From: Acidobacteriaceae bacterium
Lineage (GTDB): Bacteria > Acidobacteriota > Terriglobia > Terriglobales > Acidobacteriaceae
Reading direction: 5' to 3'
DNA: 63,816 nt
Assembly: GCA_003156805.1 (NCBI GenBank)
Contig: PMHV01000029.1
Location: 236 to 64,051 of the forward strand
The translations under genes were made by a program, and so were the position numbers. The stretch's first letter is position 1; each line of letters starts with the position of its first letter. A model generated the notes under the pieces. That model was not told where the DNA came from and searched no databases. It saw only the letters and a list, made by a program, of their open reading frames with translations. Of this stretch, positions 1 through 63,816 are shown piece after piece.

Positions 1-626
<626 letters not shown>

Positions 627-736
627 CTAAGTTTGTGTTGCAGGACTGGCCTGCTTAATTTAATTCTCAGTTCCCGGTTCTCAGTTAAAACCATGAGGCC
701 GAGAGTGCTATCAGATCGAGATCCTTCGCGCCAAGA

Positions 737-807
737 ACGCGCTCAGGATGACAATGCGTAAGACGCGCTCAGGATGACAACGCGTAAGGCGCGCTCAGGA
801 TGACACC
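737..807. repeat. 26-bp tandem repeat, about 2.7 copies, in the groES-groEL gap
   Basis: Three successive copies of a unit containing GCGCTCAGGATGACA are seen with a 26-bp period at 737-762, 763-788 and a partial copy 789-807. The first two copies differ at only one position. The unit sits between two co-transcribed chaperonin genes. It resembles short intergenic repeats common in this kind of genome, but no function is visible. Confidence 0.85.
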
Positions 808-833
808 TGCGGGATTACGCCCGCGAAGCAGAG

Positions 834-1169
834 CTACTTCCGTGAGCCGACGGCTTCCTTTTTGGCTGCGGTGTTGGCGCCGGTCAGGATGCCCAGGACT
901 TCTTCTTCACGCATGATGATGAAGTCGTCGCCATCGAGCTTGATTTCGGTGCCGGAATACTTGCCGAACAGGATGCGGTCGCCTTCTTTTACAGCCAGAG
1001 GGAAGACCTTGCCTTCGTCGTTGGACTTGCCTTTGCCGACGGAGATAACTTCGCCTTCCTGGGGCTTTTCTTTGGCGCTGTCAGGAATGATGATGCCACC
1101 GCGTGTGGTCTCACCTTCTTCAATACGCCGGATCAGGATGCGGTCATGGAGTGGGGTAAATTTAGCCAT
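834..1169 (-). CDS. groS: Co-chaperonin GroES (Hsp10)
   Basis: This is the 111-residue heptameric lid of the GroEL chamber, with a length slightly above the usual 95-100. The hallmark start [12 protein letters not shown], the mobile-loop segment [17 protein letters not shown], the dome and the terminal strand EEEVLGIL are all present. A short extra C-terminal tail of about 15 residues ([15 protein letters not shown]) follows the conserved fold. The ATG is preceded by AAAGGAG. It is first gene of the groESL unit, controlled by a consensus sigma-70 promoter overlapping a CIRCE operator about 90 nt upstream. Confidence 0.97.
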
Positions 1170-1256
1170 GGTTGTAAACTCCTTTCAAGTTGGTACGTCT
1201 GGATGCGTAGGGTTAATCTACGTAAACCTATGAATTGTATGGGTTAAGGCGGACTG

Positions 1257-1283
1257 TTAGCAGTGACGCCTACTGAGTGCTAA
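1257..1283 (-). promoter_or_regulatory. CIRCE operator (HrcA binding site) for groESL
   Basis: Read on the minus strand the site is TTAGCACTC-N9-CACTGCTAA. It differs from the consensus TTAGCACTC-N9-GAGTGCTAA by a single base in the second arm. CIRCE is the operator bound by the heat-shock repressor HrcA. Its place directly at the predicted transcription start of groES fits this role. No hrcA gene is in the window. Confidence 0.92.
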
Positions 1284-1312
1284 TTATAGGGATGTGAGTG
1301 GGTCGTTGTCAA
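1283..1312 (-). promoter_or_regulatory. Sigma-70 promoter of groESL
   Basis: On the minus strand a perfect -35 TTGACA (1307-1312) and a perfect -10 TATAAT (1283-1288) are separated by 18 bp. The -10 touches the CIRCE arm, so transcription would start inside the operator, the usual arrangement for HrcA repression. Confidence 0.9.
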
Positions 1313-1440
1313 GGGGTGGCGGAAACAGGGTAGTGTCCCAATAGTGCGCTGCTGGGCGCTTTACCTGCTTGCCGGCCCAAAAAACGGTACTGTCCTAAGC
1401 TTCCGTTGGAAGAGAAATGGCCTAGCGTGGGCGGAATGGA

Positions 1441-1683
1441 CTAACGAGTTACAAGGGAAATCAAAGCGGGCCACGTAGCCCCGAAATACAAAGACCGCCA
1501 GGGGTTTACGTCTCCAATTTGCCAAATGATGGTGAGGAATCCGCCAGAGGTCATGAAAACGACAGCAGAAAGCCACCAATAAACAAGATGCGTGAATGCC
1601 GGCAAGGAAGGAACATCCCTGAACATAATGATCAGGAACGTACCGAAAGCCCCGATGAGGAACTTGATGACGTGTTCTCTCAT
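1441..1683 (-). CDS. Small two-helix membrane protein, IS passenger gene 2
   Basis: I do not recognise this 80-residue protein. It has a hydrophobic segment at about residues 7-20 (FLIGAFGTFLIIMF), a second at about 30-55 rich in Trp, Tyr and Phe, and a third short one near the C-terminus. Its ATG starts on the base after the stop of the preceding gene, so the two are likely translationally coupled. Both lie inside the inverted ends of an IS1-like element. Codon use is plausible for a real gene, but the function is unknown. Confidence 0.5.
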   Translation of the reverse strand: MREHVIKFLIGAFGTFLIIMFRDVPSLPAFTHLVYWWLSAVVFMTSGGFLTIIWQIGDVNPWRSLYFGATWPALISLVTR

Positions 1684-2004
1684 TCAGTGCGCGATGTGGT
1701 AAATGTAGTTGTGGATCGGGGCCGGAAGATGCGGACTCAACAACGAATATATCAGCACAAGGGCAAGGATCGACAGCGGTCCGAGATTCCGTCCTTCACG
1801 TAAATGTTGGAAAATTCGCTCCATGCCTGATTTGACTATGCGAACCCACTCTTGGATAGTAACCGGAAGCCCTAGCCCATTCGTTAGGCTTTGAGCTAGC
1901 CCATTCGCTAGGCTTTGATGAAGTTCGGGTACGCTGCTGTTGGCGGCTATTTCGTGGTTGGCTGCTACTTCGGCGGCGGCTGCTTCTGTGACATCGGGTG
2001 CCAT
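1684..2004 (-). CDS. Small Ala-rich protein with one C-terminal membrane helix, IS passenger gene 1
   Basis: The product is 106 residues and not recognised. The start was set at the ATG preceded by AAGGAG with 9 nt spacing; an in-frame ATG 15 codons upstream has no such site. The N-terminal half is Ala/Asn-rich and contains an imperfect repeat (QSLANGLAQSLTNGLG). A single hydrophobic helix lies at about residues 77-92, and the tail is His/Tyr-rich. The stop is immediately followed by the ATG of the 80-residue membrane protein, suggesting a two-gene unit carried as cargo by the surrounding IS. Confidence 0.5.
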   Translation of the reverse strand: MAPDVTEAAAAEVAANHEIAANSSVPELHQSLANGLAQSLTNGLGLPVTIQEWVRIVKSGMERIFQHLREGRNLGPLSILALVLIYSLLSPHLPAPIHNYIYHIAH

Positions 2005-2330
2005 TGCTGGGCGCTCCTTACGAACTGCGTTTGAACGTCTCGGCCCCATTACGCACTCATCGCATTCTAGCTCATAAATTTACGAGCCGAATAATATTGA
2101 ACCAGCAATGTAAATCACTACACACATTGAGATGCTGGAGCAACCGATTGGATGCACGGGAGGCTTGTCGAAATTAAGCAACTGTTCCACTTCAATTGAG
2201 GGGAGGGAAAAAACGGGGCCCAGAAAAGCGATGAAAATACAACCCGACTCTTATAGCAGCATTCTGTCCACAAAAGCATTTCTTTGTGCCTTTGTTACGA
2301 AATCCGAACAGACCATTTCGGGAATCACAT

Positions 2331-2942
2331 TTAGGCTGACAGCAATTCTCGCAGAGTGCATATGTGATCGGTAACGCCAGCTTCCACAGCGGGGGAAACA
2401 CGGATGCTCTGGTGAACACGGCAGAAGTTGTAGTACGCGAAGTACAGAGCGCAGGCGTATTTCAGGTTATCGAGTTTCTTGGAATAGGCATTCGTCAAAC
2501 GAGTAAAGCGGCGAAGCGCCATGCGAATCGAAAGATTACTGCGTTCCACGTAGCTGGTGGAAATGTGACGCGAGTCGGGCCGTCCGTCACGTATTTTTAT
2601 TATCGTCTCTATCGTCGGAGCCGGGGAGTACCGTCCGGCAGCGTCGTGCTGACCGTGATCGCCGTATAGCTTTATCAATTGTGCGAAGTCGGCCTGTCCC
2701 GCGAACACATCCTCGACGCCCTTGCGGTAAAATGCGAATCCGTCTGTCGTAAGCTGGAATCGGTGTTGTTCTGCGATGCGACTCCGAAGCGTGTTCAGGA
2801 ATGCGTAGGTGGTTTCGCGGTTGCGCTTGCCTACGGTGTAGGCGGGAATCAGTTTTGAATCCGCGTTGAACGCGACAAAAACCCAAGCGTCTCCGAGTTC
2901 CGGCGAGTCCTCGATCTTCACGTTGCGCTGCTTCTTTCCCAC
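2331..2942 (-). pseudogene. IS1-like DDE transposase, N-terminally truncated and probably inactive
   Basis: Homology to IS1-like transposases is clear: ELWCFVGKKQRN, LTTDGFAFY, HISTSYVERSNLSIRM and YNFCRVHQSIRVSPA. It should cut and rejoin the element's ends. The open frame extends upstream to a stop at 3009-3011, but the only usable start is a GTG at 2942, so the N-terminal DNA-binding part (about 60 residues in relatives) is missing. The first catalytic Asp (relatives read CDEIW) is Asn here, in GNELW with the AAT codon at 2958-2960. The second Asp and the Glu remain. Truncation plus the Asp-to-Asn change make an active enzyme unlikely. Confidence 0.85.
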
Positions 2943-3040
2943 GAAGCACCATAGCTCATTCCCCTGAATCCGCTGGCACCAGAGATTCAGGGATGCAAGC
3001 GCCTGCTGTTATTCTTCCAACGCAAGTTTAGGACAGTACC

Positions 3041-3203
3041 CAAAAAACGCATCCGAGCGTGGCTACTACAACTAGGGCGAGCAGAATTGAGGGATAAAGC
3101 TGGCTGGACTGACTGAGCGCCCAGTGGACGATGAAATAGAGAGCTAAAAAACTCCGAGCGATATTGGTCAGCTCGTAGCGTCTTAGCTTATGCCACGGAA
3201 CGG
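3041..3203 (-). pseudogene. Remnant of a membrane-protein reading frame interrupted by two insertions
   Basis: Between the IS and the MITE the minus strand encodes an open stretch with a hydrophobic helix (ALYFIVHWALS) and a second one (SILLALVVVATLGCVFW). If the IS and the MITE are each removed with one target copy, the frame stays open from about 3418 to a TAA at 1284-1286, about 111 codons. No canonical start is seen in that frame. It may be the decayed C-terminal part of an older gene, or chance. Confidence 0.25.
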
Positions 3204-3211
3204 CCTTGATG

Positions 3212-3343
3212 GGTAGTGGCTCAGTTTGAAAAGGGGCGGCCGTGTGCGCACGGGAGATCCCTCGTCCCGCTGGTGAAAACGCGGGACTTCGGGATGACGC
3301 CGGAGGGGGGCAACGTTGGAGATTTTCAAACTGAGCCACTACC
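3212..3343. mobile_element. MITE, 132 bp, with perfect 21-bp ends and 8-bp target duplication
   Basis: Perfect 21-bp terminal inverted repeats lie at 3212-3232 (beginning GGTAGTGGCTCAGTTTG) and 3323-3343. They are flanked by the exact direct repeat CCTTGATG at 3204-3211 and 3344-3351. The interior has no gene; it contains an internal imperfect hairpin around GATCCCTCGTCCCGC and GCGGGACTTCGGGAT. The GGTA- ends and 8-bp duplication resemble those of the neighbouring IS1-like element, but the end sequences differ, so a different parent transposase is expected. Confidence 0.85.
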
Positions 3344-3633
3344 CCTTGATGATGGCAATCGCAGTACCTCTACTCAGTGATACGGTTGTCAGTGCGCTTT
3401 GTGGGCGGATGCCGTCTCAGGCAGCAGACCGCACAGTTCTTCGATGCCCCACAGACGCGATCTGAGATTCCGCTTCCATTGGCTAATCATTCTGGACGGA
3501 GCAGGCGAGCCAGGGCAGCCTAGCAGCCCAGGGTCTAAAGTCGCCTTACTACGGACCTGCAAAATTGTCGATTCGATGAACATACCCATGCAGCGCTGGA
3601 TTGTTGCTACGAGGCAGCCGCCCTTGGGAGCAG

Positions 3634-4494
3634 CTAAGTTGGTTTTGCCCCCGCGGGTGCGTCTTGAATGCTCACTCTCGCCAGTCGCTGAAAAGCCCAA
3701 ACTGCCAGCACCGTAAATACGATCGCCTGCGCTATGTGCGTCCAAAACCAGTTATCAGACCCACTAGCCCAAACCAGCCGTCGCGCGGCGTCGTGCGGCC
3801 ACACCAAGGTGAAGAAGATCAGGAGCCCCACAACGTGAACCGGGATGGCTGGCAGGATCGAATTCGTGAGGTAAGCTGTCGCACCGAACGCGACACCCAC
3901 GAGAAAGTAGAAAAGGAGCTTGGGCCACAGGAAACTCTGCGTCGGACCGTGCGCAAGCGCAAACAAAACCGATGAGATCCCGACAGCGACTGGGCCACGG
4001 AACTCGCGTTCGAGTGCAACCTGAAAATATCCGCGGAACGCCGCCTCTTCCATCAAAGGAGAAACCAAAGACCCCATCAGAATCATGAGCGCGACAGTGA
4101 CTCGAGGATAGCTCGACACATCCGAGAGCGCGTTGGGCGGCATCTTGACCAATTGGAACAGCACAATCCAGTAACCAGCCAGCGCAACCACCGACAGAAC
4201 ACCCGCGACCCATGCCCACAGATACGTCCGACCGGATCTTCTGTTGGCCCTTAGGTAGAGTCGTCGCGCTTCGGAAGTGCTGCGTGGCCACCCCTTCCCG
4301 CCGAGGTAGCTCCACATCAGCCACAACAGAAGCGCCATCGCGGGAACGGACCAAGGTACTGCAGGGCTGCTCCGAAGATTGGTGACGAGCAGGGCACTCC
4401 AAATACCGCCGGCGAGAATGGCGATCGCAAATGCCAGCAGCCCAAAGCCAACCACCTTCAAAGTGCGCGTAGCAAAAGAACGCTCTGCCTCCAT
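3634..4494 (-). CDS. CPBP-family intramembrane glutamic protease
   Basis: The 286-residue, roughly eight-helix membrane protein belongs to the CPBP/Rce1 (Abi) family. The family signature is present: EEAAFRGYF (EExxxR motif) near residue 160, then FALAHG with the second metal/catalytic His near residue 190, and a later conserved helix. Members act as glutamic endopeptidases in the membrane, in prenyl-protein or bacteriocin-related processing. The start was placed at the ATG of MEAERSF, just before the first helix; the open frame upstream is Arg/Pro-rich and unlike a protein. No partner gene is evident; it lies between the MITE and a transposase remnant. Confidence 0.85.
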   Translation of the reverse strand: MEAERSFATRTLKVVGFGLLAFAIAILAGGIWSALLVTNLRSSPAVPWSVPAMALLLWLMWSYLGGKGWPRSTSEARRLYLRANRRSGRTYLWAWVAGVLSVVALAGYWIVLFQLVKMPPNALSDVSSYPRVTVALMILMGSLVSPLMEEAAFRGYFQVALEREFRGPVAVGISSVLFALAHGPTQSFLWPKLLFYFLVGVAFGATAYLTNSILPAIPVHVVGLLIFFTLVWPHDAARRLVWASGSDNWFWTHIAQAIVFTVLAVWAFQRLARVSIQDAPAGAKPT

Positions 4495-4590
4495 TCTCCG
4501 CCTCCATTCTCTGCCTCTAGGCTTGCTGCCTCTAGGACTACGCTGCAATTTAATCACTTTGCGCTGCCAGTCTCCGGTTAAATTTGGAGA

Positions 4591-5049
4591 ATGGCGATGG
4601 GAACACGCAGGCGAGGTCAACGGCAGGAGGAGCTGTGGTATCGCGGGGATCTGGCGGAAGCTCCGGGACATCCTTTCTATCGGCGGCTGAACGAAGTGTT
4701 GGATCAGGCAGGTTTCGACGAGTTTTGCGAAACGCGCTGCCGGATGTTCTATCACGAGAAGCTGGGCCGTCCGTCTCTGCCTCCCGGAATGTACTTCCTG
4801 GTGATGCTGGCCGGTTTCTTTGAGGGACTCGGAAGCGAACGGGGCATCGCTTGGCGGGTAGCGGATTCGTTGTGCTTGAGGCAGTTTTTGCAGATCGGAC
4901 TGGATGAGCGGACGCCGGATCATGTGACCATCTCGCGCGCCCGCCGGCTAATGGGCGAGGCCACGCATCGGGAGGTTTTTGGCTGGGTGCTGCGGCAAGT
5001 AGCGCAGGCGGGGTTGTTGAAAGGCAAGACGATCGGACTACTGCTTTAG
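4591..5049 (+). pseudogene. Truncated transposase, DUF772-type N-terminal domain only
   Basis: The 152 residues match the N-terminal half of IS5/IS1182-type transposases with a DUF772 domain (GRPSLPPGMYFLVMLAGFFEG, ERGIAWRVADSL, TPDHVTISRARR). The frame ends at KGKTIGLLL, where relatives continue into the first catalytic Asp of the DDE core (KTVGVD-S/T). The whole catalytic domain is absent. The stop codon overlaps the stop of glpD on the other strand, so the break coincides with the glpD 3' end. It is a remnant that cannot transpose by itself. Confidence 0.8.
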
Positions 5050-6689
5050 TCCGCAGCCGCTTGCAGAGCGGCGGAATGATGCTGCACCGGCTGCAGGAAG
5101 GCAGTCCGTTCGATCTCGAAGGCTTCGAGGTTGGAGCCGATAGCGTATTCATCCCAGCCGAGGACGGCGCCGATGCGCACAGCGGCTTCGCGGCTGCATG
5201 ATTCGGACCAGCACGCTCCCAGGGCCACCGGTACGCGGCGCAGCAGCACGTCGCCCAGGGTGACTGCGTACTCTCTCCGGTAAGCCTCCACTACTTCCGC
5301 GACAATGTGCGACGTATGCGGGCAGACAGGCGCGCGGAGTTCGGCGCTGACCAGCGCCATGCGGGCAATATCGGCGGCGCGTGCGCCATGCCATTCCACT
5401 ATGCCGCGCGCCGATTCCTCGCTGACTGAGCCAATCCGGGCAATCTCGAGGATCGCCTCATCGAGCAGAGGATCGAGCGCATTTCCCGGACCAACGGCAG
5501 CGGCGTTCGGCTCGGTGACCGTCAACCCCATCTTGTCTGCACACTGCCGCGCCAGCGAGGCTGCGGTGGTTAACTTGCCGCCGATCAACGAAAGCATGTG
5601 CTTGGCGCCATCGTCGGCATGGTCGTGCACAATGTGCCGCCGCGTGACCGCCGACGGACGATTCCCCGGAGAGTAAGGCAGCGGCCGAACTCCGGCGAAC
5701 GTGTATTTGATGTCGCGCTCAGAGATCTTTGCCTTGGGAAACAATTGCGTAACCGACCGCAGCAAATAACCGATTTCATCGGCCGAAGGCGCAGTTTTTC
5801 CGGGATCGCCGCCGTCGGCGACTTCCGTGGTTCCCACCAGAATCTGATCGTTCCAGGGCAGAACAAAAAAGGGACGCCCGTCCACCGCTTCGCTGTAGAC
5901 CGCGACATTGGGCGCGCTGGAGAAACGGGGCAAGACGATATGCGATCCGCGCACCCCGCCCAGCATCGGCTGCGCGGTGTGGATGGAAGAGCGCTGGCAC
6001 ACGCGATCTGCCCACGGGCCGGTACAGTTGATTACCCATCCGGCGTCGACGCGCTCGTCCCGCCCGGCGATCAGGTCACGCAAGAGAACGCCTCGTATGC
6101 GGCCGTGAGCCACGTCCACCGCCAGGGCTTCGGTGTGATTGCGCACGACTGCACCGGCAGCGACGGCCTCGGTGAGCCACTCCGCCACCAGGCGTTCCGG
6201 AAACTCGCACTGCGCGTCCTCATAGCTGAAGAACGACCAGCGGCGCCCGGCGTCGAGAGCTCGTTCCAACTGTTTGTGTTCCGTTTCGCCGGTGTTCACG
6301 TGCGGCCTGTTTTTGGCCAGCCGGCGGTAGAGCCACAATCCAGCGCGGACTTTCATGGCGTTGCGCTGGCTGTTTTCGTTCAACAAAAGCAGAAAGTGTA
6401 CGGGATGCACCAGATGCGATCGTTGGCGCAGCAAAGTCTCACGCTCACGCAACGATTCCCGCACCAGGTCCAGCTCGCCGTGTTCCAGATAACGCAAACC
6501 GCCGTGGATGATGCGCGTGGACCGGCTGGTTACTCCGGAGGCGAAATCGTTCTGCTCGACAAGAAGCGTGCGTTTTCCGCCGCGAGCGCACTCTCGCGCG
6601 ACGGCCACACCGTTGATGCCGCCTCCGATCACCACCACCTGAAAGTGCTGGCCTTCCAGCCGCGGTCGTGGATTCGCTGATAAGACCAT
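5046..6689 (-). CDS. glpD: FAD-dependent glycerol-3-phosphate dehydrogenase (aerobic type)
   Basis: The enzyme oxidises sn-glycerol 3-phosphate to dihydroxyacetone phosphate and passes electrons to quinones at the inner membrane. The 547-residue protein begins with the FAD-binding Rossmann motif VVVIGGGINGVAVAREC, followed by the family signature RSTRIIHGGLRYLEHGE, the dehydrogenase core, and a C-terminal DAO_C helical domain. The start was placed at the ATG of MVLSANPR, about 17 residues before the FAD motif; longer in-frame extensions look non-coding. It stands alone, with no glpK or glpF beside it. Its stop overlaps the transposase remnant, so the last residues may have been altered by that insertion. 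Confidence 0.93.
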   Translation of the reverse strand: MVLSANPRPRLEGQHFQVVVIGGGINGVAVARECARGGKRTLLVEQNDFASGVTSRSTRIIHGGLRYLEHGELDLVRESLRERETLLRQRSHLVHPVHFLLLLNENSQRNAMKVRAGLWLYRRLAKNRPHVNTGETEHKQLERALDAGRRWSFFSYEDAQCEFPERLVAEWLTEAVAAGAVVRNHTEALAVDVAHGRIRGVLLRDLIAGRDERVDAGWVINCTGPWADRVCQRSSIHTAQPMLGGVRGSHIVLPRFSSAPNVAVYSEAVDGRPFFVLPWNDQILVGTTEVADGGDPGKTAPSADEIGYLLRSVTQLFPKAKISERDIKYTFAGVRPLPYSPGNRPSAVTRRHIVHDHADDGAKHMLSLIGGKLTTAASLARQCADKMGLTVTEPNAAAVGPGNALDPLLDEAILEIARIGSVSEESARGIVEWHGARAADIARMALVSAELRAPVCPHTSHIVAEVVEAYRREYAVTLGDVLLRRVPVALGACWSESCSREAAVRIGAVLGWDEYAIGSNLEAFEIERTAFLQPVQHHSAALQAAAD

Positions 6690-6878
6690 GTATTTGAACC
6701 AGATACGAAAACCCGAAAGACGATTCCGGAGCCACGGATTGGGCCCACCTAATATTACGACCTTTAGAGTGTGACTCGCGCGCGGCGGGCCGGGTAGGTA
6801 ACCTTGGTACCGTAAAATGCCTGACCAAAAGTCGCGCCGCGTTGGCCTCAAAGTTTTTCCAAAAGGGGATGCAAAAAC

Positions 6879-6913
6879 ATACCGGCCTGCTCCGAATGCG
6901 GTCAGGCCGGTAT
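6879..6913 (-). terminator. Rho-independent terminator after the PfpI-like gene
   Basis: A perfect 11-bp stem (ATACCGGCCTG paired with CAGGCCGGTAT) with a 13-nt loop lies 18 nt past the stop of the PfpI-like gene. On the minus strand it is followed by GTTTTTGC. The T-run is short, but position and stem strength fit a terminator. Confidence 0.75.
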
Positions 6914-6931
6914 CTCGCTCGTGTGCGCTTT

Positions 6932-7510
6932 TCAGGCGACCTTCTGGACAGGTTTTCCCTTCTTCAGCGCACCTTTCGAGAACAAGGCGATCATCTCTCG
7001 GTTGAAGGCGGGAATGTCATCCGGTTTGCGGCTGGTGACCACGCCGTTACTCACGATGACTTCTTCATCTACCCAGGTGCCTCCCGCGTTCTGAACGTCC
7101 GTTTTCAGAGAAGGCCAGGAAGTCACGGTGCGGCCACGCAGCTCGCCGGTTTTCACCAACATCCACGGACCGTGGCAGATCGCCGCCACAGGTTTTCCTT
7201 GCTCAAAGAACTGTTTCACGAAACGCACCGCGTCGGGATTCATGCGCAGTTGATCCGGATTCATAACCCCGCCGGGCAACAGAAGTGCGTCATACCGAGC
7301 TGCGTCCGCAGATTGCAACGGAACGTCGACCGGGATCTCCTTGCCCCAGTCTTTGTGATCCCAGCCTTTGATCTTCTTACCGGCGGGTGAAACAACCTGG
7401 ATTTTTGCGCCAGCCTCTTCCAGCGCCAGTTTCGGTTTCAAGAGTTCCGACTGTTCAAAGCCATCGGTTGCCAGGATTGCTACGGTTTTTCCTTTCAGAG
7501 TATTTGGCAT
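6932..7510 (-). CDS. DJ-1/PfpI-family protein (type 1 glutamine amidotransferase-like)
   Basis: The 192-residue cytosolic protein has the DJ-1/PfpI fold: the N-terminal strand KTVAILATDGFEQSEL with the conserved Glu, the LLLPGGVMNPDQLR turn, and the nucleophile elbow AICHGPW with the reactive Cys-His pair near residue 112. Relatives (YhbO/PfpI) are stress proteins with proposed protease, glyoxalase or deglycase activity; which one applies cannot be read here. The ATG is preceded by AAGGAG. The gene is monocistronic, divergent from mazG, and followed by a strong hairpin. Confidence 0.9.
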   Translation of the reverse strand: MPNTLKGKTVAILATDGFEQSELLKPKLALEEAGAKIQVVSPAGKKIKGWDHKDWGKEIPVDVPLQSADAARYDALLLPGGVMNPDQLRMNPDAVRFVKQFFEQGKPVAAICHGPWMLVKTGELRGRTVTSWPSLKTDVQNAGGTWVDEEVIVSNGVVTSRKPDDIPAFNREMIALFSKGALKKGKPVQKVA

Positions 7511-7711
7511 GAAGTGTTCTCCTTAAAATATTGAATCGCCTGGATTTCATAAGCTCGGTTCTAGTTCCGCGTCTCTTTCTGGAGAGCGCGACCAACTCAC
7601 GAGTTTTTGTTTGGATGCCGCGTCCAGTGCCGCGGTTTGTCGCTATGGACAAATCTCACCCGCGCGCGCATTGCCCGCACTGCAACGGCTCATTTAGAGT
7701 GGTTGCCAAAT

Positions 7712-8680
7712 ATGTCTACAACCGGCGAACGTTTCGAACGCGCAGTCGCGATCATGGCGCAGTTGCGGGCGCCTGGCGGCTGTCCCTGGGACCGCGAGCA
7801 AACTTTTGACACCATCAAGCCCTACACTCTCGAGGAAACCTACGAGGTTCTCGAAGCCATCGACAATCGCGACTGGGATGAACTCGCCGGCGAACTCGGC
7901 GATCTGTTGTTGCAGGTGCTCTTTTATGCGGAAATGGCGCAGGAGCAGGGGTCGTTTTCCATCGATGATGTTCTGGACCGGTTATCGACCAAACTCGTCG
8001 ACCGGCATCCTCACGTGTTTGGCGACGCGAAAGCTGACACCTCTGCCGAGGTGAAGCGCAACTGGGAAGCCCTGAAGGCCGAAGAAAGGCTGCGGGCTGC
8101 GGAAAGAAAGAGGCGCGCCGAAGGCGAGATGGGTCAGACCTCGGACCTCGAACCTCGGACCGTCAGGTCGGTTGTGGAAGTTTCGGCGCCGCAAATCCCA
8201 GATAATCAGAATTCGATTCTGGCCGGCATTTCGTCGGCTATGCCGGCGATGCTTGAGGCGCATAAACTCAGCTCGCGCGCCGCGCAGACTGGCTTCGACT
8301 GGCCCGATGTGGAAGGGTTATTCGAGAAGCTTGCGGAAGAGACAGCCGAACTGCGGCAGCAATTGCAGGAGTTTCCCGCGCCGGGTCCGCGCCCGCCGGG
8401 GCGCGGCGTGGCCAGTTCAGGGCGGCCCGCGATTTCAGACGATTTACAGGCGCGGCTGGAAGAAGAAGTCGGCGATCTCTTCTTTGTGTTAGTGAATATT
8501 GCCCGCCATCTCTCGCTGGACCCGGAATCGGCGTTGCGCAAAACCAACCGCAAATTCCGCCGCCGTTTTCAGTGGATGGAAGAGCGGCTGCGGGCCAGCG
8601 GCTCCGCTCCTGAGCAAGTTTCAATGGAAGAACTTGAATCCTTGTGGCAGCAGGCCAAGCAGGAAGAGAAGCGCTCGTGA
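7712..8680 (+). CDS. mazG: Nucleoside triphosphate pyrophosphohydrolase MazG
   Basis: MazG hydrolyses (d)NTPs to the monophosphate and pyrophosphate, a house-cleaning reaction. The 322-residue protein has two tandem MazG domains. The first has CPWDREQTFDTIKPYTLEE, the EE-x11-E-x2-D metal-binding helices (ELAGELGDLLLQVLF) and VDRHPHVF; the second has EEVGDLFFVLVNIARHL. E. coli MazG is about 263 residues. The excess lies in a linker between the domains, where one segment (about residues 142-152) is encoded by a GGACCTC-type intergenic repeat, and in a Pro/Gly-rich loop in domain 2. The ATG was chosen because upstream codons are non-conserved. Its stop overlaps the GTG start of the next gene. 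Confidence 0.93.
   Translation: MSTTGERFERAVAIMAQLRAPGGCPWDREQTFDTIKPYTLEETYEVLEAIDNRDWDELAGELGDLLLQVLFYAEMAQEQGSFSIDDVLDRLSTKLVDRHPHVFGDAKADTSAEVKRNWEALKAEERLRAAERKRRAEGEMGQTSDLEPRTVRSVVEVSAPQIPDNQNSILAGISSAMPAMLEAHKLSSRAAQTGFDWPDVEGLFEKLAEETAELRQQLQEFPAPGPRPPGRGVASSGRPAISDDLQARLEEEVGDLFFVLVNIARHLSLDPESALRKTNRKFRRRFQWMEERLRASGSAPEQVSMEELESLWQQAKQEEKRS
8136..8165. repeat. GGACCTC-type repeat inserted in frame within mazG
   Basis: The stretch AGACCTCGGACCTCGAACC and its continuation is the same motif that fills the intergenic region at 24289-24464. Here it lies inside the mazG interdomain linker without breaking the frame. Confidence 0.7.
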
Positions 8681-9450
8681 GCGCCGATTCGATCGTGATT
8701 CGCCGGTGCGACGGTCTCGACGAGCTGCGGACTTGCATCGCGCTGCAAAAGGAAGTGTGGAATTTCAGCGACGCCGACCTGGTGCCGCTGCGCATGTTCG
8801 TGGTGGCGGAAAAAGTCGGCGGCCAGGTGCTGGGCGCCTTTGATGGGAGCCAGATGGTGGGCTTCGCGCTTTCCATTCCCGGCACTCGCTCCGGCCACGT
8901 CTACCTGCATTCGCACATGCTGGCGGTTCGCCCGGAGTACCGCAATAGCGGCCTGGGCCGGCGGCTCAAGTTGTTGCAGCGCGAAGAAGCGCTGGCGCGC
9001 GGCATCGAGTTGATCGAGTGGACCTTCGATCCGCTGGAAATCAAGAACGCTTATCTCAACATCGAAAAATTGGGCGCGATCGCCCGGCGCTACAACATCA
9101 ACCAATATGGAATCACTTCGTCGCCATTGCAGGGGGGCTTGCCCAGCGACCGCCTCATCGCCGAATGGTGGCTGAAATCCGAGCGGGTTGAAGCGCTGCT
9201 CGCCGACGGGAAGAATCCTGCTTCCAGTAAACAGATGGAAATTGAAGTCCCCGCTCAAATCTACGATTGGAAAGCTGCCGATGAGACTCGCGGCCGCGCG
9301 CAGCAGACGCAGGAACATAATCGGAAACAGTTTCTCGATGCTTTCGACGGTGGTCTCGCGGTGCTCGGTTACGAGCGCGATGCCGAAGGCAATGGCAAAT
9401 TCCAGCTCGGCCACTGGGATGAGAATTGGTCGTATGCCTCGGAAGAATGA
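8677..9450 (+). CDS. GNAT-family N-acyltransferase paired with a MenC/NSAR-like enzyme
   Basis: The 257-residue protein is of the predicted GNAT superfamily group represented by COG3375. The acetyl-CoA-binding region reads LAVRPEYRNSGLGRRLK (the R/Q-x-x-G-x-G/A loop, about residues 85-100), followed by WTFDPLEIKNAYLNIEKLGA, which is typical of this group. Its GTG start overlaps the mazG stop (GTGA), so it is likely translated with mazG. In other bacteria such proteins sit beside N-succinylamino acid racemase and act as D-amino-acid succinyltransferases; the next gene is of that enzyme family, so the same role is inferred. No deacylase is visible nearby. Confidence 0.82.
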   Translation: MSADSIVIRRCDGLDELRTCIALQKEVWNFSDADLVPLRMFVVAEKVGGQVLGAFDGSQMVGFALSIPGTRSGHVYLHSHMLAVRPEYRNSGLGRRLKLLQREEALARGIELIEWTFDPLEIKNAYLNIEKLGAIARRYNINQYGITSSPLQGGLPSDRLIAEWWLKSERVEALLADGKNPASSKQMEIEVPAQIYDWKAADETRGRAQQTQEHNRKQFLDAFDGGLAVLGYERDAEGNGKFQLGHWDENWSYASEE

Positions 9451-9575
9451 TTCACCACCGAGGCACGGAGACACGGAGGAAAAATCGTATTGCGGCGACG
9501 GCAAGCGCGGCGAGCTTTCCTGGTCCGGATTTATTGTTCGAAGGTTTTCTCCGTGCTTCCGTGTCTCCGTGGTGA
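9451..9575. repeat. Palindromic intergenic repeat (CACGGAGACACGGAG family)
   Basis: Imperfect inverted arms of about 33 bp at 9451-9484 (beginning TTCACCACCGAGG) and 9544-9575 enclose about 60 bp. A second member of the family is at 49279-49347. It starts directly after a stop codon and could fold into a long hairpin in the transcript between the GNAT and MenC-like genes. Confidence 0.75.
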
Positions 9576-9592
9576 AATGATTTTGCTCTTCT

Positions 9593-10708
9593 ATGAAAAT
9601 CGAAGCCATCACCCTCCGCGAAATCCACATGCCGCTCGTGCACTTCTTCGAGACGAGTTTCGGCCGTACCTACAGCCGGCGCATTCTGCTGCTCACCGTC
9701 CATTGTGAGGGCGTGAACGGCTGGGGCGAATGTGTGGCCGGCGAAGATCCTTTCTACAGCAGCGAATGGATTGAATCTGCCTGGCCCACCATCACTCGTT
9801 ATCTAGCTCCCGCAGTGCTCGGCCGCAAGCTGGAATCGGCGCGAGAGTGTGCGGCGCTGTTCTCCCGGGTTCGCGGCCATCGTATGGCGAAGGCCGCTCT
9901 CGAAAACGCCGTGTGGGACGCCGAAGCGCGCCAGAAGCGGCAACCGCTATGGCGTCTGCTGGGCGGAACGCGCCGCGAAATTCCCTGCGGCGTTTCCATC
10001 GGCATTCAAGATTCCATCGAACAGTTGCTCGAAAAAATCCAGGTCGAGCTCGCCGCCGGATATCGCCGCATCAAAGTCAAAGTCAAACCCGGCTGGGACG
10101 TGAACGTGCTCGAACGAATCCGCTCCCGCTGGTCCGAAATTGTTCTCAGCTGCGACGCCAACTCCGCCTACACCCTCGACCAAACCGAGCATCTGCGCAG
10201 CTTCGACCAGTTCAACCTGCTGATGATCGAGCAGCCGCTCTGGGACGACGACATTTACTACCACGCCCGCCTGCAAAAAGAATTGCGCACCTCGATTTGC
10301 CTCGATGAATCCATCGTCAACGCGCGCAGCGCAGCCATCGCGCTCGAAACCGGCGCCTGCCGCATCGTCAATATCAAAGTCGGGCGCGTCGGCGGATTCA
10401 CCGAAGCCATGAAGATCCACGACATTTGCCAGGCGCAGAAGATTCCGGTGTGGTGCGGCGGGATGTTGGAGTCGGGCATCGGCCGCGCGCACAATATCGC
10501 GCTTTCCACCTTGCAGAACTTCCGCCTGCCCGGCGATGTTTCCGCCTCGAAGCGCTATTGGAAAGAAGACATCATCGATCCCGAGGTCGAAGTCACACCG
10601 CAGGGAACCATCCCCATCAGCGACGACGCCGGTACGGGCTATCGCATCAAAGAAGATCTCATCGAGAAACTGACCGTGCGCAAAGAAACGCGGCGCGCCC
10701 AAGGTTGA
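9593..10708 (+). CDS. menC: Enolase-superfamily MenC: o-succinylbenzoate synthase / N-succinylamino acid racemase
   Basis: The 371-residue protein has the muconate-lactonising-enzyme fold: an N-terminal capping domain and a beta-barrel with the catalytic KVKVKPG pair (KxK, near residue 163), metal ligands in SCDANSAY, IEQPLW and CLDES, and the second Lys in NIKVGRVGG. These residues fit o-succinylbenzoate synthase, which makes o-succinylbenzoate for menaquinone, and N-succinylamino acid racemase; many members do both. The preceding acyltransferase gene favours the racemase role, but menaquinone synthesis cannot be excluded because no other men gene is near. The start ATG directly precedes KIEAITLREI. 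Confidence 0.88.
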   Translation: MKIEAITLREIHMPLVHFFETSFGRTYSRRILLLTVHCEGVNGWGECVAGEDPFYSSEWIESAWPTITRYLAPAVLGRKLESARECAALFSRVRGHRMAKAALENAVWDAEARQKRQPLWRLLGGTRREIPCGVSIGIQDSIEQLLEKIQVELAAGYRRIKVKVKPGWDVNVLERIRSRWSEIVLSCDANSAYTLDQTEHLRSFDQFNLLMIEQPLWDDDIYYHARLQKELRTSICLDESIVNARSAAIALETGACRIVNIKVGRVGGFTEAMKIHDICQAQKIPVWCGGMLESGIGRAHNIALSTLQNFRLPGDVSASKRYWKEDIIDPEVEVTPQGTIPISDDAGTGYRIKEDLIEKLTVRKETRRAQG

Positions 10709-10752
10709 GCACGGACGCTAAAAGCCAGCCTTGAGACCGGCAAAGTGACTTT

Positions 10753-11793
10753 TCAGTTCGATTCGATGAACTGAATGTAGGGTGACGATCCACTCGCGGT
10801 GCTGCACTTGCCCAGATTCAAGTTGTTGCTCTCTCCGGTTGTGCCACCATTCGCAACACAGGTTGGGGCCGAGGAGGAACCATCCGTCAGCGCTACTTTC
10901 ACGGTGATCGAGACAGGCGTATTGAAATCCGCTCGCGAACCGCCGGCATCACCGACAACGTTGAATTCGGACTCCTTCCAAACCTGCGAGATATCAAGCA
11001 TGGTGTCGGAGCCGCTGACGGTGTAGGCAGTGGTTCCATCGTTGAATACCACCGTATCTTTGGAACCCGCTTCCGCGGCGCCCGAGAGCGACAGGCTGCC
11101 AAGCGAGGTAGGCTTCACATCGGGGGCCGACACGTACTTGCTGTTCCCGTAGCAATCGCCCGAGCCGGCACTGGCGAAACCGCTCGGACAATCCGAGTCG
11201 CCCCAGCCGATCAGCCAATACTGCATGAAAACAGCCGCTTTCCCCTTGGTTTCGTAGTCCGTCGCGTAAATGAACTGTTGCCAGACGACGCAATCGGTAT
11301 GACCGTCACACGCCGATGTGGTGCCCGTGTAGTTCGTATTGAGCTGAAGTGAGTATTCATTCGGCCCGAGGATGCCTCCGTCTCCGTACGCTTCCACCCC
11401 GACACCTTTCTCGGATTTCACGCCCGTGACCGTCGGGAAGCTTCCAAGTGTCCCGCTGATCAGCCCCGGCGCTTCAGCTACATAGTCGTGACCGTTGCCC
11501 GTCACCTGCCCCTCGCCGGGCCTGTGGAAGACAGGATGGACGCGTGGATGCAATTCTTTGCACTCCACCTGCTCCCAGACGATGCTGGGATAAGATGCCT
11601 GAAAGCACCCCTCCCACAACTCGGTGTTGTGAGTCATAACCTCGCGCCAATTGTCGCGGGCTGCTGCCTCCGCGTCGACCGCTACGTCTGTCGTCTGTGC
11701 GGCGGAAACGGGCTGAAAGCAGCAGATGCTGATAAGGGCTGCGGCCGCGATCTGCATTGCATAATGCGAGTACCGGGTTTTCCTAGGCGTCAT
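10753..11793 (-). CDS. Secreted Cys-containing protein of unknown function
   Basis: I do not recognise the family. The 346-residue protein begins with an n-region MTPRKTRYSHYAM, a hydrophobic signal core and a cleavage-like site at PVSAAQT. The start was set at the ATG preceded by AGGGAGA; an in-frame start 10 codons upstream lacks a site. The mature part has about ten cysteines, several in short pairs (ACDGHTDC, DCPSGFASAGSGDC), with Gly/Ser/Thr-rich strands and Trp-rich stretches (YWLIGWGDSDCP), suggesting a disulfide-bonded extracellular beta-protein. It may be a secreted enzyme or binding protein. There is no operon partner. Confidence 0.7.
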   Translation of the reverse strand: MTPRKTRYSHYAMQIAAAALISICCFQPVSAAQTTDVAVDAEAAARDNWREVMTHNTELWEGCFQASYPSIVWEQVECKELHPRVHPVFHRPGEGQVTGNGHDYVAEAPGLISGTLGSFPTVTGVKSEKGVGVEAYGDGGILGPNEYSLQLNTNYTGTTSACDGHTDCVVWQQFIYATDYETKGKAAVFMQYWLIGWGDSDCPSGFASAGSGDCYGNSKYVSAPDVKPTSLGSLSLSGAAEAGSKDTVVFNDGTTAYTVSGSDTMLDISQVWKESEFNVVGDAGGSRADFNTPVSITVKVALTDGSSSAPTCVANGGTTGESNNLNLGKCSTASGSSPYIQFIESN

Positions 11794-11983
11794 AGACTTC
11801 TCCCTTTGCTGAAGTAATTGCATCTTGTCCGAATTTTTTTGACCTCAAGAGCGGCGCAATTCTACCCTTGGATCGCCTACCCCACAACTGTGAATTGAAG
11901 CCAAGAACGTCCGGCATTGTCCCGCAGTCCTTGGCTCGCGTCAATATGAAAGAATTTTCATCATCAGCAGGGGTTACTCTGTC

Positions 11984-12301
11984 ATGGGTTGTTGTCGAAG
12001 AGTTGCAACAAAGCGGGGCTTCAAATGGGTCGTTGCTGCAATGTTGCTTGGGGTATGGCTCACTGGGGGGCTATTCATGACCCTCGCAGCGACGGAGTGC
12101 GGAGGCGGGTTTGCTGGCCCAGACGGGATCCGCGGCGGGCTGCTCATGATCGTGTTGTCGCTAATCCCGCTGGTTACATGCATGCAAGCTGTTTACGATG
12201 GCAGCGCTCTCGCTTTGCTTGCAGTAACAATTGGCCCACTTCTGATTTGGTGTGTTCTGGCGAGCGGCGTGCCGTTCCCATTCCGTCGCCATCTGAGATA
12301 A
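11984..12301 (+). CDS. Possible small membrane protein of unknown function
   Basis: The 105-residue frame has three hydrophobic stretches: about residues 14-36, 50-67 and 73-94. The ends are basic (KRGF, RRHLR). No clear ribosome-binding site is visible before the ATG, and I recognise no family. It fills the space between two minus-strand genes. The hydrophobic pattern argues for a real gene, the missing signals against it. Confidence 0.35.
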   Translation: MGCCRRVATKRGFKWVVAAMLLGVWLTGGLFMTLAATECGGGFAGPDGIRGGLLMIVLSLIPLVTCMQAVYDGSALALLAVTIGPLLIWCVLASGVPFPFRRHLR

Positions 12302-12343
12302 CTGCTGAAATATCGCCATTCCACCCATTGACCGCCATTAGTC

Positions 12344-13468
12344 CTACTGCGACTTCGGCCCCGTTGTCGCTGCACCCAGCGCACGATTCGCCGCCAGCCT
12401 CGCCTGCTCGGCCTTCAGCATTTCCACGCCCTTGGCAAACGTGGTATCTGCCGGTATTCGCCGGAAATCGCTGAGCGTTTCGTCGGATGAAATATTCAAA
12501 CTCTTCACCAGCAGGATCGTTCCTGTGAAGCCGAGGCGCATGCGCGTAGTGTCCCACGTGCCGTCGCCCACATCGGCTTGCTCAACCAGAAACGTGCCGC
12601 CCTTGGCGAGACGGCCAAAAAACCCCCAGCCAAAACTGACGTCCCGCAATAATGTTGCATCAATCTTGGCGATGCGCTTCGCCTCAGGATCGACCAGAAC
12701 AAATCCCTGCATCCCTGCCAGCACCTGCTCCACACGCGAGGGTGGCACATATCCAGGGTTAGGCCGAAACTTCAGCCGCACCAGCGAATCCCCGGCCTTG
12801 CCCACACCAGGCGCGCTTTCTTCGGTTCCGTCATATTCGTACAGAAAAGCATCGGGCAAAGCCTTCACCATACGCAGAGTGCGCTCCGCGTCTTCTTTTT
12901 CCTGCGACTTCTTGCGTTCCATTTGCTCGGGATGATCGCGAATGCCATCGAGGCGGCCTTCTTCTCCCTGCAATTGCTGGGCGGTGATGGGTTGATCATT
13001 GTAGGCAATCGTCATGGCTACCATGGCTTCGCGCGTCTCCGCATAAAGCCGGGTCTGCGAGCCGTGGGCCGTCTGTTTCCGCGAGAGAAACATGTGCTTC
13101 ACCGACGTATCGTGGGCTGCCGCCACTTCGTTGGCCACTGCCGTGCGCACCAGTTCCGCCGGAGAGGCTAAAGCCGAAGCAACCGGAGAAGTAGAGTCAA
13201 ACGCAGCGAGGTGGGAAAGCGAAGACGCAGCCGGCGAAGCAGCTTCACCCGAGAAACTCAACCGAGGCCCAGCGCAAAACGCGCTTGCGCCGAGGCCCAG
13301 CGGCGAAGCCAGAACCGCGATCGCCGCGGCCATTCCCGGCAAAAGATCCGCTCGCCTTATCCTCTGCGGCACAAGGATAGTGTAAACAATCAGCCCACAA
13401 CATTCCTCTACCGCAAACAGGGTAGATCGAACCTGCTTGCCGCTGCTCCATGCGTTGCGTATAGTCAT
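12344..13468 (-). CDS. Probable exported protein of unknown function
   Basis: This 374-residue frame has no family I recognise. A signal-like segment (LLPGMAAAIAVLASPLGLG) occurs around residues 42-60, so the true start may be the GTG at 13372 rather than the ATG used here. A Lys/Glu-rich helical region (MERKKSQEKEDAERTLRMVK) lies mid-protein, followed by a beta-rich C-terminal half with ADVGDGTWDTTRMRLGFTG. That half resembles outer-membrane lipoprotein-carrier-like or MucB-like sheets only in general texture. Expression signals are weak. Confidence 0.6.
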   Translation of the reverse strand: MTIRNAWSSGKQVRSTLFAVEECCGLIVYTILVPQRIRRADLLPGMAAAIAVLASPLGLGASAFCAGPRLSFSGEAASPAASSLSHLAAFDSTSPVASALASPAELVRTAVANEVAAAHDTSVKHMFLSRKQTAHGSQTRLYAETREAMVAMTIAYNDQPITAQQLQGEEGRLDGIRDHPEQMERKKSQEKEDAERTLRMVKALPDAFLYEYDGTEESAPGVGKAGDSLVRLKFRPNPGYVPPSRVEQVLAGMQGFVLVDPEAKRIAKIDATLLRDVSFGWGFFGRLAKGGTFLVEQADVGDGTWDTTRMRLGFTGTILLVKSLNISSDETLSDFRRIPADTTFAKGVEMLKAEQARLAANRALGAATTGPKSQ

Positions 13469-13552
13469 GAAAGCGGAGCGGCTTCCCGATTTTGCCTCAA
13501 AAACCTTATCTGGAGCCTGCAGCCCTGATCCTGTTGGGCTAGGAGGACATTC

Positions 13553-13906
13553 GTGAGCGCACCATCCACCGGGTTGGCACAGACGGCACAGATCGGTAAG
13601 TCCGTGGTGATCAAGGGCGAACTTTCGGGCAGCGAAGACCTTTACCTGGATGGCCAGGTCGAAGGCAGTATTACCTTGAAGGGCAACAGTTTAACCGTTG
13701 GTCCGAACGGCCAGGTCAAGGCCAGCGTCGAAGCTAAGGGCATTGTCGTGCAGGGAAAGCTTGAGGGTAATATTCAGGCCAGCGATCGCGTCGATCTGCG
13801 CAAGTCGGCCGTGGTTACCGGCGACATCACCACCCAGCGCATTTCCATTGAAGAGGGTGCCTTCCTGAAGGGTAAAATCGATGTTCACCGCACCGATGGG
13901 AAATAA
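13553..13906 (+). CDS. Bactofilin (polymer-forming cytoskeletal protein)
   Basis: Bactofilins self-assemble without nucleotide into filaments that organise the cell envelope. The 117-residue protein shows the DUF583 beta-helix: repeating turns IGKSVVIKGELSGSEDLYLDG, GSITLKGNSLTVGPNGQV, GIVVQGKLEGNIQASDRVDL and VVTGDITTQRISIEEGAFLKG, between short disordered ends. The start is a GTG with a strong AGGAGG box. The methyltransferase that follows begins 8 nt after its stop, so the two form an operon. Confidence 0.93.
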   Translation: MSAPSTGLAQTAQIGKSVVIKGELSGSEDLYLDGQVEGSITLKGNSLTVGPNGQVKASVEAKGIVVQGKLEGNIQASDRVDLRKSAVVTGDITTQRISIEEGAFLKGKIDVHRTDGK

Positions 13907-13914
13907 CTGTCTTC

Positions 13915-14610
13915 ATGAAATTCTTTCGCGGTTCATCGGGAATGGAGACTGCAGTTCCGGCGCCAGGCGTGCCGAAGCTCACCCGCCGCTCCAGCGGCCT
14001 GGGGGAGCTGACCCGCACCTGGGACGCGGCAGAGAACTTCTGTGTGCTCGATCTGGGCTCGACCTCGCCCGCCAACATTCGCCACTTCACCGGGCGCGGC
14101 CACAAAATCTATAGCGAAGATCTGCTAACTGCCTCCACCGATCCCGCGATGTTCACGCCCGACGAGTCGGGAGCGCTGGTTCTCGACAGCCGCAAGTTTC
14201 TCGCCGACAACCTGGTTTATCCCGCAGCTCACTTCGATGTGATTCTGTGCTGGAACCTGCCCGACTATCTCGACGAAAGCCTGGTTAAGCCGGTGGTGGG
14301 GCGGTTGTGGTCGGTACTCAAGCCCGGCGGCATGTTGCTCGCATTCTTCCACACCCGCGACGCCGGTCCGGACGCGCCGTGCTACCGCTTTCATGTCATC
14401 GGCGCCGATACGCTGGAAATGACGCGCATCGTGCTCCGCCCTGAAGCCCGCCGCGGACCTGCCAGCACCGGACGATCCCCGGTCGCAGACGGTTTTCAAC
14501 TGCAGCGCGTCTTCAACAATCGCCACATCGAAAATCTGTTTCGCGATTTCGCTTCCATCAAGTTCTTTCTCGCCCGCGACAACGTTCGCGAAGTGCTGGT
14601 CGTGCGCTAG
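13915..14610 (+). CDS. SAM-dependent methyltransferase-like protein linked to bactofilin
   Basis: The 231-residue protein has a class I methyltransferase outline: motif I CVLDLGSTSPANIRHF, a later acidic strand FDVILCWNLPDYL and the post-motif segment VLKPGGMLLAFFH. Motif I has STSPAN where the glycine-rich loop (GxGxG) is usual, so SAM binding may be changed. About 35 N-terminal residues are low-complexity. It is coupled to the bactofilin gene, but no substrate is evident. Confidence 0.78.
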   Translation: MKFFRGSSGMETAVPAPGVPKLTRRSSGLGELTRTWDAAENFCVLDLGSTSPANIRHFTGRGHKIYSEDLLTASTDPAMFTPDESGALVLDSRKFLADNLVYPAAHFDVILCWNLPDYLDESLVKPVVGRLWSVLKPGGMLLAFFHTRDAGPDAPCYRFHVIGADTLEMTRIVLRPEARRGPASTGRSPVADGFQLQRVFNNRHIENLFRDFASIKFFLARDNVREVLVVR

Positions 14611-14625
14611 AATTTTCCCGCGTGC

Positions 14626-15336
14626 TTATTGTGGTTCCAGCGCGCGCTTCTCAATGTTTCGGCTCTTCCACACCGTCACGCCCATGCGAAAAAGATAATG
14701 TCGCGTGATCTCCACCCGCGGAGCGCCATTCGAAGAAAATGCGGAAGCCACAAGGCCGCGAATCTCAGCAGGCACATACGCTCGCCGCACTGAAGTGAGG
14801 CCGTCGAGCCAGGCCACGCGGCTGCGCATGATAGGAAACCCCGCATACGCCAGCGCCAGATGCAATGGATGCCGCACCAGGTCGTTAATCAGCAGAGCGC
14901 ACCGGCTCACCCGCAAACCTTCGCGGACGAACTGCATCAACTGCGCCGCATCGAGGTGATGCGCAAACAGGTTGCAACTGACCAGATCGAACGCACTGTC
15001 GGGGAAGGGAAGCGACAGAGCGTCTCCAACCACGGCGCGCTGGCCGCCGGGCAGGTGAGAGCGCGCGCGCTCCAGCAGCGTAACATCTACCGCAATCCCG
15101 CGCCGCGCCAACCGCTCCTGCACCAGCCGGGGAACTTCTCCCAAACCGGCAGCCACGTCGAGCAGAGAAAACTGTTTTTTCCTCGTGGCGGCAGCGGCGC
15201 GTTTCAGCATCCGCTCGGTCGTCGTCACTCCGCCGAACCAACGGTTGACGCGGCCCAGATCCTGCAGCACAGTCGCTACCTCGGCGGCGGAGCAAGCGTC
15301 GGAATCGAGGATTTCGGGTGCGTCGATGCGTTGCAT
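14626..15336 (-). CDS. Class I SAM-dependent methyltransferase
   Basis: The 236-residue protein has motif I LLDVAAGLGEVPRLV near residue 60, an acidic residue after strand 2 (LLERARSHL), motif II PDSAFDLVSCNLFAHHLD and the UbiE/Methyltransf_11-like downstream strand. The start was set at the ATG of MQRIDAPEIL; an upstream TTG in the same frame lacks support. The substrate is unknown. It lies 78 nt after the ABC exporter gene and on the same strand, so co-transcription is possible. Confidence 0.82.
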   Translation of the reverse strand: MQRIDAPEILDSDACSAAEVATVLQDLGRVNRWFGGVTTTERMLKRAAAATRKKQFSLLDVAAGLGEVPRLVQERLARRGIAVDVTLLERARSHLPGGQRAVVGDALSLPFPDSAFDLVSCNLFAHHLDAAQLMQFVREGLRVSRCALLINDLVRHPLHLALAYAGFPIMRSRVAWLDGLTSVRRAYVPAEIRGLVASAFSSNGAPRVEITRHYLFRMGVTVWKSRNIEKRALEPQ

Positions 15337-15414
15337 CGGGGATAAGATCAAGCAGGAGCGACGTCTCAAACGCCGAAGCCAAGCTCTGTCCAGCCGCCGC
15401 TCAATTCCATCGGC

Positions 15415-17154
15415 TCACACTTCGGCGAGTTCTTCTTCCAGCAACTGCTTGTTATACAGGTCGGTATAGTAGCCGTTCAAGGCGAGGAGTTCTTCATGCG
15501 TGCCCAACTCCACCACGCGTCCATCGTGCAGCACGGCAATGCGCTCGGCGTTGCGGACGGTTGAGACCCGGTGCGAAATGAAAATGGTGGTGCAGCCCCG
15601 CATCACGTCGCGCAGATGGTTGAGAATTTTATCTTCAGTTTGGGTGTCGACGCTGGAGAGCGCGTCGTCGAGAACCAGAATGCGCGGCTTGCGAATCAGC
15701 GCGCGGGCAATGGCGGCGCGCTGCTTCTGCCCGCCGGAAAGGGTGATGCCGCGCTCGCCCACCATGGTGTCGTAGCCCTCAGGAAAGCTTTCGATGTCGG
15801 CGGCAATGCTGGCCGCCTCGGCGGCGTCGTGAATCTGCTGGTCCGAGGCCGAGTCCACGCCCAGAGCGATATTCTCGCGGATGCGGTCGCTGAACAGGAA
15901 CGTTTCCTGGGGAACGAAGCCGATCTGCCTTCGCAAACTTGCAATCGAAAATTCGCGGATGGGCCGGCCGTCAATCAGCACCATCCCCGGCTCGGCGTCG
16001 TAGATGCGCGGAATCAAATTCACCAGCGTAGTTTTCCCCGAACCGGTCGGACCCACAATCGCCAGGCTGCTTCCCGCCGGAATACGCAGATTCAGGTCGT
16101 TGAGCACCGGTTTTCCGTCGTAACTGAAATCGAGCCCGCGGAATTCGATTTCGCCCAGGATGTTTTGCTCCCGCGCCTCCGGGCTGTCTTTGATTTCGGG
16201 CTGCTCCAGCAGAATTTCGTTAAGCCGCGCCAATGACGCTGTGCCGCGCTGGAAAATATTCACCACCCAGCCCAGCGCGATCACGGGGAAGGTGAGTTGC
16301 ATCATGTAGAGGTTGAATGCGGTGAAGCCGCCAATGTCAATGCGTCCCAGAAGCACTTCCCGCCCGCCGAGCCACAACACCAGCACCAGCGCGCAGCCCA
16401 GCATCAGTTCCAGCGTGGGCCACAGCATCCCCATGAGCCGCACCAACTTCAGGCTGCGAGCAATATATTCCTGGTTCGCGGTTTCAAAATTCCTGATTTC
16501 CGCCTCTTCCTGCACGTAAGCGCGGATGACCCGCGCTCCGGAAAAGTTCTCCTGCGCGCGCGCGGAAATATCGGAGAACATGGCCTGAATTCTTTCGAAG
16601 CGCTCGTGAATGCGCCGCCCGAACGATTGGATCACCACGCTCACCACCGGCAGCGGCAGAAACGCATAGAACGTCAACCGGGGGCTGATCGCCATCATGA
16701 ACGACAACGCCCCGGCGGTGAAAACCAGCGTGTTCGCCGAATACATGATGGCCGGCCCGAGCAACATCCGCACGGCATTCAGGTCGTTGGTGGCGCGGGC
16801 CATGATGTCGCCGGTCCTCATGCGCTGGTAGTAGGGATAGGGAAGCGTCTCCAGGTGCGCGAACAAATCGTTGCGCATGTCGAATTCGATGTCGCGCGAG
16901 ATGCCGATCACGATCCAGCGCGTCAGGAACAGGAAGATGCCGCGCACCGCGGCCACCATCAGCACCTGCAGGGCGAAAATCAATAACTTGTGGCGATTGA
17001 CGCCGGATTTCAGGCTCTCTGCCGCGTCGCCGATGACTTTGGGCAGAAGCACCCAGGCGCCATTGCTGAGCAAAACGCAGAACGTGCCCGCGACCAGTCC
17101 CCAGCGATAACGCTTGAAGTAAGGCAGCAGCGGGCGCAAGCTCTTGGGAATCAT
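15415..17154 (-). CDS. ABC exporter, fused permease and ATPase (MsbA-like)
   Basis: A homodimeric type IV exporter half-transporter of 579 residues. The N-terminal 310 residues carry six membrane helices (ABC_membrane). The C-terminal ATPase domain has Walker A GPTGSGKTT near residue 363, the Q-loop QIGFVPQETFLF, the signature LSGGQKQRAAIARAL, Walker B ILVLDDALSSVD and the H-loop FISHRVSTV. Relatives flip lipids, LPS precursors or drugs across the inner membrane; the substrate cannot be read. The ATG is the first codon after the non-coding region. Confidence 0.93.
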   Translation of the reverse strand: MIPKSLRPLLPYFKRYRWGLVAGTFCVLLSNGAWVLLPKVIGDAAESLKSGVNRHKLLIFALQVLMVAAVRGIFLFLTRWIVIGISRDIEFDMRNDLFAHLETLPYPYYQRMRTGDIMARATNDLNAVRMLLGPAIMYSANTLVFTAGALSFMMAISPRLTFYAFLPLPVVSVVIQSFGRRIHERFERIQAMFSDISARAQENFSGARVIRAYVQEEAEIRNFETANQEYIARSLKLVRLMGMLWPTLELMLGCALVLVLWLGGREVLLGRIDIGGFTAFNLYMMQLTFPVIALGWVVNIFQRGTASLARLNEILLEQPEIKDSPEAREQNILGEIEFRGLDFSYDGKPVLNDLNLRIPAGSSLAIVGPTGSGKTTLVNLIPRIYDAEPGMVLIDGRPIREFSIASLRRQIGFVPQETFLFSDRIRENIALGVDSASDQQIHDAAEAASIAADIESFPEGYDTMVGERGITLSGGQKQRAAIARALIRKPRILVLDDALSSVDTQTEDKILNHLRDVMRGCTTIFISHRVSTVRNAERIAVLHDGRVVELGTHEELLALNGYYTDLYNKQLLEEELAEV

Positions 17155-17357
17155 GCAGGTTGAGTAGATGAAATTTTAGCAGGCGTGGGTGCAAGGTTGC
17201 GCAGACTCGCCGGATGGTGTCTTAGATTCATCAACCACAGAGGACACAGGGGTTGGACGTTTTCTGGGTGTTGATGTTTTGCCGTTTCCGGCCTGCGAGC
17301 AAAATAAATTTTCGTTCTGCTCGGCCAGCGCGTGTGGGTTTACCAGGCTATCAACCG

Positions 17358-17471
17358 GTACCCCCACCCCCCACCCTATTAGAATCATCGAGTTAGGTGG
17401 GAAATTGAGCGCAAAATATAGTTTTCAAAGAACTTAGAGGCAAAATATTCCAAACAAAGGAGTTAGGGCCG
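17358..17471 (+). repeat. Dispersed repeat, copy 1 (C-rich block then TAGAATCATCGAGTTAG)
   Basis: The gene-free stretch between the ABC exporter and the next small gene holds this repeat. A run of C-rich sequence is followed by TAGAATCATCGAGTTAGGTG, then GCAAAATAT and CAAAGAACTTAG. Two successive GCAAAATAT units lie about 30 bp apart. A related copy lies on the other strand at 27085-27205. The remaining bases to 17777 hold a second repeat (17690-17750) and no gene I can support. Confidence 0.6.
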
Positions 17472-17689
17472 GCTCCTGGTCGGGATCGCCGTTGCTGCCG
17501 ACTCGGCTGTACTGCCTCTGCCTTGGCAATCATGGAGCAGAGTGGGAGTCGGGCGCAAGGTTGGATGTCACAGCGGGCTGTGGATTTCTTGCAGGCGACG
17601 CCGGCAAAATCTCCTGGTGTCGGCAGCATTGTTACCCAGCCTTCGAAAACCGCGAAGGCTGGGGCAGCCTCGCTTGGGTAGCGCACGGG

Positions 17690-17750
17690 TGGGGCAGCCT
17701 CGGGAGACGATGGGCCGACGCTATGTGCTTTATAAGAGCGAAGGGGCGCC
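17690..17750 (+). repeat. Dispersed repeat containing GTGCTTTATAAGAGCGAAGG, partial copy
   Basis: The block GGGTGGGGCAGCCTCGG, then CGATGGG, then CTATGTGCTTTATAAGAGCG matches the second half of the longer copy at 19585-19692 with few mismatches. It ends near the 3' end of the following minus-strand gene. Confidence 0.65.
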
Positions 17751-17777
17751 TCCGCTCTTATCGAGGGGCACCGGGCT

Positions 17778-18182
17778 CTATTTGTTCATAGCATCGTCAT
17801 CGGGGGGCGGATCTTGGGCTTGGTGGACATCGTAGTGCATCGAATCCCCAGGCCTTACTTCACAAACCTGCGCGCACCTAGCCACTGGGGTTGGCACATT
17901 CGCAATCCACACCCACCCGGTCGGAAGATAACGCTCCTCATTTTCTTTCTCGATCTCCTCGATCGGCGCGAACGATACCCGCATGCCCTTCTCTACTTGT
18001 ACGAATTTCTCCGAACTCGGCTGAAACCTGCCCGAAGTATCGTGCATGTGCGGCATAAACACGCCCAGGTTGTACACGGATAACTTGCGCATCATCTCTT
18101 GCACTTCGGGAAGCTGGATTGCTTCCTGGGCGGTCCTCAGCTCCTTCGGTAGGCTGGCTGCCTGTCTTTCGGTTATGGCCAT
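17778..18182 (-). CDS. Hypothetical protein, 134 residues
   Basis: I recognise no family. The protein is soluble and charged. The N-terminal part is helical (ITERQAASLPKELRTAQEAI). A central segment has MPHMHDTSGRF and FVQVEKGMRVSF, and the C-terminal half has TGWVWIANVPTPVARCAQVCEV. The tail is acidic (DPPPDDD). The start is at the ATG with AGGAGA 5 nt upstream. It is flanked by copies of a dispersed repeat. Confidence 0.6.
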   Translation of the reverse strand: MAITERQAASLPKELRTAQEAIQLPEVQEMMRKLSVYNLGVFMPHMHDTSGRFQPSSEKFVQVEKGMRVSFAPIEEIEKENEERYLPTGWVWIANVPTPVARCAQVCEVRPGDSMHYDVHQAQDPPPDDDAMNK

Positions 18183-18291
18183 ACAGTCTCCTGACTTTAT
18201 CGGTTTGGATTTCACTTTTTTCGCGGGCCCACTACAGTTCGCGAGCCTCCATTCGTGGGGAGGCTATTACTCGATTCGCTGGTTGTCAAGG

Positions 18292-18352
18292 GGGCTGGGC
18301 CACCGTTGTGCCGCCACGAATGAGAGACTGCCCCGTCGTGGTTTTCGACGGG
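18292..18352 (+). repeat. Dispersed repeat, copy with CGTCGTGGTTTTCGACGGG
   Basis: The stretch GGCTGGGC, then GTGCCGCCACGA, then CTGCCCC and CGTCGTGGTTTTCGACGGG matches the first half of the copy at 19585-19692. The CGTCG/CGACG core is itself a small hairpin. It lies between divergent genes. Confidence 0.65.
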
Positions 18353-18473
18353 TAGCCGCTTGTTTGTGTATCCACGCCGTCTGCGCGGCGACTCAAAAAT
18401 GAAATTCCGGTGAGTGGGCCGTACTTGCGGTATGATCCCGCGAATTGGCAATTGCGGTCCAGGGAGGCAGACG

Positions 18474-19496
18474 ATGGCTTGGACCTGGGTAAGGCGGCTG
18501 GCAAGGATTGGCGGCTATGGAATTCTTATTTTGTTGGTAGTCGCCGCCGTTGCCCTAACCTTCACCGTGGGCTGGCGGCCTGTGATCGGCGCAAAGAAAC
18601 GCCCGCTGACTTCGCGAAAATTTGAAGCTACGGCGGAGCGGATGCGCCGCGGAGCGTACCTGGCGCACGCTGTTATGCACTGCATGCCGTGCCACTCCAC
18701 TTACAACGAGAAGGCGGAGCCGCCGGTGCTGCTTTCTCGGGAAGGCGGGGGCAGAGTCCTGTACGAGGAAGGCGGTATTCGAATCGTTGGACCCAATATT
18801 ACCTCCGATCCGGAAACTGGCATTGGCAACTGGAGCGATGACGCCATCGCCCGCGCCATCCGCGAGGGGATTGCGGCTGACGGGAGTGTGCTGTTTCCTG
18901 TCATGCCCTACGAACACTTTCGCCATTTATCCGACGAGGACCTTGCTTCCCTAGTGGTCTTCATTCGTAGCCTGCCGGCGGTACACAGCGATCTGCCTGC
19001 GACGAAAGTTCCGTTTGTCATCAGCCGGCTCATCCAGTCGGTGCCACGACCGGTGACCGAACCCGTGCCGGAGCCAGACGTGTCCAGTCCCGTGAAGCAC
19101 GGAGCGTACCTGGCCGACATGGGGACGTGCAGTGACTGCCACACGCCGGTTAACGCTAAGTTTCAGCCTATACCAGGCATGGAGTTGGCTGGCGGGAGGG
19201 TAATGGTGAGTGCGCCGGGCGTGGCCGCCGCCAACATAACGCCCGATGCCTCGGGCATCGGCTACTACGACGAAGCGTTGTTCATCCGGGTCATACGCAC
19301 CGGTTCGGTTCGGGCGCGCAAGCTGAACTGGGTTATGCCATGGTGGCTCATGCGGGACATGACTGACGACGACTTGAAATCGCTATTCGCGTATCTGCGA
19401 ACCGTCAAGCCGTTGCACCACCTGGTGGACAATACCGAACCGCCCACGCAGTGCGAACTCTGCGGCCAGAAGCACGGATTAGGAAATCGTAATTAG
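18474..19496 (+). CDS. Membrane-anchored cytochrome c with two haem-binding domains
   Basis: The 340-residue protein has an N-terminal membrane anchor (about residues 14-34), which would leave the rest in the periplasm. Two class I cytochrome c domains follow, with haem motifs CMPCH at about residues 70-74 and CSDCH near 216. Both are followed by NIT-type segments (VGPNITSDPETGIGNW and AANITPDASGIGYY), as in alcohol-dehydrogenase-type cytochrome subunits. An extra CELC near the C-terminus lacks the haem His. It would carry electrons in a dehydrogenase or respiratory chain; no partner dehydrogenase is adjacent. The ATG follows AGGGAGG. Confidence 0.85.
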   Translation: MAWTWVRRLARIGGYGILILLVVAAVALTFTVGWRPVIGAKKRPLTSRKFEATAERMRRGAYLAHAVMHCMPCHSTYNEKAEPPVLLSREGGGRVLYEEGGIRIVGPNITSDPETGIGNWSDDAIARAIREGIAADGSVLFPVMPYEHFRHLSDEDLASLVVFIRSLPAVHSDLPATKVPFVISRLIQSVPRPVTEPVPEPDVSSPVKHGAYLADMGTCSDCHTPVNAKFQPIPGMELAGGRVMVSAPGVAAANITPDASGIGYYDEALFIRVIRTGSVRARKLNWVMPWWLMRDMTDDDLKSLFAYLRTVKPLHHLVDNTEPPTQCELCGQKHGLGNRN

Positions 19497-19584
19497 GAGT
19501 GGGGAGTGCGAGGGCCAGCTTCACTTTGGGCGTATGAACTTCCTTTGCGCACATGCGACTGTAAGTGACGTGTGAGTTCTTCGG

Positions 19585-19692
19585 CGGCTGGGCTGCCTTT
19601 GTGCCGCTACGACTGAAGCTGCCCCACCCGTCGTGGTTTTCGACGGGTGGGAGGCGATGGGGGCGACACTATATGCTTTATAAGAGCGAAGG
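19585..19692 (+). repeat. Dispersed repeat, longest copy in the window
   Basis: This copy joins both modules seen separately at 18292-18352 and 17690-17750. It runs from GGCTGGGCTGCC through CGTCGTGGTTTTCGACGGG to GGCGATGGGGGCGACAC and CTTTATAAGAGCGAAGG. It stops 5 bp before the stop codon of the next minus-strand gene. Confidence 0.7.
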
Positions 19693-19697
19693 CGTTG

Positions 19698-19832
19698 TTA
19701 GTGCCGCTTTTCGCCGGGGTTGCGTTTGGGCAGCGGGTTGAGGTCTCGGCCAAACGCGACTACGCTCATGGCTAGAAGAACCATGCCCCACGCGGCAAAA
19801 AAGGCCCATCCGACTTCGAAGATGTATGCCAT
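19698..19832 (-). CDS. Small single-helix membrane protein, 44 residues
   Basis: The frame runs from ATG through 44 codons to TAA. It encodes a short cytosolic start, a hydrophobic helix of about 20 residues (GWAFFAAWGMVLLAMSVVAF) and a basic tail RDLNPLPKRNPGEKRH. The helix-plus-basic-tail layout and a plausible AGGA about 8 nt upstream argue for a real gene. Function is unknown. It lies downstream of the Spy/CpxP-like gene on the same strand. Confidence 0.5.
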   Translation of the reverse strand: MAYIFEVGWAFFAAWGMVLLAMSVVAFGRDLNPLPKRNPGEKRH

Positions 19833-19943
19833 ACCCAAATCCTGGCCGCAACGACTGCGGAAAAAAGCGGCGCGAAGCCCAAGGAGAGAGAGTCCAAGAA
19901 TTCAAACTCCGCGCCGCTGTGAGAAAACTTGCCGGAGCCGCGC

Positions 19944-20447
19944 CTATTCTTCCGGAGGAGCCGACGCCTCATTCTGGCGCTGCTCCATGCGAGCTTCGCG
20001 CTTGGCCTCGAATTCTTTCAGCTTGGTCTGCTGATCGGCGGTGAGCACCTGAAACAGCTCGTTGTGAATGCGCGTTTGCTGCACCGTCAACTGAACCATG
20101 GTCTGAGTCTGTTGCGTGGCCAGCGCCGTCACCTTGGCTTCGTCGTATGCGCCTTCTTCGTATTGCTTCAATGCCTCACGCGTCTGGCGAAGCTGCGCCA
20201 TCAGCGGTTTCAGCGCCGGCCGCTCTTTTTGCAGGATGGCCTTCATCTGCGTCTGCTGGGCGTCGGTTAAGTTCAGATAGCCGGCCATCATCGGTCCGGC
20301 CAATCCGGGTCCGGCCAATCCGGGTCCCGCCAATCCGAACTCATGCCCGCGCATGGGCGGTCCCTCTGGTACTTGCGACTTAGCGACGGCACTGCCCAGC
20401 AAAACTGCCAGCGCCGCAACCATCAAGCGAAACCGGATTACCTTCAT
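19944..20447 (-). CDS. Spy/CpxP-like periplasmic protein (LTxxQ motifs)
   Basis: The 167-residue protein has a signal peptide (VAALAVLLGSAVAKSQ). The first LTxxQ-type motif LTDAQQ lies near residue 62 and the second LTADQQTKLKEFEAK near residue 138, the hallmark of the Spy/CpxP family of helical periplasmic chaperones. Between signal and motif is a short tandem repeat GLAGPGLAGPGLAGP. The C-terminus is charged and helical. The start ATG has GGGGAG upstream and was preferred over longer frames. It is divergent from a CpxR/CpxA-type pair, matching the E. coli cpxP-cpxRA arrangement. Confidence 0.82.
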   Translation of the reverse strand: MKVIRFRLMVAALAVLLGSAVAKSQVPEGPPMRGHEFGLAGPGLAGPGLAGPMMAGYLNLTDAQQTQMKAILQKERPALKPLMAQLRQTREALKQYEEGAYDEAKVTALATQQTQTMVQLTVQQTRIHNELFQVLTADQQTKLKEFEAKREARMEQRQNEASAPPEE

Positions 20448-20503
20448 TGATCCACTCCCCGTCTGGTCCCTGTCTCGGAACCAACGACTTTGCGTACACT
20501 GAT

Positions 20504-20565
20504 GTAAACACGGCGGCGCCACTGCCGGAGTAAAAAGTCGGTCAACCGGAGTAAAGTTTTGTAAC
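20504..20565 (+). promoter_or_regulatory. Candidate CpxR-like operator repeats
   Basis: The divergent region contains GTAAA at 20504, 20530 and 20551 and GTAAC at 20561. The last two form GTAAA-N5-GTAAC, one base away from the E. coli CpxR box GTAAA-N5-GTAAA. The block GGAGTAAA occurs twice, 21 bp apart (20528 and 20549), two helical turns. It lies between the Spy-like gene and the response-regulator gene, where an autoregulator would bind. Inference only. Confidence 0.5.
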
Positions 20566-20638
20566 CGGCACAAGTGCCGATTTGACAATTCTTTACAGGT
20601 TTGCAGAGGCGCTCTGATGCACAATGAAGACGAGGAAA

Positions 20639-21355
20639 ATGGAACGCATTCTGATCATCGACGATGACGTGGAACTCTGCACCCTGGTGGGCGAGTACCT
20701 GGCAGCAGAGGGCTTCGTGGTCGAAGCTGTGCACGACGGGGAAGCGGGTTTGCAGCGCGCCACCGCGGGCGGGTATCTGCTGGTGGTGCTCGACGTGATG
20801 CTGCCCGGCATCAACGGTTTCGAGGTGCTGCGCAGAATTCGCGCCTCTTCGCGGCTGCCGGTTTTGCTGCTGACGGCGCGCGGCGAAGATGTGGACCGCA
20901 TCGTGGGCCTGGAAATCGGCGCCGACGATTATCTGCCCAAGCCGTTCAATCCTCGCGAGTTGGTGGCGCGCATTCGCGCCGTGCTGCGCCGCACCCGCGG
21001 AGACAAAGGTGCCGCCTCGGTTCCGGAAACGCTGCGCGTGGGCGAGATTGAACTGGACCCCGCCAGCCGGACCGTCCGGCGCGACGGGCAGCCGGTGGAT
21101 CTGACTTCGGTGGAGTTTAGTCTGCTCGAGGTTCTGTTGCGCGAGGCGGGCCGCGTGGTTCCGCGCGAGCGGCTGGTGAATGCCGTGCTCAGCCGCAAGT
21201 TCTCGCCGTTTGACCGCAGCATCGATATGCACGTGAGTAAGGTGCGCAAGAAACTGGGCGACACCGAAGACGACACCGACGAATACATTAAAACCGTTCG
21301 TGGCGTCGGCTACATTTTCGCCCGTCCGCGAGAGAAGTCGAAGGCTACGTCATGA
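20639..21355 (+). CDS. OmpR/PhoB-family response regulator (CpxR-like)
   Basis: The 238-residue protein has an N-terminal receiver domain: acidic pocket IDDD, phospho-acceptor Asp52 in VLDVMLPG, and KP in YLPKPFNP. It also has a C-terminal winged-helix DNA-binding domain (SVEFSLLEVLLREAGRVV, SIDMHVSKVRKKLGD, VRGVGYIF). The start was placed at the ATG with GAGGAAA just upstream; an in-frame ATG five codons earlier is weaker. Its stop overlaps the kinase ATG (ATGA). It likely controls its own operon and the divergent Spy-like gene. Confidence 0.92.
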   Translation: MERILIIDDDVELCTLVGEYLAAEGFVVEAVHDGEAGLQRATAGGYLLVVLDVMLPGINGFEVLRRIRASSRLPVLLLTARGEDVDRIVGLEIGADDYLPKPFNPRELVARIRAVLRRTRGDKGAASVPETLRVGEIELDPASRTVRRDGQPVDLTSVEFSLLEVLLREAGRVVPRERLVNAVLSRKFSPFDRSIDMHVSKVRKKLGDTEDDTDEYIKTVRGVGYIFARPREKSKATS

Positions 21356-22773
21356 AGAGCCTGTTCGTGAAGATTTTCCTTTCTTTTTGGCTGGCTCAGG
21401 CGTTGTTTCTGGTGCTGGCGATTCTAGTGATGCTCGCGTTCCGGCCGCAACGTAATTCGACCTGGGAAGCGCTTCGCTCCACCGCGCTCGCCGAAGCCGT
21501 TAACGAGTACGAGCAGGGCGGAACGGCCCGAGTCCGAGACTACCTCGACAATCTGCAGGCTACGCAGCACGTGCGGGCCTACCTTTTCGATGAGCAGGGA
21601 AATGAGATTTCGCAGCGTTCGCTTCCGAGTTGGCTCGAGCACATTGCCACCGGTAAACCGGGCCCGCTGCACCCCGGAATGCTCTTTCCCCGGCCGCAAG
21701 TGCTGCGTGAATCGAAGGCTTCGAGCGATGGCCGCCATGTTTACACGATCGTCATGGAGCTGCCACCCGGGCCGCGCGTCTTCTTCGGACCCTGGGGAAT
21801 CCCGGTGCCCGGATTGATCATCGCCGTCATTTCTTCCGGGCTGGTTTGCTATCTGCTGTCGTGGTACCTGACCAAGCCGGTGGTGCGGCTGCGCGCGGCC
21901 ACGCGGCAGCTCGCTGCCGGCGATCTGACAGCGCGGGCCGAAGCCCCGAGCCTCAGACGGCGGGATGAAATTGCCGGACTCATTCGCGACTTCAACACCA
22001 TGGCCGAGCGATTGGAGACGCTGGTGAAGGCGCAGTCCCGCCTGCTCAACGATATTTCTCATGAATTGCGTTCTCCGCTGGCGCGGCTGAGCGTGGCGCT
22101 GGGCCTGGCGCGGCAGCGCTCGGGGCCGGAAAGCGCCTCCATGCTCGAGCGTATCGAGCTGGAGGCCAGCCGCCTCAACGAGCTCATCGGACGCCTGCTT
22201 ACGCTAGCGCGCCTGGAAGACGGCGAACAGGGCGTTTCGCGTCTGCCCGTTCCGCTGGACCAACTGGTGCTGAATGTGAGCGAAGACGCGGAGTTCGAGG
22301 CCCAGGCGCGTCATTGCCACGTGCGCAGCGAAATTCCGGCAGGGAAAGAGAACTGGGATGTGCATGGAGAAGCTTCGTTGTTGCACAGCGCCGTCGAAAA
22401 CGTAGTGCGCAATGCCATCCGTTACACGCACGAAGGCACGACCGTTGAAATTTACCTGGAGCGGGCCGAAACCCCGGACGGGCCTGAGGCGATTGTGACA
22501 GTTGCGGATGGCGGTCCCGGCGTTCCCCCGGACGCGCTGAAGAGAATCTTCCTGCCTTTTTACCGGCTCGACGATGCCCGCGGCCGCATGACCGGGGGTG
22601 TGGGTCTGGGCCTGGCCATCACCGAACGCACGGTGCGTTTCCACGGAGGTTGGGTCGGCGCTTCCAACCGGACAGAAGGCGGGCTTGAGGTGGAGATTCA
22701 TCTGCCGCTGATTCCCGGTGCCGCGGTTGCCGAGGACTCTCTGGAAAGCGTGCCTGCGGAATCTAAAGCTTGA
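21352..22773 (+). CDS. Sensor histidine kinase (CpxA-like)
   Basis: The 473-residue inner-membrane kinase has helix 1 at about residues 8-29, a periplasmic domain to about 150, helix 2 at 153-172, then HAMP (KPVVRLRAATRQLAAGDLTAR), HisKA with His237 in DISHELRSP and a HATPase_c domain (N box NAIRY, G1 DGGPGVPPD, GGVGLGLAI). It phosphorylates the regulator encoded just upstream, whose stop its ATG overlaps. The layout of domains and the neighbouring Spy/CpxP-like gene suggest envelope-stress sensing. Confidence 0.92.
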   Translation: MKSLFVKIFLSFWLAQALFLVLAILVMLAFRPQRNSTWEALRSTALAEAVNEYEQGGTARVRDYLDNLQATQHVRAYLFDEQGNEISQRSLPSWLEHIATGKPGPLHPGMLFPRPQVLRESKASSDGRHVYTIVMELPPGPRVFFGPWGIPVPGLIIAVISSGLVCYLLSWYLTKPVVRLRAATRQLAAGDLTARAEAPSLRRRDEIAGLIRDFNTMAERLETLVKAQSRLLNDISHELRSPLARLSVALGLARQRSGPESASMLERIELEASRLNELIGRLLTLARLEDGEQGVSRLPVPLDQLVLNVSEDAEFEAQARHCHVRSEIPAGKENWDVHGEASLLHSAVENVVRNAIRYTHEGTTVEIYLERAETPDGPEAIVTVADGGPGVPPDALKRIFLPFYRLDDARGRMTGGVGLGLAITERTVRFHGGWVGASNRTEGGLEVEIHLPLIPGAAVAEDSLESVPAESKA

Positions 22774-23017
22774 GACTCTAGAACTTGAGAATCTAGGACC
22801 TAAAAAGAGCTGGGCAGGACGTTGCTGACAGGCTGACCTTAGACCGCCTCAGGCAACCTTGGGCTGGGCTTCGGGTTCCAATCATGCTTGACGGGTTTGC
22901 TCTTCCCGCGCTTTCCTGATAAACCAATGTGTGGCTATCCTCGCCTTCTATAAAGGGTTAAGCCCCGTTTCCATTCGGGGAACGCGTAAGTACGCTCACA
23001 GGGAGACAAAGCGAAGA

Positions 23018-24286
23018 ATGCGGAAAAGACTCACCTGGCTGGTGGGAATTGCGGTGTTGGTTTCCATTGGCCTGCTCATGGCCTGCAGCAGCAAATACTC
23101 GTCTTCCAACAACGGCTTGGTAATCGTCCCCAGCCAGGGTTTCGACCTCATGCAGACGTTCAGCCTCGATCCCACCAACGGGCAGATCGAGACGATAAGC
23201 AATACGAACGGCCCGACCACGCCGGGCCTGCCCTCGGAAGTTGTGATCGACCCCAACGGAGCCTATGTTTTTGTTCTCACCAGCGCTGTTCCGGGCGTCA
23301 TGGGCACCGCCAACGCGATCGCCGTGTACAGCGTCAATTCGGACGGAACTTTAGCCGGCCCCACCAACTACGGCGCCTGCGCGACTCCTACCACGACGGC
23401 ACCCATCTGCCCCAACCCGCCGGCGGCTCTGGCGATTGATTCCGCAGGGAAGTTTCTCTTCGTGACTGATGGAATCGGCGGAGATATTTGGGTATTTTCG
23501 ATTGGAAGCAGCGGCAGTCTGGCGTTGGTCGGCGGGTCGCCGTTCTCGGTGCCGGGGTCGCTGGCGGCAAACACGCCGAACCTGGTCGCACTGGCGGTGA
23601 GCCCAACGACTTTCCCCACCCAGTTTGCGGTCTGTTCCAATCAGACGCCGCCTACGAATGAAAATCTCTACGTTGTGGATTCTCTGAACAATCAAGTGTG
23701 GGAGTTTGGCGTGGATAGTTCAACGGGAGCGCTGGGCAATCCCACGGGAGACGGATCGGTGCTGGGTTTTGCCACCGGCGATGTTCCGTATGGCGTCGCG
23801 GTCGACCCCTGCAACCGGTTTCTCTATGTGGCCAACCAGAGGTCGAACAACGTCAGCGCCTACACGATGTGCACTCCGCAAAGCATTGTCACTTGCGCGG
23901 CGCAAGACGGAACCTCGCAGGATGGCAGTCTTATCCAGGTGACCGGTTCGCCCTATGCGGCAGCCCTTGGCCCCGGCCCACTCACCGTGGATCCGTTGGG
24001 CAGTTTTCTGTACGTAGTGGATACCCAGGCGAACGTACTCTCGGCCTATAAAATAGGCGCAGCGAACGGCAGTTTGAGTCCGCTGACGCCCGCGACGATT
24101 GCGACCGGATCAAACCCCGTGGGGATTGCCATTCGCGGCGACGATACCTGGGTTTTCGTGACCAATAACGGTTCCACTTCGTCCGGGTCGGTCTCGCAAT
24201 ATTCCCTTACCCCGGCTACGGGAACCTTGACCCCTCTTACACCGATTACGACCTACAACTATCCGTCGGGGGTTGTAGTGAAGTAG
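23018..24286 (+). CDS. Lipoprotein with seven-bladed beta-propeller (lactonase/YncE-like)
   Basis: The 422-residue protein begins with a lipoprotein signal ending in the lipobox LLMAC. Repeated blades follow: PNGAYVFVLTS, SAGKFLFVTDGIGGDIWVFSI, PCNRFLYVANQRSNNVSAYTM and PLGSFLYVVDTQANVLSAYKI. They are spaced like lactonase/6-phosphogluconolactonase-type (Pgl) propellers. No enzyme activity can be deduced; many such proteins are cell-surface binding proteins. The ATG of MRKRLTW has GGGAGA upstream. The gene is monocistronic and ends at a dense repeat region. Confidence 0.82.
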   Translation: MRKRLTWLVGIAVLVSIGLLMACSSKYSSSNNGLVIVPSQGFDLMQTFSLDPTNGQIETISNTNGPTTPGLPSEVVIDPNGAYVFVLTSAVPGVMGTANAIAVYSVNSDGTLAGPTNYGACATPTTTAPICPNPPAALAIDSAGKFLFVTDGIGGDIWVFSIGSSGSLALVGGSPFSVPGSLAANTPNLVALAVSPTTFPTQFAVCSNQTPPTNENLYVVDSLNNQVWEFGVDSSTGALGNPTGDGSVLGFATGDVPYGVAVDPCNRFLYVANQRSNNVSAYTMCTPQSIVTCAAQDGTSQDGSLIQVTGSPYAAALGPGPLTVDPLGSFLYVVDTQANVLSAYKIGAANGSLSPLTPATIATGSNPVGIAIRGDDTWVFVTNNGSTSSGSVSQYSLTPATGTLTPLTPITTYNYPSGVVVK

Positions 24287-24288
24287 CT

Positions 24289-24464
24289 GACCTCGGACGT
24301 CCGACCTCGGACCTCGGACTTCGGACTTCGGACCTCGGACTTCGGACCTCGGACCCAACACCTCGGACCGCAAACCTCACACTTCAGTCAGACCTCACCT
24401 TCACGCCGCGCAGTTCGGCGGAGGTCCGAAGTCTGAGGTCCAAGGTCTGAGGTCGAAGGTCCGG
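24289..24464. repeat. GGACCTC/GGACTTC repeat cluster with opposing arm, between convergent genes
   Basis: About ten short units of 9-10 bp (CCTCGGAC, TTCGGAC) follow the lipoprotein stop. Beyond a 40-bp spacer, the complement (GGTCCGAAGTCTGAGGTCC and further units) runs up to the stop of the LptFG gene. The RNA would form a very long stem. A short version of the same motif lies inside mazG. Confidence 0.8.
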
Positions 24465-24468
24465 GTTC

Positions 24469-26838
24469 TTAAGTGGGAACTTTCAGGATCAAGTAGCCGC
24501 CTACCAGGCAGAAGATCAAATCGGGCGACCATGCGGCTAATGCCGGCGGCAATTGACTCAGGTCGCCCATAGCTTCAAACAGCCGCGAGACCACGGTATA
24601 GACAACCGCAACTCCTACCGCGACGGCGATTCCGGTGATCGCTCCTTTTTTCCCCGCCGAAAGAGCGAAGGGGATGGCAAGTACGGCCATGATCAGGGTA
24701 ACCAGCGGATAAGAAAGTTTCCTCTGCAGCTGCACGCGCAGGCGCACCACGTCGAAGCCGCTCTGCTGCAGGTCGCGGATGTAGCGGCGCAGCTCCTCAT
24801 AGTTCATCTCGGAGTATTGTTTTACTTCTTTCTTGAAATATGAGGGCGCCTCGCTGAGTTCGGGAAAGGTGGAAACGTCGAAGGTGCGGTAGTCGGCGAT
24901 GGCGGGCCCGCGCAGGGAGCGCTGCCAGCCTTGTTCGTAAACCCAGCGATTGAGGTTGTCGGCCCAGTGGGCGCGCTCGGCGTGGGTGCGGCGCGCGATG
25001 GTGAAGTTGGCGGGGTCGATCTGAAAGACGGTGAGGTTGGCGAACTGATCGCGATCGGGATCGAAGAACTGGTAGTAGTAAATGTCGTGGTTCTGGCCGA
25101 AGATCCAGCGCCGGTCGGGGCGCAGGTAGGTTTGCGGAGGTTTGCCCTTGATCTGATTATGGAGCGCTTCCTGGCGTTTGTTGGTGTGCGGCAGGTAGAA
25201 CTGGTCGGCGAAAAACAGTCCCGCGGCCAGCACCGCCGCCGCCGCCACCACCGGGGTGACGATGCGGTAGATGCTGACGCCGGTGGCCTTGATCGCCGTG
25301 ATCTCGTTGGAGCGGGTCATCAGGCCGAAGGTGATCAGCACCGCCAGCAGCATGATGAGCGGCGCGACGTTGTACAGCAGATAGGGCGCCACGTTGACCA
25401 GATATTCGGCGACTACGATGGCGGGGGTCTGGTTGCGAAGAATATCTCCCAGCAATTCGAAGAGCGTGAAGACCAGCAGCAGCACCAGGAAGCTGGCCAC
25501 GATCATGCCCAGGTGGATAAAAAAGTCGCGCAACACGTAATCGTCGAGCAGGGTGGGAAAACTTGCGCTGAAGACGCGGCGGCGCGTGGAAGCCCGTTCG
25601 AAGGCGCTGTCGCGGCGCCCGCGGCCGAGCGGCCACACGAAACCGTTTGGTCCCTTTCCATTTTGCGCCTTGTCGTTTTGCGCTAGGGCATTTTCACCCC
25701 GGGCTCGCTTCCAGGGCAACCGGAACCAGCCCAGTTCAATGGGACGGCGCTCGGCTTGCCACAGCAGGAATAACCCTCCGGCAAAAAAGACCAAGTTTGC
25801 CAGCCAGGCTCCGAGGGCGGGCGGGAGTTTGCCTTGCCGCGCCAGCGAAACTCCGAGCACGGAGACGAAGTAATAAACGAAAACCAGAACGATGGTGAGA
25901 ACAAATCCGCCGGACTTGCCGCTCTTTTTCGACGACAGACCCAGGGGAATGCCCACCATGGCCAGTACCAGGCAGGCCGTGGGTAGAGCGAAGCGCCGGT
26001 GAAACTCGATCATGTACCAGCGAGCGGAGACGGGATCGACGCGCTGGGCCTCGCTGCGCAGCGCGCGCGTGCTGAGCACTCCGATGGGGACGGATTCTTC
26101 CGTCTTGCTCTCGCTGGAGGCGAGTTCGATGGGAATGTCGGTTTGCTGGAACGTGGAAATCCGATAGTCGTCCGGATTCTTGGGATCGGTTTCGTGCGTA
26201 GATCCGCTGGTCAAGTGCAAGTGCAGACGATCCTGACCCTCCGCCACCAAAATCCCTTCGCGGGCGAGCGTGATGTTGGGGTTGGCAGGGTCGGAAATGT
26301 CGGCGAGGAACACGCCCTTCCACAACGCCGCACCCTGCGAGCTGTGCACGTCTTGCACGTAGAGCACGAGCTTGGGAAATCCTTCGTAAAAGACGCGAGG
26401 CTGCACTTCGAACGAAACCTGCGAACCTTTGAGCTGATCTTCGAGCCGTGTCAGCGACGCCTGCGACCACGGCGCCAGATAGAGGCCGTTGAACAAAGCG
26501 AACAGCCACGCGGCCACCACAAAAATCGAGACGATGCGCAGAAAGGTCCAGACGCCCATGCCGCTGGCGCGCATGGCTGTGATTTCGCTATCGGCGGCGA
26601 GGCGGCTGAGCCCGATGAGAATGCCCACCAGCACGCTCATGGGGATGGTGTAGGTGAGGGCGAGCGGGACGGTGTAAAGAAAAATTTCGGCGACGCTCGG
26701 CAGTGGAGCGCTGGCCCGCACCACCAGTTCGAGGATGCGGCCAAGGTCGCGAGTGAACAACACGAACGTGAAGATCGCCGCGCCGATGACGGCGTGCGAG
26801 GCCACTTCGCGGAGGATGTAACGAGTGAGGATCCGCAT
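24469..26838 (-). CDS. lptF: Fused LptF-LptG lipopolysaccharide export permease
   Basis: LptF and LptG are the two YjgP/YjgQ permeases of the LptB2FG ABC extractor, which pulls LPS out of the inner membrane for transport to the outer membrane. They are normally separate 350-400 residue proteins. Here a 789-residue frame holds both: the N half (residues 1-365, RILTRYILREV start, DSEITAMRASGM coupling helix) and the C half (about 430-789, LLDDYVLRDF start, SNEITAIKATGVSIYR), joined by a 60-residue hydrophilic linker rich in Gln/Asn/Lys. Each half has the N- and C-terminal helices flanking a periplasmic domain. No lptB is adjacent. Confidence 0.9.
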   Translation of the reverse strand: MRILTRYILREVASHAVIGAAIFTFVLFTRDLGRILELVVRASAPLPSVAEIFLYTVPLALTYTIPMSVLVGILIGLSRLAADSEITAMRASGMGVWTFLRIVSIFVVAAWLFALFNGLYLAPWSQASLTRLEDQLKGSQVSFEVQPRVFYEGFPKLVLYVQDVHSSQGAALWKGVFLADISDPANPNITLAREGILVAEGQDRLHLHLTSGSTHETDPKNPDDYRISTFQQTDIPIELASSESKTEESVPIGVLSTRALRSEAQRVDPVSARWYMIEFHRRFALPTACLVLAMVGIPLGLSSKKSGKSGGFVLTIVLVFVYYFVSVLGVSLARQGKLPPALGAWLANLVFFAGGLFLLWQAERRPIELGWFRLPWKRARGENALAQNDKAQNGKGPNGFVWPLGRGRRDSAFERASTRRRVFSASFPTLLDDYVLRDFFIHLGMIVASFLVLLLVFTLFELLGDILRNQTPAIVVAEYLVNVAPYLLYNVAPLIMLLAVLITFGLMTRSNEITAIKATGVSIYRIVTPVVAAAAVLAAGLFFADQFYLPHTNKRQEALHNQIKGKPPQTYLRPDRRWIFGQNHDIYYYQFFDPDRDQFANLTVFQIDPANFTIARRTHAERAHWADNLNRWVYEQGWQRSLRGPAIADYRTFDVSTFPELSEAPSYFKKEVKQYSEMNYEELRRYIRDLQQSGFDVVRLRVQLQRKLSYPLVTLIMAVLAIPFALSAGKKGAITGIAVAVGVAVVYTVVSRLFEAMGDLSQLPPALAAWSPDLIFCLVGGYLILKVPT

Positions 26839-26896
26839 GGAAACGCGCTTGAAGGCAGCATAGCATGGAGAGCAGTTGCCAGTTGCCAGTTGCCAG

Positions 26897-27079
26897 TTAA
26901 CCGATCTTCACCAGCACATCGGCCGGCGTCCATTCCGGCAAGATTTTCTTGTTCACTCGAATAGATACCTCGTGCCATCCAGAACATTTTCCACAACCGG
27001 ATTGTGACATCCGACCTTGTCCCCGCCATCGCACTTGCGCGATCATGGTCGAGGCCGCGACGCTGCGCACATCGCGCAT
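26897..27079 (-). CDS. Possible small protein with CxxC, 60 residues
   Basis: The frame encodes SGCGKCSGWHEVSIRVNKK and ends in a run of short direct repeats (GTTGCCA x3) that provides the stop. The CxxC and a downstream KILPEWTPADVLVKIG are compatible with a metal-binding mini-protein, but no site or homology is visible. The remainder of the 450-nt gap between the LptFG and glgB genes holds only the second copy of a dispersed repeat. Confidence 0.3.
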   Translation of the reverse strand: MRDVRSVAASTMIAQVRWRGQGRMSQSGCGKCSGWHEVSIRVNKKILPEWTPADVLVKIG

Positions 27080-27084
27080 CGCGT

Positions 27085-27205
27085 CGTCGCAAGTTCTTTG
27101 CTTTCAAGGTTTTGATACGTAAGTTCTTTAGACCTTCGGATTTGCGGGGAATTTCCAGCTAACTTGATGATTCTAAAGATTATGCAAAAAGGGGGAGGGG
27201 GCTAC
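27085..27205 (-). repeat. Dispersed repeat, copy 2, opposite strand
   Basis: Read on the minus strand, a C-rich block is followed by TTTAGAATCATCAAGTTAGC, then GGAAATT, GCAAATC and TAAAGAACTTACG. The order of modules matches copy 1 at 17358-17471, with a clear TAGAATCAT core and a terminal AAAGAACTTA. Confidence 0.6.
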
Positions 27206-27288
27206 CCGTTGCACACGAAGCGGTGCAGGCTCTTGCCACCGCCCGCCTCGCTGGGAATTTATTTTCGCGGTGCACAGCCCGAGCTGGC

Positions 27289-29211
27289 TTATCCGGCTTT
27301 CAGAAACAGCGCTCCCAGCGGCGGCAAAGTGAGTTTCAGCGAGTGGGGACGGCCGTGTGCGGGTTCCGCTTCCGCCTGAACTCCGCCGAGGTTGCCCATG
27401 CCGGAACCGCCGTAGTCGGGGGCGTCGCTGTTCAAGAGTTCGCGCCAGAAGCCACCGTGGGGAACGCCTACGCGATAACCGAGGCGGGGAATCGGGGTGA
27501 AGTTGAAAACTGCGAGCACGGTTTCATGCGCCGACTCGCTCTTGCGCAGCAGAGAGATTGTGCTGCTGGCCGTGTCATTGCAATCGACCCAGTCAAAGCC
27601 TGCGGGATTGTTATCGAGCAAGTGCATGGCGGGCTCGTTCCGGTACATGCGGTTCAACTGGCTCACCCAGGACAGCAGCCCGCGGTGGTGCGGATACTCG
27701 AGCACATTCCACTCCAGGCCGGAATCGTGCGCCCATTCGCGAACCTGGCCGAACTCATCGCCCATGAACATCAGCTTCTTTCCCGGCTGGGCAAACATGT
27801 AAGCGAACAGCAGGCGCAGGTTGGCGAAGCGCTGCCACTCGTCGCCGGGCATCTTGCCGATCAGCGATCCCTTGCCGTGGACCACTTCATCGTGCGAGAG
27901 CGGCAATACAAAGTTTTCGTGCCAAGAATACAACATGCGGAAGGTGAGCTGGTTGTGGTGAAACTTGCGGTGAATGGGATCGTGCTGGAAATATTGCAGC
28001 GTGTCGTGCATCCATCCCATATCCCACTTCAAGCCGAAGCCCAGGCCGCCCAGGTATACGGGACGCGAAACCATGGGCCAGGAAGTGGATTCTTCGGCGG
28101 TGGTTTGAATCGCGGGCTGCTCTTTATAAACTTCCTGATTGAAGCGGCGGAGGAATTCAATGGCTTCCAGATTTTCGCGTCCGCCGAATTTATTGGGAAT
28201 CCACTCGCCCTGCTTGCGCGAATAATCGAGATAGAGCATGGAAGCGACCGCGTCTACGCGCAGTCCGTCGATGTGATACTTGTCGAGCCAGAACATGGCG
28301 CTCGACATAAGAAAGCTGCGGACTTCGTTGCGGCCGTAATTGAAGATGAGCGTCTTCCAGTCGGGATGGAATCCCTGTCGCGAATCGGCGTGTTCGTAGA
28401 GGTGCGTGCCGTCGAAGTAAGCGAGGCCGTGCGCGTCGGTAGGGAAGTGGGAAGGAACCCAGTCGAGGATTACTGCGATGCCGTGCTGGTGCAGGTAATC
28501 CACCAGGTACATGAAATCCTGCGGCGTGCCGTAGCGCGAAGTGGGGGCGAAATATCCGGTGGTTTGGTAGCCCCAGGAACCGTAGAAGGGATGCTCCATC
28601 ACGGGCAGGAATTCGACGTGGGTGAATCCGGTTTGTCCAACATATTCGGCCAGGCGCGGCGCCATCTCGCGATAGGTCAGCGGGCGGTTCTGTTCTTCGG
28701 GCACGCGCATCCACGAGCCGATGTGAACTTCGTAAATAGCTTGCGGGGCGCGCAGGGAATTGTGGGCGGCGCGCTTCTCCATCCATTCGTGGTCGCCCCA
28801 CTCGTAGTCGAGATCCCACACGACTGAGGCGGTGCGCGGAGGTTTCTCATGCAGCAGGCCGATGGGATCGGCTTTGTCGACGCGGTAACTGTGGCGCCGC
28901 GATTCGATGTGAAATTTATACAACGCGCCCTGAGTGACGCCGGGAATAAAGCCTTCCCAAATGCCGGATGCGCCGCGGCGCTCGAGTTGGTGAGAGTTCG
29001 GGTTCCAGCCGTTGAAGCTGCCGATCACCGAGACCTGCTGGGCATTGGGCGCCCACACGCCGAAGATCGCGCCGGACTGGCCGTCGCGCGAAACCAGATG
29101 CGCGCCCAGTTTGTCGTAAATGCGGTAGTGGCTGCCCTCGTTGAAGAGGTAGAAATCCTGATCGGTCAACAGAGTCAGGCCGGAAGCGGCGGGCGTGGTG
29201 GTCTCTGCCAT
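27289..29211 (-). CDS. glgB: 1,4-alpha-glucan branching enzyme
   Basis: The enzyme makes alpha-1,6 branches in glycogen. The 640-residue protein has an N-terminal CBM48 domain (GAIFGVWAPNAQQVSVIGSFNGWN), a GH13 barrel with GLRVDAVASMLYLDYSR (nucleophile Asp), AEESTSWP (acid/base Glu) and LPLSHDEVVHGKGSL (third Asp), and a C-terminal beta domain. The start was set at the ATG of MAETTTPAAS; upstream in-frame sequence is not protein-like. It is divergent from the VapBC pair and shares a region with the GH57 gene, suggesting storage-glucan metabolism. Confidence 0.94.
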   Translation of the reverse strand: MAETTTPAASGLTLLTDQDFYLFNEGSHYRIYDKLGAHLVSRDGQSGAIFGVWAPNAQQVSVIGSFNGWNPNSHQLERRGASGIWEGFIPGVTQGALYKFHIESRRHSYRVDKADPIGLLHEKPPRTASVVWDLDYEWGDHEWMEKRAAHNSLRAPQAIYEVHIGSWMRVPEEQNRPLTYREMAPRLAEYVGQTGFTHVEFLPVMEHPFYGSWGYQTTGYFAPTSRYGTPQDFMYLVDYLHQHGIAVILDWVPSHFPTDAHGLAYFDGTHLYEHADSRQGFHPDWKTLIFNYGRNEVRSFLMSSAMFWLDKYHIDGLRVDAVASMLYLDYSRKQGEWIPNKFGGRENLEAIEFLRRFNQEVYKEQPAIQTTAEESTSWPMVSRPVYLGGLGFGLKWDMGWMHDTLQYFQHDPIHRKFHHNQLTFRMLYSWHENFVLPLSHDEVVHGKGSLIGKMPGDEWQRFANLRLLFAYMFAQPGKKLMFMGDEFGQVREWAHDSGLEWNVLEYPHHRGLLSWVSQLNRMYRNEPAMHLLDNNPAGFDWVDCNDTASSTISLLRKSESAHETVLAVFNFTPIPRLGYRVGVPHGGFWRELLNSDAPDYGGSGMGNLGGVQAEAEPAHGRPHSLKLTLPPLGALFLKAG

Positions 29212-29337
29212 CTTCGGAGTTTCTAGTGTACCGGAAGTAGGCCAGGGTCGCGATATACCGCAGGCGAAAGTTAGCGCTGGGGCGTCCGCGTTGGTCGCGT
29301 CGGGCGGATCAGGATGAATGCCGGCCCTTAACGAAGC

Positions 29338-29368
29338 GATGTACATAAAATGAGATAATATGTACATC
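29338..29368 (+). promoter_or_regulatory. Palindromic operator and promoter of the VapBC-like pair
   Basis: A perfect 9-bp inverted repeat GATGTACAT (29338-29346) and ATGTACATC (29360-29368) flanks a -10-like GATAAT (29354-29359). Antitoxin-toxin complexes of this class usually bind palindromes at their own promoter, so autoregulation is inferred. Confidence 0.6.
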
Positions 29369-29401
29369 CGTGATATGCTAACAAACGGAAAGGTGAATGC
29401 C

Positions 29402-29629
29402 GTGGCTACTGCCAGAAACCGGACTCACAAACACCTTCAGCTGGATGCCGTAAAAATAAAGCGCGCCCAGAAGATCCTGCAGGCCAAGACGGAGACGGAG
29501 ACCATCGAACGGGCTTTGGACCTGGCGATTGCCGAACACGAGAAGAACCGGCTGGTCGCGGAAGCCAATGAGCGCTTCCTCAGGAGCGGCGTTGAGATCA
29601 AGGATTTATACGGCTCTCTGGGTGGTTAG
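29402..29629 (+). CDS. Antitoxin of a VapBC-like toxin-antitoxin pair
   Basis: The 75-residue protein is short, basic at the start and helical (HLQLDAVKIKRAQKILQAK, TETIERALDLAIAEHEKNR), the pattern of a ribbon-helix-helix antitoxin. The C-terminal tail (VEIKDLYGSLGG) would bind the toxin. The start GTG was chosen because it has an AAGG box 8 nt upstream and lies about 35 nt past the predicted promoter; the upstream in-frame ATG at 29360 would sit inside the operator. The toxin ATG follows the stop directly. Confidence 0.7.
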   Translation: MATARNRTHKHLQLDAVKIKRAQKILQAKTETETIERALDLAIAEHEKNRLVAEANERFLRSGVEIKDLYGSLGG

Positions 29630-30058
29630 ATGCAGCCTACCCTGTTCGACTCTTCCATCTACATTTCTGCATTGCGGCGGGGACACGAGGCGGCGCTTGC
29701 GCTTCGGCGGATGGCTGTGGATGCTCCGCTTTGGCTGAGCGCGGTCGTGCTGGAAGAACTCTATGCCGGCGCAAGCAATCGCGACCGTCACGTTGTCGAG
29801 CGGTTGGAGCGGGATTTTGACAAGGCAAAGCGCGTCCTCGTACCCAATCTCGCCGACTGGACCCAGGCCGGCCGGGCGCTGGCTCACCTCGCCGCTAGAT
29901 ACGGCTACGAACGGATAGGGCGAGGACGATTGACCAACGACGCATTGATTGCCACTAGCGCGGGGAGGCTTGGCATCCGCGTAATCACGGCCAACGCACG
30001 GGACTTTGCCAGGCTCGCCGAATTCGGCAACTTCCAGTGGCAGATGACAGCCCTCTGA
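29630..30058 (+). CDS. VapC-like PIN-domain toxin
   Basis: The 142-residue PIN-domain protein is a predicted metal-dependent ribonuclease. Conserved acidic residues are Asp7 (TLFDSSIY), Glu42/43 (LEELYAG), Asp104 (LTNDALIA) and Asp125 (ANARDF). VapC toxins cut tRNA or rRNA to halt growth. It starts on the base after the antitoxin stop. Neighbouring genes are storage-glucan enzymes; the pair is likely an independent accessory module. Confidence 0.88.
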   Translation: MQPTLFDSSIYISALRRGHEAALALRRMAVDAPLWLSAVVLEELYAGASNRDRHVVERLERDFDKAKRVLVPNLADWTQAGRALAHLAARYGYERIGRGRLTNDALIATSAGRLGIRVITANARDFARLAEFGNFQWQMTAL

Positions 30059-30158
30059 TGGAGCCGTCCACTTCATCTGCATCCCGGTATCTCATGCGCT
30101 AAGCCTTTCGTGCCATCGAGTGCAGCTCGAATCCTCATGCTAGACTGGCGGTTCCGCC

Positions 30159-32435
30159 ATGCCTGCCCTGCGTCTGATTCTCCTTTGGCATCAGCACCAG
30201 CCGTTCTACAAGGATCTGGTGACGAGCGAATATCGCCTGCCGTGGGTGCGCCTGCACGCGCTCAAGGATTACTACGGCATGGTGAAACTCCTGGATGAGT
30301 TTCCCAATGTTCACCAGAATTTCAACCTGGTACCGTCGCTGATCACGCAGATTCAGGATTACGTGGCGGGTACGGCGCATGATCCGTTTCTCAGGGTGGC
30401 GGCAAAGCCGGCGACAGACCTCACTTTGCAGGAGCGGCAGTTTGCTCTGCAGTATCTGTTTCAGGCCAATCCTGTGAACTTGATCGGCCGCTATCCGCGC
30501 TACCGCGAGCTGTGGGAGCGGTTTGGCGAACATGGAAATTCAGCGGAGCGCGCTGAGAAATATTTTCATCCGGAGCACTTCACCGACTTGCAGGTGCTGT
30601 CGCAGATTGCGTGGTTCGACGAGTTCTTTCTGGAAGATAAGGAGATCGCGGCGCTGATCAAGAAGGAGCGCAACTACTCGCTCGAAGATCAGCGTTTTGT
30701 GATTGCGCGCGAGAAGGAATTATTAGGCAAAGTTCTGCCGGCCTATGCCGACGCCGCGAAGAAAGGATCGGTGGAGATTTCGGCGACGCCGTTCTATCAC
30801 CCGATTCTCCCGCTGATTTGCGACACCAACGCCGGAGCGGCATCGTCGCCCGGTCTGCCGTTGCCGCAGAACCGCTTTCGTCATCCCGAGGACGCGCGTG
30901 AGCAACTGACCCGCGCACTCGATCTTCACCAGCAGGTTTTCGGCGTGCGTCCGAAAGGCGTGTGGCCTTCGGAAGGCAGCGTGTCGGAAGAAGCGCTGGC
31001 GATCGCGCACAGCCTTAGCGTTGAATGGATGGCCACAGACGAAGGAGTGCTGGGGCGCAGTACCGGGCTGTTTTTTGCGCGGGACGGGAATGGGCGTCTG
31101 CCGGCACATCTTGCCGAACGGCTTTACAACATTCACCGCTACGAAAACGGCGGCAGCGCGATGCACATGGTGTTTCGCGATCACACACTCTCGGACTTGA
31201 TCGGCTTTGTTTATTCGGGTATGCCGCCGGGAGAAGCTGCCCAGCACTTGCTGCGCAACATCCAGGAGGCTGCGCAGCCAGTACTGGCGCAAGGCCGCGA
31301 CGCAGTGGTTTCGGTGATTCTCGATGGCGAAAATGCCTGGGAATATTACCCGAAATCGGGCCGCGAGTTTCTGCGGCGCTTCTACGATGCGCTGCAGCGC
31401 GCGCCGGGCCTGGAGGCGGTAACGGTCTCGGAAGCCATTGCGCGTCACCGCAACTTTGGCAGTCTCACGTCGCTGGTTCCGGGCTCGTGGATCAACGCGA
31501 ATTTCAACGTGTGGATCGGCGCGCCGGAAGACAACCGCGCCTGGGATTATCTTTACCAGGCCCGGGAATTCTATGCGCAGAATGCGGCGCGGGCTAGCGA
31601 GGCACAGCGCAAGCTGGCTTTCGAGGAACTCCTGATCGCCGAAGGCAGCGATTGGAATTGGTGGTACGGGCCAGAACATCACTCGGCCAATGACCGCGAC
31701 TTCGACGAGCTTTACCGGACACATCTATCGAACGTGTATCAGGCGCTAGGAGCGGCTCCGCCGGACGCTCTGTCTCAACCCATTACGGGCGGCGAAGTTC
31801 GGCCAGCCTTTGTGCCGCAGACCGCGTATATCCACCCGCGAATTACCGGGGACAAGATCCGCTACTTTGAATGGATGGGCGCGGCCAGCTTTTCCTCGAA
31901 TCAGAGGGCCGGCGCAATGCACGGTAAGCAGTTTCTGCTCGATTCCGTCTACGCCGGGATTGACGCCACTTTTGTCTATGGGCGCCTGGATTTCGCCGGG
32001 AGTGTGCCGGACGCGGACTTTGAATTGGTGGTGAACCTGGAGTCATGGGCCAGTGGAGAAGCGCGTCCGCGACGGGCTTTGCGGCTTCGCGCCAGGGTGC
32101 AAGAACGTAAGCTGACGGAGTGGAAAGTCGAAGGCCCTGTGGAAGAAACGGTATCAGCGGCGGCACGCAAAGCGGAGGAAACGGCCGAGGTTGCCTTGCT
32201 GCGCAATTTTGAGTTTCGCTTGCCGTTGGCCTGGCTATTGGCGCTGCCTGGCCAGGGCGCTGGAAACGCCGGCAGCGGCGACGGCAAAGCGGGGGCGTCG
32301 CCGGTGGCCGCCAGCAGCAAGCTACGCCTGCGCTTCAGCCTTTGGCAGAACCGTTTGCCGATGGATGCGCTGCCGGTGGAGGGCTGGATCGAACTAGAGT
32401 TGTTGAGCGAATGGGATTTCGACGCGGGACTTTGA
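30159..32435 (+). CDS. Glycoside hydrolase family 57 protein
   Basis: The 758-residue cytosolic protein is a GH57 alpha-glucan hydrolase or transferase. It starts with LILLWHQHQPFY (conserved His-Gln-His). The nucleophile region GVWPSEGSVSEEAL is near residue 270, MATDEGVLG follows, and the acid/base region VILDGENAWEYY is near residue 390. The long C-terminal part contains beta-sandwich modules as in amylopullulanase-type and alpha-amylase-type members. It lies near glgB and likely acts on glycogen or maltodextrins. Confidence 0.9.
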   Translation: MPALRLILLWHQHQPFYKDLVTSEYRLPWVRLHALKDYYGMVKLLDEFPNVHQNFNLVPSLITQIQDYVAGTAHDPFLRVAAKPATDLTLQERQFALQYLFQANPVNLIGRYPRYRELWERFGEHGNSAERAEKYFHPEHFTDLQVLSQIAWFDEFFLEDKEIAALIKKERNYSLEDQRFVIAREKELLGKVLPAYADAAKKGSVEISATPFYHPILPLICDTNAGAASSPGLPLPQNRFRHPEDAREQLTRALDLHQQVFGVRPKGVWPSEGSVSEEALAIAHSLSVEWMATDEGVLGRSTGLFFARDGNGRLPAHLAERLYNIHRYENGGSAMHMVFRDHTLSDLIGFVYSGMPPGEAAQHLLRNIQEAAQPVLAQGRDAVVSVILDGENAWEYYPKSGREFLRRFYDALQRAPGLEAVTVSEAIARHRNFGSLTSLVPGSWINANFNVWIGAPEDNRAWDYLYQAREFYAQNAARASEAQRKLAFEELLIAEGSDWNWWYGPEHHSANDRDFDELYRTHLSNVYQALGAAPPDALSQPITGGEVRPAFVPQTAYIHPRITGDKIRYFEWMGAASFSSNQRAGAMHGKQFLLDSVYAGIDATFVYGRLDFAGSVPDADFELVVNLESWASGEARPRRALRLRARVQERKLTEWKVEGPVEETVSAAARKAEETAEVALLRNFEFRLPLAWLLALPGQGAGNAGSGDGKAGASPVAASSKLRLRFSLWQNRLPMDALPVEGWIELELLSEWDFDAGL

Positions 32436-32719
32436 GCACACAGACGCACGGCGGTGAGAAAATTATCGAGTCCTCGGAATGTTCTGGCGAACTCGCGATC
32501 ACGGAACCGCTAACTTTACTTCATGCTCCTCGAATCTATCTCGAATCCATGAAGGGCACGCTCGAATCTACTGTAGATACAAGCGGGCCTCGAGCGCCGA
32601 AGGCGGCGAAATGGCGTGTGGATACCCGATGCAAGCCAACATTTTAGGATCGCAACGCATCTTTGCAGTCGCTCGTTACGGAATCGTTCAAATGATTTAG
32701 ATGCAGGAAAGGAACCATC

Positions 32720-33340
32720 ATGTCGAAGAAGAAGACTTTCAACTCTCAGGGGCGGGTGAGCGCGCAGCCCCGGCTCCACCAGCGCGCGGCGGAGATTCAG
32801 GCATACGGCACAGTTTCGCATATGCTGCCACTCGACCTCGAAGAGCCAGTGCGTCTGGAAATGACCGAGCAACTCAACCTGCTGTTAGCCGACACCATCA
32901 CTCTGCGCGATCTCTACAAGAAATCGCACTGGCAAGTTGCAGGGCCAACTTTTTATCAGTTGCATTTGCTGTTCGATAAGCATTTCGGCGAGCAATCAGA
33001 GATCGTCGACACCATTGCGGAACGCATTCAACTGCTGGGCGGAGTATCACTGGCCATGGCGGCCGATGTGGCCGAAACCACGCGTATTGAGCGTCCGCCA
33101 CGGGGCAGGGAAGAAGTTCCGGTTCAGATCTCGCGCCTGCTGGACGCTCACCAGATCATCATCGGCCATTGCCGTGAGCTCGCCAAGCGTGCCGACGATC
33201 TAGGGGACGACGGAACTAACGATCTGGTGGTAAGCGATGTGCTGCGTGCGAATGAACTGCAGGCGTGGTTTCTCAGCGAGCATTTGGTCGACGCGCCTCT
33301 TGTGCGCGCTAAAGACTCCGGTCTGAAAAACGTCAGCTAA
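32720..33340 (+). CDS. dps: Dps-family ferritin-like DNA-protection protein
   Basis: The Dps family forms 12-mers that oxidise and store iron and coat DNA under stress. The 206-residue four-helix-bundle protein has the ferroxidase helix KKSHWQVAGPTFYQLHLLFD with the conserved His and downstream FGEQSEIVDTIAERI. An N-terminal tail rich in Lys, Arg and His could bind DNA. The ATG has AGGAAAGGA upstream. A 284-nt region without a gene precedes it; I saw no signal there. Confidence 0.9.
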   Translation: MSKKKTFNSQGRVSAQPRLHQRAAEIQAYGTVSHMLPLDLEEPVRLEMTEQLNLLLADTITLRDLYKKSHWQVAGPTFYQLHLLFDKHFGEQSEIVDTIAERIQLLGGVSLAMAADVAETTRIERPPRGREEVPVQISRLLDAHQIIIGHCRELAKRADDLGDDGTNDLVVSDVLRANELQAWFLSEHLVDAPLVRAKDSGLKNVS

Positions 33341-33413
33341 GGAGAACATGCCATGCGAGCAGGCTTCCGTGAGGGAGCCTGTTCTGTGAATTGAGTTGCT
33401 TTCGCGAAGCTCA

Positions 33414-34415
33414 TTACTTGCCGCCGCCGGCCTTCGCGTTCTCGTGGTCGTAATACTCGTAGGCTGACATTGGCTTCTCGCCGCCTTTTTTCCAGATGCG
33501 AGAATCTTCCGGCAGTTTGTCGAGGGCGCGCGCCATTTCCCGAATGTGCATAGCCACAGTGCCGCAACACGCTCCGATAAAGTTGATGCCAATATCGCGG
33601 GCCTGTACGGCATAGTCCGCCATTTCCTTGCGGGTGAGCTGCAGAGGATCGAGCGCGTAAGGAAACTCCGGAAGACTGGTGAAGTCCGGCTTGTCGTTCG
33701 GCGTGCGATATGCCACCGGCTGACATGCGAGATATCCGGACACTGCTTTGCGCATGTCTTCCATTGGGCCTAGGATGTGCTGCGGCGGCCGCAGGCAGTT
33801 CATGCCCACGATGTCGGCGCCCGCGTCGAACAACGCCTTCGCGGCGTAAGCCGCGCTCTTGCCTTCGGCGGTTTCGTCCTTATTTTCGAAACAGATCGTG
33901 ACCATCGCAGGCAAGCCGGTTGTTTTCGCGCGCTCCACTGCAATCAACGCTTCGCCCAGCCAGGAAAATGTCTCGCCGATAATGAAGTCCACGCCTTCTT
34001 CCACCTGCACTTCGAGTTGCTCGTCGAATGTCTGGCGCACCCGATCGGCTGCCGCCGGGCTGTTGGGCTCATACATCCAGGTCAAACTCAGATTTCCCGC
34101 AACCAGGCAGCGATCTCCCGCAACCTCACGGGCAATGCGCACCGCTGCCCGATTCAAATCTTCCAGCCGATTCTCCAGCCCTACGGTGGCGAGTTTGTCG
34201 CGGCTGGCGTAAAACGTAAGCGCCTGCAGCACTTCGGCGCCCGCCTCGCGAAATTCGACATGTAATTCGCGCAGCGCTTCGGGATAGATCAGCGCTACCT
34301 CCGGCGTAAACGGACCCGCGCGCACCCACCCGCGCTTTTCGAGCTCGAGCAGATATCCGCCATCGCCCAGGACCGGACCGTGCTTTAGCCGTTCGAGGAT
34401 GCCTTTCTTTCTCAT
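33414..34415 (-). CDS. Homocysteine S-methyltransferase family protein (betaine-homocysteine methyltransferase-like)
   Basis: The 333-residue protein has the (beta/alpha)8 Pfam S-methyl_trans fold: GPVLGDGGYLLELEKRG start, GMNCLRPP with the first zinc Cys and GACCGT with the Cys pair that binds zinc. The barrel segments FIIGETFSWLGEALIAVERAK and LFDAGADIVGMNC resemble BHMT, which methylates homocysteine from glycine betaine. The start is at the ATG with AAGGAG 8 nt upstream; an upstream GTG is weaker. It lies beside a PYROXD2-like oxidoreductase and a choline-monooxygenase-like gene, consistent with a methylated-amine pathway. Confidence 0.85.
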   Translation of the reverse strand: MRKKGILERLKHGPVLGDGGYLLELEKRGWVRAGPFTPEVALIYPEALRELHVEFREAGAEVLQALTFYASRDKLATVGLENRLEDLNRAAVRIAREVAGDRCLVAGNLSLTWMYEPNSPAAADRVRQTFDEQLEVQVEEGVDFIIGETFSWLGEALIAVERAKTTGLPAMVTICFENKDETAEGKSAAYAAKALFDAGADIVGMNCLRPPQHILGPMEDMRKAVSGYLACQPVAYRTPNDKPDFTSLPEFPYALDPLQLTRKEMADYAVQARDIGINFIGACCGTVAMHIREMARALDKLPEDSRIWKKGGEKPMSAYEYYDHENAKAGGGK

Positions 34416-34507
34416 GGAACGCTCCTTAATGTTCACGTGTCAGTAGATTGCTTGCCGCCCGCGAATTCGTGCTGTGTTTGACGTGCTGTTCGCGCAAGAG
34501 ATGAGCC

Positions 34508-36133
34508 TCACGCTGCCGCTGGCTTGAACGTTCCTTTCTTCCAATCGCGCAGGGCCTGGTGCGCCGCATTGCGTCCTGGCGCGCCGGTTACGCCGCCGCC
34601 CGGATGCGCGCCCGCTCCGCACAAATAGAGTCCCGCAATCGGTGTGCGGTACTGCGCCCATCCCGGTACCGGACGCATGAAGAAAAGCTGCTCCAGCCGA
34701 AGATCGCCATGGAAGATGTTGCCCTCCGTGAGTCCGTAGGTGCGCTCCAGATCCAGCGGGGTCAGCACCTGCCGCGCAACAATCGCATTCGGCAAATTAG
34801 GCGCGTACTCGGCAATCTTCTTGACCACGCGGTCGCCCAGTAGCTCACGCTTTTCATCCCAGTTGCCTTCGCGCAGACGATAGGGGACGTATTGCACAAA
34901 GCAGGTTAGGATGTGTTTGCCCGCCGGCGCCAGCGAATCGTCGGCATTCGAAGACACCACGCAATCGACCCAAAGCTCTTCCGGAATCTCGCCAAGTTTC
35001 GCAATGTCATAGCAGCGCTCGGCAAACTTCAGCGACGGAACCAGGGTGTAGAACGTGCGCTGCAGCGGAGTATGATCCGCGGGAGTGCCGGTGAAGCACG
35101 GCTCCTCAGCAAGCACGAAGTTGACCTTTGCGCACGGACCGTTCATCCTGATGCCTCGCACGGCGAACAAAAAATCTTCCGGGAGCTCCCGCGCGGCAAT
35201 CATCTTCAGAAACGTTCGTTTCGGGTCGGCGTTGGAGAGAATCATCCGCCCACGAATTTCGGCGCCATCTTCCAGTGCCACGCTATAGGCCCGGCCATCG
35301 CGCACCGTAATCTCCGCGACCGGAGCTGAGGTGCGAATTTCCACACCCAGCTTTTGTCCCGCCGCCGCCAGCGCCTGTGTAATCGAGCCCATGCCTCCCA
35401 TCACGTGTCCGTAGAAGCCTTGCAGTTCGTGCTCTCCGCCACTCAACAGGTGAAACAATAATCCGATTGCCGTTCCCGGCTGATAGGGCCCCCCATGTTT
35501 GCCATAGACGTTGTTGGCGAGGAACATGGTCTTGATCTTTTCGGATTCATAGTTGTGGTCGAGAAATTCGCCGAGGCTGCCGGTGAGAAACGAAACCAGC
35601 TGGGCAACTTCTGCGTGGGAAATTCCGCGGAAGCGGCTGCCCGCACGAAACAGATCGATCCACCCGCTCATGGTGGAGGTGTCGATTTCAGGAGGAGGTT
35701 CAAGAAGAAACGGCTGCAGATAACGCGCCAGCTTTTTCAGTTGGTCGTCCACCTGCACGAACCGTTCCGCATCCTTGGCCGAGATTTTGCTGAACTCCGC
35801 TTGGGCGCGCCCGCGGTCCACCCACCAGGGCACGACATGCCCGTCAGGAAAAGGAACCTGGATAGCCGGATCACAGGGAATCATGCGCAGCCCGTGGTCG
35901 GCCAGTCGTAACTCCCCGATGACTTCGGGCCGCAACATGCTGGCGATGTACGAAGTCGTGGAAACCCGGCAGCCCGGTGCGATTTCTTCGGTTACGCAGC
36001 AGCCGCCCACAATCGCCCGGCGCTCCAGCACAAGTGTGGACAGTCCGGCGCGGGCCAGATAAGCAGCGGCAGTAAGTCCGTTGTGGCCACCGCCGACTAC
36101 AATCGCGTCGTAGACGGAGTTGGAGGTTTGCAT
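34508..36133 (-). CDS. PYROXD2-like FAD-dependent oxidoreductase (phytoene-dehydrogenase superfamily)
   Basis: The 541-residue protein begins with the FAD-binding motif AIVVGGGHNGLTAAAYLARAG and has the CrtI/COG1233-type C-terminal AGLYLCGAGAHPGGGVTGAPG motif. Its overall pattern, including GFYGHVMGGMGSITQALA, fits the PYROXD2 group, whose substrate is not established. It is unlikely to be a carotenoid desaturase since no crt genes are near. It is on the same strand as the BHMT-like gene and divergent from the TetR regulator. Confidence 0.82.
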   Translation of the reverse strand: MQTSNSVYDAIVVGGGHNGLTAAAYLARAGLSTLVLERRAIVGGCCVTEEIAPGCRVSTTSYIASMLRPEVIGELRLADHGLRMIPCDPAIQVPFPDGHVVPWWVDRGRAQAEFSKISAKDAERFVQVDDQLKKLARYLQPFLLEPPPEIDTSTMSGWIDLFRAGSRFRGISHAEVAQLVSFLTGSLGEFLDHNYESEKIKTMFLANNVYGKHGGPYQPGTAIGLLFHLLSGGEHELQGFYGHVMGGMGSITQALAAAGQKLGVEIRTSAPVAEITVRDGRAYSVALEDGAEIRGRMILSNADPKRTFLKMIAARELPEDFLFAVRGIRMNGPCAKVNFVLAEEPCFTGTPADHTPLQRTFYTLVPSLKFAERCYDIAKLGEIPEELWVDCVVSSNADDSLAPAGKHILTCFVQYVPYRLREGNWDEKRELLGDRVVKKIAEYAPNLPNAIVARQVLTPLDLERTYGLTEGNIFHGDLRLEQLFFMRPVPGWAQYRTPIAGLYLCGAGAHPGGGVTGAPGRNAAHQALRDWKKGTFKPAAA

Positions 36134-36260
36134 CACAGGAATTGACTCAAGGTCATGCGGAGCTTTCCGCCGGAACCAACATTACCCGAACGAGCTGCAG
36201 AAATGAAGTTGAAATTCGGCAGTGGATTCGCTATTCTGCCGTGACCTGAGGTCATTCTTT

Positions 36261-36992
36261 ATGAGCGGCATCGCCAGCAATCCGGCTGCCCCACCACGCT
36301 ATCTGCGCCATGTACCGCCTCGGCCGCGGTCCGAGGCAAAACGCTCGCGCATCGTCGAAGTGGCCATGCAGCATTTTGCCGAGCAGGGGTATCACGCCGC
36401 TCGCGTCGGCGACATCGCGGCCACGTTAGGCATCGCCAAAGGTTCCGTGTTTCAGCACTTCGGCAGCAAGGACGGCCTGTTCTTTGAGGTCTACAAGAAA
36501 GCCGTGCGCTCCTTTCCCCAGTATCTCGACGCTCCCGAAGAGGTGCGCGCCGCGGGCGTCTTTGAAGTGCTCCGCTATTGGCTGGTGCGCACCGAGCACA
36601 TGCTTCACGAAGACTGGATTCCCTACCGCATCGCCCTGCTTGGCAACTACGGCACGGATCTAGTCTTGAAGCGGGAAATCAATCGCTTTTTGATCTCCGA
36701 AGATCCTTACGGTACGGTGGCGCTGGTCCGCTTCGGTCTGGAACGCCGCGAACTGCGAAAAGACGTGGATGCAGACATGATCGTTTCCATCCTCGATTGG
36801 ACGATGGAACGTTTTCAGGACGCATTGCTTACCGCCGAGCTGGATCCGGGCCTGTTTCGCCGGCAGGGGGAGATGCCGGAAAAGAAGGAAGCGAGAATTC
36901 AGCAATTTCTGGCGGTGCTGCAGCGCGCTATCGGCGTTGAATTGACGTCACGCGCCGCGCGTCCCGAGGTCCGCGCTGACAAGCGTATCTGA
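36261..36992 (+). CDS. TetR-family transcriptional regulator
   Basis: The 243-residue repressor has a TetR N-terminal helix-turn-helix (RIVEVAMQHFAEQGYHAARV, DIAATLGIAKGSVFQHFGSK) and an unknown ligand-binding C-terminal domain. The start is the ATG of MSGIASNP just before the HTH. It is divergent from the PYROXD2-like gene and 82 nt upstream of the Rieske oxygenase gene, so it likely controls one or both. Confidence 0.88.
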   Translation: MSGIASNPAAPPRYLRHVPPRPRSEAKRSRIVEVAMQHFAEQGYHAARVGDIAATLGIAKGSVFQHFGSKDGLFFEVYKKAVRSFPQYLDAPEEVRAAGVFEVLRYWLVRTEHMLHEDWIPYRIALLGNYGTDLVLKREINRFLISEDPYGTVALVRFGLERRELRKDVDADMIVSILDWTMERFQDALLTAELDPGLFRRQGEMPEKKEARIQQFLAVLQRAIGVELTSRAARPEVRADKRI

Positions 36993-37074
36993 CGTTTTCA
37001 CAGTCCCATCGCAATCGCGGATGGGCGCATGCCGGCGATAAACTGCTTACGACGACAAGAAAGCTCCAATCATC

Positions 37075-38211
37075 ATGCAAACATCGATCGAGGAAATTCT
37101 CGCAACTTACAACGACCGGGCACCTCTAGCCGAGGCTTCGACCATCCCGGCGCCGTGGTACGTCGATTCCCGCATCGCCGAACTCGAGCGCTTCAACGTA
37201 TTCGGCAAAACGTGGCAACTCGTGGCCAGAACCGATCAATTGGAGAAGGCGGGAGAGTTTGTAACCACCACCGTTGCCGGCGAGCCGATCGTGGTGGTTC
37301 GCGGCAATGACCATGTTCTGCGCGCGTTCTACAATGTTTGCCGCCATCACGCAGCCGCAGTCATGACCCGGCCTTGCGGCCAGGCGTCTCTGCTGCGGTG
37401 TCCGTACCACGGCTGGAACTACGGCCTCGATGGATCTCTAAAAGGTATGCCCGAGTTTGACGGCGTGCAGAATTTCGACCGCGCGCAAAACGGCTTGGTA
37501 CCGGTCCGCGTTGAGACCTGGGAGTGCTTCGTCTTCGTGAACCTCGACGACAACGCCGCGCCGCTGCCGGAGTTTCTCGGCGGTCTGGTCAAGCGAATCG
37601 CGCCTCTCGGTATCGGCAAACTGCACTACTTCGACCGCCGCGTCTTCAACATTCGTTGCAACTGGAAAGTCTTCGTCGACAACTATCTTGACGGCGGCTA
37701 TCACGTGCCTCATCTGCACAAGGGCCTCAACTCCGTCCTCGATTACAAGCAATACACTATCGAAAACGAAGATCGTTATTGCCTGCAGTCCAGCCCGATG
37801 GTTGTCTCCGACGAGGATGCCGCTACCGGAGCCACGCGCAAGGGCGACCGGGCCTGGTATTTCTGGCAGTATCCCAACCTGATGATCAACTGCTACGAAG
37901 GGTACATGGACACGAATTTCGTGACCCCCGTGGACGCCGACCATTGCACCGTGATCTTCGACTTTTATTTCGGCAATGTGGGCGAAGCTCGGCGCGAATA
38001 CAACGAGCAGTCGGTGGACGTTGGCAATCGGGTTCAGGAAGAAGATCTCGGCATCTGCGAAGATGTGCAGCGCGGCTTGAAGTCGCGCGCCTATGGAGCC
38101 GGCCGGCTTTCCGTTCGCCGCGAAGCGGGCGAACAATTGTTTCATCGTCTCCTCGCCGCCGATCTCAGGCGTGGCTTGGCGCTTTCATCCGCGGCCGCCG
38201 AAAATTATTGA
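37075..38211 (+). CDS. Rieske non-haem iron oxygenase alpha subunit, choline-monooxygenase-like
   Basis: The 378-residue protein has a [2Fe-2S] Rieske domain with Cys89-x-His91 (CRHHAA) and Cys109-x2-His112 (CPYHGWNYG), and a catalytic domain with DNYLDGGYHVPHLHKGL, in which His-x4-His and Asp supply the mononuclear iron. This motif is close to that of plant choline monooxygenase. Family members hydroxylate substrates with O2 and reducing power from a separate reductase, not found here. The last codons overlap the convergent hydrolase gene by 7 nt. The C-terminus is slightly extended relative to relatives but shows no frameshift. Confidence 0.87.
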   Translation: MQTSIEEILATYNDRAPLAEASTIPAPWYVDSRIAELERFNVFGKTWQLVARTDQLEKAGEFVTTTVAGEPIVVVRGNDHVLRAFYNVCRHHAAAVMTRPCGQASLLRCPYHGWNYGLDGSLKGMPEFDGVQNFDRAQNGLVPVRVETWECFVFVNLDDNAAPLPEFLGGLVKRIAPLGIGKLHYFDRRVFNIRCNWKVFVDNYLDGGYHVPHLHKGLNSVLDYKQYTIENEDRYCLQSSPMVVSDEDAATGATRKGDRAWYFWQYPNLMINCYEGYMDTNFVTPVDADHCTVIFDFYFGNVGEARREYNEQSVDVGNRVQEEDLGICEDVQRGLKSRAYGAGRLSVRREAGEQLFHRLLAADLRRGLALSSAAAENY

Positions 38212-40262
38212 TGATCTCGTGGAATCGTTTCCTGCCACGTCTTCGATTTGACTACCGTTCCATCTTTCAGCAGTTCGCGGGTGTATTTGTAATAAAAGTT
38301 CCGCTGGTCGGTGGTCACCAGCAGGTGGCCGCGCCAGACTAACGTGCGGCCTTTCAGCTCAAAGATGCTCTTTGCCTCACCCCTTACCGAACTCGTCTCG
38401 GGATGCGCATCATCGGCATCGTAAGTCAGATTCTCGTAGTCGGTTTCCTTGCCCCACGGAAACTCGTATCCATCTTTTCCTTTCCAGTGCACGGTAGTCT
38501 TCTGGTGAGCTTCATCGCGTTCCAGCGTCCATTCGCCGGGCCAGGGAAAGCCTTCGCTCTTGAGGTCGGTTCGTTCCTCGGAAGGTTGCGGCGGCGAAAA
38601 AGAGGGCGGCGCGGCGCCGTGCAAGGGCACGACTGGCAGCACGATCCGCGAGCCGTGATTTCCGCCGAGTTCCAGTGATGTGGTCATCGCGTAAGGAGTA
38701 GGCAAGATCATCGGCCACAGCGCGTTCGAGATTGCCACGCGAATGCGATGACCCCTGGGAAAAACCCACGAGGTCAAGTGCATCTCGATATTCAGCGGAT
38801 AGACTTTGCCGGGCTCCAGATCTTGCGGCTTGCTCATCGACTCGCGCTGCGCGCCGTTGATCCCCGCGCCAGTAATCTGCGTGACTGTACCGTCAGGAGC
38901 TACGTCGGAGAGGCGCGCGAACCAGTCTGCCAGCGGTGCAGTGGCAGAAGCCCGGAGCAGCGCATGCGGCCTGCCTAAGATTGCCAGGTCTTCTGTCAGT
39001 GGAGCGGAGTCATATACCAGGCTGAACGCATCCACCGGCCGCGGATCGCTTAACAGCTCTCCCCACCAGAAGCCTGCCTCGACGCCGATCGATGGAATGT
39101 ATTTTAGTTGGTGCGCATCCGGCCGAGCCGGAGTTTCCGCCAGGGCATGATCCGGCTGGAGAAATAGCGCTGCGGGCCGCACGTCCTTCGGAGGCCACGC
39201 ATCCTCACGCCGCCATTCGCCCGGAACATGTTCCAGGTTCGGGTCCGGAGGATGCCAGTGCTGCATATAAATCACCAGCCGCGGATCGTGCTCCACGCCT
39301 GTGTCGCGTCCCTTCAGCCAATGATCGAACCATCGGACTGCCTCATCGCGCCACTCGATCTGCGGCCCGGGCACGGCTTCATTCGGAAATGTGTGGTTCC
39401 ACGGACCAACGATTGCCTTTACCTGCCCGCCCGCCTGCATCAGCATGTCGGTCACGTTGTCGCGATAGCCGTCAAGCAATCCGCCGATTAGAAAACTCGG
39501 AATCGTAATTTCCTTCAGCGGACGCACCGGCTCGCGCCAGAACGGGCCATTGTGCTGATGCTTCAAGTACAGCAACGACCAGGGCGGCGAATCGAATCGC
39601 GGACCCAGAACTTTTTCGTCAAGGGTGTAATCAGGCGCGCCGGTCCAGCCTTCGGCCATATCCATATTTAACTCAAATTCGTCGATGTGGACCATGCCGT
39701 CCATGTAGTGAACATCATCGTGAAAGAGTTCTGCTGTCGCATCCACCGCGAGTATTGCCTTCAATTCCGGCGGATGGCGCATCGCCATCTGCAGCGAATT
39801 GAATCCGCCCCACGAAATTCCGAACATTCCCACATTTCCGTTCGACCACGGTTGATGCGCCAGCCACGCGATGATCTGTTCGCCGTCGGCCTGTTCTTGT
39901 TCGGAATATTCCCGCTCCGGCGGCACGCCTTCGCTGGCGCCGAATCCGCGGATATCCACGCGCACGCTCACGTAACCACGCCGCGCGAAGTAGGCGTGCT
40001 TCGGATAATCTCCGGCGGCGGTGCCGTCGTCTTTGCGATATGGCAAATATTCCAGCAGGGCAGGAAACTTTTCACCCGGGTTCGCGCCATCGGGCATGTA
40101 GAGCGTTGCCGCCAGCCGCACGCCATCTCTCAGCGGAATCCATGCCTGCTCCATGCGCACGCCGTAAGCTGGCGCAGAAGCGGGCTCAGTGGCAAGCGTA
40201 AACGTGGCGAGGGAACTGAACAGCAAAATGCAGCCCATCCGACGAACGGCTGTTCTGATCAA
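38205..40262 (-). CDS. Secreted CocE/NonD-family hydrolase (S15 X-Pro dipeptidyl-peptidase-like)
   Basis: The 685-residue protein has a signal peptide (CILLFSSLATFTLATEP), an alpha/beta-hydrolase catalytic part (LPYRKDDG, VDIRGFGASEG, nucleophile elbow FGISWGGF with the Ser, and GPWNHTFP) and a C-terminal jelly-roll domain typical of CocE. Relatives cleave esters or X-Pro peptides. The start used is a TTG with GGGGAG upstream; an ATG eight codons later (MGCILLF) is an alternative. It is 40 nt downstream of the sigma-54 activator on the same strand, so may be in its operon. Confidence 0.87.
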   Translation of the reverse strand: MIRTAVRRMGCILLFSSLATFTLATEPASAPAYGVRMEQAWIPLRDGVRLAATLYMPDGANPGEKFPALLEYLPYRKDDGTAAGDYPKHAYFARRGYVSVRVDIRGFGASEGVPPEREYSEQEQADGEQIIAWLAHQPWSNGNVGMFGISWGGFNSLQMAMRHPPELKAILAVDATAELFHDDVHYMDGMVHIDEFELNMDMAEGWTGAPDYTLDEKVLGPRFDSPPWSLLYLKHQHNGPFWREPVRPLKEITIPSFLIGGLLDGYRDNVTDMLMQAGGQVKAIVGPWNHTFPNEAVPGPQIEWRDEAVRWFDHWLKGRDTGVEHDPRLVIYMQHWHPPDPNLEHVPGEWRREDAWPPKDVRPAALFLQPDHALAETPARPDAHQLKYIPSIGVEAGFWWGELLSDPRPVDAFSLVYDSAPLTEDLAILGRPHALLRASATAPLADWFARLSDVAPDGTVTQITGAGINGAQRESMSKPQDLEPGKVYPLNIEMHLTSWVFPRGHRIRVAISNALWPMILPTPYAMTTSLELGGNHGSRIVLPVVPLHGAAPPSFSPPQPSEERTDLKSEGFPWPGEWTLERDEAHQKTTVHWKGKDGYEFPWGKETDYENLTYDADDAHPETSSVRGEAKSIFELKGRTLVWRGHLLVTTDQRNFYYKYTRELLKDGTVVKSKTWQETIPRDHQ

Positions 40263-40302
40263 AGCACTCCCCTGGAGATGTGTGTAGATTCTCGAGCTGT
40301 GC

Positions 40303-41781
40303 TCACTCCTGCGCTGATTCCTGCTCTCGCCGCATTGCGCGCAAGTCGATTCCCAACTGCTCGGCTTTCTTATACAGGTGGCTGCGCTCCAGCCCCAGCG
40401 ACTTCGCCGCCAGACTCACGTTGGAATGACTGCGCTTCAACTCGGCCAGAATGACCTCGCGCTCAAACGCGTCCACTCGTGTTGCCAGCGGTCCAGAGGC
40501 AAACGCAGAGGACTGAACCGTCTGGCCCGCTGCGTCCTTTGGCAGAGCCATTTGCACGGTGGCTAGATCCACGCGACCGTCCGTGGCCAGCAGCATGAGC
40601 CGCTCCACCATATTGCGCAGTTCGCGCACATTGCCCGGCCATGTGTACGCCTGCAGCGGCGCCATCGCGTCCCTGGTGAAAGGAAGCGGTTTCCAGCCAT
40701 TCTGCGCGCTGACTTGCGCTACGAAATGTTCAACCAGGCGTGGGATATCCTCGCGCCGCTCCCGCAGCGGAGGAAGCACGAGCGGGAAAACATAAATTCT
40801 GTGAAATAAATCCTGGCGGAACTTCTCCTCGCGCACACGAGCTTCTAGATCACGATGCGTCGCGACCAGAACTCTCACATTCACGGTTACGGGTTTATCG
40901 CCGCCAATGCGCTCGACTTCGCCTTCTTCCAAAACCCTGAGCAACTTGGCTTGCATCGCCAGGGGCATGTCTCCAATTTCGTCCAGAAAAATCGTGCCTC
41001 CATCCGCTTGCTCAAACTTGCCCACATGTCGTCCCGCGGCTCCGGTGAACGAACCCTTTTCGTGCCCGAACAATTCGGACTCAATCAACTCCGCCGGCAC
41101 CGCCGCGCAATTCAACGTAATAAACGGACCACCCGCGCGTGGGCTGCGTTCATGAATTGTCCGGGCCACCAGTTCTTTACCCGTTCCCGTCTCACCCAGA
41201 ATGCAAATGCGAGTTTCGCTGGCGGCCACACGCTCCAACTGCGCCATTGCCCGCCGCATGGCCTCGCCCGTCCATACAATTTCATGCTTGCCGATCCGTT
41301 GCCGCAGTTGCCGGTTTTCGCTCTCCAAGCGCTGCAGTTTCAGCACATTTTCCACGGTGAGCAACAACTTCTCGGTGGAGATCGGCTTCTCCAGAAAATC
41401 CAGCGCGCCCAGCCGCGTGGCACGCACCGCCATTTCGATGTGAGCCTGCCCCGACATCAGTACCACCGCCGCCGTCACAGCTTGCGATTTCAATTCCTCG
41501 AGAAGCGTCAGTCCATCTTTGCCCGGCATCACTACGTCAGAGAGAATCAAGTCAAAACGCTGAGCCTTCGCCAATTCCAGAGCCTTCGCGGCGTTGTCGC
41601 AGACCGTCGCCTCATGCCCGGCCAGCCGAAACGCGCGCGACAATGAGGCCAGCGTATTGGCCTCGTCGTCCACAATCAGCAGATGTGCTTTCGCCGGCAA
41701 CCGTCGTCCTCGCTTCGCGGTGATGTCTTCGTAGGTCTGGTGTTGTTCACGCTGTTTGCGCGCTCGTGTCCCGCGCCGCAT
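40303..41781 (-). CDS. Sigma-54-dependent NtrC-family response regulator
   Basis: The 492-residue regulator has a receiver domain (LLIVDDEANT; phospho-Asp82 in SDVVMPG), an AAA+ sigma-54 activation domain (Walker A GETGTGKELVA, L1 loop GSFTGA, which has Ser in place of the usual Ala, Walker B DGGTIFLDEIGDM, and R-fingers) and a C-terminal Fis-type DNA-binding domain (SLAAKSLGLERSHLYKKAEQ). The start was placed at the ATG overlapping the end of the kinase gene by 35 nt. It would drive sigma-54 promoters when phosphorylated by the NtrY-like kinase. Confidence 0.92.
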   Translation of the reverse strand: MRRGTRARKQREQHQTYEDITAKRGRRLPAKAHLLIVDDEANTLASLSRAFRLAGHEATVCDNAAKALELAKAQRFDLILSDVVMPGKDGLTLLEELKSQAVTAAVVLMSGQAHIEMAVRATRLGALDFLEKPISTEKLLLTVENVLKLQRLESENRQLRQRIGKHEIVWTGEAMRRAMAQLERVAASETRICILGETGTGKELVARTIHERSPRAGGPFITLNCAAVPAELIESELFGHEKGSFTGAAGRHVGKFEQADGGTIFLDEIGDMPLAMQAKLLRVLEEGEVERIGGDKPVTVNVRVLVATHRDLEARVREEKFRQDLFHRIYVFPLVLPPLRERREDIPRLVEHFVAQVSAQNGWKPLPFTRDAMAPLQAYTWPGNVRELRNMVERLMLLATDGRVDLATVQMALPKDAAGQTVQSSAFASGPLATRVDAFEREVILAELKRSHSNVSLAAKSLGLERSHLYKKAEQLGIDLRAMRREQESAQE

Positions 41782-43585
41782 CTGAATTCCGCGGCAACTC
41801 AATGACGAATGTCGTTCCCCGTCCGGGCTGGCTGCTTACGCCGATTCTTCCCTTGTGATCGCTGACCACCGACTGGGCGATGGCCAGCCCCAGTCCGGTC
41901 CCGTGCTGTTTGCTGGTGTAATAAGGAGTGAATATCCGCTCACATTCTTCCGGCGTCAAGCCCTGCCCAGTATCCGCGACCTCGATCACCACCTTGGCGT
42001 CAGCACCGCGCGTGCGCAAGGTCAGCGTCCCACCTTGTGGCATCGCATCCATCGCATTCAGCACGAGATTCGAGATCGCGCGATGCAACAATTCCGCATC
42101 GGCCGCAATCGGTTCCAGATTCGGATCCAGTTCTATCGCGCAGCGAATCGGCGAGTGTTCCTTCGATTCGAGCTGCGCTCGAAAGAGCTGCGCAATTCCC
42201 GTCATGACCGCATTGACTTGCACCGGTTGCAATTGCGGCTGCGGCATTCTGGAGAATTCGCTGAATCGGCCAACAATCGCCTTCAAGTTCGCGACCTCAG
42301 CCAGCAGGGTTTGCGAGCTCTCGCGGAAAACTTCGTCGAACTGCTCCGCACCCTGTTGCCGCGCCCGCAACAGATTTTCCACCGTAAGCTGAAGCGGGAA
42401 CAGCGGATTCTTCAGTTCGTGCGCCAGCCGCCGCGCCAGTTCGCGCCACGCGGCCACTCGCTCGGCCTGCACCAGACGTTCTTTCTGATTCAGCAATTCT
42501 TCGGTCATGCGATTGAACGACTCCGCAAGTTGCGCGAGTTCGTCGCTCCCTTGCACGTCCACACGCGCGTTCCAATGCCCTGCCGCGACCTTTCCGGCAG
42601 CGTGCGCCAGTTGTTCCACCGGCCGAGTGACGCGTGCCGCCGCCCAACTGCTCAGCAGGATCGCCAGCACGACTCCACCACCTCCGACTAAGAGCGCCAC
42701 TGAACGGATATGCCGCTTCAACTCGACATACGTCCGCCGCGAATTGCCGATCAGCAGAATCCCCAGCAGCGGACCCTCCTGCCCAGCGCTGGGTCCCTTC
42801 AGCGGAATCGCGTGGAACTCTTCATCATCGGCTTGATCCGCAGACCAGTGTACGACGGCCGTCATTTCGCGGTTATACTGCCGCACCGAGTCGATCAGAG
42901 GTTCCAGCTTTTCTGCCGGATGCGTGTGCTCCGGGGAAGTAGCCGAAGGATCGACCAGCAACTCTGGCGCAAAACGATCACCGCGATTCTGATACAGCAA
43001 GGCGCGCGTCCCAGCCGGCCAGTCCAGTCGGGAGAGAAAATTCTTATCCAGACGCTGACCGCCGATCACGGAGATTGGATGTTCGCCTACACGCGTGGTG
43101 CGGACTGCGAATAATCCCAACGCCGTGCCATCCTGCAACTCCTCCTGCTTCAGGAATGCCGGCTGCGATGGCGGCGACAAAAAAGCGGAGAACGCGTCCA
43201 TCGGATAACCGAACTTCGCCGGCCACTGCGCCGAAGAAATAATCTTGCCCTGGCTATCCACCAACTCCAGAAAATCGAGCTGATTATTCTCTGCCAGGGA
43301 TTTCGCCAAGTCAAAATAGGAGCTCGAATCGGCTGGGGTGTGACTCAGCGCGAGGGCCATGCGGGTTACGGCTTCCGACGCCGAGATGGCTTCTACTCGC
43401 CGCACAACGTCATCGCCCTGGCGGGTAAACTCGCGCCCGAACTGCGTGACCAGCGCGGACGTTCTCTCGTCCTCGGAATGCTCAAATGCACGCCGCGTTA
43501 CCGCCGATACCAGCCACGCCACTGCCGCTACAGACACGAAAACCGTCAGCGAAAACACGGCCAGCAGCTTGCGGCGAAACTTCAT
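41747..43585 (-). CDS. NtrY/NtrB-like sensor histidine kinase
   Basis: The 612-residue membrane kinase has helix 1 near residues 8-29, an extracytoplasmic sensor domain to about 290, helix 2 near 296-318, then HAMP, HisKA with His389 in ARRLAHELKNPLFP (NtrB-type) and HATPase_c (NLVLNAMDAMP, ADTGQGLTPEE, GTGLGLAIAQ). It pairs with the sigma-54 regulator downstream. Its ATG overlaps the stop of the solute-binding-protein gene (ATGA), so the protein is translationally coupled to it; the sensor domain may respond to the binding protein or its ligand. Confidence 0.92.
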   Translation of the reverse strand: MKFRRKLLAVFSLTVFVSVAAVAWLVSAVTRRAFEHSEDERTSALVTQFGREFTRQGDDVVRRVEAISASEAVTRMALALSHTPADSSSYFDLAKSLAENNQLDFLELVDSQGKIISSAQWPAKFGYPMDAFSAFLSPPSQPAFLKQEELQDGTALGLFAVRTTRVGEHPISVIGGQRLDKNFLSRLDWPAGTRALLYQNRGDRFAPELLVDPSATSPEHTHPAEKLEPLIDSVRQYNREMTAVVHWSADQADDEEFHAIPLKGPSAGQEGPLLGILLIGNSRRTYVELKRHIRSVALLVGGGGVVLAILLSSWAAARVTRPVEQLAHAAGKVAAGHWNARVDVQGSDELAQLAESFNRMTEELLNQKERLVQAERVAAWRELARRLAHELKNPLFPLQLTVENLLRARQQGAEQFDEVFRESSQTLLAEVANLKAIVGRFSEFSRMPQPQLQPVQVNAVMTGIAQLFRAQLESKEHSPIRCAIELDPNLEPIAADAELLHRAISNLVLNAMDAMPQGGTLTLRTRGADAKVVIEVADTGQGLTPEECERIFTPYYTSKQHGTGLGLAIAQSVVSDHKGRIGVSSQPGRGTTFVIELPRNSDAARDTSAQTA

Positions 43586-44952
43586 GGTTTCTCGGTTCCC
43601 AGCCACGCGTCGGCAAGATGCCAGCTTGCATCCGCGCCCGGCGCCCAGTCCTTTACTGCGGGCGATACCGCATAGCTCGCGGGAAGATGAAACAGGGGAA
43701 TCATCCGCCGCGAGGCCAGAATCGTCTGCTCGGCGTGGTATAGATCTTCCACAGAAGTTCCGTTAATTTTTGGCATCGCCACGCCTGCAACCGCCGCCAC
43801 GCCGCCGAGTGCGATCCACGGATCAGTCGATGCCAGCGGAATGCGCACCATCTGCAGAACGGCCGCAGCCGATTTCGTGGGCAGCAGGTTCAATCCCGCA
43901 TCCTTCGCGTTCAGCGCAATGCGCTCCGCGAGCAAACCTTCGATCGAATCGTTGCTATCGTAGCCGATTGTCCAATTGGGAACGATCTTAGCCAGTTCGC
44001 GTTGGTGCCGCGCACGTGGCAAATCGGCTTCCGCCGGAAACACAAATGCGTAGCCGCTCATCCAGTTAGGCAGGATACCAGCCGTTGGCTGCCCCGCACC
44101 TTGCAGCAGAACGCTGCGTATCGAAGCTCGTTCCACACCCAGCGCCAAGGCCTCGCGCAGCAACTTTTCTTCGGGCGATTGCGCTTCGCGCATAAAAGTC
44201 AGCGCTACGAGTTCCACGGGTTGTGAACTCTCAACGTCACGTCCCTCCATCGCCACGCGGTGGGCCTGCTCGGATGCAACCTCCACCAGATCCGCCTTGC
44301 CCAACTCCAGCGCGATCAGCTGATCGTGAAAGTTCTTCCCCATTTCAATTTCCACCGCATCCACAAACGCCCGGCCACGCCAGTAATTTTCCTCGGCCCG
44401 CAAAGTCAGTTTTTTGCCGGTCTGCCAATCCTCAATATGGAACGGTCCGGTTCCGCTGAGCTTGCCCGCATTCCTCTTCACGATGGCGTTGCGCCACAGG
44501 CCAAGCTCTGCGGGAACATCGCCATCAGGCGCGTCGCGCTCAATCACCACCGAGTCTCCGTCGGCGAGCACATTCCACGAGGGATTTGACGCGCGCAGGG
44601 AAGCGGCCGCGATCTCCGCCGTCAGCGCAGATCCGTCGTGAAATCTGATTCCAGGCCGCAGGCGGAACTGCCAGCGCTGGTTCCCGGGCGCCGCCTGCCA
44701 TGAAATCGCCAGCGCTGGACGTGTTCTTCCGCCGTCATCTAACGTCACCAGAGTTTCGAAAATCAGCGCCATCACATTGCGCCGTGCGAATGAATCTGCT
44801 TGTGCCGTATCCGCAGGATCGAGCGATCCTGGCGCTTCCCGTATCGCTACGTGCGCCGTGCCGCCATAAAGCGGACGCGTCGCCGCTCCCGCCAGACTCG
44901 CCGTCAATAACAGGCTACTGACCGCAAGCCATTGCCAGCCGAAACGCTTCAT
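43582..44952 (-). CDS. Periplasmic solute-binding protein (SBP_bac_5, peptide/nickel type)
   Basis: The 456-residue protein has a signal peptide (QWLAVSSLLLTASLAGAATRPL) and the family 5 pattern: GGTAHVAIREAPGSLDPAD, ALIFETLVTLDDGG, WQFRLRPGIRFHDGSALTA, SGTGPFHIEDWQTGKKLTLRA. Family members feed oligopeptide/nickel ABC importers, but no permease or ATPase gene is near. It is sandwiched between a secreted protein and a sensor kinase with overlaps of 38 and 4 nt, suggesting a signalling rather than import role. Confidence 0.87.
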   Translation of the reverse strand: MKRFGWQWLAVSSLLLTASLAGAATRPLYGGTAHVAIREAPGSLDPADTAQADSFARRNVMALIFETLVTLDDGGRTRPALAISWQAAPGNQRWQFRLRPGIRFHDGSALTAEIAAASLRASNPSWNVLADGDSVVIERDAPDGDVPAELGLWRNAIVKRNAGKLSGTGPFHIEDWQTGKKLTLRAEENYWRGRAFVDAVEIEMGKNFHDQLIALELGKADLVEVASEQAHRVAMEGRDVESSQPVELVALTFMREAQSPEEKLLREALALGVERASIRSVLLQGAGQPTAGILPNWMSGYAFVFPAEADLPRARHQRELAKIVPNWTIGYDSNDSIEGLLAERIALNAKDAGLNLLPTKSAAAVLQMVRIPLASTDPWIALGGVAAVAGVAMPKINGTSVEDLYHAEQTILASRRMIPLFHLPASYAVSPAVKDWAPGADASWHLADAWLGTEKP

Positions 44953-46198
44953 AATCGCCCATCTTTCGATTTCGCGTGACCACAATCGCGGTATCGCCTT
45001 TGCCTTCCGTCCACAGCGCGGTAATCTCGCCGGGAAAATCCAACGCTGCGCTCACCGGAACCGGATCGCGATCGGGAAACTCATAGGCTCGCATCGAATC
45101 TGCGTCATTGCTGCCGGCACCTGCCGCCAGCAGCTGCCAGCCCGACGAGCACAATGTTTTCACGCTGGCGATGTCGCTGCCCCATCCCAGCTTCGCTGCC
45201 TGATCGCTTACGCCATCGACGAAGTGAGTCTGACCATCGGTTCCGGCAAACAGCCACAGCACGTACTTTTCCCGGGGCAGTGGCGCTGCCGAATAAAACT
45301 TTCCCAGAGTCGTTAGTTTTCCAACGCCGGGCGCCAGCGCTCCGGTAAAGAAATTTCTCGTTGCCGCATAGAACGCGGCCAGTTGCGGCGCCGACGCTGG
45401 CGGCGCTCCGACGGCGGGAAAGCTCACCGGATTCGTTGCCACCAGCGGCCACGGGTCGTCGCTGTCGCGGCAACTCAAACTCAACGGCATCGCCGTCGTG
45501 CTGCGGCAGAACACGCCCGGCAGATAAACATCCAGCAAATGATCTTTCGCCGCGATCAGCCGCCCGCGCATGTCGCGCGACCACGGCCGCACATGTGCAA
45601 TCGCGAGAACCTGTTCTTGTTGCCACTTCGCGTTCTGCATCCGGTAGAGGGCAACTTTTTCCGGATCAAGCACTGCCATGTAAGTAGGTGCGGCGCTTTC
45701 TTGCAGTACGGCAACATCCAGGATGCGGTCTTCCTGCGCCCACAGCGGAGTCTTGCGTATCGTAACCGGCATCGCTTCGTGCGCAAACGCAACTCCCTCC
45801 GCCCGCGCAACGGAGACCATCACCACAGCCGCTTCACCCGCTCCTTGACGAATCTCAGCAATCCACAAGTAGAACTGCGCATTCTCCGAGAGCGACACCG
45901 CCACGAACGCCGCTGCCTGCTCAGGATTCACCAATCGCAATCCAGCCGCCTCCAGATCGGCGCGCAGCGCGCCGGATGCCGCGTCGGTATCCTTCTTGGA
46001 TAAAGAAGAGCGGTTCTCCACCGTCAGCGCCGCGGCTCCCGGTCCTGTCACCGCGGCAATCTTTCGCGCCAGTTGTTGTGCAGGCTCATCCCAGTCGCTG
46101 ACACCCGCGACTGCCAAGCGGAAGGGAATGAAACAGAAAACCAAGGCCGCTAGTAGAAGCGACAAGCGCGGTGCGCAGCTGGGAGTGTGATCGAACAT
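44915..46198 (-). CDS. Exported protein of unknown function, first gene of the kinase/SBP operon
   Basis: The 427-residue protein has a signal peptide (APRLSLLLAALVFCFIPFRLAVAG) and no family I recognise. After it comes a region with ALTVENRSSLSKKD (beta-alpha pattern as in CsgG/LpoB-like domains, uncertain), then blocks with WIAEIRQGAGEAAVVMVSV, AVLDPEKVALYRM and several WD-like strands (YVLWLFAGTDGQTHFVDGV), giving a propeller-like texture. The start is the ATG of MFDHTPS; an earlier frame extension has no support. It overlaps the next gene by 38 nt. Confidence 0.7.
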   Translation of the reverse strand: MFDHTPSCAPRLSLLLAALVFCFIPFRLAVAGVSDWDEPAQQLARKIAAVTGPGAAALTVENRSSLSKKDTDAASGALRADLEAAGLRLVNPEQAAAFVAVSLSENAQFYLWIAEIRQGAGEAAVVMVSVARAEGVAFAHEAMPVTIRKTPLWAQEDRILDVAVLQESAAPTYMAVLDPEKVALYRMQNAKWQQEQVLAIAHVRPWSRDMRGRLIAAKDHLLDVYLPGVFCRSTTAMPLSLSCRDSDDPWPLVATNPVSFPAVGAPPASAPQLAAFYAATRNFFTGALAPGVGKLTTLGKFYSAAPLPREKYVLWLFAGTDGQTHFVDGVSDQAAKLGWGSDIASVKTLCSSGWQLLAAGAGSNDADSMRAYEFPDRDPVPVSAALDFPGEITALWTEGKGDTAIVVTRNRKMGDYEAFRLAMACGQ

Positions 46199-46331
46199 TC
46201 CCGGCGCGAGCACATTTCGATGGGCTGAATCTGGAATAGGCGAATTATAAATCGCATCGCACATGGCTCGGGCCGCCGCAGCCGGTACTGTTTGGAGTCT
46301 GGCCTGCTTCTCCGTGTCTTGTTTGGTTGCA

Positions 46332-46368
46332 TGCGGCCGGCCTGGCTCTGCAAGCCGAACCGGCCGCA
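46332..46368. terminator. Possible transcription-terminator hairpin between the SPFH gene and the exported-protein gene
   Basis: A perfect 9-bp stem TGCGGCCGG / CCGGCCGCA with an extended inner GGCT/AGCC pairing lies just after the SPFH stop. No T-run follows on the minus strand, so an attenuator or protein-dependent site is as likely as a terminator. Confidence 0.4.
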
Positions 46369-46384
46369 CCCTGCTGGTGAAAAA

Positions 46385-47716
46385 TTACCTCGGCTGCGGG
46401 TCCGCCTGATTGCTCTGGTTCGCCGTGTTCATGCTGCGAAGCACATCATTCGCGAAAAAGAACTTGCCGTCGGCGGGAACCATCATGATCTGCAACTTAT
46501 CCGAGAGCCGCTCGGCCACAATTTTGTTGATCAGCAGAGGATTCTGCTTCAAGACCGCCGCCTCACCCTGCATGCGTTCGGCATCCGCCGCTGCCGTCAC
46601 CCGGATGCGCTGGGCCTCGGCATCCGCCAGCAACTTGCGCCGCTCGGTCTCGGCTTTGCTGTCGATCACCTTGGCTTGCGCCTCCGCTTCCGCATTCTGA
46701 ATGGTGGCTTCCTTGCGCGCCTGCGCCTCCAGCCGGCTCTGCTCGATCTGTTTTTGCTTGAGCGGCAGCGTATATTGCATTGCGTCCGATTCGCCCTTCG
46801 CCTGCAGAACGTGGACTTGCGCCTCGCCTTCCGCTTGTTTGATCTGCTGTACCTTCGTTGCTTCGGCTTCGAGTTCGGCGATGCGCACTTGTTTGCCCTT
46901 CAGTTCCGTCTCCACACTCATGCGATCGTTTTCCTGCTCTTTCAAGAGCAAGGTTTCCAATCCTTGGGCATACTCCGGCGGCAACTGAATGTCTCTCAGC
47001 ATCACTTCCTTCACCACAATCCCATCCGCAGCCAGTTTCTGCGTGATCATCCCCGCCGCTCGCTGACGCACCTCCTCGCGCTTCGCCGAGAAAACATCGC
47101 GCATCGTATAGTTCGGCACCAGTTCCCGCCACACGCTCGCCACAGTCGGCGGAACGATTTCCTTTTCCACCGGACGCGGCAAGTTGCCCTGAATGTAATC
47201 CAGCTTCTTCGGATCCAGCCGGTACCGCACCGTGATGGCCAAGCCCAAGGCCAATCCTTCTTTCGCCTGCACATCCATGAGCTGCGTTTTCATGGTCGTA
47301 GGCGCCGACGCGGCCTTCCCGTCTTCCGATGCTCTAGTTTCTGATGCCCCAGTCGTGAAAACCTGATCGCGCGTGTCGAACAGCGCGACATCTTCCACCA
47401 GCGGCATCACCACATGCGCTCCCGGATATAGCGTCCCCGGCAGCGTTCCGCTCAACTGGCTTACTCGCACTCCTGCCATGCCGCTTGGCACCACCACAAT
47501 GCTGAAGGCCACCAAAAGCGGTCCCCATGCCAATAGAACCAGCGCCAGCGAGGTTCGCCAGCGCAGGCGCGGCGGCACTGCCGGTACTGTTCCGCCCGGC
47601 GCAGCCAGTGCCTGCCGGTACAACACTTCGCGATACAGATCGTAGGTGAGAATGCACACGGCCGCGAAGATCATTCCAAGGCCGCCCGTAATCAGCAAAT
47701 ACCTCAATGCCAGCAT
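46385..47716 (-). CDS. SPFH/Band 7 domain protein (prohibitin/flotillin-like)
   Basis: The 443-residue protein has two N-terminal membrane helices (about residues 8-26 and 55-78), then an SPFH domain (MAGVRVSQLSGTLPGTLYPG, RDQVFTTGAS, KEGLALGLAITVRYRLDP) and a long Ala/Glu/Gln-rich coiled coil (EAEAQAKVIDSKAETERRK). SPFH proteins form oligomeric rings that organise membrane microdomains and regulate proteases. It follows a 58-residue membrane protein on the same strand, and is probably co-transcribed with it from the candidate sigma-54 promoter. Confidence 0.88.
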   Translation of the reverse strand: MLALRYLLITGGLGMIFAAVCILTYDLYREVLYRQALAAPGGTVPAVPPRLRWRTSLALVLLAWGPLLVAFSIVVVPSGMAGVRVSQLSGTLPGTLYPGAHVVMPLVEDVALFDTRDQVFTTGASETRASEDGKAASAPTTMKTQLMDVQAKEGLALGLAITVRYRLDPKKLDYIQGNLPRPVEKEIVPPTVASVWRELVPNYTMRDVFSAKREEVRQRAAGMITQKLAADGIVVKEVMLRDIQLPPEYAQGLETLLLKEQENDRMSVETELKGKQVRIAELEAEATKVQQIKQAEGEAQVHVLQAKGESDAMQYTLPLKQKQIEQSRLEAQARKEATIQNAEAEAQAKVIDSKAETERRKLLADAEAQRIRVTAAADAERMQGEAAVLKQNPLLINKIVAERLSDKLQIMMVPADGKFFFANDVLRSMNTANQSNQADPQPR

Positions 47717-47750
47717 CGTCGTTCTCCTTTAGACTTCTTCAAGCTGCGCC

Positions 47751-47927
47751 TCAGCGCTTTTGCCCTGTTTTTGCCGGCACCGTCTGCCGGACATGTTGCC
47801 GAACACGCTGCCGGACGAAGAACAGCCGGAACACTTGCCCAAAAATCAGCTCCTCCGCCAGCAATGCGATTGCCAGAGAAAAGACCATCCCCGCAACAAC
47901 TGCTATGAATGTGATTGCCGTTTGCAT
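47751..47927 (-). CDS. Small membrane protein, 58 residues, upstream of the SPFH gene
   Basis: The frame runs ATG to TGA. It encodes a hydrophobic helix (TFIAVVAGMVFSLAIALLAE), then ELIFGQVFRLFF and a basic tail (VRQRVRQHVRQTVPAKTGQ). An AGGGGAA box precedes the ATG. It lies 34 nt upstream of the SPFH gene on the same strand. The helix plus amphipathic basic tail looks like a membrane-associated regulator. The family is not recognised. Confidence 0.6.
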   Translation of the reverse strand: MQTAITFIAVVAGMVFSLAIALLAEELIFGQVFRLFFVRQRVRQHVRQTVPAKTGQKR

Positions 47928-47978
47928 ACTCGTTTCCCCTTTGTTTCATCGCCGCCATGCTTTACGCAGACCTGTATT

Positions 47979-47993
47979 GCAAGATGAAAGCCA
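47979..47993 (-). promoter_or_regulatory. Candidate sigma-54 promoter
   Basis: On the minus strand the sequence reads TGGCTTTCATCTTGCAA. This matches the sigma-54 consensus TGGCAC-N5-TTGCA at the key -24 GG and -12 GC positions with correct spacing. It lies 52 nt upstream of the 58-residue protein start. A sigma-54 activator is encoded 6 kb downstream. Confidence 0.45.
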
Positions 47994-48166
47994 GACCATA
48001 TGTCCTCAGCAACAAGCGACTTAAGAGTTAGATTCCAAGGCGCACCTGTGGCGCTGAAACCACACCGTGTCGCTCCTGACACACGACTGAGACTGCAGGA
48101 AGTCAATCAGACACGCTTGCCCTCTGCCGTTGACTTCGGTCTCTTCCGCTCGTATCGTTCCGCCCT

Positions 48167-49252
48167 ATGAACGTCGTCAAAGCCACCCGACAATTCGAAG
48201 ACTGGCTAGGCAAACGCACCCGCATCGTTAAGAAAGACCTTCGCCTCAAGCATGCCAGCATGAAGGCGGAACTCTTCCCATTTCTCCGCGCCACTTACTA
48301 CCGGTGGGCGCAAGTATGGCCCAAGGTTTGTCCCGACTTGGCCAAGGCTCCGCATGTTCTTGCGGTCGGCGATCTTCACGTGGAAAATTTCGGCACCTGG
48401 CGCGACATTGAAGGCCGCCTCATCTGGGGCGTTAACGATTTCGACGAAGCGTGGCCCTTGGCTTATACCAACGATCTGGTGCGTGTGGCTGTCAGCGCGC
48501 ATCTCGCTGCCGAGGCCGGACGCGTTGCCCTCAAGCCCGCCGAAATCTGTACCGCGATCCTCGAGGGCTATCGCGAAGCGATACGCGCACAAGGCCAGCC
48601 CTTCGTACTCGGCGAAAGCCATAAGTGGCTCCGCCTTATCGCGGAAAGCGAGCTTCGCGATCCCATCCATTTCTGGCAGAAAATGGATGCACTCCCCACC
48701 CTGAAGGGAGAGTGCCCGGTCAGCGCCATCGATGCTCTCGAACATCTCATGCCCGCTCCGGGAGTTCCGTATCGTCTCGCACCCCGCGTCGCCGGCCTCG
48801 GCAGCCTCGGCCACGCCCGCTATGTTGCCATCGCCGATTGGCACGGCGCCCGAATCGCCCGCGAAGCCAAGGCGCTCGTCGCCTCTGCTTCCTATTGGGC
48901 TCAGGGTGACGGCGAGCCCGCCGAAATTCTCTACCAGACCATCATCAACCGCGCCGTTCGTTGCCCCGATCCTTTTGTTCAGCTGCGCGGGCGCTGGATC
49001 GTCCGCCGCCTGGGTCCGCACTGTTCACGCATTGAACTTGCCACCCTCCGCGCCTCCGGCGCCGAGCTTCGTCTGCTCCGTGCCATGGGCTGGGAAACCG
49101 CCAACATCCATCTCGGCGCCAAGTCCGCACGCAAACCCATCCTCCGCCATCTGGAAAAACAACCAGAGAAGTGGTTGCACGAAGCTGCTACCGCCATGCG
49201 CGAAACCGTTCGCGAGGATTGGGAATTCTGGAAGAAGAATGGTTATAGCTAA
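48167..49252 (+). CDS. DUF2252 family protein
   Basis: The 361-residue protein shows the DUF2252 core: VGDLHVENFGTWRDIEGRL and NDFDEAWPLAYTNDLVRVAVS, a kinase/aminoglycoside-phosphotransferase-like fold. No biochemical function is established for the family. The HxEN and DFD motifs are present. It is divergent from the SPFH/small membrane protein unit and is followed by a palindromic repeat. Confidence 0.88.
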   Translation: MNVVKATRQFEDWLGKRTRIVKKDLRLKHASMKAELFPFLRATYYRWAQVWPKVCPDLAKAPHVLAVGDLHVENFGTWRDIEGRLIWGVNDFDEAWPLAYTNDLVRVAVSAHLAAEAGRVALKPAEICTAILEGYREAIRAQGQPFVLGESHKWLRLIAESELRDPIHFWQKMDALPTLKGECPVSAIDALEHLMPAPGVPYRLAPRVAGLGSLGHARYVAIADWHGARIAREAKALVASASYWAQGDGEPAEILYQTIINRAVRCPDPFVQLRGRWIVRRLGPHCSRIELATLRASGAELRLLRAMGWETANIHLGAKSARKPILRHLEKQPEKWLHEAATAMRETVREDWEFWKKNGYS

Positions 49253-49278
49253 TCGCGGCCGAAAAAACATCTACTGCC

Positions 49279-49347
49279 ACCACGGAGACACAAAGACACG
49301 GAGAAAACCAAAATAAGGCTTCTCCGTGTCTCTGTGTCTCCATCGTG
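49279..49347. repeat. Palindromic intergenic repeat, second member of the CACGGAGACAC family
   Basis: Inverted arms (left CCACGGAGACACAAAGACAC, right GTGTCTCTGTGTCTCC) of about 28 bp enclose a short A-rich loop. The same motif builds the repeat at 9451-9575. It lies between the DUF2252 gene and the sigma-factor gene and could act as a terminator. Confidence 0.75.
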
Positions 49348-49517
49348 AAATCGCTCCGTCGGTCATCGCGACTGCTTGCAGCGAGTGTCGCTAGCTGCTA
49401 TGGTTTCGCGGCAGAGTGAGCCGGGATCACCGCGCAAGGCCATCGCCAGGAACGGGTTGGCCGCGGTCAAATCCATTCGGCCTTTTCGCACGTACTTTAA
49501 CCAGGAAGAGATCGCAT

Positions 49518-50072
49518 TTGTCGAGTCCGGAACGACAAAGCGTTGCGCCGGATCTGGCCATGGTGACGGGTCTGAAATCCGGCGATCAGAGCGCCATGGC
49601 AGCGCTCTACGATCGCTATTCTTCCATTGTGTATTCGGTCGCGTTGCGCGTGCTGGGCGATACGGGGGCCGCCGAAGATGTGCTGCAAGAAGTCTTCTTG
49701 CAGCTTTGGCGCAATCCCGGCGCCTTCGACGCCGCCCGCGGCAGTCTGGGGGCATGGCTGGCCGTGATCACGCGTAATCGCGCTATCGACTCCCTCAGAA
49801 AACGCCGTCCGGAAACCGATATCGAGGATGTGGTTCTCTCGGTAGCGCCCGATCTCGCCGGCGATGCCGAGCGTTCCCGCGCCGCGGAAAAAGTTCGCGG
49901 AGTGCTCGTCGCCATGCCCGCGCCCCAGCGCAGCGCCCTCGAGATGGCGTACTTTGAGGGCATGAGCCACTCGGAGATCGCCGACAAAACCGGGGAGCCG
50001 CTGGGCACCATCAAGACTAGAATTCGTTCCGGCTTGATCGCCTTGCGAAAGGCGTTTCAGACTGCGCAGTGA
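49518..50072 (+). CDS. ECF-type RNA polymerase sigma factor (SigK/RskA-type)
   Basis: The 184-residue sigma-70 family protein has region 2 (YSSIVYSVALRVLGDTGAAE, DVLQEVFLQLWRNP) and region 4 (MAYFEGMSHSEIADKTGEPL, TIKTRIRSGLIALRK). The start is proposed at a TTG with AGGAAGAG upstream; this gives the usual N-terminal length before DLAMVTGLKSGDQSAM. An ATG at 49560 is an alternative. The next gene encodes its anti-sigma factor. Confidence 0.85.
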   Translation: MSSPERQSVAPDLAMVTGLKSGDQSAMAALYDRYSSIVYSVALRVLGDTGAAEDVLQEVFLQLWRNPGAFDAARGSLGAWLAVITRNRAIDSLRKRRPETDIEDVVLSVAPDLAGDAERSRAAEKVRGVLVAMPAPQRSALEMAYFEGMSHSEIADKTGEPLGTIKTRIRSGLIALRKAFQTAQ

Positions 50073-50122
50073 AACAGTGAAGTGGATTGTCAGCCAGAGC
50101 CAGGTATAACGCAACGCCGAAC

Positions 50123-50899
50123 ATGAGCGCGCACGAACAATTCGCCGAGGATCTCGCACTCTACGCGCTGAACGCGCTCTCTGGAGCAGACCGCGCGTCG
50201 CTCGAACAGCATCTCGCGGCTTGCCCTGCTTGCCGCCTTGAACTCGATCAACTCCGCGGCGACGGAGCATTGCTAGCACTCTCCACCACCGGCCCTCGGC
50301 CTCCGCAGCGTTCTCGCCAGCGCCTGCTCGACGCCGTCGCCCGCGAACCGCGTGTGCTCGCAGCTCTGCCTCGCTCGGCCCGGCACCGCTCCTGGTGGGG
50401 GTTCTTAGGATGGGCCGCGACCGCGGCCGTGCTCCTGTTCGCGGCGTCGTTGTGGAAAGAAAACATAGTCCTCCAGCAGACTCTAACCTCCGCCGATGCC
50501 CAGGCCGCACGCAACGCACGCGATCTCGACGAACTCCGGAAGATCGCCGCACCCATCCTCGAGCCGGCCGCCATGCACGTCACTCTTGTCGCGGCCAAGA
50601 CACCGCCCCAGCCGCAAGGCAAAGCATTTTATCTGCGCAACCGCGGCAGCCTGGTCTTCCTCGCCAACAACATGCCCATGCTTCCGCCGCAGAAGGCCTA
50701 TGAACTCTGGCTGATTCCCGTCACCGGCGCGCCCATTCCGGCGGGCATGTTCAAACCCGATGCTCATGGCAGCGCCACCGTCGTGGACCCGCCGCTGCCC
50801 CCGGGCGCCGAGGCCAAAGCTTTTGCCATTACCGTGGAGAATGAATCCGGCTCTTCCGTTCCCACCATGCCTATCGTCATGATGGGAGCGGGAGAGTAG
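50123..50899 (+). CDS. RskA-like anti-sigma factor
   Basis: The 258-residue protein has an N-terminal zinc-binding anti-sigma domain (EQHLAACPACRLEL, His-x3-Cys-x2-Cys), a single membrane helix (about residues 96-112, GFLGWAATAAVLLFAAS) and an extracytoplasmic RskA C-terminal domain (FYLRNRGSLVFLANNMP, YELWLIPVTGAPIPAGMF). It would hold the sigma factor at the membrane until released by proteolysis. It starts 50 nt after the sigma gene. Confidence 0.88.
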   Translation: MSAHEQFAEDLALYALNALSGADRASLEQHLAACPACRLELDQLRGDGALLALSTTGPRPPQRSRQRLLDAVAREPRVLAALPRSARHRSWWGFLGWAATAAVLLFAASLWKENIVLQQTLTSADAQAARNARDLDELRKIAAPILEPAAMHVTLVAAKTPPQPQGKAFYLRNRGSLVFLANNMPMLPPQKAYELWLIPVTGAPIPAGMFKPDAHGSATVVDPPLPPGAEAKAFAITVENESGSSVPTMPIVMMGAGE

Positions 50900-51073
50900 G
50901 CAGAGCTGGTTTATCTTGTTTTGTGCACAGCGTGCGACCAACTAAAGCATTCGGCGACTGGCGCTCTGGTATTCATTGTAGTAACCTCTCCCCCCAGACA
51001 TGGCGGAAAACTGAGCCGACTACACTTTTGGCTCATAGACAAGAAACGGCCAGTAAGACACAATGACCCTGAA

Positions 51074-52294
51074 ATGAAATCGTGCGCCATTTCCGGGAAT
51101 CCAGCGTCAGCCTTGAAGTTCATATTGCTGGCCGCGTTTACGCTGCCCATCATCGGCTGCACAGCGGAAATCGGTGGAACCAGTGGAAGCGGTGGTAGCG
51201 GCGGAGGCGGTGTAACTGGCTGCGGGACCAGCGGCCAAGTGGGAACCGGATCCATACAGGTGAAGGTAAACCCCACAACCAACACGATTTATGTGGCCAA
51301 TCAAGACGATGGGACGGTCACGGTCATCGACGGAGCTACGAATGCCACCACCCTGGTAAACGACCAGAACGCCGCTGGTGTCATCGCGCTGGACGTAAAT
51401 CCCACTACCAACCAGGTCTATGTTGCGAATGCCAAAACAAATAACGTGACCGTGATCGACGGCGCAACAAATTGCACCACTGACGTTGCAGTAGGCCAAC
51501 AACCGGCAGCCATAGCGGTCAACCCGGCTACCAACGAGGCCTACGTCGTGGATGTAGCGAGCGGCGATGTCACTGCCATCGATGGAACCACCATGGCTAC
51601 TACTGTCATATCCGCTTCAGTAAACGGTCCCGTCGCTATTGCCGCTGACTCCACCCGCAACCTGATTTATGTGCCGGTTGGACAAAGCTCCGGCGGTATT
51701 GTAACGGTGATCAACGGCGCCACCAATACCGCAACGCCTGTTTTCGGTCTCTCCGCCGACCTGCCCGAGGTGGCAGCGCTGGCGATCGATGCGAACACCG
51801 ACCAAATCTACGTGGCCTTCGCCAGCACGAAGCAAACCCAGGTCAACGACCTCGACGGGGCTAGCGCCACTACCAATAGCCCTAAAGTCACGTTCATTCC
51901 TACGGGCCCAAACCCGATCGCAGTCGCCATTAACCCCGCGACCCAAATGGTCTACGTCGCCGATAATGGAATTAACGGCGCCATGAGCAGCGATGTCACG
52001 GTGATCGACGAAACCACCAACATGGCGACAACTGTCACTAATCTCCTGGCCATGTCGCCGACGGCAGTCGCGGTGAACTCCGCGACCAACACGATTTACG
52101 TCGCGAACCATTTCAGCAGCAACGTTACGGTAATCGATGGAGCCAGCAACACCGTCACGGCCACGGTCGCCGTCAGCGACACTCCCACCGACATCGCCGT
52201 CAACCAGACCACGAACCAGATTTACGTGGCCACTTCCGGCGGCAGCATCACGGTGATCGACGGGGTCACCAACACCCCTACCACCATTCAGTAG
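51074..52294 (+). CDS. YncE-like beta-propeller lipoprotein
   Basis: The 406-residue lipoprotein has a signal ending in LPIIGC, followed by a Gly/Ser-rich linker. Then come about eight repeats of 40-45 residues with a core like NPTTNTIYVANQDDGTVTVI (NxYVAN and VTVIDGATN), the YncE/YVTN family. It probably forms a seven- or eight-bladed propeller on the outer surface. The start is the ATG of MKSCAISG. It is the second propeller lipoprotein in the window but of a different subfamily. Confidence 0.85.
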   Translation: MKSCAISGNPASALKFILLAAFTLPIIGCTAEIGGTSGSGGSGGGGVTGCGTSGQVGTGSIQVKVNPTTNTIYVANQDDGTVTVIDGATNATTLVNDQNAAGVIALDVNPTTNQVYVANAKTNNVTVIDGATNCTTDVAVGQQPAAIAVNPATNEAYVVDVASGDVTAIDGTTMATTVISASVNGPVAIAADSTRNLIYVPVGQSSGGIVTVINGATNTATPVFGLSADLPEVAALAIDANTDQIYVAFASTKQTQVNDLDGASATTNSPKVTFIPTGPNPIAVAINPATQMVYVADNGINGAMSSDVTVIDETTNMATTVTNLLAMSPTAVAVNSATNTIYVANHFSSNVTVIDGASNTVTATVAVSDTPTDIAVNQTTNQIYVATSGGSITVIDGVTNTPTTIQ

Positions 52295-52335
52295 CCCCGT
52301 CGCGCCGGCAAAACGGTTTGCAAGACGCACGGCAA

Positions 52336-54312
52336 TTACGTCTCTTCGCTCTCCCTCAGCCTGGCGATCACACTGAGATCTTCCAGCGTAGTGGTATCGC
52401 CTTTCACTTCGCCGTTGGTGGCCAACTCGCGCAGCAAACGCCGCATGATCTTTCCGCTGCGGGTCTTCGGTAGCGTGTCGGTGAAGCGGATGTCGTCCGG
52501 CTTGGCCAGCGCTCCAATTTCTTTCGCCACCCACTTGCGCAATTCTTCTTTCAACTCGTTCGTTGGCTTACGGTCGTGCTCGAGCGTGACAAACGCCGAG
52601 ATCGCCTGCCCCTTCAAATCATCCGGACGCCCCACCACCGCAGCTTCCGCCACGGCTTCATGCGCTACCAGCGCCGACTCCACTTCCATGGTGCTCAGCC
52701 GGTGGCCGCTCACGTTGAGCACATCATCCACGCGGCCCATGATCCAGTAGTAGCCATCTTTATCTTTGCGCGCGCCGTCGCCGGTGAAATACGCGCCGGG
52801 AATCTGCGACCAGTACTGCTGTACGTAGCGGTCCGGATCGCCGTAGATCGTCCGCAGCATCGAAGGCCACGGCTTCTTCAGGATGAGAAATCCGCCTGAC
52901 CCCTCCGGCACCGGATGGCCGTCCATGGTGACAATCTCCGGAACTACGCCCGGAATTGGCCGCGTCGCCGATCCCGGCTTGGTCGCGATCGCGCCCGGCA
53001 CCGGCGCGATCATGATCGCGCCCGTCTCCGTCTGCCACCACGTATCCGTAATGGGGCATCGGTTGTGGCCGATGACTTCGCGGTACCACATCCAGGCTTC
53101 GGGGTTGATGGGTTCGCCGACGGTGCCCAGCAGACGCAGACTTTTCATCGAGTGTTTATTCGGCCATTCGCTGCCCCACTTGATGAAGGTGCGGATCGCG
53201 GTGGGCGCGGTGTAGAAGATGTTGACCCGGTGGCGGTCGATGATCGACCAGAAACGGTCGGGTTCGGGAAAGTTCGGAGCGCCCTCATACATCAAACTGG
53301 TAGCCCCGTTTTGCAGCGGGCCATAAACAATGTAGCTGTGGCCGGTGACCCATCCGATGTCAGCCGTGCACCAGTACGTGTCTTCTTCTTTGAGATCGAA
53401 AACCCACTTGGTGGTCAGATACGTTCCTACCGAATATCCGCCGGTTGTGTGAACCACACCCTTCGGCTTGCCGGTGGTTCCCGAGGTATACAGAATGTAG
53501 AGCGGATGCTCGGCGTCGAGGGGCTCGGCGGGACATTCATCCGAAGCTTCCGCCATCAGCTCGTGCCACCAATGATCGCGTCCCGATTGCAGATTGATCG
53601 GCGTTCCGGTGCGCTTGTAAACCACTACGTGCTTTACCGACGGGCATGACTTCAGCGCTTCCTCAACCGCCGGGAAAAGTTTGACTTCCGCGCCCCGGCG
53701 GTACGAACCGTCTTGGGTGATGACGGCGGAGGCTTGGGAATCGTGAATCCGATCGACCAGGGCGTTGGAAGAGAATCCTCCGAACACCACGGTGTGCGGC
53801 GCTCCGATGCGGGCGCACGCCAGCATGGCGATCGGCAACTCTGGTGTCATGCCCATGTAGATGGCTACGCGGTCACCTTTCCTGACCCCGAGCGATTTAA
53901 GAACATTCGAGAACTTCTGCACTTCGCGGTGAAGCTGCTGGTAGGTCAGGGTGCGGACTTCGCCCGGCTCGCTCTCCCAAATCAGCGCGGCCTTATTCTT
54001 GCGCGCGGTTTGCACATGGCGATCGAGGCAGTTGTAGGAAAGATTGATTTCTCCGCCGACAAACCATTTCGCCCACGGATTATTCCATTCGAGCACCTTG
54101 TCCCATTTCTTGAACCAGTGCAATTCGCCGGCGATGCGCGACCAGAATTTGTCCGGCTCCTCAATCGATTCCTTGTAGATCCGCTCATACTCTTCAAGAC
54201 TCTTGATGTGGGCTTGCCGGCTGAATTCGGCGGGCGGTTCGAACGTGCGCTGCTCCTGAAGAATGGAATCAATGCTGCTGGATTGGAGATCTAGAGCCGC
54301 TCTGTCGGACAT
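52336..54312 (-). CDS. acs: Acetyl-coenzyme A synthetase
   Basis: The enzyme activates acetate with ATP and CoA via an acetyl-AMP intermediate. The 658-residue protein has the ANL signature [19 protein letters not shown], the ATP-binding [10 protein letters not shown], the hinge [19 protein letters not shown] and the C-terminal catalytic-lysine motif [11 protein letters not shown], the target of reversible acetylation. Length and order match E. coli Acs (652). It is monocistronic, and the ATG is the first in frame after the non-coding region. Confidence 0.95.
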
Positions 54313-54490
54313 TCGGACCTCGACGTTGAGGAATTTATGCGTCAGCCGGCGCGGATGTGGATTCGAGAATCAGCTACGCCCCTGCGCCAAGACTGCGAAG
54401 CATTTTACTCCATGGCACCCGGCCCACAGAAGACCATGCGGCAGAAGGATCGCGGCGCTTTCGTTGCCGGTCCCGCTTCAGGCCGGGGAA

Positions 54491-54994
54491 TCACTTCCCG
54501 ACGGTCTCCTCCTCGATGTCGAGAAATTTGCCGCGGGTACTCGCGGTAGGCACAGGACAGGTTTCAAAGCGGCCAAAGATGCGATAACGGTTCCGCGCGA
54601 CTTGATCATAGGCCCAGTTCCGCAAAAACCGGGGAAACATTTGCAGCAGAAACCCGGCCAAGCGCCAGATTCCCCCTAGCTCTTTTAGCGCGAAGATTAC
54701 CGCTTCGGAACGGGATAGCAGAGATTCGCTGGCCTGATACGTATTGATTGCACTCTTGGCCGCCAGTTGGCGCCTTGGGACCACGTAGACGGTGTCGAGA
54801 TCTCGCGAGGCGGCGCCGTGGCGCGTGAGCATGCTCGTTGCCAGCGAACTCTGCAACGAAGCGAAGCGAAAAACGTCGTTCCGGTCGTGCCGCAAAATGA
54901 ATTGCACCAGGTGGTTGCAAAGTCCGCAGACGCCGTCGTATAGGAGAATGGGATGCGTTCGAAGCACCTCAAATCGAAAATCTCTCCTTATCAT
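54491..54994 (-). CDS. DCC-family thiol-disulfide oxidoreductase
   Basis: The 167-residue protein is of the DUF393/DCC family, named for the N-terminal DGVCGLCN motif (Asp-x-x-Cys-x-x-Cys). A further conserved FRFASLQS and DTVYVV follow, with a helical C-terminal domain (GGIWRLAGFLLQMFPRFLRN). Proposed to act in thiol exchange; substrate unknown. The start is the ATG of MIRRDFRFE. It lies upstream of acs on the same strand and may be co-transcribed. Confidence 0.87.
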   Translation of the reverse strand: MIRRDFRFEVLRTHPILLYDGVCGLCNHLVQFILRHDRNDVFRFASLQSSLATSMLTRHGAASRDLDTVYVVPRRQLAAKSAINTYQASESLLSRSEAVIFALKELGGIWRLAGFLLQMFPRFLRNWAYDQVARNRYRIFGRFETCPVPTASTRGKFLDIEEETVGK

Positions 54995-55113
54995 AGTGCA
55001 CAGGATCACTGGCACAGGCAGTTTCAACCAGGCGTAAACAGTGCAGCCGGAATCCGCATCGTACTCGCGGCGAAAGCTCCGGCGGGTTTAATCTAGAGAG
55101 TGGAGGAGGAATA

Positions 55114-56388
55114 GTGCGCTGCGCCCGATGCGGAAACGAGAACGCTGATACCAACCGCTTCTGCGGAATGTGTGGAACGCCTCTGGCGGCGACTGCGCAG
55201 ACCGGAACGGGCAGCGTTTCGCCTCCGGCCACTGCAGATCCTTCTGCGACTCCCGTGGTTCCATCGGCACGGTCCTCAGTTTCGCCAATACCTTCCACTT
55301 CGGTGCAGTCTGCCGTTCCGCCACAAGCTGTGCCCGCGGGTGGAGCTTACACTGAGCGCCGTGCGCCTGAGCCCTCCGCCTTCGACAACACGCCGGTGAT
55401 TACCGGTCCTTCGTTTCTGGGGTTGAACAAACCCGCCGCCGGCTCCGGCGAGCGCGGCTCGCCGAAAAGCGGGCACGATCATCTGCGGCGCTCGGCGCAC
55501 AATCTCGACTATCTGCTGGAGGACGATGAAGAACCGAAGCGCGGTGGAGGCAAGCTGATTTTGATTTTGCTGGCGCTGGCCTTGGCGCTGGGATTCGGAT
55601 ACCTGCGCTGGCGCCGCGGAGGATTCGACTCGCTGATCTCGGGAACGGGGAATGTGTCGGCGCAAGCATCGCCGCAGACTCCGTCACAAATCGTCCCCCA
55701 GAGTGCCGGCACATCCCCTGCAGAGCCGAATGCAGGGGCGGAATCGCCCGCGAGTACGCCGACCGCGCCCGCTGCAGCGACCGCGAGTTCTTCGCCGGCC
55801 AACGGCAGCGCCGCGCCCGCAGGGACTGTACAATCTTCGCCGAGCCCGGAGGCTAGTTCAGGCGGCGCTACACCTGAGACGGGAACAGCAGGCGCCGAGC
55901 CGTCCTCTGCAAGCACGCCGCCGCCAAGCGCTCCGCAGAACAAGCCCGCAGATGCAACTCCCGCCGCCGCAAATTCCGATGAAGGCGCGAGGTCCCCCGA
56001 CGGTGAAGCATCCGCTCCATCCCAGCGGCACCCAGCGGCCGCGGCTGCCGAAACGGTGTTAGCGAAGCCCACCGCGGCCAAGCCCGTGGATGCCGTCGAG
56101 CAGGCCGAACGATATATTTACGGGCGCGGCGTTCGCCAGGACTGTGACCACGGTTTGCAGCTCTTGAAACCTGCGGCCGATCAGGCGAACCTCAAGGCGA
56201 TGATTTCGCTGGGAGCGCTCTACTCGACCGGCCTGTGCACTCCACGGGATCTGCCCACTGCGTATCGCTGGTTCGCGCTGGCGCTGCGCAAGCAGCCGGA
56301 GGATCAGTCCCTGCAGGACAACCTGCAGAAACTCTGGAGCCAGATGACGCCGCCCGAGCGCCAACTGGCGATCAAGCTGAGCCACTAG
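55114..56388 (+). CDS. Zinc-ribbon membrane protein with Sel1 repeats
   Basis: The 424-residue protein starts with a zinc ribbon (CARCGNENADTNRFCGMCGT, two Cys-x2-Cys pairs). A Ser/Pro-rich stretch follows, then a membrane helix (about residues 149-165, LILILLALALALGFGYL). About 160 residues of Ala/Pro/Ser/Gly-rich low-complexity sequence come next, then Sel1-type helical repeats (DAVEQAERYIYGRGVRQDCD, DQANLKAMISLGALYSTG). The GTG start has AGGAGGAA upstream. A topology with the ribbon inside and the Sel1 part outside is likely. Function unknown; Sel1 proteins often scaffold secretion or regulatory complexes. Confidence 0.78.
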   Translation: MRCARCGNENADTNRFCGMCGTPLAATAQTGTGSVSPPATADPSATPVVPSARSSVSPIPSTSVQSAVPPQAVPAGGAYTERRAPEPSAFDNTPVITGPSFLGLNKPAAGSGERGSPKSGHDHLRRSAHNLDYLLEDDEEPKRGGGKLILILLALALALGFGYLRWRRGGFDSLISGTGNVSAQASPQTPSQIVPQSAGTSPAEPNAGAESPASTPTAPAAATASSSPANGSAAPAGTVQSSPSPEASSGGATPETGTAGAEPSSASTPPPSAPQNKPADATPAAANSDEGARSPDGEASAPSQRHPAAAAAETVLAKPTAAKPVDAVEQAERYIYGRGVRQDCDHGLQLLKPAADQANLKAMISLGALYSTGLCTPRDLPTAYRWFALALRKQPEDQSLQDNLQKLWSQMTPPERQLAIKLSH

Positions 56389-56524
56389 CTGCGGACTCCG
56401 TGTTCTTGTTCTCGGGCAAAGCGATTCGGTTTGCCGGCGAAATCCAGCCGTGAGTTTTTTGACTTCCCAGGCCCATCGCCCTACTATGTGGCAAACTCTA
56501 GATATCTAAACCCCTGTTCCATTC

Positions 56525-59506
56525 ATGATCGGCCAGACCATCTCGCACTACCGCATTCTGGAAAAACTCGGCGGCGGTGGCATGGGTGTGGTCTACAAAG
56601 CGGAAGACTTTACCCTGGGCCGCCACGTCGCTCTCAAATTCCTGTCCGATGATCTTGCCCACAGCCCGGTTGCGCTGGAGCGCTTTCGCCGCGAAGCCCG
56701 AGCCGCGTCGGCGCTGAACCATCCCAATATCTGCACCATCCACGAGATCGGCGAACACGACGGCCGCGCCTTCATCGTGATGGAGCTTCTTGACGGCGTG
56801 GCGCTAAAGCACCGCATTGCCGGGCGCCCGCTGGAACTCGACGAACTGCTGTCGAACGCGCTCGAAATCGCCGACGCTCTCGACGCCGCGCACGCGGCGG
56901 GCATCATCCATCGCGACATTAAGCCGGGAAATATTTTTGTTACCAAGCGGGGCCACGCCAAGATTCTGGATTTCGGCCTGGCCAAAGTCGTCCTTAATGA
57001 GAATCCCGGGGATTCTGTGCCTACCCAAAGCGACGAGCGCGGCGATCTCACCGGTGCGGGCAACGCCGTGGGCACTATCGCGTATATGTCGCCGGAGCAG
57101 GCCCTAGGCCGCCCGCTCGATGCCCGCACGGATCTGTTCAGCTTCGGCGTCGTCCTCTACGAAATGGCCACCGGGCGGGCGGCGTTCTCAGGAACTACGT
57201 CGGCCGCGATTTTCGATGGCATCCTGCATGGCGCCCCAGTCGCCCCGGTTCATCTGAATCCGCAAGCGCCGTTGGAACTCGGGCGCATCATCAACAAGGC
57301 TCTCGAAAAAGACCGCGAACTGCGCTACCAGTCGGCCAGCGAAATGCGGGGCGACCTCAAGCGCCTGAAACGCGACACCGATTCGCACGCGTTATCGCCC
57401 GTAGCCGTCGCCACGGACCATCTGCAGACGGAGTCTGCGGGCGCGGTCCGTGCGGAGACGGGCGCCCGTCCGGCCCGAGCGAAATTCGGCGGGTATCTCC
57501 TCGCCCTGGTTCTCGTCTTCGTCCTGGTCTCCCTTCTGCTAGCGGGCGGCCTTTACTATCGTTTGCATCGAAGCCGAACGCTCACCAGTAAAGACACCAT
57601 TGTGCTGGCCGATTTCGCCAACTCCACCGGCGATCCGGTGTTCGACGACACGCTGAAGCAGGCCCTTAGCATGACCCTGCTGCAGTCGCCGTTCCTGAAC
57701 ATTCTTTCCGACGATCAAGTTGCCACGACTCTGAAACAAATGACACGCCCCTCCGGCACTCCGCTTGTCCCCAGCGTGGCTCGCGAAATCTGCCAGCGCT
57801 CCGGTAGCAAAGCCTATATTGCCGGTGCCATCGCCAATTTGGGCAACGACTACGTGCTTGGTCTCAAAGCTGTGAACTGCCAAAGCGGCGACACTCTTGC
57901 TCAGCAGCAGGTCACTGCCCCGGCAAAAGAAAAAGTTCTCGACGCGCTCAGCGGGGCGGCCGCAAATTTGCGGCGGGAGTTGGGCGAATCGCTGACCACG
58001 GTGCAAAAGTTCGATGTCCCGCTGGAGCAGGTGACCACTTCGTCGCTGGCAGCTCTCAAGGAATACAGCCTGCAATACAAGGCCATGCGGGAAAAAGGTT
58101 CCGTGGCGGCCTTGCCCCACGGTCTTCGGGCCATCGAGCTCGATCCAAAGTTTGCCCTGGCATACTGGGCCGTGGGCGGCAACTACGCCGACATCGCCGA
58201 GTACGGACACGCGCGCGATTACTACGGCAAGGCTTTTGAGTTCCGCGAGCGTGCCAGTGAGCGCGAAAGGCTGTTGATCGCCGGTTATTACTATCTCGAT
58301 GTAACCGGCGAGCTCGACAAAGCCGCGCAAATCTACCAGGAGTGGATTGAAAGCTATCCCCGCGATTACGTCGCCTACGGCAGTCTGGCCATGGCGGAAT
58401 CGGAACAGGGGTTGCACGAGAAGGCTCTGGAAGCGAATCGCGAATTTCTGCGTCTTTCGCCCGATAACGTCATTGGCTACGTCAACCTCGGCGCGGCCCT
58501 GCTGGCGCTGCAGCGCAACGACGAGGCCCGCCAGATTCTGGCGCAGGCCGAAGCGCGCAAATTGGATGAACTCAACATCCACTTGAATATTTATGCAGTG
58601 GACTTCCTTGCCGCCGATGCCTCTGGAATGGCCAGGGAGAGCTCCTGGCTGCAGAGCCATCCCGAGTACCGCAGCCAGGGATTTTCTCTGGAGTCCGACA
58701 CCGCCGCCTACAGCGGCCAGCTTCGCAAGGCGCGCAGCCTGACCGCGCAGGCCGTCGACACGGCCACGCGCGCCAACAACAAAGAAAACGCCGCCATGTG
58801 GCAAGCCAACGCCGCTCTGCGCGAAGCCGCCTTTGGCGACCCCGTAGAAGGCCGGCAGGATGCAGCCGTGGCGCTCAAGCTCGCGCCCGAAAGCGAGGGA
58901 GTGCAGATCGAAGCGACTCTCGCTCTCGCTCTGAGCGGCGACACGCCCCGCGCGGAAGCCCTGGCCAAAGATCTTTCGGCAAGATTCCCGCTCGATACCC
59001 AGATGCAGTCACTTTGGCTTCCCATCGTCGGCGCGCAACTCGCGCTCAATCAAAGAAATGCGCCGGGGGCTATGGATCTTCTGCAGACGGCCAAACCCTT
59101 GGAGCTAGCCCTGGTTCCGTTCACCGCAAACGGTTCCTGCCTGTATGCCGCCTACGTTCGAGGCCAAGCCTACCTCGCCATGGGCCAGGGCGAGTCTGCG
59201 GCCGCCGAATTCCAGAAAATCCTTGACCACAGCGGGCTGGTCTGGAACTGTTCCACCGGCGCTCTGGCGAGGCTGGGTCTGGCCCGCGCCTATACATTGG
59301 AAGCCGGACTTGCTCGTGCGAGGTCGGCTGGTGCGGCCGCGGGCGCCCCGCCCGTCCAGTCCCAGCCAAGCTCGGCGATTAATTCTGACGCCCTCGCCAA
59401 AGCCCGCGCCGCCTATCGAGATTTCTTCACCCTCTGGAAGGATGCCGATCCGGCGATTCCCATCCTCCTCCAGGCCCAGCAGGAATTCGCCAGACTGTCC
59501 AAGTGA
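56525..59506 (+). CDS. Membrane Ser/Thr protein kinase with TPR-like sensor domain
   Basis: The 993-residue protein is an Hanks-type kinase. It has the glycine loop [11 protein letters not shown], catalytic Lys38 (VALKFL), the HRDIKPGN loop with Asp131, DFG at 149-151 and the APE-type SPEQALGRP region. One membrane helix follows near residues 325-345 ([20 protein letters not shown]). The large extracytoplasmic domain has TPR-like repeats ([20 protein letters not shown]) that could bind protein or peptide ligands. This type is common in Acidobacteria. It is separated from the zinc-ribbon gene by 136 nt. Confidence 0.9.
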
Positions 59507-59594
59507 AGGCCGCTTCTTTACGCCCTCACAACCCCTGTGTTAACCTGTAAGCGTCACAAAAGACAATCGATTAAGACAGGAGTGCATCAGCTTA

Positions 59595-59861
59595 GTGTTA
59601 GCCAGAGAACAAAAGAAATCCGTCATTGACCAATATCAGAAGCACGCGACCGACACCGGCAGTCCCGAGGTGCAGATCGCACTTATCAGCGAACGCATTG
59701 GCCATCTGACAGAGCACTTCAAGACGCACCAGAAAGACCACGGCTCGCGCCGCGGCCTTCTCATGCTGGTCAGCAAGCGGCGTCGCTTGCTCGATTACCT
59801 CAAGAAATACGATTCCGAGCGCTACAAGACCGTCATTGGGAAACTCGGCATCCGCAAGTAG
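59595..59861 (+). CDS. rpsO: 30S ribosomal protein S15
   Basis: S15 binds the 16S rRNA central domain and is an early assembly protein. The 88-residue sequence matches the family throughout: [40 protein letters not shown], and the C-terminal [12 protein letters not shown]. The start is a GTG with AGGAG about 12 nt upstream. It is upstream of pnp in the universally conserved order. The 307-nt region between them contains a small GGTTCGC/GCGAACC hairpin and nothing else I can support. Confidence 0.96.
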
Positions 59862-60168
59862 GCACGTGGCCGCGGGTTCCGCTCTCGGAGCAGGTTCGCA
59901 GCGAACCCCTAAGGTATTTCTGAGCGCGCCGTCCAGTTTGCCAACGACGGCCCAACATTGAGGAATTTCTATCCAGTGCTTGTCTTGAGCAGCCCTCATC
60001 GGGAGATTACAGAAGCGGATCGCCGCGCCTCGAGGCACGGTGGAAAAGCGGCCTTTCAGGGCTGCGCCATCCATGCTCGAAAATTTCGAGGCGTTCTCCT
60101 CCCTGGAATCGCTCCACAAATCTTGCTGACACCTCCTATCCAAGGCCCTCCATCGCAAAGGATGAATT

Positions 60169-62607
60169 ATGAAACCAGAAGCAACTACCATCACCGTCGG
60201 CCTCGCCGGCGGCAAGCAACTCACATTTGAAACAGGAAAACTGGCCAAGCAGGCCCACGGTTCCGCTGTTGTCCGCCTCGGCGACAACGTCGTCCTCGCT
60301 ACCGCAACCGCCAATGCCGATCCCCGCGAGGGCATCGATTTCTTTCCCCTCACCGTCGATTACCGCGAATACACCTACGCCGGCGGACGCTTTCCCGGCG
60401 GCTTCATCAAGCGCGAAGGCCGTATGAGCGAGCGCGAAGTCCTCACCAGTCGCCAGATTGACCGCCCTGTCCGTCCGATGTTTGCCGACGGCTTCAAGTG
60501 CGAAACCCAGATCATCGCCTTCGTGCTCTCCGCCGATTCTGATAATGATCCCGACGTTCTGGGCATCAACGCCTCGTCCTGTGCGTTGACTCTTTCCGAT
60601 ATTCCGTTCCTTGGCCCTATCGGCGCTGTGCGCGTCGGTCTGGTCGACGGCCAGTTCATCGTGAATCCCACCTACGACGAGATGCGCGCCAGCCTGCTGA
60701 ATATTATGGTCGTGGGCACGGCCGACGGCATCGTGATGATCGAGTCCGGCGCGAAAGAAGTAAAAGAAGAAACGGTTGTCGATGCCATCGAATTTGGCCA
60801 CACCGAGATCAAGAAGATCTGCGCCGCCATCAGCGAACTCCGCGCGAAAGTCGGCAAGAAGAAGCGCGAAGTCACGCCGCCTGAATTTGATCAGGCCTAT
60901 TACGACAAGCTGAAGTCGAAGATCGGCGCGGACCTCTCCGGCCGGCTGGATACCAAGAAGCACCCCAAAGCCGAGAGCCACACGCTGGTCAAGGAACTCA
61001 AGAAAAAGTTGCAGGCCGAAATTCCTGAGGATGACGAAGAAGCCCAGGCCAAGCTCAAGCACTATTTCGAAACTCTGCGCGAACGCATCTTCCGCGAAGA
61101 GGTGCTGGAGAAGAAGCGCCGTCCCGATGCCCGCGCCTTCGACGAAGTGCGCGAAATCTGGATCGAAGCCGGCGTCCTGCCCCGCACTCACGGCAGCGCC
61201 ATCTTTACCCGCGGCGAAACCCAGGCGTTAGTCACCACCACGCTCGGCACCTCCGACGACATGCAGCGCCTCGAAGGCTTCGAAGGCGAAGCCAAAAAAC
61301 GCTTCATGCTGCACTACAACTTCCCGCCATTCTCGGTCGGCGAAGTTGCCTTCTTGCGCGGAGCCGGACGCCGCGAAATTGGCCACGGCGCTCTCGCCGA
61401 GCGCTCGATCTCGGCAGTTCTGCCCACCGAAGAAGCCTGGCCGTATGCCATGCGCGTCGTCTCCGACATTCTGGAGTCGAACGGATCGTCGTCCATGGCA
61501 ACGGTTTGCGGCGCGTCGATCGCGCTCATGGATGCAGGCGTTCCGCTCAAGGCTCCCGTAGCCGGCGTGGCCATGGGATTGGTGAAAGAAGGCGAGCAGT
61601 ATGCCATTCTCACCGACATCGCGGGCGCTGAAGATCACTACGGTGACATGGATTTCAAAGTCGCCGGCACCAAGGACGGCATCACCGCGTTGCAGATGGA
61701 TATTAAAGTTGCAGGCATCACCGCGCAGATTATGCGCGAAGCGCTGGCCCAGGCGCAGCGCGGTCGCTTGCACATTCTCGGCAAGATGGAAGAAGTCATC
61801 ACCAAGGAGCGCGAAAAGATTTCGCAATACGCTCCGCGCTTCTACACGGTGCAGATTCCGGTCGATAAGATTCGCGACCTCATCGGCCCCGGCGGCAAGA
61901 TGATTCGCAGCATCGTGGAACGAACCGGAGTCAAAATCGACGTGGAAGATTCCGGCTTGGTGAAAGTCGCTTCCAGCGACGAAGCCTCGGCGGCCAAAGC
62001 CCTGCAGATCATCGGCGATCTCACAGCGACGGCTGAAGTAGGCAAGACCTACCTGGGCAAAGTCACGCGGCTCGCGGATTTCGGCGCGTTTGTCGAGATC
62101 ATTCCTGGGACCGACGGCCTGCTTCACATCAGCGAAGTAGCCGAGCATCGCATCGCGGATGTGCGCGATGAGTTAAAGGAAGGCGATCAGGTGCTGGTGA
62201 AGGTGCTGGCGGTTGAAGGCAACCGGATCCGGCTCTCGCGCAAGGCGATTCTGAAAGAACAGCGCGCCAAGATGGCCCTGAGCGGGGACGGACCCATCGC
62301 GGAAGGCGCGCCTGCCGCGCAGGGCGAAAGCGCTCCCGTGGGCACCGTCGTGATCGAAGGCGGCGGCGATTTCCCCGACGACCCGGAAGGGGAACCGAAC
62401 TTCAACCGCGAAGGCGCGCCGCACGTCGGTAGCTCGGATCGTCCGCCCGCCGGAGATCGTAGTCCGGACCGTGGCGGAGACCGCGGTGGGCGCGGCGGAC
62501 GTCCCGGTGGCGGTGGCCGCGACCGTGGCCGCGGTGGGCGCGGCGGTCGCCCCGGTGGCGGCGGTCGCGATCGTGGGCGTGGTGGATCCGGCGGCGGAAG
62601 ACACTAA
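60169..62607 (+). CDS. pnp: Polyribonucleotide nucleotidyltransferase (PNPase) with RG-rich tail
   Basis: PNPase degrades RNA phosphorolytically from the 3' end and is part of degradosomes. The 812-residue protein has two RNase PH-like cores with the helical insert, a KH domain (DKIRDLIGPGGKMIRSIVE, near residues 565-590) and an S1 domain (GKVTRLADFGAFVEIIPGTD). E. coli PNPase is 711. The extra C-terminal residues (about 700-812) form an acidic linker then an Arg/Gly-rich repeat (RGGRGGRPGGGGRDRG twice). Such tails bind RNA or drive condensates in other proteins; not typical of PNPase. Ends at a strong hairpin. Confidence 0.95.
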   Translation: MKPEATTITVGLAGGKQLTFETGKLAKQAHGSAVVRLGDNVVLATATANADPREGIDFFPLTVDYREYTYAGGRFPGGFIKREGRMSEREVLTSRQIDRPVRPMFADGFKCETQIIAFVLSADSDNDPDVLGINASSCALTLSDIPFLGPIGAVRVGLVDGQFIVNPTYDEMRASLLNIMVVGTADGIVMIESGAKEVKEETVVDAIEFGHTEIKKICAAISELRAKVGKKKREVTPPEFDQAYYDKLKSKIGADLSGRLDTKKHPKAESHTLVKELKKKLQAEIPEDDEEAQAKLKHYFETLRERIFREEVLEKKRRPDARAFDEVREIWIEAGVLPRTHGSAIFTRGETQALVTTTLGTSDDMQRLEGFEGEAKKRFMLHYNFPPFSVGEVAFLRGAGRREIGHGALAERSISAVLPTEEAWPYAMRVVSDILESNGSSSMATVCGASIALMDAGVPLKAPVAGVAMGLVKEGEQYAILTDIAGAEDHYGDMDFKVAGTKDGITALQMDIKVAGITAQIMREALAQAQRGRLHILGKMEEVITKEREKISQYAPRFYTVQIPVDKIRDLIGPGGKMIRSIVERTGVKIDVEDSGLVKVASSDEASAAKALQIIGDLTATAEVGKTYLGKVTRLADFGAFVEIIPGTDGLLHISEVAEHRIADVRDELKEGDQVLVKVLAVEGNRIRLSRKAILKEQRAKMALSGDGPIAEGAPAAQGESAPVGTVVIEGGGDFPDDPEGEPNFNREGAPHVGSSDRPPAGDRSPDRGGDRGGRGGRPGGGGRDRGRGGRGGRPGGGGRDRGRGGSGGGRH

Positions 62608-62644
62608 ACTTCTTTGCCCCAGGATCTGCACGGATTAAGTCGAG

Positions 62645-62676
62645 AAAGGCCGCAGCGCAAGCTGCGGCCTTTTCTT
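62645..62676. terminator. Bidirectional terminator between pnp and the VOC gene
   Basis: A perfect 12-bp stem AAAGGCCGCAGC/GCTGCGGCCTTT with a 4-nt loop is followed by TTCTTT on the plus strand. On the minus strand A residues on the other side would also give a T-rich tail. It lies 38 nt after pnp and just before the stop of the convergent VOC gene. Confidence 0.88.
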
Positions 62677-62681
62677 TGCGA

Positions 62682-63077
62682 TTATTTCTCGATGCGCTCG
62701 GCGAAGGTGATCACCCATCCATCGGGGTCTTCCATGGCGAATTCCCGCATGCCGTAGAACTGGTCCTTCATTGGCATGGTGATCTTCGCGCCGTGCTGCT
62801 GCACTTTCTTGAACAGCTCCGCAATTCCTTCAACCTCTATGAACAGTGTGAGGCTGCCGCCGATGGGCTTGGCGCCGAGCGCAGGATAGTCCTCGGCGAC
62901 GGTCTTGTGGTCGTTGAAGAAAATCTCCACCGCATCCGATGTTACCGATCCAAAGACGTATGGCGGTTTCTCGGGAACGGTCATGCCCGGCTGAAAGCCG
63001 AGCACGCTGCGGTAGAAGTTCAGGCTGGCCTCGACGTTGGGGACAACCAGATTGGGCGTGAGCTTCTTGAGTTTCAT
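62682..63077 (-). CDS. VOC (glyoxalase/bleomycin-resistance) family protein
   Basis: The 131-residue protein is a single VOC-fold subunit: LTPNLVVPNVEASLNFYRSV, the metal-binding pattern in VEIFFNDHK and REFAMEDPDGWVITFAE (Glu). Members bind a divalent metal and act on glyoxal adducts, antibiotics or ring-cleavage substrates; the specific substrate cannot be deduced. The ATG has AGGAGATAAA upstream. Monocistronic. Confidence 0.88.
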   Translation of the reverse strand: MKLKKLTPNLVVPNVEASLNFYRSVLGFQPGMTVPEKPPYVFGSVTSDAVEIFFNDHKTVAEDYPALGAKPIGGSLTLFIEVEGIAELFKKVQQHGAKITMPMKDQFYGMREFAMEDPDGWVITFAERIEK

Positions 63078-63096
63078 TTTATCTCCTCGTGATTCG

Positions 63097-63456
63097 GATT
63101 GAATCGTGATTCAGATTGAACCCGGTGGGCGTGCGCGACATGAAGGCTGCACGCACACTTCAGGTGTGCTCGCAACTCCTCCATCCGCGATTCTTGCGAG
63201 GAAATGGAAACGCAGGTAGGGCCGCCTCATTGTCGGTGGCGGCATCCGGAAAACCGATGCCGCGCGGGGCCCGCGAGGTACGGCAAAATAATAGCACGAG
63301 GAGTCAACTTCTTGGCCACCAAGGGGCCGGATTCACCGGGACAGACCCGAAAAAGGCCACGCGCCGAACCTCGCGATTTCTCACCACTTGAGGGCGAAAG
63401 CACGGATGGCTTATTGGATAGTTATTGGCTTCTAGCTTTTGCCACTCACTGTGAAC
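63097..63456. other. Gene-free stretch, 360 nt
   Basis: Between the VOC gene and the truncated hydrolase gene, no coding frame, tRNA or clear hairpin is supported. A short direct repetition of GTGATTCAGATTGAA-type sequence lies just upstream of the VOC gene. Confidence 0.5.
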
Positions 63457-63816
63457 TCAGGACTTGCCGGCGTGATCGCCATATTCCCAGTCGTAGGGCA
63501 CGCCGGTGTCGCCAAGAATGAACCTGACCAGATCGGCGAAGCCCGCCTCGGAGCGAACATCGTTCGACAGGACGAGAACACAACGCTGACCGGCCTCGAT
63601 GCAGACCAATGTGTTGGCGGTCTGGCCATCGTGGCCACCTTTGTAGAAACCATGCCCCCCCTGCGGGCCATCGAAAACGACGACACCGAGACCCGCGAAC
63701 AAATCCTTGCGTTGCTCACTCACTGGCAGGTCGGGAAGGAAGAGGGGGACCTGATGAGCCACGGTAATGTGTAGGCCGGGCTTCGTCATCTCGGCGCGTG
63801 AGGCCGCACTCAGGCC
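63457..63816 (-). CDS. C-terminal part of a beta-lactamase-family serine hydrolase, cut by window edge
   Basis: The open frame continues beyond the last base, so only the last 119 residues are visible. The YKGGHDGQTANTLVCIEAGQRCVLVLSND region matches the third motif (H/KxG) of class C beta-lactamases and serine esterases, followed by FADLVRFILGDTG. The catalytic SxxK part lies outside. Substrate unknown. The ATG at 63789 is internal and not the start. Confidence 0.75.
   Translation of the reverse strand, partial: GLSAASRAEMTKPGLHITVAHQVPLFLPDLPVSEQRKDLFAGLGVVVFDGPQGGHGFYKGGHDGQTANTLVCIEAGQRCVLVLSNDVRSEAGFADLVRFILGDTGVPYDWEYGDHAGKS

Follow-up and report, generated by a model that had tools for sequence, protein, structure and literature searches.

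What does the gene of a solute-binding protein do in an overlapping run of genes that also encodes a sensor kinase and a sigma-54 activator, with no permease gene at its side? The question is raised by a locus of the window, by which we mean the whole stretch of 63,816 nt of Acidobacteriaceae DNA analysed here; its source genome comprises 5.03 Mb in 75 contigs and is about 95% complete. An earlier note, made from the letters of the window, had read the locus as a solute-binding protein (SBP) used as sensor partner of a two-component system, with an exported protein (EXP) as an extra component.

The four overlapping genes and their protein families

The core of the locus consists of EXP, SBP, the sensor kinase (HK) and the response regulator (RR), all on the minus strand (Table 1). 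With the starts given there we reproduce the overlaps of 38, 4 and 35 nt described in the earlier note. Among relatives, whose start codons were picked by rule, 33 of 51 loci have precisely the −38 nt spacing of EXP and SBP, and the two genes overlap in 50 of 51; the phase of this overlap (44915-44952 in the window) is the same in 51/51 loci, mostly at −38, −23 or −35, and SBP and HK are spaced at −4 in 41/51. Since spacing and phase are kept across relatives, these first two overlaps can be taken to exceed chance, and the persistence of the EXP/SBP phase despite widely differing proteins suggests translational coupling. The 35-nt overlap of HK and RR is doubtful, because it rests on an upstream ATG of RR at which the relatives differ, conservation of RR starts near residue 22-31, and a TTG at codon 28 would, if used as start, leave a gap of 46 nt. 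After RR, on the same strand, lies a gene for an S15/PepX-type hydrolase (38205-40262), also found in five loci of the same genus and in none of the other fetched loci.

Table 1. Features of the locus, with positions in the window.
Feature	Position	Strand	Description
UAS 1, GTGTCAGGAGCGACAC	48067-48082	−	Proposed RR binding site, 89 nt before the −24 element; sole exact GTGT-N8-ACAC in the window
UAS 2	48048-48063	−	Imperfect GTGG-N8-CCAC, 19 nt further down; read from the sequence; tandem spacing as in relatives
Sigma-54-type promoter, TGGCTTTCATCTTGCA	47978-47993	−	Score 16.7, best on both strands of the 63.8-kb window
Small one-helix membrane protein	47751-47927	−	58 aa; without Pfam family; similar proteins before SPFH in 37/42 relatives
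SPFH/Band 7 protein	46385-47716	−	443 aa; PF01145, 98.9 bits; in 42/52 relatives, one a fragment
EXP	46198-44915	−	427 aa, exported; without known family; four Cys columns invariant in 49 rows
SBP	44952-43582	−	456 aa, family 5 solute-binding protein; PF00496 and profile matches to solved family-5 SBPs
HK	43585-41747	−	Membrane sensor kinase with large N-terminal extracytoplasmic region; invariant HELKNP box
RR	41781-40303	−	Sigma-54 activator response regulator, GSFTGA loop; start may be TTG at 41700

Family searches bear out most of what the earlier note had said of these proteins. SBP is indeed of the peptide type: it matches SBP_bac_5 (PF00496) at 116.2 bits against a cut-off of 32.4, and solved murein-peptide-binding proteins are among its profile matches. 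It is short, with 456 aa against 473-610 residues in the listed solved chains matched by profile. RR has the Response_reg, Sigma54_activat and HTH_8 domains of the sigma-54 activator that had been proposed; its GSFTGA-type loop recurs in 48/49 loci and is the only motif claimed beyond the window, strict patterns for the receiver and Walker B motifs having matched just 29 and 7 of the 49. In HK the kinase core is complete (HAMP, HisKA and HATPase_c) and the large extracytoplasmic region stands, but the label NtrY-like proved loose: its matches to kinase-core models lie below their cut-offs, with AtoS best. EXP had been described as of unknown family. Searched singly and as a 49-row set against Pfam, NCBIfam and PDB, it gave no noteworthy match and came near no cut-off, and thus matches no known family in these searches. 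A TolB-like or LpoB-like layout is conceivable. Rows left out of the alignments were L056, L075 and L098 (incomplete) and L082 (no EXP) for EXP, L070 and L098 for SBP, and L055 (cut) and L098 (none) for HK.

Co-conservation of the core and paired loss of EXP and SBP

The core recurs well beyond the window, in a group of soil Acidobacteria. Of the 200 genomes examined in the order, 53 encode a close SBP orthologue (E ≤ 3.2e-46, the next genome standing at 9.4e-21), 52 of them together with the HK sensor domain and 1 without it; the sensor domain, present in 57 genomes, occurs alone in 5, and 142 genomes have neither. The 52 loci that were fetched, some of them cut by contig ends, hold EXP in 51, where it adjoins SBP, HK in 51, RR in 49 and SPFH in 42, while their outer flanking genes vary. 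One locus (L082) has SBP without EXP and a different gene in the EXP position, and another (L068) has HK without RR. In 58 new EXP loci, left after 22 of 80 had been dropped as near-copies of the first set and counted only where there was enough sequence, EXP is followed by SBP in 51/51, by HK in 48/48 and by RR in 38/39; SPFH precedes in 40/48 and an L,D-transpeptidase (LDT) in 27/43, 16/43 being without it. Hence a solute-binding protein, a membrane kinase and a sigma-54 activator with a receiver domain are encoded together, and this synteny survey in Acidobacteriota answers the objection foreseen in the earlier note, that the genes might not be co-conserved. All 80 EXP loci kept from titled records come from Acidobacteriota, mostly from records titled Acidobacteriaceae, Acidobacteriales or Terriglobia, and Candidatus Sulfotelmatobacter, Ca. 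Angelobacter, Acidipila and Terracidiphilus are among them. A sample of the phylum showed EXP in 10 of 396 genomes, five of these in families f30 and f74.

SBP could be an ordinary importer subunit, its permease encoded elsewhere, that stands beside the two-component system by chance or convenience. Its family-5 membership fits, and so does a DppB/DppC pair of this genome on contig C67 (16 kb), which carries no family-5 SBP. However, SBP is co-conserved with HK, another family-5 SBP is encoded on contig C50, and homologues of this genome's DppB and DppC, sought in the window and in 142 related loci with some kilobases on each side, were found in none. The absence of an import permease, remarked upon in the earlier note, therefore holds for this search; no permease genes stand beside SBP in the manner of a peptide/nickel ABC importer, and other ABC permeases appear in the outer flank of 3 of the 142 loci, two being the same genome. 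We consider the importer explanation, which the earlier note had named as the finding that would overturn its reading, improbable, despite the DppB/DppC pair on another contig. The other family-5 SBP (G000:C50:99112-100702, L100) lies next to genes that by eye are anmK-like and nagZ-like, and together with the DppB/DppC pair (G000:C67, L268) it may form a murein-peptide recycling importer.

EXP and SBP are also lost together. Both are missing from five genomes of the window's genus that retain HK and RR; the stretches fetched from them contain SPFH in 4/5 and LDT in 1/5. Of the five, only G014 combines LDT with a good promoter; the promoter of G117 is weak (3.8), and the other three have none by this pattern. 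Because these five genomes group together with support 100/100, as a single clade sister to the window, in a tree of HK and RR built from 14 of the 53 SBP-bearing genomes and the 5 without SBP, the loss is, as the tree has it, one event and not five. The HK sensor domain of the five is still 63-73% identical to that of the window. A sixth genome of the genus (G124) is without EXP, SBP and the HK sensor domain. Elsewhere, G004 (L266, G004:C52) carries an EXP-SBP pair without HK or RR in the fetched stretch and has no HK sensor domain in its genome; the SBP of this locus is longer (521 aa) and the EXP shorter (318 aa) than usual. We conclude that EXP and SBP would work as a functional pair that couples to the kinase, and that the pair is not essential to it, because the sensor domain stays conserved in the five genomes lacking both. 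The sensor-partner idea of the earlier note is thus upheld as regards co-conservation with the kinase, but an indispensable sensor role is not borne out.

The sigma-54-type promoter, its repeat and the genes behind it

The unit exceeds the four genes: upstream of them (46385-48082) come SPFH, a gene for a small transmembrane (TM) protein and a sigma-54-type promoter with its repeat, and the full order in relatives is promoter, LDT, small one-helix protein, SPFH, EXP, SBP, HK and RR. All of these upstream elements, and the LDT of relatives, had been missed by the earlier note. In 34/52 fetched loci a YkuD L,D-transpeptidase gene precedes SPFH or EXP. The two that were scanned match PF03734 at 93.6 and 99 bits (cut-off 23.4), and S[HT]xC[IF]R, which we take to be the YkuD Cys motif, is found in 33/34. 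At the window's locus LDT is absent and the sequence is continuous; the LDT of a relative, searched without a positive control in the genome as assembled (~95% complete), found no match. G179 has a split cassette, whose detached LDT-small TM-SPFH locus carries the same promoter.

The best sigma-54 consensus match within the 250 nt searched upstream falls 43-64 nt before the LDT start in 31/34 loci, a clustering with P = 6e-29 against random positions when shared ancestry is ignored. Individual sites are modest, 14/34 beating 95% of random pieces, so that the sequence evidence is one of position, many single sites being weak. In the window, scanned with a matrix that had been trained without it, promoter and repeat stand before the small TM gene, LDT being missing. 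Among all short dyads, GTGT-N8-ACAC ranks first in count (30/40 promoters vs 0.7 expected), often occurring twice about 20 nt apart, and a repeat placed upstream of the promoter is the layout that a sigma-54 activator would be expected to use. Exact repeat and promoter are found together in 22/27 new loci with LDT and 6/16 without, vs 61/4800 random pieces. In other families the repeat and TGG-N9-TGC precede LDT in 5/5 loci, with matrix scores ranging from 5.7 to 17.5 and reaching 9 or more in four. Across the order, the strict repeat-plus-promoter pattern occurs in 25/53 genomes with SBP, 1/5 with HK only and 6/142 with neither, the reversed pattern occurring in 6/200. As far as sequence can tell, a −24/−12 promoter and an upstream activator site precede the first gene, as in a sigma-54-dependent operon; like the gene order, the co-conservation and the paired loss, promoter and repeat are read directly from the sequences. 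The window's genome has one sigma-54 gene. A candidate promoter inside the small TM gene (47875) was rejected because it sits in the stretch coding for the hydrophobic helix, and no conserved promoter site was found directly before SPFH or EXP.

Do other genes stand behind the same motif? A homologous lipoprotein-like family, without Pfam match, lies behind the same repeat and promoter in three genomes, at L228, L229 and L231 (scores 10.3, 12.5 and 19.1), and is a candidate second member of the regulon. In genus g10 the motif precedes a propeller protein, identified by Pfam in L230 and by eye in L232 and L233; a VIT/VWA protein comes after it in L232 (a Pfam match) and in L233 (by eye). L235 (G110:C9) has a CreD protein (PF06123, 46.6 bits for a cut-off of 23) behind the motif; the cassette of this genome lacks an adjoining LDT or SPFH. 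An MBOAT-like protein, below cut-off, follows the repeat and a weak promoter in L241, whose genome (G166) has neither an SBP orthologue nor the HK sensor domain; L227 is likewise MBOAT-like by eye, with a weak promoter score. The common theme of these targets is the envelope, with the proviso that so short a pattern will also yield some chance hits. L240 (promoter score 19.5), before a frame reading like prolyl-tRNA synthetase, and the low-scoring matches L237, L239 and L243-L246 were set aside as likely chance. In the window's genome 15 of the 67 places with up to one mismatch were retrieved as loci and scanned, the relaxed repeat-plus-promoter pattern occurs at 2 places vs 2 in the reversed control, and the other exact GTGTC-N6-GACAC was rejected as a second regulon site, as it lies inside a frame reading by eye like a ClC chloride channel.

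A model for the operon, its rivals and its known relatives

We consider it rather likely that the locus is an autoregulated sigma-54 operon of an envelope or cell-wall response. Phosphorylated RR would bind tandem GTGTCA-N4-TGACAC sites, the first beginning about 89 nt and the second about 69 nt ahead of the −24 element; recognition of the repeat by RR is highly probable. RR would then activate one sigma-54 promoter and with it the order LDT (where present), small TM protein, SPFH, EXP, SBP, HK and RR, the system's own kinase and regulator under that promoter forming a positive feedback loop. EXP and SBP would act as a periplasmic pair modulating the kinase, SBP not being an importer subunit; that the pair acts on the kinase seems probable to us, and we lean slightly towards a signal that concerns the cell wall. 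In most relatives the output LDT would re-crosslink peptidoglycan, with SPFH as a membrane scaffold. The window's locus keeps the remainder of the module, and a wall output is indirect here because LDT is missing. On this view the operon resembles an alarm for the envelope more than an importer of nutrients. A bolder version, in which EXP and SBP read murein peptides or like turnover products and, through the kinase and the sigma-54 activator, switch on L,D-transpeptidase cross-linking within an SPFH membrane domain, is speculative and in our estimate unlikely; its murein-peptide part would draw on the SBP family and on LDT only. The same low estimate applies to calling the system a binding-protein-gated peptidoglycan damage sensor of Acidobacteriota.

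Could EXP and SBP be outputs instead? The kinase would then sense envelope stress directly, and the pair would be periplasmic effectors, such as a scavenger, a chaperone or a feedback inhibitor like ZraP. Both genes do share their predicted promoter with LDT and SPFH, the kinase persists in genomes without them, and ZraP is such a periplasmic protein in an autoregulated NtrC-type system, according to the parts of the source consulted (PMC8249747). On the other hand, EXP and SBP stand directly before HK with conserved overlaps, HK is present in 52/53 SBP genomes, and SBPs as inputs of kinases are known from the accounts of AioX and PgtC seen in part. We hold this explanation to be possible but on the unlikely side, and prefer the pair as input over a co-induced output. 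Hardly credible is a nitrogen system of NtrYX type whose neighbours stand there by chance: RR does score highest against the NtrX and NtrC models (426.3 and 425.9 bits), but these scores fall under the curated cut-offs (600 and 558.6), placing it in neither NtrYX nor NtrBC, and the neighbours are kept across families while the outer flanks differ.

The earlier note had not recognised the arrangement as a described system, which does not hold for its core: trios of SBP, kinase and sigma-54 regulator have been described as AioXSR and PgtCBA, as the sections of the sources that we consulted report. AioX-AioS-AioR serves arsenite sensing (PMC5908839, PMC6011840). In those sections, periplasmic binding protein, kinase and regulator share one operon and AioR acts upstream of an RpoN promoter, as here, but AioX belongs to a different SBP subfamily, its system targets aioBA, the aioXSR operon of strain NT-26 is under RpoD and RpoE2 promoters, and EXP, SPFH or LDT are not reported. 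In the phosphoglycerate response (PMC11077982, seen in part) the sensor protein PgtC acts on PgtB, a kinase that phosphorylates PgtA, and PgtA is thought to function together with sigma-54; the target there is the transporter PgtP, and RR reaches just 175.8 of the 650 bits of the PgtA model NF047793, outside that family. ZraP-ZraS-ZraR is likewise NtrC-type, governs its own expression and that of an accessory protein in the periplasm, and is linked to envelope stress in the portions consulted (PMC8249747), but ZraP is not an SBP, and HK and RR score 164.1 of 479 bits for ZraS and 348.2 of 760 for ZraR, which places them outside ZraPSR. DppA, NikA and MppA share the sequence family of SBP, which differs in being shorter and without an adjoining permease gene. 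A role of sigma-54 in controlling the bacterial exterior has been put forward (PMC3162934), and no mention of a transpeptidase was found in two sigma-54 papers checked by word. A literature search that covered subscription journals thinly, and in which the transpeptidase term matched poorly, found no description of this cassette, that is, of this family-5 SBP together with the EXP family, the SPFH, small TM and LDT cargo and a self-contained operator.

In conclusion, the known trios of SBP, kinase and sigma-54 activator concern arsenite and phosphoglycerate. The module described here has a promoter and an operator of its own, is linked to genes of cell wall and membrane and, in most relatives, includes a likely output enzyme. 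It predicts a specific operator and a candidate regulon. Periplasmic binding proteins would be linked to the control of L,D-transpeptidases, and the unnamed EXP family, seen here only in Acidobacteriota records, gains a first context.
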